A DNA stretch of 47,725 nt from Sulfurovum sp. (lineage in GTDB: Bacteria > Campylobacterota > Campylobacteria > Campylobacterales > Sulfurovaceae), in contig JALUBF010000032.1 in the NCBI GenBank assembly GCA_027045015.1, positions 22,981 through 70,705 on the forward strand, written 5' to 3'. Below, piece by piece: positions 1 through 47,725 of this stretch. Position numbers and translations under genes: made by a program. The notes beneath the pieces are model-generated. The model ran no database searches and was not told the DNA's origin. It saw nothing but the letters and a program-made list of their open reading frames with translations. The stretch's first letter is position 1, and each line of letters opens with the position of its first letter.

Positions 1-319
1 ATAGTTCTGATACAAAACAATCCTCCTCTATCTTAGATAGTGGTACAGGATTTGAAGGATCATCAAAAGCATCATATCTATCGAGTGCAGACTCCAATAC
101 CTCTTTTTCTATATCTATACCAAACTGCTCTAAAAAGTCCAATGCCAAACTCTTATAGTAACTACCAAGGTGTCTTTCTAAAAAACTACTGTCTAAATTT
201 GGCAACTCTTTAGGAACATAAAGTCCTCCAAAACTTGCACTTGGGCTAAGTATCGCTTCTGAAAATTCTACAGATGAAGGATTTAATCCATCATTCCCAC
301 GAGTCTCTATAAATTGCAT
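1..319 (-). CDS. thrC: Threonine synthase, N-terminal part (gene runs off left end)
   Basis: The first 106 codons are visible and the 3' part lies outside the window. Threonine synthase converts O-phosphohomoserine to threonine with PLP in the cytoplasm. The N-terminus contains the family signature IETRGND, then FSEAILSPSASFGGLYVP, which is typical of ThrC. The PLP lysine lies beyond the visible part. The ATG at 319 is preceded by AGGA eight bases upstream and by a TATAAT box at 350-355, so the gene appears to have its own promoter. In Campylobacter jejuni thrC is also next to lpxK, which supports the identity. Confidence 0.9.
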   Translation of the reverse strand, partial: MQFIETRGNDGLNPSSVEFSEAILSPSASFGGLYVPKELPNLDSSFLERHLGSYYKSLALDFLEQFGIDIEKEVLESALDRYDAFDDPSNPVPLSKIEEDCFVSEL

Positions 320-349
320 ATAAATTCCTATTTTATCTTTTATAAGCAT

Positions 350-355
350 ATTATA
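350..355 (-). promoter_or_regulatory. Putative -10 box for thrC
   Basis: TATAAT on the minus strand, giving a predicted start about 343 and a leader of roughly 24 bases carrying the AGGA ribosome site. No convincing -35 is seen, as is usual for Campylobacterota vegetative promoters. Confidence 0.55.
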
Positions 356-539
356 ACCAAAAAAACTAAGTATATTAAGTATAGGTAATAGTGATTTAAT
401 TTTGAGAAGATTAAGTAGCTAGTATCTATCTATCCTAAAAGGAGTAGAAGAATGTTTTTAGGGAAAAGAATGTCAACTATTACAAAGAATAGATAAACAC
501 TAACATACTTAACTAATAGAAGCAATCTTCTTAAGATAG

Positions 540-645
540 AAGTTAACTCTCTATTGGTAGTCCGGCTTTCTACGAGAGATCCATGGACTTTCCGTACCCA
601 CTTCGCAATGAGCTTGGCTTTTTCAATACAGGGTTACTGTATGGA
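540..645 (-). ncRNA. Candidate structured small RNA between argB and thrC
   Basis: This is a GC-richer island in the 376-base gap 320-695; the rest of the gap is AT-rich and holds no supported gene. A TATAAT at 649-654 (minus) predicts a transcript starting about 642. Read on the minus strand the RNA would have a 6-bp 5' hairpin (642-626) and a 6-bp hairpin with a GCGA tetraloop (612-597). It would then have two crossing pairings, TACG with CGTA and AGTCC with GGACT (596-559), which would form a pseudoknot. I do not recognise a known family and no clear terminator follows. thrC has a separate promoter, so this need not be its leader. Confidence 0.4.
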
Positions 646-648
646 AGA

Positions 649-654
649 ATTATA
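649..654 (-). promoter_or_regulatory. Putative -10 box for the argB-thrC intergenic RNA
   Basis: A perfect TATAAT on the minus strand. A start site seven bases downstream falls at the base of the first hairpin of the structured element, which suggests an RNA that begins with that hairpin. Confidence 0.45.
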
Positions 655-695
655 TCTGTATAAACCTTAAAGTAAAACATTTCTATGACAATTTT

Positions 696-1547
696 CTATA
701 ATTCTATACAAGTTCCTACTCCAGAACTTGTAAGTATCTCTAAAAGTAGTGAGTGTTCTACTCTTCCATCAATTATATGAGCCTTTTTAACTCCACCTCG
801 AAGTGCCTCTATACATGCATCTACTTTAGGTACCATTCCACCTTTGATGGTTCCATCTTCTTTTAATGCTTCTGTTTTTTCTATGCTTAGATTTGTGATA
901 AGTTTCATATCTTTATCTAGTACACCAGCAGTATCTGTTAAGAAGAGTACCTTTCTAGCCTCCATAGCTACTGCTATTTTAGATGCTGCTAAGTCTGCAT
1001 TAATGTTAAAACCAGGGTGACCAAGAGTAGAACTACCTGCTATAGGAGCTATAACTGGGATAGCACCATCTGATATAATATTGTTTACTATCTCAGGATT
1101 TACCTCTTCTATCTTTCCTGTATATCCAAAATTTTCAAAATCTTTTGCTATACCTTTTAAAAAACCACCATCTTTTCCAGATATACCTATGGCTTTACTT
1201 CCATGATTGTCCAATAGAGATACTATCTCTTTATTGATATGTCCAGAGAGAACCATCTCTGCTATACGCATTACCTCTTTTGTTGTTACTCTTTGACCAT
1301 CTACAAACTTAGTATCTACACCAAGATTTGCAAGTAAATCAGTAATACTCTTACCACCACCATGTACTACGATAGGCTTCATACCTACAAGATGCAAAAG
1401 AACTATATCTTGTGCAAACTGCTCTTTAAGCATCTCTGATGTTTGTGCTGAGCCACCATACTTTATAACTATCTTCTCATTACTAAATCGTTTAATGTAT
1501 GGTAACGCATCTAGTAGTGTCTTTACAATATCTATCTTATTTTGCAT
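696..1547 (-). CDS. argB: Acetylglutamate kinase
   Basis: A 283-aa cytosolic enzyme that phosphorylates N-acetylglutamate in the second step of arginine synthesis. Hallmarks are the N-terminal IVIKYGGSA phosphate-binding strand, VHGGGKSI for acetylglutamate binding, the central NADLAASKIAVAMEA segment, LFLTDTAGVL, and the GGMVPKVDACIEAL tail. Length matches the family. The ATG at 1547 has a GAAAG-type ribosome site. It lies 27 bases after lpxK on the same strand and is probably the last gene of a DUF455-lpxK-argB transcript. Confidence 0.95.
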   Translation of the reverse strand: MQNKIDIVKTLLDALPYIKRFSNEKIVIKYGGSAQTSEMLKEQFAQDIVLLHLVGMKPIVVHGGGKSITDLLANLGVDTKFVDGQRVTTKEVMRIAEMVLSGHINKEIVSLLDNHGSKAIGISGKDGGFLKGIAKDFENFGYTGKIEEVNPEIVNNIISDGAIPVIAPIAGSSTLGHPGFNINADLAASKIAVAMEARKVLFLTDTAGVLDKDMKLITNLSIEKTEALKEDGTIKGGMVPKVDACIEALRGGVKKAHIIDGRVEHSLLLEILTSSGVGTCIEL

Positions 1548-1574
1548 AAATCAACTTTCATTTTAAATATGAGA

Positions 1575-2483
1575 TTATAACATATAGCTATCTATATCTT
1601 TCAATAGTTGTTTATCTATCTCTATTTTTAACTCCATTACTACTATAGGTAGGCTAAAATCTTTCATTTTTACTGCATCTTTTTGTGTAACTAAAAGTGT
1701 AGTTGCTCCATAAGTGTGCATCTGTTTTTTTATCTGCTCTTCATCAAAGTATGCATGGTCTTCAAGATATACTTTACCAACTACACCTACTTTTGGCAAA
1801 AAAGCATCTAATCTTTTTGGATTTGAGATAGCAGTAACAAGTAACATACTTTTAGATACTTTTTCAAAAGAGACTATGCGTTTAAACTCCCTCCCCTCTT
1901 TTAAAACAACATTGGCAAACCTCTTTGTAGGGTAAAACTCTCTTAATGGACCAGCAGGAAAAGGTAATATATTTGGCATATTTTGAGGCTCTAGTAGTAT
2001 CTCATACTTCTCTATGTTTACACGATTGAATCCATCATCTAAGAGTATGAGATTAGCACCATTTTTTATGGCTAACTCTATAGCTGTCTCTCTTTTCTCA
2101 CTAACTATAACTGAGGCATTTGGTAGGGCTTCTGCCATAAGCATAGGTTCATCACCACTCATTTTTACATCTGTAACTAATTTACCATTGGAACTTACCA
2201 CTACCAAACCACTACTTTTTCGTCCATATCCTCTTGAGATAATGGTTACATCTTTATAGTAAGATGCCAAAGCTATGATAAATGGTGTTTTACCAGAACC
2301 CCCCACTTGTAGATTGCCTACAGATATGATGGGAACGGGGTATCTTGTTTTAGGAGTTGTCACTCTGCGAATAAACATAAAACTACCATAGATAACTGAA
2401 AGTGGAGAAAGAAATGCTATAGGTAGATAATGGTACCACTTGGGAGCGAAAAACATCTGCTCAAAAAAGTTTCTCAAATACAC
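1575..2483 (-). CDS. lpxK: Tetraacyldisaccharide 4'-kinase (lipid A synthesis)
   Basis: A 302-aa inner-membrane enzyme that phosphorylates the 4' position of the lipid A disaccharide. An N-terminal hydrophobic helix is followed by the P-loop GNLQVGGSGKT (residues 56-66), then TIISRGYGRKS and the LLDDGFN motif, all characteristic of LpxK. The start overlaps the 3' end of the upstream DUF455 gene by 10 bases, so translation is likely coupled. The gene shows that the cell makes lipopolysaccharide or lipooligosaccharide. It is near thrC, as in Campylobacter. Confidence 0.93.
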   Translation of the reverse strand: MYLRNFFEQMFFAPKWYHYLPIAFLSPLSVIYGSFMFIRRVTTPKTRYPVPIISVGNLQVGGSGKTPFIIALASYYKDVTIISRGYGRKSSGLVVVSSNGKLVTDVKMSGDEPMLMAEALPNASVIVSEKRETAIELAIKNGANLILLDDGFNRVNIEKYEILLEPQNMPNILPFPAGPLREFYPTKRFANVVLKEGREFKRIVSFEKVSKSMLLVTAISNPKRLDAFLPKVGVVGKVYLEDHAYFDEEQIKKQMHTYGATTLLVTQKDAVKMKDFSLPIVVMELKIEIDKQLLKDIDSYML

Positions 2484-3289
2484 TCCTTTGCACCAAGTTT
2501 TTTAATCTCACTACAACTAAATCCTGCCTCTTTTCGTGCCTCCACATTTAGATGTGGTCTATGTTTATGCATTATCTCATACTCTTTTAAAATATCAAAA
2601 TATATATCTTCATCTAAACCATCTCTTTTGCAAAGATACTTAAACCACCTATCACCTTTTTGAACATGCTCTATCTCTTCCTTATAGATAACACCAAGAG
2701 CATCTATGAGCTTTTTAACCATAGGGTATTTATGTCTATTTTCAAGTTTCTTAATAATCTGAGGATTTACATCCAATCCACTCGCCTCATAGTAACGAGG
2801 GACAACTGCCATACGCTCTAGTACAGAGTTAGCTGTATTCATAGATGCATCAAAAAGTCCACAATGTACAGGAAAATCACCATACTCATACCCAAGTTCT
2901 TCTAGTATCTCATATAGCATCTTAAAGTGACGTATCTCATCTTTAGCTACCACTAACCAATCTATCTTATACTCCATTGGCATATCTACAAAATGATAAA
3001 CTGCATCAAGTGCCAAGTCTATGGCTGAGTACTCAATGTGGATTATGGCATGAACTAATGTAGCCAACCCCTCTTTGGTCTCAAAATCTTTACGAGATGG
3101 AAGCTCTCTTGGATTGACTATATTGCACCTATTTGCATAAGATGGTTTTACAAATACCTTAGGTACAAAATCATTCTCAAGACTAACCTCATTTTGGTTA
3201 CAATACTCCAAACACTCTGCTGTAACTCTATCTTTGATCTCTATATCATTGCTGATTATGGCTTCTTCTAACATTTTATATATATTCAT
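2474..3289 (-). CDS. DUF455 family ferritin-like protein
   Basis: A 271-aa protein with a four-helix ferritin-like fold. Candidate di-iron ligands are visible: H84/E86 in HIEYSA, E118 with H121 in DEIRHFKML, and E205/H208 in EEIEHVQ. Family members are often called rRNA or tRNA-associated oxygenase-like proteins, but the function is not settled. The ATG at 3289 has no ribosome site and sits only seven bases after a minus-strand TATAAT (3297-3302), so the message may be leaderless. An internal Met6 is a less likely start. The gene overlaps lpxK and heads that transcript. Confidence 0.82.
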   Translation of the reverse strand: MNIYKMLEEAIISNDIEIKDRVTAECLEYCNQNEVSLENDFVPKVFVKPSYANRCNIVNPRELPSRKDFETKEGLATLVHAIIHIEYSAIDLALDAVYHFVDMPMEYKIDWLVVAKDEIRHFKMLYEILEELGYEYGDFPVHCGLFDASMNTANSVLERMAVVPRYYEASGLDVNPQIIKKLENRHKYPMVKKLIDALGVIYKEEIEHVQKGDRWFKYLCKRDGLDEDIYFDILKEYEIMHKHRPHLNVEARKEAGFSCSEIKKLGAKECI

Positions 3290-3296
3290 AATAAGG

Positions 3297-3302
3297 ATTA
3301 TA
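3297..3302 (-). promoter_or_regulatory. -10 box for the DUF455-lpxK-argB transcript, overlapping the divergent gene's ribosome site
   Basis: TATAAT on the minus strand ends seven bases before the ATG at 3289. The same bases adjoin AAGGAT, the ribosome site of the plus-strand gene starting at 3307. Only 17 bases separate the two divergent starts. Confidence 0.55.
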
Positions 3303-3306
3303 ACCG

Positions 3307-3912
3307 ATGCAAATTAAAATAGAGCCTATGGGAATAACACAAACTAACTGCTACATAGTTACTATAGATAAAAAAGATATTATTATTGACCCAGGGGTGG
3401 ACGCTACCAACTGGGTACTAGAGAATATCACAAACCCTGTAGCCATACTAAATACTCACGGTCACTACGACCATGTATGGTCAAACAAAGAGCTAAAAGA
3501 GATACTTCAAGTACCCATATACTGTCCCAAAGATGATGCTTTTATGTTACAAAAATGTCCACTTGGGCAACCTACACCACCAAGTCAAGTTGACTATGAG
3601 ATAGAAGGAGATGAACTACTAGATATAGATGGTATAGAAGTTTACTATAGAAACTTTGCAGGACATACCATGGGTTGTAGTATTATACAGATAGAAGATG
3701 TATGGTTCTCTGGAGATTTTCTATTTCAAAGGAGTATAGGAAGATGGGACTTTCCATTCTCTTCAGGTGAGTTGATGTTAGAGAGTTTAAAAAAAGCTAT
3801 GAAGATTAAAGAGGATTATACTATCTACCCTGGACATGGTAGTAAAACAACACTAAAAACAGAACAAAGTGTACTACCTTACTGGATAGAAGAGGTAAAA
3901 AGAGGTCTATAA
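3307..3912 (+). CDS. Metallo-beta-lactamase-fold hydrolase, glyoxalase II-like
   Basis: A 201-aa cytosolic Zn hydrolase of the GloB/YcbL type. The motif THGHYDH supplies H51, H53, D55 and H56. Further ligands are in FAGHTMG, WFSGDFLF and YPGHGS. The size fits single-domain YcbL-like thiolesterases rather than full glyoxalase II, so the exact thioester or other substrate is uncertain. The ATG follows AAGGAT at good spacing. It is divergent from the DUF455 gene and convergent with the hsrA-like gene, so it is its own unit. Confidence 0.85.
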   Translation: MQIKIEPMGITQTNCYIVTIDKKDIIIDPGVDATNWVLENITNPVAILNTHGHYDHVWSNKELKEILQVPIYCPKDDAFMLQKCPLGQPTPPSQVDYEIEGDELLDIDGIEVYYRNFAGHTMGCSIIQIEDVWFSGDFLFQRSIGRWDFPFSSGELMLESLKKAMKIKEDYTIYPGHGSKTTLKTEQSVLPYWIEEVKRGL

Positions 3913-3918
3913 CACCTC

Positions 3919-4578
3919 TTAGTAAGAAAATTTATAGCCTCTACGTCTTACTGTATGTATAACTTGAAATCCTAAAATACTCTTAAGACGTTTACGTATC
4001 TGATTGATGGCTACTTCTACAGTATTGTCACTCACATACTCTGGCTCTTCCCAAAGAGCATTGATAATCTCATCTTTAGAAAACACCCTTTGTTTACGCA
4101 AAGCAAGATAAGCTAAGATATCAAATGTCTTACCATTTAAAGAGACTATCTTATCATCATACTCTATTTTTTTGTTGGCAATGTCTATTACCAATTTTTC
4201 TATATTGACATGAGTACCAAAAAGATGACGCATATTTGATAAAACTCTTGCAGCTACCAAATCGGGATATCTGCTATGTTGATAGACAACATCATCTACA
4301 CCTAGATCGAAAAAAGATGCTTGTGCCTTAAGATCTTGAGATAAGATAATAATCTTAGTCTCACTCTTCTTCTTTTTAACCTCATTTACATAACGCTCTA
4401 AAGAAAATTTTATACCCTCATCTACGATAATAACAAGTTCATAGTGTCTAAAGTCTGTAAAGTTAGTAGCATCGTACATATCTTTTGCATTATCTACAAT
4501 ACAGATAAAATATTTCTCTAACTCTTTTTCAAGCTCTTTTACATATTCGTCAGAAAAACCAACTGTTAATATTCTCAT
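3919..4578 (-). CDS. hsrA: OmpR-type orphan response regulator, HsrA/HP1043-like
   Basis: About 219 aa, with a receiver-like domain followed by a winged-helix DNA-binding domain. The C-terminal run LWEEPEYVSDNTVEVAINQI and the end VRRRGYKFSY closely resemble Helicobacter pylori HP1043 (HsrA), an essential regulator that works without phosphorylation. At the phospho-acceptor position the usual DLVLLD is replaced by ELVIIVD, so the acceptor Asp is shifted or lost. I chose the ATG at 4578, preceded by GGAAAAGA, over an in-frame TTG at 4593. No kinase gene is adjacent. Confidence 0.85.
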   Translation of the reverse strand: MRILTVGFSDEYVKELEKELEKYFICIVDNAKDMYDATNFTDFRHYELVIIVDEGIKFSLERYVNEVKKKKSETKIIILSQDLKAQASFFDLGVDDVVYQHSRYPDLVAARVLSNMRHLFGTHVNIEKLVIDIANKKIEYDDKIVSLNGKTFDILAYLALRKQRVFSKDEIINALWEEPEYVSDNTVEVAINQIRKRLKSILGFQVIHTVRRRGYKFSY

Positions 4579-4687
4579 TCTTTTCCAATCCAAAAAAGTT
4601 AAAACTTAAAGTTTTTATGCTCTTTATATTTATTAACGTATTTATAACAAAATCAAGCTTATTTAAAAATAAAAGTAGCCATTATTT

Positions 4688-4717
4688 GTAGTTCCTACTA
4701 TATTATGTAGGAACTAC
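4688..4717 (-). terminator. Strong hairpin downstream of the OmpA-lipoprotein pair
   Basis: A perfect 11-bp stem (GTAGTTCCTAC with its complement) and an 8-base loop lie 14 bases past the lipoprotein stop. No long U-tract follows on the minus strand, so it may end or protect the transcript's 3' end. Confidence 0.5.
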
Positions 4718-4731
4718 GCAAGAAGAGAGTG

Positions 4732-5802
4732 CTATTTAGTTTGTTTTTTAATACATCTAATAGAAGCACCTGTTGCTCTATATGTACCATTACTTTCTTT
4801 AGCATCATTTTTAGTATAAGAATATAATGCTGAATGATCACCACTAGTATTAGTATCTGACCATAGATAAGCAAATTCATCTTGACCATCTAAACCTCCA
4901 GTATTTGTACGATCACCAGCTGATCCTATCTTTAAATCCGATTCAAATGCTGTCTCTCTATCACTAATATTATAAATTTTACTCATTTTATCCAATTCAT
5001 CAATAGTAGGAACTCTCCAACCTTTTGGACAAACCATATATTTAGTAGCATTATCATCATTATTCCAAAATTTTATTCTTTCAGATACATATCCTGACTC
5101 TTTTTCATTTCCATTTTTAGTTAACCAATCATATGTTCCTGATGTAGCACTTTCATATATAGGTGTTCCATATGGCCAACTATGTGGATTTACATCATCT
5201 ACAGAACTATTAGGTTTTTCATGGCCATCAGTACCTCTACCCCATTGATAATAATTTCCATAACAATCGCTATCTATTCTACTTTCACAAACTTTTTTTG
5301 AACCGAGACTTCTATCTAACCAAGTTCTATTATCATCAGCATGCACTTCACAATATGTACTATTTTTATCCCCAAAAGTAAAACAAGCATCATTTGCATC
5401 ATATGGATCACTTAGATAATTATTTGGAGTAAGAGATACATTATCTTCTGTTCCATTTAAGTAGTCATCTGCATCACAATTATCTTCTTGCCAAATTTTA
5501 TTTGAGTTATTATAGTCACGATATCCAGGGTCTTGATGAGGAAGACAAGATTTTAACCCTGTATAATTACCATCACTATCAACTTCTTGGCTATCACCAT
5601 CTTTTATACCATCACCATCTGTATCTGGGTTATATGGATCAGTATGGAATGTATTATTTTCCTCATAATCTGTAAGTCCATCATGGTCAGTATCAATAGT
5701 ATGATTAACATTAATTATCCTTCCCTCTCTATTACCTCCACACCCATTTAAAGATAGCATAAATGCTACTATGAGTGCTGTTATTGTTATCTTAGTTATC
5801 AT
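4732..5802 (-). CDS. Lipoprotein with Ca-binding TSP3-like repeats and a FISUMP domain
   Basis: A 356-aa predicted lipoprotein. It has a hydrophobic leader ending in the lipobox LNGC, then acidic DTDHDGLTD and DTDGDGIKDGD loops like thrombospondin type 3 repeats. The C-terminal part has the FISUMP (Fibrobacter major paralogous) pattern: TWLDRSLG, YYQWGRGTDG, CPKGWRVPTIDE and a closing ASIRCIK. Six or more cysteines probably form disulfides. The role is unknown, likely at the cell surface or periplasm. The ATG overlaps the ompA-like stop by 11 bases and has AAAGGA eight bases upstream, so it is translated from the same operon. Confidence 0.75.
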   Translation of the reverse strand: MITKITITALIVAFMLSLNGCGGNREGRIINVNHTIDTDHDGLTDYEENNTFHTDPYNPDTDGDGIKDGDSQEVDSDGNYTGLKSCLPHQDPGYRDYNNSNKIWQEDNCDADDYLNGTEDNVSLTPNNYLSDPYDANDACFTFGDKNSTYCEVHADDNRTWLDRSLGSKKVCESRIDSDCYGNYYQWGRGTDGHEKPNSSVDDVNPHSWPYGTPIYESATSGTYDWLTKNGNEKESGYVSERIKFWNNDDNATKYMVCPKGWRVPTIDELDKMSKIYNISDRETAFESDLKIGSAGDRTNTGGLDGQDEFAYLWSDTNTSGDHSALYSYTKNDAKESNGTYRATGASIRCIKKQTK

Positions 5803-6808
5803 TATTCATTCCTTTTCTATTTTTTGGATATATAAGTTTAGCTTCTATTCTTCTATTGAGACTTTTACCTAAAGCTGTAGCATTTGATGCAACAGGCATA
5901 CTTTCACCCATACCTTTAGATGATAATCTGTATGGACTTACTCCAAAACTTATTAGTTTATCTACTACTGCTTTTGCACGATTTTCAGAAAGTATCATAT
6001 TGTAAGCTTCAGTTCCATCACTATCTGTATAACCTGTAATCTCTACTTTAGTACCTTTATTTTTCAACAAAAATTCTGCAAAATTTTCAACTTTTGGTAT
6101 AGAGTCAGGATGTATAGTATATTTATCTACATCAAAGTGTAGTCTCAATGTAGCAAGAAGTGGACAACCTGAACTATCTACAGTAAAGTAACATGGTGTA
6201 TCTGGACATTGGTCTATAGAGTCTCTAACACCATCTCTATCTTCATCAGGAGCACTTATCTTAATAGGACATTCATTCTTATCTTTTTCAAATAAATTTA
6301 GGGGTGCAGTTACACCCATAGTTAAGATAAACTCATTCTCTTGACCATTTTTACCTCCAACAATTTGTAACATTTTACCTTCTGTTTTAGCCTTAATTCC
6401 ATCAGCAAGTTTATAAGATAGTCCTACTCCACCTTGTACAAAAAAGTTATTATCAAAAAGATTTTTTATATCACCACCTACACCTTCATAACCACCACCA
6501 CCTAACATATATGGTGTAAATACTGTACCTGTATCGTATTCATAAACACCGTTGATAGAACCTTTAAGTAGATAATGAACATTATTATGATCATTAATTT
6601 TGATATAATCAATATCAACTCTTGGATGTATTACTGAACCATTAAACTGATAAGTAAACCCAATATCTGCATTTTTAAAATACAAACTATCTTTATTGTT
6701 GATAGATGCGACTCCAGCGTTCATACCTATCTCATCTTGAACTGTTTTAATTGGTTGTTTGGCATGTAAAAGTCCAAACAATACAAAAAATAATGAAATT
6801 CTTTTCAT
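5792..6808 (-). CDS. OmpA-family outer membrane protein
   Basis: About 338 aa. A signal peptide (MKRISLFFVLFGLLHA) is followed by a probable 8-strand beta-barrel, a short DEDRDGVRDSIDQCPDTP Ca-repeat, and a C-terminal OmpA/MotB peptidoglycan-binding domain. That domain contains ITGYTDSDG, LSENRAKAV and LNRRIEAKLI. The protein should anchor the outer membrane to peptidoglycan. I chose the ATG at 6808, because the upstream in-frame ATG at 6823 itself overlaps the AGGAG ribosome site. The downstream lipoprotein shares the same type of Ca-repeat, which suggests a joint surface role. Confidence 0.88.
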   Translation of the reverse strand: MKRISLFFVLFGLLHAKQPIKTVQDEIGMNAGVASINNKDSLYFKNADIGFTYQFNGSVIHPRVDIDYIKINDHNNVHYLLKGSINGVYEYDTGTVFTPYMLGGGGYEGVGGDIKNLFDNNFFVQGGVGLSYKLADGIKAKTEGKMLQIVGGKNGQENEFILTMGVTAPLNLFEKDKNECPIKISAPDEDRDGVRDSIDQCPDTPCYFTVDSSGCPLLATLRLHFDVDKYTIHPDSIPKVENFAEFLLKNKGTKVEITGYTDSDGTEAYNMILSENRAKAVVDKLISFGVSPYRLSSKGMGESMPVASNATALGKSLNRRIEAKLIYPKNRKGMNNDN

Positions 6809-6909
6809 TCTATATCTCCTCATAATATTAAATAGTATGTAAAAGTTTACACTAATTAATATTAACTCAAACTTTAATTAAACAAAATATTTTAATTTAA
6901 CTCTTATGC

Positions 6910-6915
6910 TATAAT
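6910..6915 (+). promoter_or_regulatory. -10 box for thiI
   Basis: GCTATAAT about 30 bases before the GTG start, in an AT-rich divergent region shared with the ompA-like gene; no clear -35. Confidence 0.55.
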
Positions 6916-6945
6916 TCTAGTCAATAAAATTGAAGGTTATATCTA

Positions 6946-8409
6946 GTGGAAACTAACATTATAGAAACACAAAAATTCATACTAAAACTCTTTCCTGAAA
7001 TTATGGTAAAGGGTTCATCAGCTAAACGTCAAATGGTTGGACAACTCTACAACAACTTACTAAAAATGTTAGAAATTTTTAGTGAAGATATAAATGTACG
7101 AAAATTCTCTGACAAGATAGAGGTAGTAACACCCATAGAGTTTGTAGTAGAGGTTAGAGAGCTTTTGTTAAATACCTCTGGTATTGAGCAGGTTCTTGAA
7201 GCCTTACAGTTTGACAAGATAAACACACTTGATGAGATAAAAGTCAAAGTTGGTGAAATTATGCATAAAGAGATAGATGGTAAAACATTTGTAGTACGGG
7301 CAAAGCGTTCTGGTACTCATGAGTTTCGTTCAACCCAACTAGAGCAAACTGTAGGTGGATATATGTTAGCTACATACCCTAGTAATGGCGTTGATCTGCA
7401 CAATCCAGAAGTAACAATTCGCATAGAGTTAATAAACAATCAACTAAATATCATTACTCATAAATACATAGGGCTTTCTGGATTTCCCATAGGTACACAA
7501 GGAGATATACTCTCTTTGATGTCTGGAGGATTTGACTCTACGGTTGCATCTTATCTTACTATGAAACGTGGACTTAAAACCCATTTTATCTTCTTCAATC
7601 TTGGTGGTATAGCACATGAGATAGGTGTAAAACAGGTAGCTCTTTATCTTTGGAGCAAATTTGGCTCTTCACATAGAGTAAAGTTTATCTCTGTACCTTT
7701 TGATGATGTACTAACTGAGATCTTTCGCTCTACCCACAACACATATATGGGTGTAACGCTTAAACGTCTTATGCTTCTTGCATCTGAAAAGATAGCCAAC
7801 AATATGGGTATAGATGCTCTTCTTACTGGTGAATCTGTAGCACAAGTAAGTAGCCAAACTCTTCGTAACTTAGCACTTATTGACCAAGTAACTACTAAAC
7901 TTGTTTTGCGTCCACTATCTACTATGAATAAACCTGAGATAATAGACATAGCCAACAAGATAGGTACTCGTCGCTTTGCAGAGAGTATGCCTGAGTATTG
8001 TGGAGTAATCTCTAAAAATCCAATAACTCATGGCTCATACAAACGTATGGAGCGTGAAGCAAAACATTTTGATTATAGTGTATTGGATAAAGCTGTTGAA
8101 GATGCTCAACACATCTATGTAGATGAGATACTAGATGATGTTACAAACAATACAGCCATAGAGGTAGTAAATGAACTTAATGATGAATATGTAGTTATAG
8201 ATATACGTGCAGAAGATGAGTGTATAGAAACTTCATGTAAAAGTATCAAGATACCATTTCACAAACTCAAATCTGAATTTAAAAAACTACCACAAGATAG
8301 AGAGTATCTATTATATTGTGAAAAAGGGATAATGTCACAATTGCACGCTCAGTATCTAAGAGATGCTGAAGATGCAAAAAATGTCAGAGTGTATAGACCT
8401 TTAGATTAA
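6946..8409 (+). CDS. thiI: tRNA 4-thiouridine synthase with rhodanese domain
   Basis: A 487-aa cytosolic enzyme that makes s4U8 in tRNA and may pass sulfur to thiazole synthesis. In order it has a ferredoxin-like region beginning LKLFPEIMVKG, a THUMP domain (about 65-165), a PP-loop ATPase with SLMSGGFDSTVASY, and a C-terminal rhodanese domain. The rhodanese domain has the persulfide cysteine C458 in LLYCEKGIMSQ. Many Campylobacterota ThiI proteins lack the rhodanese part, so its presence is informative. The start is GTG, after GAAGGT. It converges with the M14 gene and overlaps it by 4 bases. Confidence 0.93.
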   Translation: METNIIETQKFILKLFPEIMVKGSSAKRQMVGQLYNNLLKMLEIFSEDINVRKFSDKIEVVTPIEFVVEVRELLLNTSGIEQVLEALQFDKINTLDEIKVKVGEIMHKEIDGKTFVVRAKRSGTHEFRSTQLEQTVGGYMLATYPSNGVDLHNPEVTIRIELINNQLNIITHKYIGLSGFPIGTQGDILSLMSGGFDSTVASYLTMKRGLKTHFIFFNLGGIAHEIGVKQVALYLWSKFGSSHRVKFISVPFDDVLTEIFRSTHNTYMGVTLKRLMLLASEKIANNMGIDALLTGESVAQVSSQTLRNLALIDQVTTKLVLRPLSTMNKPEIIDIANKIGTRRFAESMPEYCGVISKNPITHGSYKRMEREAKHFDYSVLDKAVEDAQHIYVDEILDDVTNNTAIEVVNELNDEYVVIDIRAEDECIETSCKSIKIPFHKLKSEFKKLPQDREYLLYCEKGIMSQLHAQYLRDAEDAKNVRVYRPLD

Positions 8410-10982
8410 TATTTCTCTAAAGGGTGATATACAACAGTAGCAGATTTGGAGAAGTTTGGTACATCATCATATGCAAATACTGCATAAAACTTCTTCTTAT
8501 CAAATGAGGCAAAGTTATCATATGTATATGTATCTTTACCTCCATATATCTTTACACCGTCCATAAAATGATTTGGTATATGAAAGCTATTTCTTACAAC
8601 ATAGTAGCCTTTTATCTCTTCATCATCTACTTTATCCCAAGAGAGTTTTATCATCTTATTCTCTTTTGTTATCTTAAGATTTTCCACTTTAGCTGTAAGC
8701 TCTCTTCTTTTATGGATATATTTAATAACTAGTTCTACATCAGTGTTCCACTGAACTATCCTATTTTTCATACCTAGTGATGATGTAGGTTTTATAACAA
8801 GTTTTAACTTTTTACCCTCTTGATACATCTCATCCAATACTCTCTTAGAGAGTGTATCAAACTTAAAGTATTGATACTCTTTTTTTGATAAATCATTTTC
8901 TGCTACTTCATAACCAATATACTCTATCTTTTCACGATTTTCAATATCGTCATAAGTACCAACTTCATCAAGTTCTACCAACTCAACATAGTAGTGTACA
9001 TCTGATTTACTCTTAAAAGTATTGTTATTACGTATGCGTAATGCACATTGAGTTATCATATTGGTTTTAGAGTCTGGTAATTCTGCCAAATCAAAATCCA
9101 AATATCCATAGACTCTTTTCCCATTTTTGTCAAATCCTGATTTAAGTCCATCTTCTACCATATCTACAGATATAGTAGATGTTGAAGATGTTGTAAGTTT
9201 TATCTTCTCATTCTCAAGTGTATATTTGATATCAAGTATAGGTCTATAGTGGATACCACCACCAAACTTACCATAACCTATATCAAACTGCATCAATTGT
9301 GAATCTTCCCCATCAGGTAAGTTTTTAGGACCATCAAGTCTAAATACAACCTTGCCTCTATTTATCTCATCTTGCAGAAGTTCACACTCATGCTTAGAGA
9401 AACTCCAATGATTCCAGATACCTTGAGTTAGATTACTAGACTGTATAGCACGTCCTATAACACCTTTACTATTTGCATTCTCTACTTCATTAAAGTCTGT
9501 AACTTCACTGAAACTCTCTTGATCAAGTAAAGATAGGTTCCACTCTCCAAATTTCTCTATCTTTGCACCTACACGATTCATAGGGTAAATGTAAAAACGA
9601 GCCGATTTAATAATGGCATTTTCTGGTATGCTCTCAAGATCAAAGCTCATTACAGCATCACAGATACCACGAGATTTATTGATACCTACAAATAGTGAAT
9701 TGAGTCCAAAATGTGAACGATTCTGCTCTTGTGTGTACTCTCCAACATATCCTGTACCTGATTTATTTGCAAATATAAGTTTAAAAAACTCATCATCTTC
9801 AAGCCATGTACGCACTTTAACTACTGGTGCAAAAGGAGATTTGTAACCAGTTGTCTTATTGACTGCCCGTATAGTATAGTGATAGTTTGTAGATGAATTT
9901 AAGTCTCTATCTGTAAAAGTTTGCTCTCCAACTATACCAACCATTGTACGCTCATTACAGGCATCTTTATCGTTAGTACTTCTATATATCTCAAAATATA
10001 TATCATTACGTACTTCATACTTCCAACTAAGTGTCACAGATGTAGCATCTCTACTATCTATAGTAAAATCATCTACACGTTTTGGTGCTACTGAAGAGTA
10101 GTTAATAACCTCAGAGAAAGCATACTTAAGTGCTGGTATATTTTCATCTATACTTCCTGACATACTTTTCATATAATCAGGTATATTTTTAGTTCCTACC
10201 TCAGCAACTATAGCTATGATACCTTTTGAGTAGTAGTATTCACGTCCAGAACCACTTATGAGTCCTGCTGGTGGCTTACCTCTGTGTATTCCATATTTGC
10301 GTCCAGTCACTTTTGCAAACTCATCATTCATATTGGCACAAAGAACATTCATATCTGTACCATCTATCTCTGCTTCATGCATAAATTTATGAGCAGGAAA
10401 AAATACATTTCCCTGAGAGTGATAATCAAATGCTATAGTGATATTTTCATGAGCATCAACAAACTCTTTTATGGCTCTAGTCTCTGCTTCTGAAAATGGT
10501 TCTTCTCCTCCATATACATTAGATGATGTATTTGAATTTTTTATAAACCCAACAGAGAAGTTACGATTGAGATCAACTCCTATAGTACCATCATGGTTTT
10601 TACGTCTATTTTTACGCCAAAATGAAAAATGTTTACGAGAGTATTCATATCCATCAGGATTTAAACAAGGTACCATATAGATAGTAGATCTACTAAGTGA
10701 TCTCTCCAAAACTGGATCTACATCTTGATTTTTAGCTACATCACTAATAAATTTAAGTGCCAACTCATGCCCTACCCATTCACGTGCATGGATACTTCCA
10801 GTAAATAGCATAGCCGGTTTTTCATCAGCTCGCTCGACATCTTTACTTATCTTGGCAAGGACTATATCTCGTCCCTCGTAAGTTGTACCTATCTTCTCTA
10901 TCTTTATAAGGCTAGGATACGATTTTTCCATCTCATATAGAAAGTTTAAACTTTCATCATAAGACATATATTGGTTTTTCAT
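8406..10982 (-). CDS. M14 zinc carboxypeptidase with fibronectin III and DNRLRE-like beta domains
   Basis: An 858-aa protein. Residues 1-300 are an M14 carboxypeptidase with HAREW (zinc H65, E68), CLNPDGYEY, VDLNRNF (N139/R140), zinc H188 in DYHSQG and catalytic E261 in VAEVGTK, so it should be active. Next come a fibronectin III module (about 304-390), two beta-sandwich regions like DNRLRE domains (about 400-590 and 590-755), and a second FN3 module at the C-terminus. No signal peptide is visible, and an in-frame TAA lies four codons before the ATG, so a missed leader is ruled out. Its promoter is at 11013-11018, downstream of the ATP-grasp genes. Confidence 0.85.
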   Translation of the reverse strand: MKNQYMSYDESLNFLYEMEKSYPSLIKIEKIGTTYEGRDIVLAKISKDVERADEKPAMLFTGSIHAREWVGHELALKFISDVAKNQDVDPVLERSLSRSTIYMVPCLNPDGYEYSRKHFSFWRKNRRKNHDGTIGVDLNRNFSVGFIKNSNTSSNVYGGEEPFSEAETRAIKEFVDAHENITIAFDYHSQGNVFFPAHKFMHEAEIDGTDMNVLCANMNDEFAKVTGRKYGIHRGKPPAGLISGSGREYYYSKGIIAIVAEVGTKNIPDYMKSMSGSIDENIPALKYAFSEVINYSSVAPKRVDDFTIDSRDATSVTLSWKYEVRNDIYFEIYRSTNDKDACNERTMVGIVGEQTFTDRDLNSSTNYHYTIRAVNKTTGYKSPFAPVVKVRTWLEDDEFFKLIFANKSGTGYVGEYTQEQNRSHFGLNSLFVGINKSRGICDAVMSFDLESIPENAIIKSARFYIYPMNRVGAKIEKFGEWNLSLLDQESFSEVTDFNEVENANSKGVIGRAIQSSNLTQGIWNHWSFSKHECELLQDEINRGKVVFRLDGPKNLPDGEDSQLMQFDIGYGKFGGGIHYRPILDIKYTLENEKIKLTTSSTSTISVDMVEDGLKSGFDKNGKRVYGYLDFDLAELPDSKTNMITQCALRIRNNNTFKSKSDVHYYVELVELDEVGTYDDIENREKIEYIGYEVAENDLSKKEYQYFKFDTLSKRVLDEMYQEGKKLKLVIKPTSSLGMKNRIVQWNTDVELVIKYIHKRRELTAKVENLKITKENKMIKLSWDKVDDEEIKGYYVVRNSFHIPNHFMDGVKIYGGKDTYTYDNFASFDKKKFYAVFAYDDVPNFSKSATVVYHPLEKY

Positions 10983-11012
10983 TGATAATAATCTTTATAT
11001 GGAATTTTTGAA

Positions 11013-11018
11013 ATTATA
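11013..11018 (-). promoter_or_regulatory. -10 box for the M14 carboxypeptidase gene
   Basis: GCTATAAT on the minus strand, with a predicted start about 22 bases before the ATG at 10982. Together with the hairpin at 11042-11067 it separates this gene from the ATP-grasp operon. Confidence 0.55.
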
Positions 11019-11041
11019 GCAAATTTTCTGTAGGGTAAGTT

Positions 11042-11067
11042 TGTGGGGTGTTTAAAACACCACCACA
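11042..11067 (-). terminator. Hairpin just after the ATP-grasp/HhH gene
   Basis: TGTGG-GGTGT pairs with ACACC-CCACA, with a single bulged A and a small loop, seven bases past the stop. A U-rich tail follows only on the plus strand, so on the minus strand it may be an attenuating or 3'-protecting hairpin. Confidence 0.45.
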
Positions 11068-11073
11068 TTTATA

Positions 11074-12504
11074 TTATTGTAATCTATTTTTAAATGCTTG
11101 CCATGCTTTATCTAGCTCTTTAAGCATCTTTTTCTTAAACCATGAAAAATCTTTTAAAAACTCCTCTGGTCTCTCTTCCAATCTTTGGATAACTTCATTA
11201 TCATCTATCTTGTTAAGTATCTCTTTTACTTTTTTATTGCCAATACCCTTAACAGATGTAAATACCTCTTTTATATGCTCTTGAGTAATCTCAATAACCG
11301 ACTCTTCACTCTCATCACTACCAACCTCATCATAGGTATCTTTAGGATTTGATTTTGTATGAACTTTTCTTACACTATGTCCATAGTTATCTTGAAAGTT
11401 CCACTTCTCACTTGACCACTCTTCTGAAGTTCTATCTTTTGTAAGTAACATTGGATAAAGAGCATCTAGCTCATGCAAATACAATTCGCCATCTTTGGTC
11501 TCTTTAGTTTTTTTATCTAAAAAATATGCACCATCATAACTAGGTGTATATCTTCCAAAAGTTATGTAACGAAGTGTTCTTAGTACAGATGAATCCATTT
11601 TACCAAGCTCTTCCCAATTATATAGAGGGATATTTGGCTTAGCAAATCTACCATTTGAGAACTTCCACATTAAGTATTGACCTATCCAGTCTCTAATGTA
11701 TGGGAATGCTGCAAATGCAGTAGCACACTCCAATATACGATATTTACCATCTTCACCTACAGCTACATCACATGCCCAATACTCAGCATTTGCAGATTTA
11801 GACACTTGTACAGCAAGATCAAGAAGCTCTTTAGGCACGTCCATATAGTCCATACTTCCACCTTGAGAGGTGTTAGTTAGCCACTCACCTTCTGGTGGAC
11901 GTCTCCAAAATGCACAAACTGGTTTATGTCCTATAAGCATTACACGTACATCAGCAGACATTGGAACAAAGTCTTGAAAATATGCTGGGTGATACTTCTT
12001 TTGAGCTAAAAGATTATGAGCCTCTTGAGCAGAATCAACTTTATGTACAAAATAGCCACCATAGTTAGATGGACCATAAGATTTTTTGATAATCTTAGGG
12101 AACTCTGTCTTGTCTATGAATTTAGATGCTTTCTCTTGATCATAAAATATATATGTTTTTGGAATAGGTATATCATACTTCCATGCAAAACGTGTTACAT
12201 TCTCTTTAGATTTATTTGAAAATTGTGTATCCATAGATGGTATAAACTGTACATTAGGAAGCTCACGAGCTATCTCTCTAAATGTCTCATAAGCAGTTGC
12301 AGGGATATTTCCTATCAATATATCTATCTTTTTACGTCTAACCTCTTTTACAAATCTATCTTTATCATTTTTCCAGTGGTAGATTACTGTTTCAATCTTA
12401 TCTGGCCACCCTCTAAAGTTTGATTTGTCAAAAAATCTTAAAACGTGGTCAAGGTATAGCATACCTATCTTTGGTAATTTATCTTCTTTTTTACTCTTTG
12501 CCAT
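11074..12504 (-). CDS. ATP-grasp ligase-like protein with C-terminal helix-hairpin-helix domain
   Basis: A 476-aa cytosolic protein. After a pre-ATP-grasp region come the ATP-grasp elements: PKIIKKSYGPSNYGGYF, YFQDFVPMSADVRVML, the R/G-rich segment WLTNTSQGGSM and CDVAVGEDGKYRILECA. In RimK-like ligases the last motif normally reads E-x-N, but here it is ECA, so one metal-binding Asn is missing. The C-terminal 70 residues include VKGIGNKKVKEIL, a helix-hairpin-helix motif that usually contacts nucleic acid. The gene follows the second ATP-grasp gene by 11 bases with its own AAGGAGA site. Substrate unknown; carboxylate-amine ligation is inferred. Confidence 0.75.
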   Translation of the reverse strand: MAKSKKEDKLPKIGMLYLDHVLRFFDKSNFRGWPDKIETVIYHWKNDKDRFVKEVRRKKIDILIGNIPATAYETFREIARELPNVQFIPSMDTQFSNKSKENVTRFAWKYDIPIPKTYIFYDQEKASKFIDKTEFPKIIKKSYGPSNYGGYFVHKVDSAQEAHNLLAQKKYHPAYFQDFVPMSADVRVMLIGHKPVCAFWRRPPEGEWLTNTSQGGSMDYMDVPKELLDLAVQVSKSANAEYWACDVAVGEDGKYRILECATAFAAFPYIRDWIGQYLMWKFSNGRFAKPNIPLYNWEELGKMDSSVLRTLRYITFGRYTPSYDGAYFLDKKTKETKDGELYLHELDALYPMLLTKDRTSEEWSSEKWNFQDNYGHSVRKVHTKSNPKDTYDEVGSDESEESVIEITQEHIKEVFTSVKGIGNKKVKEILNKIDDNEVIQRLEERPEEFLKDFSWFKKKMLKELDKAWQAFKNRLQ

Positions 12505-12515
12505 ATTGTCTCCTT

Positions 12516-13415
12516 TTATTGTTTTGTTTTTCTATCTATCATATCGACTATTAAATCAATCTTCTTTTTATTGAAATCAAGTCCCATCTTCTCTTGTTCT
12601 GGTGTAGCAAATGCAGGGATACCATTTACTTCAAGTACCACATACTCTTCTCTCTCTAAGTCATAAATGATGTCAACCCCTGCTATATCTGTACCACAAA
12701 CTTTAGCTGCTTTTTTAGCTATGGCTATAACCTCATCATCTGGCTCACGTAAAAATACAGAACCACCACTTGTAACATTGGTACGCCAATCCGATTTTGA
12801 TGCCTTACGCCCATAACAAGATACAAACTTACCATCTACTATATCTACTCTAAAGTCTGTATTGTCATACTTTACAAACTTCTCTACATAGAAAAAACGT
12901 AAATCCATCTGATTTAAAAATGGCAATAACATATCAAGTGTTGCTTGATTTTCTATCTTGGTTAGACCTACTCCACCCCAACCATCTGTTGGTTTATATA
13001 CCATTTTAGACCATTTATTCATAATCTTCTCTAACTGTTTGGTATTGTCTCTATGACAAAGCTGAAACTCTGGTGTTGCTATGCCATTTTGTTGAAGCAA
13101 AAAAGAGGTCTGAAACTTATCTTCAGTAAGAGCAAAAGCATCATAACTATTTATCATAGGTATAGCACGATTTAGTGCTTGATATAAAAAAGTCTGATAC
13201 TGAGTCTGCTCCCCAGCATTATAGGAAAAGAACAGATCAAGCTCATCTACCTTTAAGCCTTTATGATAGATATGCCCCTTTTTTGCTATGGCATTACGTA
13301 GATTTATATCTGTTACACTATCTATACCTCGCTCTCTTAGATTTTTAACAATCTTCTTTTGAATCTTGTCTCCACCACTGTTACCATAAAGCCATATACC
13401 TATTTTTCTGTCCAT
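12516..13415 (-). CDS. RimK-like ATP-grasp ligase
   Basis: About 299 aa. It has the RimK-type layout: an N-terminal Rossmann-like part (IGIWLYGNSGGDKI), a lysine-bearing MVYKPTDGWGGVGL loop, FRVDIVDGKFVSCYGRKAS, TSGGS, and the intact acidic/metal motif GVDIIYD...VLEVNGIPAF. The enzyme is predicted to join a carboxylate to an amine using ATP; the substrate may be an amino acid, peptide or protein end. I chose the ATG at 13415, preceded by GGAGGA; an in-frame ATG at 13448 lacks that. It is the first gene of a two-ligase operon, divergent from the M20 peptidase (105 bases between starts). Confidence 0.8.
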   Translation of the reverse strand: MDRKIGIWLYGNSGGDKIQKKIVKNLRERGIDSVTDINLRNAIAKKGHIYHKGLKVDELDLFFSYNAGEQTQYQTFLYQALNRAIPMINSYDAFALTEDKFQTSFLLQQNGIATPEFQLCHRDNTKQLEKIMNKWSKMVYKPTDGWGGVGLTKIENQATLDMLLPFLNQMDLRFFYVEKFVKYDNTDFRVDIVDGKFVSCYGRKASKSDWRTNVTSGGSVFLREPDDEVIAIAKKAAKVCGTDIAGVDIIYDLEREEYVVLEVNGIPAFATPEQEKMGLDFNKKKIDLIVDMIDRKTKQ

Positions 13416-13520
13416 ATTGTTCCTCCAAGTCATAAGTTTAATCTCCAATTCTACACTTTTTTACTAAAATAATCATATATAAATAAAAATTAAACTTATA
13501 AATAAAGAGAGTGTGACATT

Positions 13521-14618
13521 ATGAACAATTTTGATGAGCTAAAGAGCATTATAGAGATAAACTCATGGACAAAAAATAAAATAGGTGTAGATAAAAATGG
13601 GGAAATCTTTACAAAGTGGTTAGAGGAGTTAGGGTATATAGTAGAGGTACATCATAGAGAAGATATAGGTAATCACTTACATTTTAAATCTAAAAGTAAA
13701 GATGGTAAAAAGCTTCTACTTCTTGGTCACCTAGATACTGTATTTCCACCAGATACTTTTGAAGAGTTTAGAGAAGATAAAGAGTGGATATATGGTGCAG
13801 GAGTTTGTGATATGAAAGGTGGGAACTATGTTGCACTACAAGCATTACGAAATGCCAAAGCAAAATTTGGTGATATTTATAACATAGATTTTTTACTAGT
13901 AAGCGATGAAGAGACAGGGAGTGATGACTCTAAATATCTATCTAAAAAGATAGCAAAAGATTATGACTACTGTATGGTATTTGAAGCAGCAGGAGTCAAT
14001 GATGAAGTGGTCATTGGAAGAAAAGGTGTTGGTACATTTTTTATAGATATAAAAGGTAAAGCATCTCATGCAGGTAACCATTATACAGCAGGAGCAGATG
14101 CCAATCTTGAAGCCTCCAAAAAACTTATGGCTCTTGTATCGCTAACCAACTTAGATAAACAGACTACTGTAAATGTAGGTAAGATAGAAGGAGGCATAGG
14201 AGCCAATACCATCTCGCCTAATGCTCATCTTACATTTGAACTACGCTACACAACTACAGATGAACGTGATAGAGTTCTAAAAGACATAGATGAGATAGTA
14301 GCTCATAACTACGTGAATGGTACAACTTCAACACTTAGTGGTGGCATACAAAGAGATGTTATGCAACCATCTAAGCAACAAGAGATTTTCATAGAACACA
14401 TCAATGCTTTATGTCATATAACTCTTCCTACAGAAAAGAGAGGTGGAGTAAGTGATGCCAATATCATATCTTCACAAGGAGTTGCTACTCTTGATGGTTG
14501 GGGACCTTATGGTGATGGTGATCACACCATAAATGAACGTGCATCTAAGAAAAGTTTTATAGAACGTATAGAGTTAGTTAGTCAGATATTTAAGTATTTT
14601 TTAAAAGGAAATATATAA
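13521..14618 (+). CDS. M20-family zinc peptidase (glutamate carboxypeptidase-like)
   Basis: A 365-aa predicted cytosolic di-zinc exopeptidase. The motifs are GHLDTVFP (H70, D72), YGAGVCDMKGG (bridging D98), SDEETGS (catalytic E130, E131), the lid segment GKASHAG and the late zinc histidine in GDGDHTIN. The pattern is close to carboxypeptidase G2-like and CPDG2 relatives, which release C-terminal glutamate. No signal peptide. The ATG follows an AAAGAGAG ribosome site. Divergence from a two-ligase operon suggests it removes or recycles what the ligases add, but this is inference. Confidence 0.83.
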   Translation: MNNFDELKSIIEINSWTKNKIGVDKNGEIFTKWLEELGYIVEVHHREDIGNHLHFKSKSKDGKKLLLLGHLDTVFPPDTFEEFREDKEWIYGAGVCDMKGGNYVALQALRNAKAKFGDIYNIDFLLVSDEETGSDDSKYLSKKIAKDYDYCMVFEAAGVNDEVVIGRKGVGTFFIDIKGKASHAGNHYTAGADANLEASKKLMALVSLTNLDKQTTVNVGKIEGGIGANTISPNAHLTFELRYTTTDERDRVLKDIDEIVAHNYVNGTTSTLSGGIQRDVMQPSKQQEIFIEHINALCHITLPTEKRGGVSDANIISSQGVATLDGWGPYGDGDHTINERASKKSFIERIELVSQIFKYFLKGNI

Positions 14619-14657
14619 TTATTTTAAATAAAACTATCTTTATCTAATTTATTTCGC

Positions 14658-14663
14658 TATAAT
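14658..14663 (+). promoter_or_regulatory. -10 box for deaD
   Basis: CGCTATAAT lies 40 bases after the M20 stop and about 215 bases before the helicase ATG, predicting a long 5' leader. Confidence 0.6.
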
Positions 14664-14670
14664 TTCGAAC

Positions 14671-14878
14671 TTTTCTGCAAGAGAGTACTAAACTCCTTTT
14701 ACGAGAGACTAAAAGTCTCCTTATCTCCACGCCAATGCGTGTAATAACCCTATAGGGTTAAAAGTTTGGTATCAATTTGCATAAAATAGGGTTCTAAACC
14801 TCTTGATACCATAGTTTCTAACTATAAACATACAAGACAATAACAACACCGAAAAATTTAACACAAAGATATACAACT
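14671..14878 (+). promoter_or_regulatory. Long 5' leader of the DEAD-box helicase, made of consecutive hairpins
   Basis: The leader holds five successive stem-loops: 14705-14719 (6 bp), 14728-14741 (5 bp), the perfect 16-base palindrome at 14745-14760, 14768-14810 (8-bp outer stem GGTATCAA/TTGATACC enclosing a small inner hairpin) and 14811-14825 (6 bp). The last 50 bases before the ATG are unpaired, AC-rich and lack a ribosome site. Such leaders are known to control cold-shock helicase genes in other bacteria; here that role is inferred. No ORF is supported in this stretch. Confidence 0.65.
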
Positions 14879-16387
14879 ATGAAATTTTCAGATTTTAACT
14901 TAAAAGATACAATACAAGCAGCCGTAACAGAGGCTGGATTTACAGAGCCATCACCAGTACAAAAAGATGCTATTCCTTTAGTACTTGAAGGTCACGATAT
15001 GGTTGCACAAGCTCAAACAGGTACAGGTAAAACTGCTGCTTTTGGTCTACCAATGATGTCTATGATGAAAGGTGATGGAAGTGTAGAAGGACTTGTTATA
15101 GTTCCTACACGTGAACTTGCTATGCAAGTTTCTGATGAACTTTTTCGTTTTGGTAAACTATCTGGTCTTAAGACTGCTACAGTTTATGGTGGTACTCCTT
15201 ATGGTAAACAGATAGAGCGTATAAAACAAGCATCTATTGTTGTAGCAACTCCAGGGAGACTTCAAGACCTTCTTATGTCAGGTAAAATAAAAATCAATCC
15301 ACAATTTGTAGTGCTTGATGAGGCAGATGAAATGCTAGATATGGGTTTTCTTGATGAGATCAAAAATATCTTTACATTCCTACCAAAAGAGCGTCAAACA
15401 CTTCTTTTTTCTGCAACAATGCCAAATGCCATTCGTAAACTTGCAGAGCAAATTTTAAAAAATCCTAAAACTGTCTCTATTACCAAATCAGAAAAAACAA
15501 ATACAAAGATTACACAACTATACTATGTAGTACAAGATAGAGAAAGAGATGATGCTTTAGTAAGACTTATTGACTATAAAAACCCTGAAAAATGTATTAT
15601 CTTCTGTCGTATGAAAAAAGAGGTAGATAGACTCGTAGCACATATGACTGCTCAAGGATTTAAAGTATCTGGACTTCATGGTGATATGGAGCAAAAACAA
15701 AGAGAAGTAACAATTCGTGCATTTAAACAAGGTGGGATTGATATCTTTATCGCTACAGATGTTGCTGCTCGTGGACTTGATGTAAATGATGTTACACACG
15801 TATTTAACTACCATATTCCTTTTGATTCTGAATCTTATGTACACCGTATTGGTCGTACTGGTCGTGGTGGTAAATCTGGTGAAGCCATAACTCTTGTAAG
15901 TCCAAATGAGTTACGTACCATCAAACGTATAGAAAAAGATGTGGGTACAAAGATGACTACTCAAGTTATTCCTACACGTATGGAAGTACAAAATAACCGT
16001 GCTGATGAGCTTATCGCTAAGATAGCTGAGACAAAGGTAACGGACAAAGCTATAGAGCTTGTAAAAACACTTCAACATGACTTAGATATCGTAACTATCG
16101 CTCATCTTTTAGCATCTATGATACAAAATGAAAACTCTGTAAAAGGTAAAGACAATATTGGTCTTGGACTTGAAGAGATAGAAATTCTTATAGAACGTGC
16201 TATGCAAAACCGTGGTAACGGTGGTGGTGGTCGTAACCGTAGACGTAGTGGAGGTGGTGGATACCGTGGAAATCGTTCTAATAATAGTAATGGTAGAAAT
16301 GGACGTTCAGGTGGTGGAGACCGTAATGGAAGAAATGGAAGATCAGGTGGTGGACGTGATAGCCGTAATGGTGGTAGAGGGCAATAA
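14879..16387 (+). CDS. deaD: DEAD-box RNA helicase with RGG-rich tail
   Basis: A 502-aa ATP-dependent RNA helicase. Visible motifs are the Q-motif region GFTEPSPVQKDAIP, AQTGTGKTAAFG, PTRELAMQV, TPGRLQDLL, DEADEMLDMGF, SATMP, and the second-domain ARGLDV and HRIGRTGRGGKSG. A C-terminal tail of about 60 residues is rich in Gly, Arg and Asn with RGG-like clusters, typical of RNA-binding CsdA/RhlE-type helicases. It likely helps ribosome assembly and mRNA turnover, especially in the cold. The ATG has no obvious ribosome site. A GGGC/GCCC hairpin spans the stop codon (16379-16392). Confidence 0.92.
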   Translation: MKFSDFNLKDTIQAAVTEAGFTEPSPVQKDAIPLVLEGHDMVAQAQTGTGKTAAFGLPMMSMMKGDGSVEGLVIVPTRELAMQVSDELFRFGKLSGLKTATVYGGTPYGKQIERIKQASIVVATPGRLQDLLMSGKIKINPQFVVLDEADEMLDMGFLDEIKNIFTFLPKERQTLLFSATMPNAIRKLAEQILKNPKTVSITKSEKTNTKITQLYYVVQDRERDDALVRLIDYKNPEKCIIFCRMKKEVDRLVAHMTAQGFKVSGLHGDMEQKQREVTIRAFKQGGIDIFIATDVAARGLDVNDVTHVFNYHIPFDSESYVHRIGRTGRGGKSGEAITLVSPNELRTIKRIEKDVGTKMTTQVIPTRMEVQNNRADELIAKIAETKVTDKAIELVKTLQHDLDIVTIAHLLASMIQNENSVKGKDNIGLGLEEIEILIERAMQNRGNGGGGRNRRRSGGGGYRGNRSNNSNGRNGRSGGGDRNGRNGRSGGGRDSRNGGRGQ

Positions 16388-16427
16388 TGCCCCCTGCATC
16401 ATACATATAGAATTTTAAACTACAAAA

Positions 16428-17324
16428 TTATCTTATAGCCCTAATGTAAACTCTTTTAGGTGCTGGATACCCTTCAACTGTTTTACTATTGTCATTGGGA
16501 TCAAGATAATCTTCTAAGCTTTGTGTATTTATCCACTCTGTTTTTCTTTGCTCATTAGAGTCTGTTACCATTGTTTCCAAGACTTCAACACTTTCAAATC
16601 CAGCTCTATAACACCAGTTAAGAAGTGCTGGAATTGTTGGAATAAAGTAGATATTTGGTATCTTTGAGTATCTATCTTTAGGAGTAAGACACATCTCATC
16701 TTCTCCATCTATCATAAATGTATCTAAGATAAGCTCTCCACCTTTATTGAGTCCTTTAAAAAGTGACTTAAGCATAGCTACTGGGTCAGACCTATGATAA
16801 AGTACACCAAGGCAGAAGAGCGTATCAAACTTATGTTCATAAAACTCTACATGTTCTACACCTAAAAGTTCATATACAATATCTGATTTTATATAGTGAT
16901 TTAGTAACATAAATTGAGAGCAGTAGATAGCAGAGGGATCAAACCCTATAAGTTTTTTAGGCTTTTGCTCAAGCATACGAAACAGATAGTAGCCATTGTT
17001 ACAACCTATATCTCCAACTATCTTATCTTCAAGATTAAAATATGGTTCAAGTAGATTATATTTAATATAACTCTTCCACTCAGCATCTATAAAGATATTG
17101 TTGATAGAAAAAGGTCCTTTACGCCATGGTGACATAAGCATAGCACTATCTCTTATCTGTTTAGACTCTTTCTCACTAAGATTTGCAATCTCTATCTCTA
17201 TAGTATCGCCTATCTTTACCTCAACATTATGGCTAGGTAAATTTTTAATAGCCTCCTGATAAGGTAAAATATTTTTCCATGTAAGCCATTTTTGACGCTC
17301 TTGTCTTAATTTTACTAAATCCAT
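16428..17324 (-). CDS. cmoB: tRNA U34 carboxymethyltransferase
   Basis: A 298-aa enzyme that transfers the carboxymethyl group of carboxy-SAM to 5-hydroxyuridine at tRNA wobble position 34. Hallmarks are the N-terminal RQKWLTWKNILPY, the segment LMSPWRKGPFSI, the SAM-fold motif VGDIGCNNGYYLFRM and FCLGVLYHRSDP. The carboxy-SAM synthase gene cmoA is not in the window. The ATG immediately follows the stop of the cyclophilin gene with no gap, so the two are probably one transcript. Confidence 0.93.
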   Translation of the reverse strand: MDLVKLRQERQKWLTWKNILPYQEAIKNLPSHNVEVKIGDTIEIEIANLSEKESKQIRDSAMLMSPWRKGPFSINNIFIDAEWKSYIKYNLLEPYFNLEDKIVGDIGCNNGYYLFRMLEQKPKKLIGFDPSAIYCSQFMLLNHYIKSDIVYELLGVEHVEFYEHKFDTLFCLGVLYHRSDPVAMLKSLFKGLNKGGELILDTFMIDGEDEMCLTPKDRYSKIPNIYFIPTIPALLNWCYRAGFESVEVLETMVTDSNEQRKTEWINTQSLEDYLDPNDNSKTVEGYPAPKRVYIRAIR

Positions 17325-17873
17325 CTATTTGATATATGCTTTTTTTATTACTTGGTCAAAGAGTGGTCTATCTGCTCTTCCTGTCGATACATTTTCTATC
17401 TTACGTACCACTTTTTGTCCAGAGACAACTTCGCCGAAGATTGTGTATCCACCATTAAGATGTGGTGTTGGTACAGTTGTTATGAAAAATTGACTCCCAT
17501 TTGTATTTGGTCCATGATTTGCCATAGCTAATAAAAAAGGTCTATCAAAAAGTACTTTAGGTGAAAACTCATCTTTAAACTCTTTATGCCAGATAGACTG
17601 CCCTCCTCTTCCTGTACCTGTTGGGTCTCCACCTTGAATCATAAATCCTTTTATAACTCTGTGAAATATAAGTCCATTATAGTACCCATTTTTTACATGT
17701 GTAGTAAAATTTTCTACCGCCAAAGGTGCTATCTTAGGGAACATCTTAAGCTCTATTTTCCCTACATTTGTCTCAAGAACTACTATAGTATCTTTTTGAT
17801 TTGCATTTGCATTTGCATTTGCATTTGTCATAACTCCTAAAAAGAGTAAAATCTCCAATATTTTTTTATACAT
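17325..17873 (-). CDS. Cyclophilin-type peptidyl-prolyl cis-trans isomerase, exported
   Basis: A 182-aa PPIase that speeds proline isomerisation during folding. The cyclophilin core is clear: VENFTTHVKNGYYNG, FHRVIKGFMIQGGDP, ANHGPNTNGSQFFIT and FGEVVSGQKVV. The N-terminus (ILLFLGVMTNANANANAN) is a signal peptide, so it should act in the periplasm. The end of that signal is built from repeated Ala-Asn pairs encoded by the hexanucleotide repeat at 17799-17828. It lies directly upstream of cmoB on the same strand. Confidence 0.9.
   Translation of the reverse strand: MYKKILEILLFLGVMTNANANANANQKDTIVVLETNVGKIELKMFPKIAPLAVENFTTHVKNGYYNGLIFHRVIKGFMIQGGDPTGTGRGGQSIWHKEFKDEFSPKVLFDRPFLLAMANHGPNTNGSQFFITTVPTPHLNGGYTIFGEVVSGQKVVRKIENVSTGRADRPLFDQVIKKAYIK
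17799..17828. repeat. Hexanucleotide tandem repeat inside the cyclophilin signal peptide
   Basis: Four perfect ATTTGC units and a fifth with one change (ATTTGT). On the coding strand they read GCAAAT, Ala-Asn. Unit gain or loss keeps the frame and changes only the length of the signal/cleavage region. Confidence 0.9.
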
Positions 17874-17894
17874 ATCTATCCTTTAAATTTTGAT

Positions 17895-18185
17895 TTACAC
17901 AACATCATTTATACATTTATCTATCTTAAGCTCTTTTAGAACCAACTCAAAAAAGTCACCACTCTCTCTTTGTACTTCATCTGAAAACTCTATATAAAAT
18001 GCTGGTTTTGAACTTTCAGGGTTTTGAGAATTGTCAAATACTGTAGGGGTCATTTTAGTATGTTTTATTACATTATCTATGGCATTACCTATTTTTGTTC
18101 TTAATATTTCACTACCATCAAATGTGAGACTCAATCCAGAGTAACACTCTTCCATCTTTACATTTGCAACAATATCTTTACACAT
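17895..18185 (-). CDS. Small protein of unknown function
   Basis: A 96-aa cytosolic protein that I do not recognise. It is acidic, has four cysteines spread along its length (two near the N-terminus in MCKDIV and MEECYSG) and no signal peptide or membrane segment. A hydrophobic-acidic pattern near the end (FFELVLKELKI) suggests a terminal helix. It sits 26 bases after rny and 21 bases before the cyclophilin gene on the same strand, with a GGA-containing ribosome site, so it is probably part of that transcript. Confidence 0.65.
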   Translation of the reverse strand: MCKDIVANVKMEECYSGLSLTFDGSEILRTKIGNAIDNVIKHTKMTPTVFDNSQNPESSKPAFYIEFSDEVQRESGDFFELVLKELKIDKCINDVV

Positions 18186-18211
18186 ATCAATCCTTTTTTA
18201 AAATTATAACT

Positions 18212-19726
18212 TTATTTTGCATAAGAAGTTGCTCTAATTTCTCTTATGACATTTACCTTTATATTGCCAGGATAGTTTACTTTTTGTTCTATCTCTTTGG
18301 CTATCTCTTTGCTTAACAATACAGCTTCGCTATCACTCATTTTTTGTGCATTTACCATTACACGTATCTCACGTCCTGCATTTATGGCATAAGCTTGTGT
18401 AACATAAGGTTTTGAAGTAGCTATCTCCTCTACCTCTTTTACGCGTTTTGTAAAACTCTCAAGAACTTCATGTCTTGCTCCTGGTCTAGCAGCCGATAGT
18501 TTATCGGCAGAACATACAGCAGCACTCTCTACTGAGTCTGGCTCTTCGTGTCCATGGTGAGCCAATATAGCATTTATAACAGTTGGATGCTCATTATATT
18601 TTTTACATAAATCTACACCTATATCAACATGTGAACCACCCATATCTTGAGTAAGAGCTTTACCAATATCGTGTAACAACCCTGCACGAAGAGCAAGCTT
18701 CTCATCTCCACCCATCTCAGCAGCCATAACCTGTGCAAGTTTAGCTACTTCAAGTGTATGAACCAACGCATTTTGACCATAAGATGCACGATACTTCATA
18801 CGACCTAACAAGCGTACCAACTCATCAGCCATAGGATATAAACCTAAATCTATAACTATATTCTCTCCCTCTTCATATGTCTTTTGCTCAAAATCAGCTT
18901 CTACTTTTTTATGTATCTCTTCTATGCGTCCAGGATGTATGCGTCCATCTTCTATGAGTAACTCTATAACTTTGGTAGCTATAGCTCTTCTATATAGGTT
19001 GAAAGAGCTTACCAAGATAACCTTAGGTGTCTCATCTACTAATATATCTACCCCTAAAAGTAACTCAAGAGTTTTAATATTTCTTCCCTCTTTACCGATG
19101 ATACGTCCTTTATGTTCATCACTTGGAAGGTTGATAAGATTTATAAGACGCTCACCTGCAAACTCACCTGCATAACGAGTAGTAGCTTGAGCTAAAATAT
19201 AATTGGCTTTTTTTTCACCATCTACTTTAGCCTCTTGCTCATATCTACGTACTATATTGGCTACATCTATACGACTTTGTTCTTCTACTTTATTTAAAAT
19301 ATAAGCTTTAGCTTCTTCTTTTGTAAAAGATGCAACATTTTGCATAACTTCTATAGCATCATCAATAGTTTCTTTTCTTTTATCTTCTAAGAGTTGAAGA
19401 TTTTTCTCTTTTTGAACTATATTTTGCTCAAAAAGTTTTACTTTATCCTCTTGGTCTTCAAGTTCTTTAAGCTGTAAAATATATGAACGCTTTTGCTTTT
19501 CCAACTCTGTAAACTTCTTCTGAAGCTTTGTTTCATTTTCTATTTTAAGCTCTCTTATCTCAACCTTAGCCTCTTTAAGAAATAATTCAGCTTCACTCTC
19601 TATGGCTTTTGCTTTAGCCTTTGCTTCTAATTCTATATGTTTAAATCTATTGCTAAGACTATTTCTAAACCATACATAGCTCAATCCTAAACCTATAACT
19701 GCTCCAAATCCTATCTCTAATAACAC
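18212..19726 (-). CDS. rny: Ribonuclease Y
   Basis: A 504-aa membrane-anchored endoribonuclease that starts mRNA decay. It has one N-terminal membrane helix, a long charged coiled coil (about 30-190), a KH domain (IIGKEGRNIKTLELLLGVDI) and an HD domain with LLHDIGKALTQ and HHGHEEPDS. The start is GTG at 19726, two bases beyond a hairpin whose loop and 3' arm hold the AAAGGA ribosome site. The gene follows the formyl-THF cyclo-ligase stop by 16 bases. Presence of RNase Y is usual in Campylobacterota. Confidence 0.93.
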   Translation of the reverse strand: MLLEIGFGAVIGLGLSYVWFRNSLSNRFKHIELEAKAKAKAIESEAELFLKEAKVEIRELKIENETKLQKKFTELEKQKRSYILQLKELEDQEDKVKLFEQNIVQKEKNLQLLEDKRKETIDDAIEVMQNVASFTKEEAKAYILNKVEEQSRIDVANIVRRYEQEAKVDGEKKANYILAQATTRYAGEFAGERLINLINLPSDEHKGRIIGKEGRNIKTLELLLGVDILVDETPKVILVSSFNLYRRAIATKVIELLIEDGRIHPGRIEEIHKKVEADFEQKTYEEGENIVIDLGLYPMADELVRLLGRMKYRASYGQNALVHTLEVAKLAQVMAAEMGGDEKLALRAGLLHDIGKALTQDMGGSHVDIGVDLCKKYNEHPTVINAILAHHGHEEPDSVESAAVCSADKLSAARPGARHEVLESFTKRVKEVEEIATSKPYVTQAYAINAGREIRVMVNAQKMSDSEAVLLSKEIAKEIEQKVNYPGNIKVNVIREIRATSYAK

Positions 19727-19728
19727 CT

Positions 19729-19743
19729 ACGTCCTTTGGACGT
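19729..19743 (-). promoter_or_regulatory. Hairpin masking the rny ribosome-binding site
   Basis: A perfect 6-bp stem ACGTCC/GGACGT with a 3-base AAA loop. The AAAGGA ribosome site is in the loop and 3' arm, two bases before the GTG. The upstream stop codon TAA (19745-19743) runs into the 5' arm, so a ribosome ending there would open the hairpin. Confidence 0.55.
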
Positions 19744-20291
19744 TATGTGGCTGTTATAATTATATCTGCTTTAATATCATAATGATTAGTAATCATATTT
19801 TGGGTATAACATAATTTACGTGCCACAAAAACGACTTTTTTTATATTTTTTATATTTTTTTCAAAAAATCTATCGTACATTCCTTTACCAAAACCAATAC
19901 GTCTGAGTGTAATATCTACTCCTACTATGGGTACGATAGCTATATCTATAAGTTTTTTTCTATATTTTTTTGAATTTTTTGGTTCTTTTATACCAAACTG
20001 TTTTTTATACAATGGTAATCTGTATTTTACCAATCTAAAACTTTTACCTTCCATAAATGGAACATAAAGTATCTTGTTTTCTCTACGTAATTGTTTTATA
20101 AGAGGATATAAATTTACTTCCATTTTTAATGGTAAATATAACATTATATTTTTTGCGTTATCTCTTTTTATCTCTTCATACAATTTACTTAAAATATATT
20201 TATCTTTTATATAGGATTGCTTAATAGAAACTCTTTTTAATGAGCCTAAACAATCTCTTCTAAATTTAGTTTTTATATCATCTTTTCTCAT
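19743..20291 (-). CDS. 5-formyltetrahydrofolate cyclo-ligase
   Basis: A 182-aa cytosolic enzyme that converts 5-formyl-THF to 5,10-methenyl-THF with ATP. Family features are the start-proximal KTKFRRDCL basic helix, IMLYLPLKMEVNLYPLI, ILYVPFMEGKSFRL, the IAIVPIVGVD strand and the phosphate-binding RIGFGKGMYDRFF. Length matches the family. It is rich in Lys and Ile, like the neighbouring TlpA-like gene, reflecting local AT content. It heads the rny transcript and its stop adjoins the rny hairpin. Confidence 0.88.
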   Translation of the reverse strand: MRKDDIKTKFRRDCLGSLKRVSIKQSYIKDKYILSKLYEEIKRDNAKNIMLYLPLKMEVNLYPLIKQLRRENKILYVPFMEGKSFRLVKYRLPLYKKQFGIKEPKNSKKYRKKLIDIAIVPIVGVDITLRRIGFGKGMYDRFFEKNIKNIKKVVFVARKLCYTQNMITNHYDIKADIIITAT

Positions 20292-20307
20292 CTTAATCCT
20301 CTTTTGC

Positions 20308-20313
20308 TATAAT
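20308..20313 (+). promoter_or_regulatory. -10 box for the tlpA-like/ftsY transcript
   Basis: GCTATAAT, about 30 bases before the TTG start at 20344, in the 52-base divergent gap. Confidence 0.55.
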
Positions 20314-20343
20314 CACTTTCAAATTATATCAAAAGGTACTCAA

Positions 20344-20925
20344 TTGCATAAACTATCTATAGCTTTTTTATTGCTATCCATCTTCATATTTAATAGTTGT
20401 GAAGATAAAAAAGATTCTAATAATACAAAAACTAAAATGAAAAATATAAAACCTATAATCAAAATATTTACTTTTAAAAATACAAAAGGAGAAGAGTTTC
20501 ACATAAATACTTCAAATAAAAAAGTCTTATTTAAAGAGAATAGTAAGCCTATTTCTATAATAACTTTTTTATCAGCATCTTGCACACCATGCATACATGA
20601 AATACCATATCTAAATATATTACAAAAAGAGTATAATTCAAAAATATTTATATCAACCATATTACTAAAAAATAATATGAAAAAAGATAAATTAGACTCA
20701 TTTATAAAACAACATAAGATAAAATACTTTATCTCAAATAGCAAAGATAGTAGTAATTTTGCAGATAGAATAGTCAAAGATTTAAAATTATCAAAAAACT
20801 TCTCTATACCTCTTACTATAATATATGTAAATGGAAAGTATTTTACTCATTACGAAGGGATAGTCCCTATAGAGATGATGGAATATGATATAAAAGAAGC
20901 TATAAATAAGATAAAAAAAGGATAA
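20344..20925 (+). CDS. TlpA-like thioredoxin-fold lipoprotein
   Basis: A 193-aa protein with a signal peptide ending in the lipobox-like FNSC (lipid-modified C19), so it should be membrane-anchored facing the periplasm. The thioredoxin-fold active site is SASCTPC, followed by HEIPYL. It probably reduces periplasmic disulfides, perhaps for cytochrome c maturation, but the partner is unknown. The start is TTG with AAAGG seven bases upstream; no ATG fits the leader. It is followed by ftsY two bases after its stop, so both are likely co-transcribed. Confidence 0.82.
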   Translation: MHKLSIAFLLLSIFIFNSCEDKKDSNNTKTKMKNIKPIIKIFTFKNTKGEEFHINTSNKKVLFKENSKPISIITFLSASCTPCIHEIPYLNILQKEYNSKIFISTILLKNNMKKDKLDSFIKQHKIKYFISNSKDSSNFADRIVKDLKLSKNFSIPLTIIYVNGKYFTHYEGIVPIEMMEYDIKEAINKIKKG

Positions 20926-20927
20926 AA

Positions 20928-21794
20928 ATGTTTAGTATATTTAAAAAAGTATTAGATAAAACAACCAAAGCTATAAAAGGTATTGCACCCAAAAAACATA
21001 AAAATATATCTAAAGATGAGTTTGAAGAGATTTTACTTGAAGCTGATGTAAATTATGATTTAGTAGAAAGACTTTTAGAATCTCTGCCTGAGACTATTAA
21101 CAAAATACAGGCTTTTAACTCACTTATCTCTGTTTTTCAATACAAAGCAGACTTTAAACATAGCGAAGAAAAGCCTTTTGTAGAGATGATTATAGGAGTA
21201 AATGGTGCAGGAAAAACCACTACCATAGCCAAACTTGCAAACAAGTACAAAAAAGATGGTAAGAAGGTTATGCTCGGAGCTGGAGATACATTTCGTGCAG
21301 CAGCCATAGAACAACTAAGTAGATGGGCAGTAAAATTAGATATTCCCATTGTATCAACGCAACAAGGTCATGACCCTTCAGCAGTAGTCTATGATACCAT
21401 AGAGTCTGCCATAGCAAAAAAGTTTGACAATGTTATCATAGATACAGCAGGAAGACTCCATACTCAAACAAATTTAAATGAAGAGCTTAAAAAAATAGTA
21501 CGCGTAGCCCAAAAAGCGAAAGAGGGAACACCTCATAGAAAGATGCTAATCTTAGATGGTACACAAGGTAGTTCATCTATAAATCAAGCAAAAGCCTTTA
21601 ATGAAATGATAGGTATAGATGGTATCATCATAACAAAACTAGATGGTACAGCAAAAGGTGGCTCAATTTTAAGTATTGCTGATGAGTTAAAAATGCCTAT
21701 ATTCTATATAGGAACAGGAGAACAACCTGATGATCTCATAACATTTAAGGCAAATGAGTATATCAATACTATATTAGATGAAATTTTTGTTTAG
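20928..21794 (+). CDS. ftsY: Signal recognition particle receptor FtsY
   Basis: A 288-aa SRP-receptor GTPase that docks ribosomes making inner-membrane proteins. Motifs are GVNGAGKTTTIAKLA (G1), LGAGDTFRAAAIEQL, VIIDTAGR, TKLDGTAKGG and the closing FYIGTGEQPDDL. The acidic A domain of E. coli FtsY is absent, leaving only a short N domain and the G domain, which is usual in this phylum. AAAGGA precedes the ATG. It is co-transcribed with the TlpA-like gene and converges with purH. Confidence 0.93.
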   Translation: MFSIFKKVLDKTTKAIKGIAPKKHKNISKDEFEEILLEADVNYDLVERLLESLPETINKIQAFNSLISVFQYKADFKHSEEKPFVEMIIGVNGAGKTTTIAKLANKYKKDGKKVMLGAGDTFRAAAIEQLSRWAVKLDIPIVSTQQGHDPSAVVYDTIESAIAKKFDNVIIDTAGRLHTQTNLNEELKKIVRVAQKAKEGTPHRKMLILDGTQGSSSINQAKAFNEMIGIDGIIITKLDGTAKGGSILSIADELKMPIFYIGTGEQPDDLITFKANEYINTILDEIFV

Positions 21795-21804
21795 CATATA
21801 ACTA

Positions 21805-21832
21805 TATTCCCATTTTTTGATTAATGGGAATA
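21805..21832. terminator. Convergent hairpin between ftsY and purH
   Basis: A perfect 10-bp stem TATTCCCATT/AATGGGAATA with an 8-base loop lies between the two converging stops. It could serve both strands, although neither side has a long U-tract. Confidence 0.6.
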
Positions 21833-21844
21833 ATAGAAAAACTA

Positions 21845-23377
21845 TTAATGTAAGAAGTGTCTAACAGTAGTAAAGTAAAGAGAGATACCATATTCATTGG
21901 CAGCTTCTATTACTTCATCATCTCTGATGCTTCCTCCTGGTTCGATAATAGCTTTTACTCCAGCTTGGGCTGCTGCATCTATACTATCACGGAATGGGAA
22001 GAATGCTTCAGATGCCATAGATGCACCACTTACATCTAGTCCCATCTCTTTTGCTTTTTTCAATGCACATTGAGCAGCATCTACACGACTTGTCATACCC
22101 ATACCTACAGCTACCATAGCAGAGTTTTTAACATAAACTACACAGTTAGACTTAGTAAGACCTGCTACTTTCCATGCAATTTCCAAATCTTTCATCTCTT
22201 GAGCTGATGCAGTAAGTTCAGACTTTTTATGAGCATTGTGTACTTCATTGTCGCAGATACAGTCTGAATTTTGGTAAACAAATCCTCCATCAACGTGTTT
22301 AAAGTCATAAGCGTCTTTAGACATAACCAATTTTTTACCACCTTGAGCAAATAGTTTAAGACGTTTTTTCTTCTCAAATACCTCTAAAGCTTCAGTGGTA
22401 AAGTCTGCTGCCATTACAACTTCCAAGAATATCTCATTCATCTTTTCAGCCAACTTAGCATCTACTATACCATTGACTGCTACTACACCACCAAATGCAG
22501 ATACAGGGTCACATTTTAGTGCTTCTACATAACTATCTAGTAAAGTATCTCTAAGTGCAAATCCACAAGGATTACCGTGTTTTACGATACATACTGCATT
22601 TTCATCACCAAAACTTGAAGCTATCTTCAATGCACCATTTACATCGTTTATGTTGTTGAAAGATGCTTCACCTTTTAGTTGCTTAAAGTTATTTGTAAAG
22701 TGGTTATCAAACTCATATAAAGCACCATCTTGATGAGGATTTTCACCATAACGTGTTTGGAATGATTTTTTACCTGTAATAAACTGATACTCACCAAATC
22801 CATTGTTAAATCTACCATTCATATAGTTTGCAATCATAGAGTCATAAGAGGCTGTATGCTCAAATGCTTTTATCATCAAACCTCTTCTAAACTCCAATGT
22901 ATCTTCTCTATTTTCAAGAGCAGATAATACTACACTATAATCATCTGCATCAGTAACAATAAGGACATCATTGAAGTTCTTAGCTGCTGAGCGTACCATT
23001 GTTGGCCCACCAATGTCTATATTTTCTATAATCTCATCAAAATCTTCTGTTCTTTCAATAGTCTCTTTAAATGGATATAGGTTTACACAAACAAGGTCAA
23101 TCCCCTCAACACCAAGTTCTTTAGCCTGAGAAACGTGACCTTCATCACCACGTTTATGGAGTATTCCACCATGTACATAAGGGTTTAGTGTCTTTACACG
23201 TCCTTCAAAACACTCAGGGAATTTAGTTACTTCATCTATCTCAATGACTTTTATACCTGCTTCATTTAATTTTTTATATGTTCCACCTGTTGAGATAATA
23301 TCCCAACCCATTTTTTCTAGTCCTTGTGCGAACTCAATAATGCCACTCTTATCACTTACACTTAGTAATGCTCTCAT
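21845..23377 (-). CDS. purH: Bifunctional AICAR transformylase/IMP cyclohydrolase
   Basis: A 510-aa enzyme for the last two steps of IMP synthesis. The N-terminal MGS-like cyclohydrolase domain shows [12 protein letters not shown] and [11 protein letters not shown], then [12 protein letters not shown]. The C-terminal transformylase domain contains [18 protein letters not shown] and the late SDAFFPF-like segment [11 protein letters not shown]. Full length. It lies 15 bases after purL on the same strand, forming a purL-purH purine operon. Confidence 0.95.
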
Positions 23378-23392
23378 CTATATATCCTTATA

Positions 23393-25615
23393 TTATAAAT
23401 CTTGTTCTATTGTTCTTGAAAATGTATTGAAATAGATATCTTTAACTTTATCTAACGATAATTCAACACTATTTACTTTAACAACATCTCCACCAACTTT
23501 ACCAATAATATCTGTTGTCAATCCTAACTCTTTTGCCATATCCAATACAACATCTAAATTATCGTTACTAACTTCTATCAATGCACGAGATTGAGACTCA
23601 TCAAAGATATCTCTACTATTTACTACTTCTACATTAGCAACTATCCCTTTACTAGATAGTGCTGACATTTTAGAAAGAGCTATAGCTATACCACCAATAT
23701 TTACATCTTTAGCAGATAGGAGTAAATCTTTTTTATTTGCCTCTATAACAAGCTCCCAAAGTGCAAGTTCTTGTTTGTAGTCAAAACTTGGAGCTTTTCC
23801 TGTAGTCTCATTGTAAAGTGTTTTAATATAAAGTGAACCACCAAACTCACCTTTTGTTTCACCAACAAGAACAATATGGCTATCTTCTTCTTGAAAAGAT
23901 GATGGAAGTATCTTATTTTCATCATTATTAAGTCCTACCATAGCTATGGCAGGTGTTGGAAACACTGAAACACCATTAGTCTCATTGTAAAGAGATACAT
24001 TTCCAGAAACTACAGGAGTATTTAGCTCCAAACAAGCCTCTTTTATACCCTCACAACCCTCTGCAAATTGCCACATTACTTCTGGGTTTTCAGGGTTACC
24101 ATAGTTTAGACAATCTGTAATAGATAGTGGTCTAGCACCTGACATAGCAACATTACGACCAGACTCTATAACAGCAAGAGATGCACCTTTTTTAGGATCA
24201 ATATAACAGTAACGTGGATTACAGTCAGAACTCATAGCTAAAGCTTTTCCATTCTCTTTAATACGGATACAAGATGCATCTAAACTTCCAGGGTGTTTAG
24301 AGGTATTTGTCTGTACCATAGAGTCATATTGATTATATACCCATGCTTTATCTGAAATCTCTATATTTGAAAGTAGTGCTTCATATGCCTCTTGGTCATT
24401 CACTGCTTTATAGCTATCTACATCTTTTGCATTTAATTCATCTAAGTATGTAGGACGTGCAATAGGTCTATCAAGTACTGGTGCTTCTTCACTTACTGGT
24501 GCTATTGGCATATCTGCACACTTCTGGCCATGCCACATAAGTTCCATTCTAGCAGTATCTGTCACTTCACCAATAACAGCAACATCAAGCCCCCATTTTT
24601 CAAAAATGTCGATGATAGCTTGTTCGCTTCCTTGTTTAGCACAAATAAGCATACGTTCTTGAGACTCTGAAAGCATAAAGTCATACGGTGTCATTCCCTC
24701 TTCACGAGCTGGTACTTTATCTAGATGCATAATAAGTCCTGCTCCTGTCTTACCTGCCATCTCAAATGCTGATGAAGTTAACCCTGCTGCACCCATATCT
24801 TGAATACCTATAACATGATCTGTTTTAAATAGTTCTAAACAAGCTTCAAGAAGAAGTTTCTCAGTAAAAGGGTCACCAACTTGTACTGTAGGACGAAGTG
24901 ATTTTGACTCTTCAGTAAAGCTATCAGATGACATAACTGCACCACCAAGACCATCACGTCCAGTTTTACTTCCTACATACATTATAGGATTACCCATACC
25001 AGAAGCTACACCCAAGAAGATCTCATCTGATTTTACTACTCCTAAAGAGAAGGCATTTACTAAGATATTTCCATTATAGGACTCATCAAAACTTACCTCT
25101 CCACCAATAGTTGGTACACCCATACAGTTACCATAACTTCCAATACCATCAACTACACCACGAACTAAATGTCTTTGATATTTTGCATTTTCATTATCAC
25201 CTTTGACACTACCAAAACGTAGTGCATTCATATTGGCTACAGGTCTTGCCCCCATAGTAAAAATATCACGCAAAATTCCACCTACACCAGTAGCAGCTCC
25301 TTGAAAAGGCTCTATAAATGATGGGTGATTATGGGACTCCATCTTAAAGACAGCAGCCATACCATCACCAATATCTATAACACCAGCATTTTCACCAGGT
25401 CCTTGTATAACCCATGGTGCAGTTGTAGGAAAACCTCTAAGGTATTTTGTACTTGATTTATATGAACAGTGTTCAGACCACATAGCAGAAAATATACCTA
25501 TCTCTACTAAGTTTGGGTGACGACCATCTAAGATACGTAATATATCTTGGTACTCTTCGTTAGATAGTTTATGATTTTTTAAAACTTCATCTAAGTTTTC
25601 TATAGGTTTTGACAT
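23393..25615 (-). CDS. purL: Phosphoribosylformylglycinamidine synthase subunit PurL
   Basis: About 740 aa, the short (bacterial small-type) PurL that works with PurS and PurQ to make FGAM with ATP and glutamine-derived ammonia. Visible signatures are MWSEHCSYK near the N-terminus, [39 protein letters not shown] and the second-half [11 protein letters not shown] chose the ATG at 25615, which has AAAAGGA upstream. The in-frame ATG at 25636 has no ribosome site and is only about three bases from the predicted transcription start. purS and purQ are not in the window. Confidence 0.94.
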
Positions 25616-25645
25616 AAGTAGTGTCCTTTTGGGCATAAAATAAGG

Positions 25646-25651
25646 ATTATA
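25646..25651 (-). promoter_or_regulatory. -10 box for purL-purH
   Basis: TATAAT on the minus strand, predicting transcription from about 25639, just upstream of the rejected first ATG. No PurR-like operator was recognised. Confidence 0.5.
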
Positions 25652-25693
25652 TTTTACTCAAAAAGTGCTAAATAAGTGATGAAAAGGTAGAAT

Positions 25694-26398
25694 ATGTCAT
25701 ATAAAATTAAAGGTATCTTAATGGATAAAATTCTACAAATGCTACAACTTCAACAAGAACTTAATGATGCAACAAATGGTAAAGGTTGGGAAAAAGGCAC
25801 TACAAAAAATGGAAAAATCATAGACTGGAAACGATGTACATACTTAGAGTGTGCAGAGCTTATAGAGTCTTATCCATGGAAACATTGGAAAAATATAGAT
25901 GCCCAGCCTGATTATGCCAATATCAAAATAGAGACTGTTGATATTTGGCATTTTATTATGTCACAAGCACTTAAAGAGTACAAGATGAACAATCTTGGAA
26001 CTATAGAAGATTTAGCTAAAAATATAAATAATATTCCAAACTTTTTAAAATTTAAAGAGAATAAAACATCTACAACAAAAAACTACTATGAACAGATAGA
26101 GGTAGTTGAACAACTAATAAAAACTCTTTTCTGTAAAAACTCTACAGATAAACTTATAGAAACATTTTTTGATGTAGCTATACAATCTGATCTTAATCTT
26201 AGTTCATTATATAAACTATATATTGGTAAAAATATACTAAATAAATTTAGACAAGACCACGGATATAAAGATGGTTCATACATAAAAATATGGAATGGTA
26301 AAGAAGATAATGTAACAATGCAAAATATTTTAGAAAGTAAAGATATTACACCTAAAGAGCTATATGAAAATTTAAAGAGTGCTTATCCAAAAGGTTGA
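25694..26398 (+). CDS. dut: Dimeric all-alpha dUTPase
   Basis: A 234-aa member of the dimeric dUTPase / all-alpha NTP pyrophosphatase family found in Campylobacter, which hydrolyses dUTP to dUMP. Signatures are LQQELNDATNGKGWEKG, YLECAELIESYPWKHWK (metal-binding E-x-x-E), ETVDIWHF (metal E and D) and IGKNILNKFRQDHGYKDGSY. Two starts each have a ribosome site: 25694, and 25721, which matches the N-terminus of relatives better. The TGA stop falls inside the terminal TTGA of the adjacent IS element, so the element may supply it. Confidence 0.88.
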   Translation: MSYKIKGILMDKILQMLQLQQELNDATNGKGWEKGTTKNGKIIDWKRCTYLECAELIESYPWKHWKNIDAQPDYANIKIETVDIWHFIMSQALKEYKMNNLGTIEDLAKNINNIPNFLKFKENKTSTTKNYYEQIEVVEQLIKTLFCKNSTDKLIETFFDVAIQSDLNLSSLYKLYIGKNILNKFRQDHGYKDGSYIKIWNGKEDNVTMQNILESKDITPKELYENLKSAYPKG

Positions 26399-26500
26399 TA
26401 CTCCACCCCATAAATGAGGTGGATTCTTGTTCCATAACCTAAATGGCTATTTTCAGACAAGCATTATTGCCGTGTATCCCACGGTCAAGTATATTTTTAC
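26395..26500 (-). ncRNA. Predicted guide (omega/reRNA) scaffold at the TnpB-side end
   Basis: TnpB proteins use an RNA transcribed from the 3' part of their own gene and the right end of the element. Here that region includes the subterminal hairpin (26423-26402) and ends at TCAA. The guide portion would then be the following minus-strand bases, which are the antisense of the last codons of dut. The 5' boundary is a guess; expression is not visible from sequence. Confidence 0.4.
26402..26423. repeat. Subterminal hairpin, TnpB-side end of the IS
   Basis: A perfect 6-bp stem TCCACC/GGTGGA with a 10-base loop, three bases beyond the dut stop. Its arms match those of the hairpin at 27847-27866. 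Confidence 0.75.
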
Positions 26501-27584
26501 TAGCATTTATATCTGCATTTGCAGTATGCCCACAAGAAGTACATACAAACTTACTTTGTGATTGTCTATTTTCTTTAGAGATATGACCACATTTATTACA
26601 AGTTTGAGAAGTGAATTTTGGATTAACTTTGATGAGTTCTCCGCCATTCTCTTTTAACTTATATTCTAACAACTCAAAAAACATTCCCCAGCTTTGTTGA
26701 GTGATTGAACGATTTAACCCTCTTTTAGCTTTTGCATTTTTTGAGGGTTTTTCAACTGTTCCTTTTGTTGCTTTAGTCATATTTTTAATTTTCAAATCTT
26801 CCACTACAACAGTTTGATTTTCACTGTATTGAAGTGAGAGTTTATGTAAAAAATCTTTTCTCATATTTGCTATATGAAGATTTTGTTTAGCAATTTTAGC
26901 TTTTGCTTTAGCTCTGTTTGCACTTCCTTTTTTCTTACGACTTAATTGTTGTGCTTTTGTTCTTAATTTTGATAGTTCTCTTACTAAGTCAAGAGGTTTA
27001 ACTTTGTTACCATCACTATCAGCTATTACGAGTGATACTCCTACATCAATGCCAACAACTCTATTGTTTGTATTTATTTTAGGCTCTGTATCTCCTGTAT
27101 CAAATAGAATACTTGCATGATACTGATAAGCTTCATAAGATACTGTTACAGTTTTTATTTTACCTGTAATATCATCTCTTAAACCTTTACACTTTACCCA
27201 ACCAACTTTAGGTAAATAGACTTTATTATTTTCAATTTTAACCCTTTGTGGGTATTGAAAAGTTTGTCTTGAGTGGTGTCGTGATTTAAACTTAGGGTAT
27301 CCACCACCTTTAAAAAAGTGTTTATATGCACTATCCATATTTGCCACACTTTGCTGTAATGCTTGAGAGTCTGCTTCTTTTAACCAAGATGTATTATCTC
27401 TGTTTTTTAGTTTAGTGATATGTTTGATTAAGTCAAATTTACCAACTTTTAAACCAAACTTTTTATAAGCATTTATTCTAAGTGCAAGGGTTCTATTATA
27501 CACATAGCGAACTGCTCCAATTTGAGAAGCTATGATTTGTTTTTGTATTGCATTTGGATACAAGCGAACTTTTACAGCTTTCAT
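26439..27584 (-). CDS. tnpB: TnpB, RNA-guided nuclease of an IS200/IS605 element
   Basis: A 381-aa OrfB/TnpB protein, full length for the family. The RuvC-like triad is intact: D180 in GIDVGVS, E262 in VVEDLKI and D358 in ADINASKN. The zinc finger has C329/C332 (CNKCGH) and C348/C351 (CTSCGH). The N-terminal KVRLYPNAIQKQ and RYVYNRTL are typical. TnpB proteins studied so far cut DNA next to a short target motif using an RNA guide, which helps keep the element in place. The ATG has AAAGGAGA upstream. No frameshift or stop, so it may be active. Confidence 0.92.
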   Translation of the reverse strand: MKAVKVRLYPNAIQKQIIASQIGAVRYVYNRTLALRINAYKKFGLKVGKFDLIKHITKLKNRDNTSWLKEADSQALQQSVANMDSAYKHFFKGGGYPKFKSRHHSRQTFQYPQRVKIENNKVYLPKVGWVKCKGLRDDITGKIKTVTVSYEAYQYHASILFDTGDTEPKINTNNRVVGIDVGVSLVIADSDGNKVKPLDLVRELSKLRTKAQQLSRKKKGSANRAKAKAKIAKQNLHIANMRKDFLHKLSLQYSENQTVVVEDLKIKNMTKATKGTVEKPSKNAKAKRGLNRSITQQSWGMFFELLEYKLKENGGELIKVNPKFTSQTCNKCGHISKENRQSQSKFVCTSCGHTANADINASKNILDRGIHGNNACLKIAI

Positions 27585-27639
27585 AACTTCTCCTTTATGA
27601 TGTGTATATTGAAATTATACTTACATTTAATTACAATAT

Positions 27640-27834
27640 ATTAACAAAAGAACATATAGATTATATAGGTAAGATATTTAAAGAAACTATCGAAGAGATA
27701 TGCTAAATATTAAAAAGAGATATTAGAGTAAAGGTTCTGCTTTGTGGCATAAGTCATATTTTTCTCGTTCTGTTGGTTGTGTTCCACTTGAAATAGTGAA
27801 GCAATATATTCAACAACAAGATACTCCAGACTAA
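27640..27834 (+). pseudogene. Decayed TnpA (Y1 transposase) remnant
   Basis: Two pieces of an IS200-type transposase remain in different frames. The first reads ILTKEHIDYIGKIFKETIEEIC, then a TAA stop (27704-27706) and LKRDIRV, resembling the region before the catalytic HxH. After a frameshift the second (27733-27834) reads ALWHKSYFSRSVGCVPLEIV, resembling the C-terminal catalytic-Tyr helix region and ending at the normal stop. The middle, including the HxH metal site, is deleted. The element therefore cannot make its own transposase and would need one in trans. The 307-base gap 27585-27891 holds this, the right IS hairpin and nothing else I can support. Confidence 0.75.
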
Positions 27835-27846
27835 GACCACTTATAT

Positions 27847-27866
27847 CCACCACTTGAAAGAGGTGG
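27847..27866. repeat. Subterminal hairpin, tnpA-side end of the IS
   Basis: The CCACC/GGTGG stem continues after one A-A mismatch into CT/AG, with a 4-base loop. It shares its arms with the hairpin at the other end. Confidence 0.65.
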
Positions 27867-27891
27867 TTTTACGCTATAAAATGATAAGACT

Positions 27892-28536
27892 CTAAAATGA
27901 ACCTACTAAATCTTGTTTGACTATATCTTTTCCAAATACTTTTACTATACTAGCTATACGTATACTTTTTTCAGTTTCATATCCACACTCTTCTCCACAT
28001 CGAACAGTACCAATAAGATAATAGTTCCCACTAGGTACTCCATAAAATGCAAAATTACCATCTGAATCAGCAGCCGTAAATCTAAGGTAGTTAAATAGTC
28101 TTGAATCAGCCTTTTGCATCTTATGTCCACCAAGATAACTCTCTTCATACCACTGTTTTGAGTATGATGTTATAGGATTTAAGTAAAGTCTTGTTCCAGA
28201 ACCAACTATTTTATGATCATTATCAGATATATATATTTGACCTTTTACAGTACCTTTACCAACTCTTCTTAATGCATTATATTCAGATACAGGGAAAGAT
28301 ACTCTTTGCATTTTACTATTTTGAGAATCTTCTGTTATAGTAGTCTCTGATTCTGTTAGATTTTCATCTATATCAGAAGTATCTACATCATTTACATTAG
28401 TTTGATCTGCCCATAAATTACTATTTGATGTATCATTTGATGAATAATCATATGGAGATAAATCATTCTTAACACATCCAGATAGAGTAAACATCAGAAA
28501 AAGTAACCATATAAAAGATATGAAAAATTTAAACAT
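27892..28536 (-). CDS. Lipoprotein with carboxypeptidase-regulatory-like beta domain
   Basis: A 214-aa predicted lipoprotein. It has a hydrophobic leader ending LSGC, then a disordered Asn/Asp/Ser/Thr-rich linker (about 24-72), then a beta-sandwich domain from about 90 on. That domain contains GKGTVKGQIYISD and DSDGNFAFYGVPSGNYYLIG, the pattern of carboxypeptidase regulatory-like domains. Two close cysteines (RCGEECG) may form a disulfide. Function unknown. It is the last gene of the rpmH-to-mnmE strand and ends just outside the IS. Confidence 0.72.
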   Translation of the reverse strand: MFKFFISFIWLLFLMFTLSGCVKNDLSPYDYSSNDTSNSNLWADQTNVNDVDTSDIDENLTESETTITEDSQNSKMQRVSFPVSEYNALRRVGKGTVKGQIYISDNDHKIVGSGTRLYLNPITSYSKQWYEESYLGGHKMQKADSRLFNYLRFTAADSDGNFAFYGVPSGNYYLIGTVRCGEECGYETEKSIRIASIVKVFGKDIVKQDLVGSF

Positions 28537-28560
28537 AAAAAACCTTATTTTTTAATTTGA

Positions 28561-28899
28561 TTATAATACACGATTAATTTTAGAACATTTTTTTTTCTTA
28601 ATATCTTCTAAAAATAATTTAGCATCCTCATTACCTGAAAAAGATGCTTTTTGAGAAAAAAATGCAGCATTATGACAACTTTTTTTTACTGTCTTCCCAT
28701 CTAAATATCTCTTTGCAAGTTCATATTGAGAATTAGCCTCTCCCTCTTTTGCAAAACGATGTAAATGTTTTACTATACGTTTTTGAGCTATATAATATCT
28801 AACAGTACTATATATAAACCATATTGTAAAAATTGTTAAAACCAATATAGCATATAATTCTATATTATCTATAGCTTTAATATTATCTATAAAATTCAT
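28561..28899 (-). CDS. Small membrane protein with a Sel1-like repeat
   Basis: A 112-aa protein with one membrane helix (about 14-33, LYAILVLTIFTIWFIYSTVRYY) followed by a basic cytoplasmic part. The segment ANSQYELAKRYLDGKTVKKSCHNAA resembles one Sel1/TPR-like repeat, including the AxYxLAxxYxxG pattern. The partner is unknown. Its start is one base after the mnmE stop and its stop is 24 bases before the lipoprotein gene, so it is probably translated from the same transcript. Confidence 0.65.
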   Translation of the reverse strand: MNFIDNIKAIDNIELYAILVLTIFTIWFIYSTVRYYIAQKRIVKHLHRFAKEGEANSQYELAKRYLDGKTVKKSCHNAAFFSQKASFSGNEDAKLFLEDIKKKKCSKINRVL

Positions 28900-28900
28900 A

Positions 28901-30241
28901 CTATTTACCTAAACAAAATTCACCAAACATCTTGTCTAGTATCTCTTCACTATCGTATGGTTTTGATATAGAAGATATAGATCTAACTGCCTCTTGAAGA
29001 TGATATGAAAAAAATTCTAATTCACCCTTAAATAATGGTACTTTTGACTCTAATATAGCTCTTTTGGCTTCATTTACAGCCTCTATCTGTCTAGCAGAGA
29101 TAAGCATAAGTTCATCACCTTCACCTATATTATTAAATAACTCTTGAAGCTTATTTGTTAAATTTAAAAATGATTTTTTTGCACTAACTTCTATAGTATC
29201 AAAATCATTTCTTCTATCTATAATAAAGTTTCTATCTAAATCAGATTTGTTTAAAGCAACAATAATATGTTTATCTTTAAGTAATTCTAATATGGAAAAT
29301 ATCTTCTCATCTTCACTATCAAATGGACGAGAAGAATCAAATAAGGCTATGATAACATCAGCATCTTCTACTGAAGATAGAGAACGCTCTATACCTATCT
29401 TCTCTATAGTATCTTCAGATTCACGAATACCTGCAGTATCTACAAGTCGTATTATATGTGAACCAATACGTACCTGCTCTTCAATAGTATCTCTTGTAGT
29501 CCCAGCTATCTCTGATACAATAGCTCTATCATAAGATAATAGTGCATTAAGAAGTGAGCTTTTTCCTACATTTGGTTTACCTATGATGGCAACTTTAAAA
29601 CCTTCTATAAGACCTCTTCTTCTATGACTAGCATCTACTATCTTTTCTATCTGTTTTATAAGTCCATCTAACTGAGTCACTATATTATTCATAATATCAT
29701 CAGGGATATCTTCTTCTGAATAATCTATTATTACTTCAGAGTAAGCTAAAGATTTTAAAAGTGCTTCACGACTAATATCTACAAATTCTCTAAGTTCACC
29801 CTTCATCTGTTTAGCTAAAATCTTTGCTGCATCAACTGACTTGGCTTCTATAAGTTTAGATATAGCTTCTGCTTCACTTAAATCTATCTTACCATTAAGA
29901 AATGCTCTTTTTGAAAACTCTCCTGGTTGAGCAAGTCTAACACCATAAGAGATTATAGTATCTAGTATCTCTTGAGCTACTATCATTCCACCATGACACT
30001 GAAACTCTACTATATCTTCGCCTGTAAAAGAGTTTGGAGAAGAGAAATATATCATTATAGCTTTATCTATAAGATTATCTGTAGCATTATATAAAGATGT
30101 AAGATGAGCATAGCGTGGAGTTATATCGTTTAATTTAGAGATTTTTTTAGCAATAGATAAAGATGCCCCACCACTTACTCTGATAATAGAGATAGATGAA
30201 ACACCATATGCTGTGGCAATAGCTACTATAGAGTTATTCAT
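28901..30241 (-). CDS. mnmE: tRNA modification GTPase MnmE
   Basis: A 446-aa GTPase that with MnmG makes the cmnm5 modification of wobble uridine in tRNA. The N-terminal folate-binding domain has DIVEFQCHGG and AQPGEFSKRAFLNGKIDL. The G domain has IIGKPNVGKSSLLNALL, the TTRD switch, VDTAGIRES and LNKSDLD. The protein ends with the catalytic CxGK (FCLGK). It starts five bases after the jag stop, as in related genomes. mnmG is not in the window. Confidence 0.95.
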   Translation of the reverse strand: MNNSIVAIATAYGVSSISIIRVSGGASLSIAKKISKLNDITPRYAHLTSLYNATDNLIDKAIMIYFSSPNSFTGEDIVEFQCHGGMIVAQEILDTIISYGVRLAQPGEFSKRAFLNGKIDLSEAEAISKLIEAKSVDAAKILAKQMKGELREFVDISREALLKSLAYSEVIIDYSEEDIPDDIMNNIVTQLDGLIKQIEKIVDASHRRRGLIEGFKVAIIGKPNVGKSSLLNALLSYDRAIVSEIAGTTRDTIEEQVRIGSHIIRLVDTAGIRESEDTIEKIGIERSLSSVEDADVIIALFDSSRPFDSEDEKIFSILELLKDKHIIVALNKSDLDRNFIIDRRNDFDTIEVSAKKSFLNLTNKLQELFNNIGEGDELMLISARQIEAVNEAKRAILESKVPLFKGELEFFSYHLQEAVRSISSISKPYDSEEILDKMFGEFCLGK

Positions 30242-30246
30242 AATAT

Positions 30247-31119
30247 TTAGTTTTTATTCTTAGGAGAAGAGTTAAAATTATTGATAACAACAAATTTTTT
30301 ACCTTCACGCCCTGTTTTTACAGCTACATACTTATCTGGAAAACGCTCACGTAATTGTTCTAATGCAATTTGTACTAAGATTCCATCTAAAAAACGTGTT
30401 TTACCTTTACCATATTTCTCTACATTTTCGATGACAGGTTGAATGTAGTTAGCTATCATATCTTGTTGAGTGGTTAAAAACTCTGCTATTTCAAGTTTTA
30501 TAAATAGTTCATATTTTGAATGTAACCAGTTAAATATCATATATGAAAGTGCATTATAACGATACCCCTCTTTACCAATAAGAAGTGCTGCATCTTCACC
30601 ATCAATAAAGATAAGTGCTCTATTGTCAATAACATCAACCTCTACTACATCAATATCAAAACATGATTTATCAAGAAGCTCTTTAAGTTGATTTTCTATA
30701 AGAAGAGCTAATTCATCATATACAACATTAACTTCTTCTTCAATATTCTCATCTTCTATAGGAAAATCTTTCTCTTTTTCTACTTCAAAAAAGTTCTCTA
30801 AAATTATATCTTTTTCAATAGGAGTAGATACTTCTAAATCTTCTACTACTATAGCTTCCTCTTTGATAGTATCAATAATCTCAGAGGCAACACTCTCTTC
30901 TTTAATAGTAGGACTAACTATATCTTCAACTTCAATTATTGACTCTTTTTCTATCTTCTTAGATATAGCCACTATAATAGCATTTTTTTTCAATAATCCT
31001 AAGATACCTTTAGATGGATATTGCATAATTTCATATTCAAGTTCAGAGATAGAACAATCCAATATTTTAGATGCCTTTTTATAAGCATCTTCAAGTGTAG
31101 GTGCTTCAACCTTTATCAT
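30247..31119 (-). CDS. jag: RNA-binding protein Jag (KhpB)
   Basis: A 290-aa protein with an N-terminal Jag domain (EDAYKKASKILDCSISELEYEI), an acidic variable linker (about 60-130), a KH domain (ALLIGKEGYRYNALSYMI) and a C-terminal R3H-like part ending near FVVINNF. It binds RNA and in other bacteria affects cell division and envelope genes. The ATG overlaps the yidC stop by one base (TAATG), so translation is coupled. The gene order is standard. Confidence 0.9.
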   Translation of the reverse strand: MIKVEAPTLEDAYKKASKILDCSISELEYEIMQYPSKGILGLLKKNAIIVAISKKIEKESIIEVEDIVSPTIKEESVASEIIDTIKEEAIVVEDLEVSTPIEKDIILENFFEVEKEKDFPIEDENIEEEVNVVYDELALLIENQLKELLDKSCFDIDVVEVDVIDNRALIFIDGEDAALLIGKEGYRYNALSYMIFNWLHSKYELFIKLEIAEFLTTQQDMIANYIQPVIENVEKYGKGKTRFLDGILVQIALEQLRERFPDKYVAVKTGREGKKFVVINNFNSSPKNKN

Positions 31120-32720
31120 TAGCTATCATTTCCTTTCTCATGAGATGCTATTGCAGTGGCTTTATGTTTAGCATATGCTTTATTGATAACATATTGTTGT
31201 CCTATTGTAAATGTATTATTTACTACCCAATACAAAACTAAACCTGAAGGGAATGGCATAATAATAAACATCAAAGCCATACCCACAGGGAACCATTTAA
31301 ATATCTTCTCTTGTAGAGGATCAGTAAAGTTATTTGGTGTAATTCTTTGTTGAAACCACATAGATGCACCCATTAAGATAGGTAATATATAGTATGGGTC
31401 AGCTACTGCTAGATTGTCAATCCAACCACTTATCCAAGATGCACCTTGCAGTTCATCAGCATTTAGAAGAACTCTATATAGTGCAAAGAAAACAGGAATT
31501 TGTAAAATCATTGGTAGACAACCACCCATTGGGTTAGCACCATGTTTTTTATACATCTCCATCATCTTCATATTCATTTTTGCTGGATCATCTTTATACT
31601 TCTCTTTAATATCTTTCATTTTAGGTGCAAGGTCTTTAAGCTTCTGCATAGACATCATACCCTTATAAGATAATGGGAATAATATAAATTTAACTAATAA
31701 TGTAAATATTATAATAGCCCAACCCCAGTTACCAACTAAATTTTCTATCCATAATAATACTTTATAAAATGGTCTTGAGAGAAATGTAAAGAAACCAAAT
31801 TCAATATTATCAGTAAGTTTAGGATTTATAGCATTTAAAGTATGGTACTCTTTTGGTCCAATATATCCACCAAGATGTAAATTTTGTTTACCCTCTACAA
31901 AAATAAGAGGATTATCATCTGTATCTTTTAATATAGATACATTCAATCCATTTTTAAAATTATAAAATATAGATGCAACATATCTATCAAAAGCTGTAGC
32001 ATATTGAGCATTTTTTATAACTTCATCACCTTTAGCTTTACCATCTTCTATAATTGTTACAACACCATCATTTCCTTTTACTAATGCACCACGAACAAGT
32101 AAATATCTTGAACTATCAGCCATTGGTCTATAACCTGGAGTTATAAAATATGCTTTTGGTAAAGAGGTAGAGACATCTATACTATATGCACCATTTGATT
32201 CTATAGTTATCTTTTTTGTAAGAGTTACAGATGATAATTTCTGAATAAGTGTAACCGTTTTTTTACCTGAACTAACATCAATAACTTTCTGACCACTATA
32301 AATATATGGTGTTTTAAATGCCTCTTCATTCAGTTTAGCATCTGAAAATCTTATCTCCAATGGTTTAACTTTCTTAGGATTTAATATCTCAAGAGCTTTG
32401 CCATCATTTTCATACTTTTTTTCTAAAAGTTTAAATTGTGATATACGCCCAAATTTATCAATAGACATATTAAATGTTTTTGAAGTAATAGATAATAATT
32501 TAGAATTAGTAGTATTTATATTTTGTTTTGCTTGAGATATACTACTAGCTGGTGTTACTTTATTGCTTGAAATAGTTGGTGTAGAATGCTTATTTTCTAT
32601 CTGTTGTTTTGCAGGTTGTACTTTTTTTTCTTGTGGAGTAAGATAGCTAAATCCTACAAATACCAAAAAAGAGAGTGCAAGAGCGATGAGAAGTCGTTTG
32701 TTTAAATCTTGTTGTTCCAA
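31119..32720 (-). CDS. yidC: Membrane protein insertase YidC
   Basis: A 533-aa inner-membrane insertase. It has an N-terminal helix (LLIALALSFLVFVGFSYL), a large periplasmic beta domain and the five-helix C-terminal core. The core includes GNWGWAIIIFTLLVKFILFPL, GGCLPMILQIPVFFALYRVL and PSGLVLYWVVNNTFTIGQQ. It inserts membrane proteins alone or with Sec, and FtsY in this window delivers such clients. The start is TTG at 32720 with AAAAGG upstream. The yidD gene that usually sits between rnpA and yidC is absent here. Confidence 0.95.
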   Translation of the reverse strand: MEQQDLNKRLLIALALSFLVFVGFSYLTPQEKKVQPAKQQIENKHSTPTISSNKVTPASSISQAKQNINTTNSKLLSITSKTFNMSIDKFGRISQFKLLEKKYENDGKALEILNPKKVKPLEIRFSDAKLNEEAFKTPYIYSGQKVIDVSSGKKTVTLIQKLSSVTLTKKITIESNGAYSIDVSTSLPKAYFITPGYRPMADSSRYLLVRGALVKGNDGVVTIIEDGKAKGDEVIKNAQYATAFDRYVASIFYNFKNGLNVSILKDTDDNPLIFVEGKQNLHLGGYIGPKEYHTLNAINPKLTDNIEFGFFTFLSRPFYKVLLWIENLVGNWGWAIIIFTLLVKFILFPLSYKGMMSMQKLKDLAPKMKDIKEKYKDDPAKMNMKMMEMYKKHGANPMGGCLPMILQIPVFFALYRVLLNADELQGASWISGWIDNLAVADPYYILPILMGASMWFQQRITPNNFTDPLQEKIFKWFPVGMALMFIIMPFPSGLVLYWVVNNTFTIGQQYVINKAYAKHKATAIASHEKGNDS

Positions 32721-32768
32721 AATATACCTTTTAATTATTAGTACAATAGTATAATGTTATATATTAAT

Positions 32769-33107
32769 TTATGATAATGCAGTACACTTTTTAAGTGCTT
32801 GAAGATATGATTTCTTTATCTCTAAAAAGTTTTTACTAATTAGATCAGGTTTTGCAACCAAAACATAAGACCCCTTTGACAAAAGATCAATATTTTCTAT
32901 GAAATGGGCTCTTAATAAACGCTTGGCTCTATTTCTGTGAACTGCATTTCCAACTTTTTTACTGGCTACAAACCCTACTGTATGTTTATCACATTTTTTA
33001 AAAAAAATGACAAAGTAAGGTGTGTGCCAAACTTTTGTAGCCTGTTTATAGACTACATTAAATTCTTTAGTAGTACGAATTCTAGTAAAAATTTTTATTT
33101 TGCTAAT
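32769..33107 (-). CDS. rnpA: Ribonuclease P protein component, apparent AUU start
   Basis: About 112 aa, the protein subunit of RNase P, which trims tRNA 5' leaders. The body is clear: TRIRTTKEFNVVYKQ, then TVGFVASKKVGNAVHRNRAK with the RNR signature, then RLLRAHF. No ATG, GTG or TTG begins this frame after the upstream in-frame TGA. AGGAG lies seven bases before ATT at 33105-33107, followed by codons for SKIKIFTRI. AUU is a rare initiator, best known for infC. The gene is 30 bases after rpmH, its usual partner. Confidence 0.85.
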   Translation of the reverse strand: MSKIKIFTRIRTTKEFNVVYKQATKVWHTPYFVIFFKKCDKHTVGFVASKKVGNAVHRNRAKRLLRAHFIENIDLLSKGSYVLVAKPDLISKNFLEIKKSYLQALKKCTALS

Positions 33108-33137
33108 AACTGAACTCCTAAATTTATCTCAAAAAAC

Positions 33138-33272
33138 TTATACAGAAAGTCTTTTTCTACCTTTTGCACGTCTAGCAGAGATTACTTTTCTACCATTTTT
33201 AGTTTTCATTCTTGTTCTAAAACCATGTGTTCTTTTTCTTGGTGTAGTATGTGGTTGGTATGTTCTTTTCAT
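33138..33272 (-). CDS. rpmH: 50S ribosomal protein L34
   Basis: A 44-aa basic ribosomal protein. It begins [19 protein letters not shown] and continues with [20 protein letters not shown] and ends RLSV, the universal L34 pattern. The ATG at 33272 has an AAGGATGATTTGG ribosome region upstream. A TACAAT at 33303-33308 (minus) is a possible -10. It leads the rpmH-rnpA-yidC-jag-mnmE cluster, which is transcribed divergently from nspC. No dnaA or origin-like boxes were noticed next to it. Confidence 0.95.
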
Positions 33273-33380
33273 TCCAAATCATCCTTAATTAATTTTACCA
33301 TCATTGTAACTGATAGCTTTTATATGAACGCGATTTTATCGTAAAGTCACTTAAATAATAGAGTTTTTAATTAGTATTGT

Positions 33381-33386
33381 TATAAT
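33381..33386 (+). promoter_or_regulatory. -10 box for nspC, predicting a leaderless message
   Basis: TATAAT ends six bases before the ATG at 33393, so the expected start site coincides with the start codon. No ribosome-binding sequence is present. Confidence 0.5.
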
Positions 33387-33392
33387 ATAACT

Positions 33393-34532
33393 ATGAATAT
33401 AAAAAATATAAACAAAATTCCTTCTCCTTGTTGGCTACTTGAAGAAGATAAATTACTAAACAATCTTAAGCTTATAGCGTATATAAGTAAAGAATCTAAG
33501 GCAAAAATATTACTTGCATTAAAAGGATATGCTTTATGGAAAAGTTTTGATATATGCAGACCATATCTAAATGGTTGTTGTACATCTGGACTAAATGAAG
33601 CAAAACTAGCATATGAAACTTTTAAAAAAGAGGTGCATACATATAGTCCTGCATTTAAAGAAGATGAGATGGAAGAGATAGCAACTATCTCAAATCATAT
33701 AGTTTTTAACTCTCCCTCACAATTTAAAAAATATGCAAAAAAAGTAAAAGAGATTAACCCATCTTTATCTTTAGGGATTAGAGTAAATCCCCAATACTCA
33801 AAAGCACCTAAAGAGATATACAATCCTTGTGGATTATATTCACGACTAGGTACTACACTTTCAAACTTTGATGAGAGTATTTTAAAAGAGTGTGATGGGC
33901 TACACTTTCATGCACTATGTGAAGAGAGTGTAGATGCTCTAGAGAATGTATTGAATATCTTTGAAACTAAATTTGGTAAATATATATCACAAATGAAATG
34001 GATAAACTTTGGTGGTGGTCATCACATCACTAAAAATGGATATAATGTAGAAAAACTCATAGAAATTATAAAAAAATTTAAAGATAGATATAATGTAGAG
34101 ATATATCTTGAACCAGGAGAAGCGATAGGTTGGCAAACAGGTAACCTTATCACTACTGTTTTAGATATTGTCCATAATGACATAGATATTGCTATATTAG
34201 ATAGTTCTGCTGAAGCACATATGCCAGATACTATCATTATGCCTTATCGTTCAGATGTTATTGGAGCAGGTAAAGTAAATGAGAAACTATATAACTATCG
34301 TCTAGCTGGTAATACCTGTTTAGCTGGAGACATTATGGGTGATTATAGTTTTGATACTCAACTAAAAATAGGAGATAAGGTAATATTTTGTGACCAGATG
34401 CACTACACAATGGTAAAAGCTACTACTTTTAATGGTATAAATCTACCCTCCATAGCCATAAAAAGAACTAATGGAAGCATAGATATATTACGCAAATTTA
34501 GCTATGAAGATTTTAAATATAGGTTATCTTGA
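33393..34532 (+). CDS. nspC: Carboxynorspermidine/carboxyspermidine decarboxylase
   Basis: A 379-aa PLP enzyme of the alanine-racemase/ornithine-decarboxylase fold. It removes CO2 from carboxy(nor)spermidine in the alternative spermidine route used by Campylobacter and Vibrio. Features are PSPCWLLEEDKL, the PLP-lysine segment ILLALKGYALW, GLNEAKLAYE, YNPCGLYSRLGTT, HFHALCE and EPGEAIGWQTG. The dehydrogenase partner is not in the window. There is no ribosome site, and the promoter appears to abut the ATG. The 3' end overlaps the convergent kinase gene by 9 bases. Confidence 0.92.
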   Translation: MNIKNINKIPSPCWLLEEDKLLNNLKLIAYISKESKAKILLALKGYALWKSFDICRPYLNGCCTSGLNEAKLAYETFKKEVHTYSPAFKEDEMEEIATISNHIVFNSPSQFKKYAKKVKEINPSLSLGIRVNPQYSKAPKEIYNPCGLYSRLGTTLSNFDESILKECDGLHFHALCEESVDALENVLNIFETKFGKYISQMKWINFGGGHHITKNGYNVEKLIEIIKKFKDRYNVEIYLEPGEAIGWQTGNLITTVLDIVHNDIDIAILDSSAEAHMPDTIIMPYRSDVIGAGKVNEKLYNYRLAGNTCLAGDIMGDYSFDTQLKIGDKVIFCDQMHYTMVKATTFNGINLPSIAIKRTNGSIDILRKFSYEDFKYRLS

Positions 34533-37157
34533 CTCTATATTAATTATCTTATCATCAAAATATTCAATAAGAATTGTTTTTAAAGCATCTATATCTATTG
34601 GTTTTGATAAAAATCCGTCCATTCCTGCACCAAGATATTTCTCTTTATCTCCAGATAGTGCATTAGCAGTTAAAGCAATGATAGGTATATGTACACTATT
34701 TTTAGCTCTCTCATAAACTAAGATTTGTCCTGTAGCTTCCATACCACCCATAACAGGCATCTCTATATCCATAAATACCATATCAAATTTAGTAGTATCT
34801 TTATATAATGAAACAGCCTCTTTACCATTATTTGCGATAGTAACGTCTATTCCTAAACGTTGTAAAATATTTATTATAAGTTTTTGATTAATAGCATTAT
34901 CATCAGCAACTAAAATATTGAGATTATCAAACATAATCTTTTCACCAATAATACTACTATCCTCTTTATCACTAAGCATTCTAAGTGTTTTTGTAAAATT
35001 AATTGGTTTATATAATATCTTATCTATATATTTTTTATATCTTTTAATATTTTGCTTCTGATCTCCTGTAGTCATAAGTATAATTTTTGTATCAAGTTTT
35101 AAGAATTTTTCTATATCTGAATTATTTTCTCTAAACATATGATCAACAAATAAAATATCTGGAAGCTTAAGATTCATATCTATTAATTTCAATAATGCTT
35201 CTTCTGTATAATGTATGACTTGTGCACCTGTATAGCGTATATATGCTTCAAGATTTTCATTTATGATATATTTATCATCAATATGTGAATCAAGTATTCC
35301 TACAATATTTAAACTCATATCTTGAACTTTTCTAACTGTTGAATCTTCAGATTTATTCATAAGTAATGTAAAATAGAAAGTTGAACCTTTACCTTTAGTA
35401 CTATCTATTCTTAACTCATCTCCCATAAAATCAACAAATTTACCAGAGATAGATAATCCTAATCCCGTACCACCATATTTACGACTTGTACTTACATCTT
35501 CTTGTGTAAATGCATCAAAAATATTTTTCTGTTGCTCTTTGGTAATACCTATACCTGTATCAGAAACAGAAAATTTAATACGTACATCGCTACTCTCTTC
35601 TGCAACTTTCTCTATACGGACACTAACTTCACCATTGGTAGGGGTAAATTTAACAGCATTACTAATAAGATTTACAATAATTTGTGATATTTTAGTAGGG
35701 TCTCCTACTATTGATGTTGGTATACTAGGATCAATAAAAAGTTTAAAATTGATATTTTCCTCTGCAGCTTTAGCAGCATAAGATTCAACAGCTGTTTCAA
35801 AACGATCAATAGGATCAAAATCTATCTCTTCAAGTTCTATCTTTTGTGCTTTTATTTTAGATAAATCAAGAATATCATTAACAATAATCAAAAGATTTTC
35901 TGAACTTTTTTCAATTACCGATAAAAACTCCTCTTTCTCTTCTCTATCTTCTGTATCTTTTAAAAGCTGAGTAAAACCAACAATACCATTTAAAGGTGTT
36001 CGTATTTCATGTGACATACTTGCAAGAAATAGATCTTTTGTCTGATTTGCATCTTTAATAGCTTGAATTAAAAATTTATATATATAATCTACTTTTCCCT
36101 CATGAATTAAACGTTGTATCTCTTTTTGTTCATCTTTATCAAATACAAGGTCTATATCTTTAACTGTAGATATAGAAACATTTTTATTTTTAGATAATGA
36201 AAAATAATGGATAATAAAACTAAAAATTAAAAGAAGTAAAAATAGTAATATGCCTACATAACCTAATAATATATTTCTAAGAGATGATAAATGTTTATTT
36301 TCTATCTTAACTATTTTTGAATATAGTAAATTAAATACATTTGTAAAATATGCCTCTTTATCTTTCCATTTATCTATTAAAAGATTATATGTAATTGTAT
36401 AGTTACCTGTTTTACTTTGACTATTTATAACATTTCTTGTAAAATTCATTATAGATTTATATTTATTTTCACCTTTTAAAGCTTTAATAGCATTTGAAAA
36501 ATTACTATTGTCTAAAGTAGGTTGTACATCTTTAGCTATTAATCTTTTCCATAATGCCATATCATCTTTTCCCATAGGCTTATTCTTAATCAAAGTATAA
36601 TAAAGAAAATTGGTTTCTATAATACTATTTTCTTCAAGATTAGCATACTGTATATAAGAATTTATAGAATTCTTAACCCCTAATGATTGTATATTTCCAA
36701 TCTCTTCTATAAGTTTTACTAAAGAAGAAAATACATTGTGATAATCTTCATATAATATTTTAGAGTAATATTTTTTATTATATATATCTGTTCGTGTAAC
36801 TTTCAATATAGCTTTTAAGATATTTACTTTTTTAATTAAATATTTAGATAAATTATTTTTAGATATAGTTTCTATTAAAGTTTTAAAAGTTTTATCAGTA
36901 TTATATTTAGCATTTTCAAAATTATTAAGATTTTCTTCTGTTGGTTTTGCTAAATAATATGTGACCAATATACGTTCAGAGAAAAGCCTTTTTTGTAATA
37001 TATCTATCTCTTTTAAAATAGGAGAAATTCTTCCATAATGTTCAACTTCCTGATATTGTAAATAATTCTTGTATGTATATTGAGATAAAAAAGCAAATAT
37101 GGACAAAAGAAATACCAATATAACACTAATATATATTCTATTTTTAAATAAATTCAT
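34524..37157 (-). CDS. Hybrid sensor histidine kinase with NIT-like sensor and two receiver domains
   Basis: An 877-aa membrane kinase. Helix 1 (about 9-26) and helix 2 (about 297-317) enclose an all-helical periplasmic domain with LQKRLFSERILVTYYLA, like NIT (nitrate/nitrite-type) sensors. HisKA follows with the phospho-His H383 (SMSHEIRTPLNGIVGF), then an ATPase domain (NLISNAVKFTP, DTGIGI, GTGLGLSI). A divergent receiver (ILFVDHMF) comes next, then a canonical receiver with MVFMDIEMPVMGG and LTANALSGDKEKYL. No output regulator is adjacent, so the phosphorelay target is unknown. It lies 56 bases after tamB. Confidence 0.9.
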   Translation of the reverse strand: MNLFKNRIYISVILVFLLSIFAFLSQYTYKNYLQYQEVEHYGRISPILKEIDILQKRLFSERILVTYYLAKPTEENLNNFENAKYNTDKTFKTLIETISKNNLSKYLIKKVNILKAILKVTRTDIYNKKYYSKILYEDYHNVFSSLVKLIEEIGNIQSLGVKNSINSYIQYANLEENSIIETNFLYYTLIKNKPMGKDDMALWKRLIAKDVQPTLDNSNFSNAIKALKGENKYKSIMNFTRNVINSQSKTGNYTITYNLLIDKWKDKEAYFTNVFNLLYSKIVKIENKHLSSLRNILLGYVGILLFLLLLIFSFIIHYFSLSKNKNVSISTVKDIDLVFDKDEQKEIQRLIHEGKVDYIYKFLIQAIKDANQTKDLFLASMSHEIRTPLNGIVGFTQLLKDTEDREEKEEFLSVIEKSSENLLIIVNDILDLSKIKAQKIELEEIDFDPIDRFETAVESYAAKAAEENINFKLFIDPSIPTSIVGDPTKISQIIVNLISNAVKFTPTNGEVSVRIEKVAEESSDVRIKFSVSDTGIGITKEQQKNIFDAFTQEDVSTSRKYGGTGLGLSISGKFVDFMGDELRIDSTKGKGSTFYFTLLMNKSEDSTVRKVQDMSLNIVGILDSHIDDKYIINENLEAYIRYTGAQVIHYTEEALLKLIDMNLKLPDILFVDHMFRENNSDIEKFLKLDTKIILMTTGDQKQNIKRYKKYIDKILYKPINFTKTLRMLSDKEDSSIIGEKIMFDNLNILVADDNAINQKLIINILQRLGIDVTIANNGKEAVSLYKDTTKFDMVFMDIEMPVMGGMEATGQILVYERAKNSVHIPIIALTANALSGDKEKYLGAGMDGFLSKPIDIDALKTILIEYFDDKIINIESR

Positions 37158-37213
37158 AATAAATCCTTCTTGTTGATTATAGTATCCTACTACTTAAAAA
37201 ATCTTTTAAAAAA

Positions 37214-40054
37214 TTAAAAATCTTTTTTATATACAATATCATATGATTGAGATACTTCACTACCACTAAATATACTTTCAGTACTTCTGCTATGTCGATA
37301 TTTTACTTTAATCTTTGGAATTTTTCCATTTACATATATCACAGTTAACTTATTTGTAATTTTTTTACCAACTTCAATACTATTATCATTACCAATAACT
37401 AGATGATCTAAAGATATTCCCACATTATTTAAAGCTGATTTTGCTATAGCTCCACCCATCATACGCATCATATCTTCACTAGAATTTTTACCTGCAGCTT
37501 CTTCTGTATCAAAAAGTAATAGAGATAGTATCTGCCCTTTTGTCAATGTTGGACTCGAAGAAAAAACAATATTTGGCGTATTAGCAGAACCAGTAATACG
37601 TATAGTTATCAGATGATTTATAGATTTATAATGAACCACAATATTTAAAATCGGTTTATTTGGATTACCTGTAAAGTATATAGAGCTTTTATCTAAAATA
37701 AAACGTTTTCTCTCAAAAGTATAACTTCCACCTTTTAGTAGTGATACCTTTCCTAAAATCAATATCTTAGAATTTATGGATTTATGAATACCCAAATCTA
37801 AATTTCCACGAATATTAGCATCACCTTTTTTATATCTTAATGGTTTTTTTGTCTTAACTTTTATATTAAGTGATAAATTTTTCATAAAAGAGCTTTTCTT
37901 TTTCTTCTTTATCTTTTGGACAATAACAATATCACTATCTGATGCAAAAGTTTTTTTACTTAAATTATAATAAATATTTCCACCCAATAGATTTATATTT
38001 CCATTAATAGTCATTTTCATATTATCAAGTAATACTTTTAAATTTAAATTTGTATCTAAAGAGGCAATTTTTTGTGCAATATGAAATTTATTTGAAGATG
38101 TTAATATATTACCTTTTTTAGTTTTAAGATTATATCTTCCTTCTATTTTTAGATTATTATTTACCCAAAATTCTTCAATATTTACTATATCCCCATCAAT
38201 AGATACTTTTGATGGTTTTGTTGAAAATATCTTCTCTTTATTATAAATAAATTTATAATTTTTTAAAACTATTTTTGAATTATTCATTCCCACTTTTAGA
38301 GAAATATCTTTAATAATCTGTTTATGCTTTTTATCTTTAGCATAAATGATTTTTGGTGATTTTATAATCATATTAATATCTTTTAATTTATCTATAGAGA
38401 CATTACAATCAACTTTTCCAGATATATTTGGTATTTCATCTATATTGTAAACTTTTGAGATTTTTTTAAAAAAAGATTTTAAAGAGTTTATATTCAGTTT
38501 GACATCTACTATACTATTTGTATTTCCAGATATATTAATTTTATATCCTTCTAAATTAAATAAACCATTCAATTTAGTACTTTTCAACCTATAATTTATA
38601 TTTGCTTTAATAACTGGTGACTTTACAATAGTATTTATCTCTTTTTTATCAATTATAGACTTAATATATATAGGATTTAATTTATTTAGCTTTAAATTTT
38701 TATCATATCCTTTTAATAATGATTTTTTAGGTATAACTATTTTAGATACTATATTTAAATTATCTTTATACTTTATATCTGATTCTATATTTAAAAGATT
38801 TGATGTGATTTTTACTTTTGCTTTTCGCATAACATTATTATCAAAATATATAGGAGCATCAAGCACAAAACTTGCCCTACCTTTACTCAATTTAGAAGCT
38901 AAATCAATAAATTTACTAAGTAATATTTTATCTTTACTAGCTAAATGAAGTTTACCTTTTCTGAAATCATTTGATACAAATAAACCTTTTAATTTATTGG
39001 TATTTATATCTGCTTTTATACTCTTATTATCACCAATATAACCTATATTTAAATTTTTTAGAAGTTTTAAATATCTCTTATCTACTCCTAAAATATTATT
39101 GGTTTTCATATTTCCACTATATCTTATATTATTATTTTTTAGTATAAAATCATTACTAATATATATATCTTTTGCATAATTAGAATCAATAAGAAGTTTA
39201 CTTTTTGCTATTAAGATATTATCGTCTATATTAAAAAGTATATGAGATTTTAAGCTATTTATATCTATATTAAAACTATTTTTATTATCTGTTTTTAGAA
39301 CTTTTTTTATAGAAGTATCTATATCTGCCTCTACTATATCTTTTGTAGCATTAAAATCAATAGCTAAAGTTTTTATGGCTTTATGACGTATAGGTATATT
39401 ATACTGCTTGAATAGTCCATCTTTAGGTGAGATAAGAAGTTTACCTTTTAATCTATTATTTTTCACTAAACCATTTACATTGATAGTTGTTAAATTTGTA
39501 TCTATAAAAAGTTTCAATATCTTAAGATTTACACTATTATTATTATAATAAAGAGCATTTGCCTTTAATTTAAACTTAGAGATATATATATCACTCTGTA
39601 TAAATTTATTTATAGTAATATCTATATTATTTACAGAAATAGAAAAAGGCATACTACTATTACTATCTGTATCATCATTTGATGAGTTAAAAACTCTACT
39701 AAACATCATTACATTATCTATATCTAAACTATCAATATCTATATTAGATAAACCTATGTTTTTATAAAGAAGTCTTATAGGATTCCATTTAATTGTAATT
39801 TTTTTAGCTAATGAGAAATTTTCATAAGATAAATTATATACTTTAATACCCGTAAATATATTTCCATCAATATTCCTATATGTGATATTATAATCTGGTG
39901 CAAAATAATCTATAGCTTTTTTAATGACTAAAGAAGAATTTCCCAAAACATATAGTAAAATTCCCAATGTTACACCTAAAGTGACTAAACTTAAAATAAT
40001 TCTACGTATCAATAAAATTGGTGTTAAAAATAGTATCTTTTTTATATTACTCAA
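37214..40054 (-). CDS. tamB: TamB-like translocation/assembly module protein (AsmA/DUF490)
   Basis: A 946-aa protein with one N-terminal membrane helix (LSLVTLGVTLGILLYVLG), a very long repetitive beta-rich periplasmic body and a C-terminal TamB/DUF490 domain. That domain ends with ITGSANTPNIVFSSSP, SLLLFDTEEAAG and VNGKIPKIKVKYRHSR. TamB-type proteins bridge the periplasm and move phospholipids or help outer-membrane proteins. It begins four bases inside the tamA 3' end (ATGA overlap). It is richer in Lys, Asn and Ile than its neighbours, as is usual for this protein in AT-rich genomes. Confidence 0.87.
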   Translation of the reverse strand: MSNIKKILFLTPILLIRRIILSLVTLGVTLGILLYVLGNSSLVIKKAIDYFAPDYNITYRNIDGNIFTGIKVYNLSYENFSLAKKITIKWNPIRLLYKNIGLSNIDIDSLDIDNVMMFSRVFNSSNDDTDSNSSMPFSISVNNIDITINKFIQSDIYISKFKLKANALYYNNNSVNLKILKLFIDTNLTTINVNGLVKNNRLKGKLLISPKDGLFKQYNIPIRHKAIKTLAIDFNATKDIVEADIDTSIKKVLKTDNKNSFNIDINSLKSHILFNIDDNILIAKSKLLIDSNYAKDIYISNDFILKNNNIRYSGNMKTNNILGVDKRYLKLLKNLNIGYIGDNKSIKADINTNKLKGLFVSNDFRKGKLHLASKDKILLSKFIDLASKLSKGRASFVLDAPIYFDNNVMRKAKVKITSNLLNIESDIKYKDNLNIVSKIVIPKKSLLKGYDKNLKLNKLNPIYIKSIIDKKEINTIVKSPVIKANINYRLKSTKLNGLFNLEGYKINISGNTNSIVDVKLNINSLKSFFKKISKVYNIDEIPNISGKVDCNVSIDKLKDINMIIKSPKIIYAKDKKHKQIIKDISLKVGMNNSKIVLKNYKFIYNKEKIFSTKPSKVSIDGDIVNIEEFWVNNNLKIEGRYNLKTKKGNILTSSNKFHIAQKIASLDTNLNLKVLLDNMKMTINGNINLLGGNIYYNLSKKTFASDSDIVIVQKIKKKKKSSFMKNLSLNIKVKTKKPLRYKKGDANIRGNLDLGIHKSINSKILILGKVSLLKGGSYTFERKRFILDKSSIYFTGNPNKPILNIVVHYKSINHLITIRITGSANTPNIVFSSSPTLTKGQILSLLLFDTEEAAGKNSSEDMMRMMGGAIAKSALNNVGISLDHLVIGNDNSIEVGKKITNKLTVIYVNGKIPKIKVKYRHSRSTESIFSGSEVSQSYDIVYKKDF

Positions 40055-41817
40055 AATGATTGTCCTATCTGAAATGATATGCCATATTGTGACTTATCTG
40101 CTAAGTTAAATCCTGCATCTAATTTAAATGGTCCAATTGGTGTCATATATCTCAACCCTACACCTGCTGAAGATATAATATCTCCTTTAAAATTGTAGGA
40201 TTGATCTGTTAACATACTATTATCGCTAAATATAGCACCATACAAATCTCCATGTATTGGATAATCTCCCTCTAATGAGAGATTTGCCATAGTTAATGCC
40301 CCATAGTTTGTATCTTTTTTCTTGGAAGTTATAACTCCCAATTCATTATATCCATAAGCTCTATTGGAGTATGAACCACCTAAAAAGAAAAGTTTTGATT
40401 CAGGTAAACCTGTATCTGACTCTTCAGCTATGACACCAACCTTTCCAACAGTAGCAATAGTTAAATCTTTAAATGTTTTTATAAGTCTACCTTCAAATTC
40501 TACCTTATAATAAACACTTGCTTTATCATTTCGTGAAAGTCCTAGCTCACTATATCCAGAAAAATAGTAACCATTCTTTGGGTTTAATTTTGAATCACGT
40601 CCATCATATACTAAGTTAATGTACGGAGACAATAAAACAAATGTACCCTCATTTATAGCTTGTTTCAACTTTTTATTATATACATTGTTAAATGCATCAA
40701 TATTGATAACTTCTGAAGTCATACCTAAACGTACTTTTAAATTTTCATCTATATGTTCTAAATATGCATCAAAAAAGTATTTTTTTTCTTTAAAACCATC
40801 ATAATCAAGATTTGAAAACCCTGCACTACTAACTATATCTACACTTCTATCAAAAATAGTAAAAAAATCTGGTTTAAAAAAATCTCCCCTAAATAACTGC
40901 TCTTTCTTTGACCAAGATGCCTTAAGTTTTAACTTTTGAGCATTTCCAAAAAAATTATATTTTGTTATCGCTGTATGTATTCTTGAACCAAGATATGTAT
41001 CGTATCCTGCTCCAACTTCTGTATGATAATCTTTTTTTAACTCTACAAATTTAATATCTACAGGAACAACATTATAAATTTTATGACTTACATCTATAAC
41101 TACAGAATCAAAAGCATTAAGCTCATAAAGATTATCTGATGTCTCTTTTACAAGTTCGCTATTAAATATATCTCCTTCTTTTGCTCTAAGACGTGATTTT
41201 ACTACAGACTCATCAACGTTTTTAAGTCCTGATGTTGTTAATTTGCCAAACTTACATACCCCACCCTTGTGAAGAGTATATACTAAATCCACTATATGCT
41301 TATCTAAATCTACATAGGCTTTAGTATCTAAGTCATAAGAGCAATAACCTCTTTTTAATAGAGATGAGATAATCTTACTTTTTATCTTAACAAAACTCTT
41401 TGACTTAAAAATATCACCCTTTTTAAAAGTTACAATATCTTTTATATTATAGTCACTATCTATAGTTATTTTATTAACACGAACAGGTCTGTTTTCTTTA
41501 ATATGGACTATATAACTACTATTTGTATCGGTAATATTTAAATCAACATCATAAAACCCTTCAGATTTATAGAAGCTTTTTAATGATTCTGCTAAAGTTG
41601 GACGCAACTTATCTTTAAGTCTAGGAGTATCATCTTTCCAAAATTGAAAAAAACTTCTTTTCTCTACTCCCATCTCTTCGTCAAGTTTATCTTCATCAAA
41701 ATATTTTTGACCATAAAAATGTATCTCGTGTGTAGGCAATTTAATATCACCTGCTACACTATTTATAAAAATTGAAGATAGTATAATAAGATATAGAAAT
41801 ATCTTTTTTAAAATCAT
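40051..41817 (-). CDS. tamA: Omp85-family outer membrane protein, TamA-like
   Basis: A 588-aa protein with a signal peptide (LYLIILSSIFINSVAG), about three N-terminal POTRA repeats (ending near residue 250) and a 16-strand Omp85 barrel. The barrel includes LLSPYINLVYDGRDSKLNPKNGYY and FLGGSYSNRAYGYNELG (the RGY-like loop), and the final strand ends in FQIGQSF with the terminal aromatic. It pairs with tamB directly downstream (4-base overlap), and its start overlaps the gpsA stop by four bases. The Tam pair assembles outer-membrane components. Confidence 0.9.
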   Translation of the reverse strand: MILKKIFLYLIILSSIFINSVAGDIKLPTHEIHFYGQKYFDEDKLDEEMGVEKRSFFQFWKDDTPRLKDKLRPTLAESLKSFYKSEGFYDVDLNITDTNSSYIVHIKENRPVRVNKITIDSDYNIKDIVTFKKGDIFKSKSFVKIKSKIISSLLKRGYCSYDLDTKAYVDLDKHIVDLVYTLHKGGVCKFGKLTTSGLKNVDESVVKSRLRAKEGDIFNSELVKETSDNLYELNAFDSVVIDVSHKIYNVVPVDIKFVELKKDYHTEVGAGYDTYLGSRIHTAITKYNFFGNAQKLKLKASWSKKEQLFRGDFFKPDFFTIFDRSVDIVSSAGFSNLDYDGFKEKKYFFDAYLEHIDENLKVRLGMTSEVINIDAFNNVYNKKLKQAINEGTFVLLSPYINLVYDGRDSKLNPKNGYYFSGYSELGLSRNDKASVYYKVEFEGRLIKTFKDLTIATVGKVGVIAEESDTGLPESKLFFLGGSYSNRAYGYNELGVITSKKKDTNYGALTMANLSLEGDYPIHGDLYGAIFSDNSMLTDQSYNFKGDIISSAGVGLRYMTPIGPFKLDAGFNLADKSQYGISFQIGQSF

Positions 41818-42701
41818 TTTAGTAAATCCTCTACACTCTTCATAGGGTTTTTTCCCTTTTCTATCATACTATACACTTCAGATGCAATAGGAAGATATAT
41901 ATCTTTATCATTTGCTATTTTATAAAGTGCTTTAGATGTAGGAACACCCTCTGCTACTTCTCCCAACTCATCTAAAATCTCATCCATATCTTTTCCATTT
42001 GCAATGCCTAAGCCTACTCTAAAATTACGTGACATTGTAGAACTTGCAGTAAGAAATAGATCTCCTGCTCCACCTAAAGAGAGAAATGTCTCTCTTTTTG
42101 CTCCAAAAGCCTCTCCAAAACGTGTCATCTCTACCAATCCTCTTGAGATAAGTGCTGCTTTAGCATTATTACCAAGTCCAAGTCCTTCACATACTCCACC
42201 AGCTATAGCTATAACATTTTTGTATGCTCCACTCACCTCGGCACCAACAACATCATCACTAATATAACCTTTTATAAAATCAGGAAGTCCATCTGCATAA
42301 ATCTGTGCCAATTTACTATTTGTAGAGCTTATTATAAGTGCTGTTGGTAAAGACTCTTTAACCTCTGTAGCAAAAGATGGTCCAGAGATATAAGCAAGTC
42401 TATCTTCTGTAATAAATGCTCCATAAACCTCATTGAGAAATGCTCCTGTACTTGTCTCTATACCCTTTGCTGCTACTAATATATTTTGACCATTATCTAC
42501 CCAATTATCTTCTAGCCAACTACGTACAAACTGAGCAGGAATAGCCAATATTAGGTATCTACACTTTAATGCCTCTTGCATAGATACAAAATTTTCAATA
42601 TCTCTAATATTACGAGAAGATATAACTACATCATTTTTTTGACTATATGCGTGGTAGAGTGCTTGACCCCACTTTCCTGCTCCAATAATAGCTATCTTCA
42701 T
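41814..42701 (-). CDS. gpsA: NAD(P)H-dependent glycerol-3-phosphate dehydrogenase
   Basis: A 295-aa cytosolic enzyme that makes sn-glycerol-3-phosphate for phospholipid synthesis. Motifs are the N-terminal GAGKWGQAL, AAKGIE, SGPSFATEV, GAYKNVIAIAGGVCEGLGLGNNAKAALI, SLGGAGDLFLT and VAEGVPTSKAL. It is slightly shorter than average at the C-terminus but complete. Overlaps of four bases with both neighbours place it inside the gatB-to-tamB transcript. Campylobacter also has gpsA beside gatB. Confidence 0.95.
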   Translation of the reverse strand: MKIAIIGAGKWGQALYHAYSQKNDVVISSRNIRDIENFVSMQEALKCRYLILAIPAQFVRSWLEDNWVDNGQNILVAAKGIETSTGAFLNEVYGAFITEDRLAYISGPSFATEVKESLPTALIISSTNSKLAQIYADGLPDFIKGYISDDVVGAEVSGAYKNVIAIAGGVCEGLGLGNNAKAALISRGLVEMTRFGEAFGAKRETFLSLGGAGDLFLTASSTMSRNFRVGLGIANGKDMDEILDELGEVAEGVPTSKALYKIANDKDIYLPIASEVYSMIEKGKNPMKSVEDLLK

Positions 42702-43399
42702 ATATCCTCCTTAGATTTTATCAACTCTTCAAACTTATCTAAATCTATCTTTTCACCTAAACATACTATAATATCTCCACTATCTAATTTGTGAGATATA
42801 CCTGCTGTTATAAATAAAAATGCATTCCCTAACTCTTTATCTATCATACCAACCAATAGTACACCATAAGATGAAAAATCAATCTTTTCAGCCATTTTTC
42901 CATCTAAAAATGACTCGTTAGGTATAAGCATTTCTCTAAAGGATATACCACTTTTATTGCTTACAAAATCTTCTAGTAATTTTGTAGCTATTGGCTTTTC
43001 TAAAATATTGTAAATTTTATTGGCACTCACTTCATAAAGATCTATAACCTTATTAGCTCCTGCCATTTGAAGTTTTCTTGTAACATTCAAAGAATCTGAG
43101 ATAGACAATATATAAGCATCTTTAAATAGTGAACGCAAAGAGAGCGTTACAAATACATTCAGATGTTCATCATCCATTACACATACAAGTTTACTAAAAG
43201 TATCTAACTCAATCTTTTTTAATTCACTATCTTTAGTAACATCTATAAAAACTGTTTTAAAACCATCATTTTGTGCATTTTTAAAAAATATTTCATCTGA
43301 CTCTATTACAGTTACATTAAAAGAATCAGTCAATAATCCATTTGCTATAAACTTACCATGATTTCCATAACCAAAAATAGCTATACTATCTTTTAACAT
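42698..43399 (-). CDS. Stand-alone RCK (TrkA-N/TrkA-C) potassium-channel regulator
   Basis: About 233 aa. The Rossmann fold shows IAIFGYGNHGKFI (GxGxxG), then VTVIESDE, VCVMDDEHLNVF and GANKVIDLYEVSAN. A TrkA-C-like domain follows (about 155-233). It should bind a nucleotide or ion and gate or assemble with a K+ channel, most obviously the channel encoded just upstream. I chose the ATG at 43399, with AAGGAG six bases before it; upstream in-frame ATGs lie inside the channel gene. The overlap with the channel gene is 14 bases. Confidence 0.85.
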   Translation of the reverse strand: MLKDSIAIFGYGNHGKFIANGLLTDSFNVTVIESDEIFFKNAQNDGFKTVFIDVTKDSELKKIELDTFSKLVCVMDDEHLNVFVTLSLRSLFKDAYILSISDSLNVTRKLQMAGANKVIDLYEVSANKIYNILEKPIATKLLEDFVSNKSGISFREMLIPNESFLDGKMAEKIDFSSYGVLLVGMIDKELGNAFLFITAGISHKLDSGDIIVCLGEKIDLDKFEELIKSKEDI

Positions 43400-44936
43400 A
43401 GATATCTCCTTCATGTAACTCTTTAAAGTATTCAAGACTAATTTTTCTACCCATAACTAAAAGTATATCGTAACTCTCTATTTTTGTATTTTTGCTAGGG
43501 TTAAATATAAATTTACCATCTCTTGATATACCCAAAAATAGCAATTTATGTACACTAAAATCTAACTCACCAATCTCTCTACCTACAATAGCATGAGAAT
43601 TATGTACATGTATCTCATCTATATTTGCTATACTTTTACCTGTTAAGATAGCATGAATAGCTTTATACATAGTTGGTTGAGTAATAGCTATATAAATCAT
43701 ACTATTGGCCACCACATTTGGAAGTAGAAGTTCATTTGCTCCAGCATGTTTAAATTTATCTATATTTTCAGTATCATTTACTCTGGTGATAACCTTTATA
43801 TTGCGAGATATACTCTTGGCGTTTAATGTAATATATATATTCTCTACATCACTAGAAGTAAGGCACAATATAGTAATATCACAATATTTAGCATCAAATC
43901 TACTTAATGTTTTGTAGCTACTTGCGTCCTCTTTTATGGCTATATATCCATTTTTTTGAGCAGCTTCTACACGTGAAGAATCATTATCCATAATGACATA
44001 TTTTCCAATATTTTTTCTTTTTTGCCTAAAAAACATCTTTGTCATCTGTCCATATCCACAGATAATCATAAAAGATTTACTCTTATTCATCTGCTCAACG
44101 ATACGATCTTCTTTTAACTCATCAAGCCTCTCTGAAAATGCAGATACTATGATAGATGTAACAAAAGATATCATTGCTATACCACTTACAATAATAAGTA
44201 TAGATATAGCCCTTCCTACTCCAGTAATAGGTGCAATATCTCCATACCCAACTGTAGATATAGTAACAATAGCCCAATATATGCCATCAAATAAACTGTT
44301 AATATTACTATTTTCATCTGCTTCCAAAATATATATAGCAACTCCAGAGGCAAAGACTATAAACAAAAGTAAGAAAAGTAGAGTAAGAAGTTCAAACTTT
44401 TTATTGACAATAACATCTACAAATTGATTTATACTTTTTGTATATCTTAAAAGTTTAAACACACGAAATAGTATAAAAACCCTAAGTATCCTTAGTGGTC
44501 TATATGCAGGTAATATAGCTAAAAGATCAACAATAGCCGAAGGAGTCACCATATACTTTAACTTCTCTAACAAAGATTTTTTAAGTACACAATATATATT
44601 GAACTCTTTACCCAAAAATTTAGTATCATTATACTCTTTTATAATTATCTCAGAGATATCATTGTGTACCCATAATCTTAAAAAGTACTCAATAGTAAAG
44701 ATAAAAGATACAACATAAATATCATAATTATCTAACCATAATGGTACAGGATTTTTAACCTCATATATAAGAATGAATACTGAAGAGATAACTAAAAATA
44801 TAATAGTAATATCAAAATAGCGTTTATATGAATTATTTTCATTAAAGAGGATATCTTTTGCAAATATTTTTGCAGATTTATATCTTTTAGAGCGATGAAG
44901 ATAGAGTGCAAAAGATAGTAGTAAATCTCTCATCAC
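43386..44936 (-). CDS. Voltage-gated-type K+ channel with cytoplasmic RCK domain
   Basis: A 516-aa six-helix channel. S1-S4 span about 42-167, with an arginine-rich S4 (RPLRILRVFILFRVFKLLR, 146-164). The pore has the filter TVGYGD (228-233) between S5 and S6. After S6 comes an RCK domain starting MIICGYGQMTK, where the usual third glycine is replaced by Thr. A TrkA-C region follows and the protein ends DIYVKR. It imports or balances K+ in the inner membrane. A second RCK gene overlaps its 3' end, suggesting a mixed gating ring. Confidence 0.9.
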   Translation of the reverse strand: MMRDLLLSFALYLHRSKRYKSAKIFAKDILFNENNSYKRYFDITIIFLVISSVFILIYEVKNPVPLWLDNYDIYVVSFIFTIEYFLRLWVHNDISEIIIKEYNDTKFLGKEFNIYCVLKKSLLEKLKYMVTPSAIVDLLAILPAYRPLRILRVFILFRVFKLLRYTKSINQFVDVIVNKKFELLTLLFLLLFIVFASGVAIYILEADENSNINSLFDGIYWAIVTISTVGYGDIAPITGVGRAISILIIVSGIAMISFVTSIIVSAFSERLDELKEDRIVEQMNKSKSFMIICGYGQMTKMFFRQKRKNIGKYVIMDNDSSRVEAAQKNGYIAIKEDASSYKTLSRFDAKYCDITILCLTSSDVENIYITLNAKSISRNIKVITRVNDTENIDKFKHAGANELLLPNVVANSMIYIAITQPTMYKAIHAILTGKSIANIDEIHVHNSHAIVGREIGELDFSVHKLLFLGISRDGKFIFNPSKNTKIESYDILLVMGRKISLEYFKELHEGDIYVKR

Positions 44937-44950
44937 TCTACACCTTTAAA

Positions 44951-46381
44951 CTAAACTAATCTCTGTTTAAGAAGTTCATTTACCTTAGCAGGATTTGCAC
45001 TACCTTTAGAGGCTTTCATTGTTTGACCAACAAAGAAACCAAACAGCTTATCTTTTCCAGATTTATACTGCTCTACCTTATCTTGATTGTTAGCAAGTAT
45101 CTCATCAATTATGAGTAAAATAGCACCATCATCACTAACTTGAGCAAGTCCTAGTTCAGAGATAAGTGCATCTACATCACGACTCTCATTCTCCATCATA
45201 TGGTCAAGTAGCTCTTTACCACCTTTACCTGAGATAGTATCATCTGAAATTTTAGATACCAATTTACCTAAAGTTTTTGCATCTATAGGAGAGTTGGCTA
45301 TGTTAAACCCTGCTTTATTTAAACGACCAAGTAGCTCAGAAGTGAACCAAGTTACAGCAGTTTTTGCTACAGCTCCTTGCTCCAACATCTCTTCAAAATA
45401 ATATGCCATCTCTTTATCTGCAGTAATTACCTGTGCATCATACATCTTAAGTCCTAACTCTTGCGTATAACGTTTTACTTTTGCATCTGGAAGTTCTGGC
45501 ATCTTTTTGGCTTCATCTATCATATCTTGAGTTACGATAAGTGAACGCAAATCTGGGTCTGGAAAGTAACGATAATCTGCTGCTTCCTCTTTACCTCTCA
45601 TTGAGCGTGTTTCACCTGCATCAACATCCCATAAACGAGTCTCTTGATAGACTTCAGAATCATAAATACCATCTTCATATGCCTCAGTTTGACGTTGTAC
45701 CTCATAAGCTATAGCAGAAGATACAAACTTAAATGAGTTGATATTTTTTATCTCAACTCTTGTACCAAATTCCTCTTGCCCTTTAGGACGGATAGATACA
45801 TTAACATCACATCTAAATGAACCCTCTTGCATATTGGCATCACTTATGTCTAGGTAACGTACTGTTGAATGTAACTTTTTTAAGTATGCTACTGCTTCAT
45901 CTGCACTTCTCATATCTGGATTAGATACTATCTCCAAAAGAGGTGTACCTGCACGGTTAAGGTCAACTTTTGACTGCTCACCCTCATGCATATTTTTACC
46001 AGCATCTGCCTCTAAGTGTGCTTGAGTTAGACCAATAGTTTTTTGAGTACCATCAGCAAGGTCAATAGTCACCTCACCCTTTTGAACAATAGCTTTTGTA
46101 AACTGAGTTATCTGATAAGCAGATGGGCTATCTGGATAGAAATATGATTTTCTATCAAAATGTGAAGTATGATTTACGTCTGCTCCTATAGCATAGCCAA
46201 GTCTCATAGCTTTTATAGCAGCCTCCTTATTGACTACAGGCAATGCCCCAGGAAGAGCTAAACAAGTAGGACAAGTATTGCTGTTTTGATGTTCAGCAAA
46301 AGATGTAGGACAAGAGCAAAAAAGTTTAGTTTTAGTGTTAAGTTGTACGTGGACTTCAAGACCAATAACGGTTTCAAACAT
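44951..46381 (-). CDS. gatB: Aspartyl/glutamyl-tRNA amidotransferase subunit B
   Basis: A 476-aa subunit of the GatCAB complex that converts misacylated Glu-tRNA-Gln and Asp-tRNA-Asn to the amidated forms. Features are [67 protein letters not shown] and the YqeY-like C-terminal domain ending NELLKQR. GTGAGG-like TGAGGATA precedes the ATG, and GCTATAAT at 46411-46416 (minus) is its promoter. It heads a run of six tightly spaced genes to tamB. gatA and gatC are elsewhere. Confidence 0.96.
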
Positions 46382-46410
46382 AGTTATATCCTCAATAAAT
46401 AATTAAATAT

Positions 46411-46416
46411 ATTATA
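46411..46416 (-). promoter_or_regulatory. -10 box for the gatB-to-tamB transcript
   Basis: GCTATAAT on the minus strand, about 30 bases before the gatB ATG, with the ribosome site TGAGGATA in between. Confidence 0.55.
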
Positions 46417-46428
46417 GCGATTTGGTAA

Positions 46429-46474
46429 TTTGATAAAGATAAATATATTTTATTTCAATTGTCACTTTATCAAA
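46429..46474. repeat. 10-bp perfect inverted repeat upstream of gatB
   Basis: TTTGATAAAG and CTTTATCAAA, separated by 26 bases, lie between the L,D-transpeptidase stop and the gatB promoter. It could be a regulator site for gatB or a 3' hairpin for the transpeptidase gene. Confidence 0.5.
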
Positions 46475-46508
46475 AAAAATTATTATATCATTTAATTATC
46501 TTATCAAA

Positions 46509-47725
46509 CTATGGAACTACTCTTACTGATGTACCTTTACTTACACATTTAAAGATAGTTGGAGCAACACTAAAAGGAATGCGTACGCAACCATTACTAC
46601 CTGGATGCCGTTTAATATATTTACTCGCATGTATCCCTATACCACCGTTTGTTAATCTCATCCAATTGTGCATAGTATGACCTACATACTTAGCTCTAGG
46701 ACCCATATATTTTCTTCTATCACCATGATATACTTTTTTACCATTTATATACATATCACCAAATATTGTTGAGTGTTTTCTAGCAATTTTCTCTTCTATA
46801 TGAAATGTTCCATATGGAGTATGCTTATCTCTATAAGTTCTTGTATTTGGTTCAAGCTTGTGTTTTGCACCAGTTGTACAAGGGGCACATAAAGCTACTT
46901 TTCCATTCACATATAGTTTTATTCTCTGTTCAGAAACATCTATATTTACTTTTGTATTTCGTCTATTTGCACAACAAAGGAGTTTCTTATTTTTAAAGAT
47001 AGCATAACTTCTTCTAAGATTTACATATCTTTTAAATTGTTTATATGAAGTTACTCTTCTATGTTTAGATATTTTTTTGTATCTTTTTTTATTTTTTAAA
47101 GTAGATTTTTTAGGGATATAATTTAAAGCTATTTTGGTTTTTTTACCCACATAACCCAATGCTGGTGATATATGATGAGCTTTTTGAAACTTTATAACTG
47201 CAAGTTTAGTCTTTTTACCCCATTTACCATCAGCTTTAAGATGAATATCCAATCTTTTTTCACTATTTAATCTAACTTGAAGTGTACGAACTTCATCTAT
47301 ATTATTTGGACACTTTTGAGTTTCATTATTTTCACACATATCACCAAAAGTTTTAAAATTTGTAGATATTTTAGACTTTTTTATTTTATTTAATTTATTT
47401 AATTTCTCAAGAACAATTTTTGTCTTTTTACCCACATAACCCAATGCGGGTGATATATGATGGGCTTTTTGAAACTTTATAACTGCAAGTTTAGTCTTCT
47501 TTCCCCATTTACCATCTTTAGTTAAATCCAATTTCAAATCTTTTTGTCTATCCAATAGACTTTGTAAATTCTTTACTTCATCTATATTATTTGGACATTT
47601 TTGAGTTTCATTATTTTCACACATATCACCAAAAGTTTTAAAATTTGTAGATATTTTAGATTTTTTTATTTTATTTAATTTTTCAAGAACAATTTTTGTC
47701 TTTTTACCTACATAACCCAATGCTG
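46509..47725 (-). CDS. L,D-transpeptidase with tandem peptidoglycan-binding repeats (5' end outside window)
   Basis: About 405 codons are visible and the N-terminus lies beyond the right end. The visible part has two and a fraction copies of a repeat of about 92-95 residues. Each copy holds a PG-binding-1-like unit (DGKWGKKTKLAVIKFQKAHH). A basic linker follows, then a YkuD catalytic domain with GIGIHAS and HPGSNGCVRIP containing the catalytic Cys. The enzyme makes 3-3 cross-links or attaches proteins in peptidoglycan, acting in the periplasm. An in-frame TTG at 47720 lies within a repeat and is not taken as the start. Confidence 0.88.
   Translation of the reverse strand, partial: ALGYVGKKTKIVLEKLNKIKKSKISTNFKTFGDMCENNETQKCPNNIDEVKNLQSLLDRQKDLKLDLTKDGKWGKKTKLAVIKFQKAHHISPALGYVGKKTKIVLEKLNKLNKIKKSKISTNFKTFGDMCENNETQKCPNNIDEVRTLQVRLNSEKRLDIHLKADGKWGKKTKLAVIKFQKAHHISPALGYVGKKTKIALNYIPKKSTLKNKKRYKKISKHRRVTSYKQFKRYVNLRRSYAIFKNKKLLCCANRRNTKVNIDVSEQRIKLYVNGKVALCAPCTTGAKHKLEPNTRTYRDKHTPYGTFHIEEKIARKHSTIFGDMYINGKKVYHGDRRKYMGPRAKYVGHTMHNWMRLTNGGIGIHASKYIKRHPGSNGCVRIPFSVAPTIFKCVSKGTSVRVVP
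47157..47717 (-). repeat. Two near-identical tandem repeats in the L,D-transpeptidase gene
   Basis: Copy 1 is at 47717-47442 (92 codons) and copy 2 at 47441-47157 (95 codons, with three extra residues in the KLNKLNK stretch). They share almost all residues, including STNFKTFGDMCENNETQKCP and KKTKLAVIKFQKAHHISPAL, and most bases. A further copy starts before 47720 off the end. Confidence 0.9.

Follow-up and report, generated by a model that had tools for sequence, protein, structure and literature searches.

A four-gene cassette of two RimK-like ATP-grasp ligases and two carboxypeptidases, conserved in Campylobacterota, that may add and remove glutamate

What do two ATP-grasp ligases do when they are encoded beside two exopeptidases? 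The question is raised by a 47,725-nucleotide stretch of DNA from Sulfurovum sp. (contig JALUBF010000032.1 of assembly GCA_027045015.1), the whole of which is called the window here. The contig is part of a fragmented 1.38-Mb assembly, and its nearest relatives are Sulfurovum-like metagenome-assembled genomes. The families and strands that a first-pass annotation had given to the four genes were borne out by Pfam matches, with one correction to the start of ATP-grasp B. The minus-strand genes B, A, and M14 make up one transcription unit, from which M20 diverges:

8406..10982, minus strand: M14 zinc carboxypeptidase, 858 aa (Peptidase_M14, 5e-53, plus fn3 and DNRLRE)
11074..12504, minus strand: ATP-grasp A, 476 aa (RimK ATP-grasp, 4e-16; RimK/LysX-related core)
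12516..13415, minus strand: ATP-grasp B, 299 aa, start corrected (RimK ATP-grasp PF08443, 1e-19)
13416..13520, no strand: intergenic region between the divergent B-A-M14 operon and M20, common to both units
13521..14618, plus strand: M20 carboxypeptidase, 365 aa (Peptidase_M20, 2e-20; PF01546, PF07687)

The open reading frame (ORF) listed for B spans 12516-13448 and opens with a TTG at 13448. The start of the 299-aa protein is almost certainly the ATG at 13415, which nearly all of the orthologues use. None of the four proteins reached an NCBIfam equivalog cut-off, and so none of them is a named enzyme. Within the window, the cassette is flanked by thiI on one side and by a DEAD-box helicase gene on the other. 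The ThiI protein (window 6946-8409) has a C-terminal rhodanese domain, and its gene, which lies on the opposite strand, overlaps the M14 stop by 4 bases. Farther along, an AT-rich stretch at 36-40 kb (window 34524-42701) is not exotic: it encodes a hybrid histidine kinase, TamB, and an Omp85/TamA-like protein, and the gene for the last of these is followed by a glycerol-3-phosphate dehydrogenase gene.

Co-conservation across the Campylobacterota, which the first-pass annotation had set as the test of its proposal, was evident when 298 genomes of this phylum were searched with each of the four proteins (threshold, at least 55% identity). Carriers numbered 31 for A, 31 for B, 32 for M14, and 32 for M20. 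All four genes were present in 30/298 genomes and a partial set in 4 (union, 34), and every gene pair was strongly associated (pairwise Fisher p < 1e-35 over the 298 genomes, in p values that ignore shared ancestry). The order M20-B-A-M14 was contiguous in 27/31 carriers of A; M20 stayed adjacent in either orientation, diverging in 14 of these cassettes and running co-directionally in 13. One genome (G074), in which a spurious ORF masks A and B, was assigned by gene coordinates. Where the cassette has come apart, its members have been kept: in two genomes (G009 and G129) M20, B, and M14 lie together with A elsewhere in the genome, and in a third (G249) M14 is on another contig, all four genes being retained in each. 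One further genome (G218) has A and M14 only. The spread of the cassette is patchy (about 15 of 58 genera), and the flanking genes differ. We conclude that M20, B, A, and M14 are a real module, inherited as a unit in a fixed order. Because of the patchy spread, the different flanks, and the co-retention after separation, we regard this module as a functional unit despite the kinship-blind p values.

The same arrangement extends beyond this genome set. A collection scan returned 340 relatives of A, 80 of which were kept, all from Campylobacterota or bacteria close to them. Among 77 further loci, complete cassettes were divergent in 39 cases and co-directional in 4, and many other loci were cut by contig ends. 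Marine or vent bacteria are numerous among the carriers, as are sulfur oxidisers; sulfidic-cave assemblies are represented as well. A search of a plasmid collection yielded one record with the cassette from another phylum, Photobacterium sp. DA100, in which M20 is divergent and B, A, and M14 follow in a row, B/A and A/M14 each overlapping by 4 bases; identities of its cassette proteins are 48-58%. No relative of A was found in viral contigs, on which ground a mobile or viral origin of the cassette was rejected. These distributions also bear on peptide scavenging, external or internal, in which unrelated exopeptidases would lie by chance beside ligases. M14 and M20 are indeed common degradative families, but the near all-or-none co-occurrence, the fixed order in two phyla, the co-retention after separation, and the lack of signal peptides (see below) all speak against such an accident; linkage largely refutes it, and we consider it very improbable.

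In Sulfurimonas-like genomes (L046:8336-14094, L048:8520-14174, L127, L138, L144, and L145), A occurs alone beside a gene of 188-210 aa, which is efp in L046. The lone A lies just before a dnaE-sized gene in L046, L048, and L127 (the L046 gene was recognised as that of DNA polymerase III alpha), and in another genome (G037, locus L064) only a fragment of A is left, near efp. The position of A between efp and dnaE had brought up EF-P as an acceptor; this candidate was set aside, the arrangement being confined to the one Sulfurimonas-like lineage.

To look for further partners, every ORF of 30 aa or longer was clustered over 112 loci. The four cassette genes were present in 88-107 of the 112, and every other neighbour family in at most 17. 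No recurrent ORF of at least 30 aa was found near the cassette as a fifth gene or precursor peptide, nor did any linked biosynthetic gene, carrier protein, transporter family, or RimB-like retropepsin recur among the neighbours in these loci. This lack of linked biosynthetic, carrier, or precursor genes makes it likely that the acceptor is something common to cells, whether protein or cofactor, and not a metabolite made for the purpose. PADLOC gave no match for any of the four proteins, and anti-phage defence was rejected accordingly.

The M14 protein consists of a catalytic domain (residues ~1-297), an fn3 domain (304-378), DNRLRE-type beta domains, and a C-terminal beta domain. Its catalytic residues are invariant in 84/84 sequences: the zinc ligands H65, E68, and H188, together with the catalytic E261 and the equivalents of R127/N144/R145 (R123, N139, and R140). 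The fold is that of the CPA/CPB/CPT group (M14A; Z of ~29 to CPB and CPA4), as judged from a predicted model that is weak around the active site. The N-terminal beta domain of the CCP (M14D) type is absent, the M14 domain beginning at residue 1-4. There is no prodomain, and N-terminal hydropathy revealed no signal peptide. In several loci the M14 start codon overlaps A. All 9 of the M14 proteins found in a 121-genome sample were cassette M14s; outside the cassette, M14 seems to be absent from Campylobacterota (9/121 genomes, all carriers).

At the main specificity site, Arg247 of the cassette M14 aligns with residue 255 of carboxypeptidase A4 (CPA4), and arginine occupies this position in all 84 of the 84 cassette M14s read. 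The controls were four well-aligned secreted bacterial M14s, which have Ile or Asp there, and a fifth that is unalignable at this site. The position of CPA Tyr248 varies across the cassette proteins. In vertebrates, Arg255 directs carboxypeptidase O (CPO) to acidic C-terminal residues, as tested for Xenopus Cpo.1, which cleaves Glu-Glu (PMC9925722). The invariant arginine suggests that the cassette M14 carries a CPO-like signature of acidic specificity.

The second peptidase has carboxypeptidase G2 (CPG2) as its closest solved relative. It matches PF01546 and PF07687 and has the dimerisation domain, and the metal-site motifs GHxD, CDMKGG, DEE, EAAG, and DGDHT are kept in at least 97% of 83 sequences. 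No signal peptide was found in M20 (N-terminal hydropathy) or in A and B, so that all four enzymes are predicted to be intracellular.

Of the two ligases, B has the complete RimK catalytic set (K152, R200, R214, D259, E273, and N275 in the numbering of the TTG-start ORF), with K152, D259, E273, and N275 present in 95/95 sequences. Against TIGR00768 (cut-off, 143.4 bits), both B (128.8) and A (82.3) score under the cut-off, and the best score of B is against MptN. In Pseudomonas RimK, R189 and N262 contact the ADP-proximal glutamate, and R64 and S68 are acceptor-side polyglutamate contacts (PMC10092738). Residues matching R189 and N262 are retained in B, and Y and E stand in place of R64 and S68. 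With the acceptor-side contacts missing, the acceptor of B would differ from that of RimK, and the added amino acid could differ too. This bears on whether the cassette modifies ribosomal protein S6 in the manner of RimK, M14 and M20 replacing RimB. Such a role would be in keeping with ligases that are RimK relatives, given that in Pseudomonas S6 receives polyglutamate from RimK and is stripped of it by RimB (PMC11957791). The acceptor-side substitutions in B argue against it, and it gains no support from the S6 tails, which in the genomes where they could be read (some were not) are acidic, mostly with an -EA end, and alike in carriers and noncarriers. We consider modification of S6 improbable.

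ATP-grasp A is more divergent. At its ATP site Lys, Asp, and Glu are retained; its metal site reads E259-C260-A261 instead of E-x-N, with Ala in place of the metal-ligand Asn in 108/108 sequences. From this change, A may be inactive or may carry out other chemistry; the loss does not by itself imply inactivity, since PurK-type enzymes function in the absence of this Asn. A core (residues ~1-330) is followed by an acidic linker and a variable C-terminal domain, often helix-hairpin-helix-like. The C-terminal third (window 11074-11500 and the orthologous regions) differs between lineages, and the helix-hairpin-helix-like end resembles that of a 762-aa protein (L065) taken as a RecD2-like helicase. 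We take this likeness as domain sharing and claim no DNA role from it.

The alignments and fold matches of A invite two further explanations. A aligns best with LysX, and Foldseek on its poor AlphaFold model (mean pLDDT, 58) gave generic ATP-grasp matches, including ArgX, LysX, PsnB, and MdnB. With LysX and ArgX among these, and with LysK itself an M20 enzyme, one could picture a LysW-type pathway modelled on LysX and LysK, the ligase loading an amino-group carrier protein from which M20 would free the product. LysW was found in 0/12 carrier genomes, although control genomes gave matches, and no small ORF recurs beside the cassette, which leaves this pathway highly improbable. The matches to PsnB and MdnB recall graspetide clusters, where two ATP-grasp macrocyclases would act with processing peptidases, and ATP-grasp pairs are known in microviridin clusters. 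Graspetide profiles score far under their cut-offs, however, and the neighbour test gave neither a recurrent precursor-sized ORF (at least 30 aa) nor a recurring transporter family; a graspetide origin is equally hard to credit.

Together, the RimK-type ligases, whose family for the most part adds glutamate, the acidic-signature M14, and the CPG2-like M20, intracellular and co-inherited, fit a system that adds and removes glutamate. We give about an even chance to the reading that the cassette works on its own inside the cell, adding glutamate to a cellular acceptor and taking it off again. The linkage is observed directly across genomes; the glutamate chemistry is read from sequence signatures. 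Support for the removal half comes from the Arg at position 255 in every cassette M14 and from the likeness of M20 to the glutamate-releasing CPG2, and we infer the addition half from RimK family membership. In the proposed mechanism, B, perhaps in a complex with the divergent A, would use ATP to place one or more glutamates in alpha linkage on an acceptor carboxylate. M14, recognising a macromolecular substrate through its large beta-rich tail, would cut glutamates from the C-terminus; M20 would hydrolyse the small glutamyl products, or else an acceptor in small-molecule form.

The first-pass annotation had offered either an add/remove tagging system or a peptide-metabolite pathway. Linkage and the removal signatures uphold the pairing of addition with removal, and the choice between protein and small molecule is one that sequence cannot make. 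On the small-molecule side, A and B would build an acyl-Glu or peptide metabolite or a cofactor, to be salvaged or turned over by M14 and M20; candidates are a compatible solute, an NAAG-like dipeptide, an alpha-glutamyl folate, or another cofactor. The substrates of most RimK relatives are small molecules (as for MptN, CofF, and NAAG synthase), MptN is the best match of B, CPG2-type M20 enzymes act on folate-like substrates, and the marine or vent habitat of many carriers would suit a solute. Yet no other biosynthetic gene is linked in the 112 loci, an M14 that runs to 858 residues and includes several beta domains would be unusual for a dipeptide, and a purely marine solute fits poorly with carriers from sulfidic caves. 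We regard a small-molecule product, whichever candidate is chosen, as a real but minority possibility. Somewhat doubtful as well, though worth stating, is the proposal that the cassette is a bacterial writer/eraser for reversible protein glutamylation, with B and A as a two-ligase writer and M14 as a dedicated cytosolic, acidic-specific eraser.

Our literature search found no description of the four-gene set; a 2009 survey of amidoligases lay outside its reach. The principle of writing and removing glutamate tags in bacteria is already known, since RimK and RimB do so, and it is the enzyme set that was not described in the literature searched. If the glutamate reading is true, the cassette would be a portable writer/eraser pair for glutamate tags in bacteria and would offer a genetically simple setting for reversible glutamylation, which has been studied mostly on tubulin; its cytosolic carboxypeptidase, specific for acidic residues, could become a tool, as could its new ligases for amino acids. 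Even with a small-molecule acceptor, a conserved four-gene pathway without an assigned product has been defined.

Several known systems resemble the cassette in part. RimK-RimB (RimABK) likewise pairs a RimK-family ATP-grasp ligase with a glutamate-removing peptidase. Its eraser, however, is a retropepsin endopeptidase, whereas the cassette has M14 and M20 exopeptidases; it has one ligase rather than two, and S6 as the cassette acceptor is without support. LysX/LysK also combines a RimK-like ATP-grasp with an M20 hydrolase, but the cassette lacks LysW (12 carriers) and has M14 and a second ATP-grasp. The NAGGN osmolyte operon, built of ATP-grasp/GNAT and peptidase functions, is another bacterial case of an ATP-grasp ligase adjoining a peptidase; its enzyme families are different, and the cassette has no asparagine-synthetase-like gene. 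Among single enzymes, CPG2 shares its conserved M20 metal-site motifs with the cassette M20 and is exported, whereas the cassette enzyme has no signal peptide and is tied to its partners. CPO shares Arg at 255 and the absence of a prodomain with the cassette M14. CPO is secreted and GPI-anchored, in contrast to a cassette enzyme that is predicted to be cytosolic, carries fn3/DNRLRE domains, and has a partner in its operon. Finally, TTLL and CCP, to which the first-pass annotation had compared the cluster, offer an ATP-grasp writer and a cytosolic M14 eraser of acidic specificity. This comparison holds as an analogy and not as kinship: the cassette ligases are RimK-type, its M14 has the CPA/CPB/CPT fold and lacks the N-terminal domain, and M20 is an addition. 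Should the acceptor prove to be a protein, which we advance only tentatively, the layout would be like that of the tubulin code, made of RimK and CPA-type parts.
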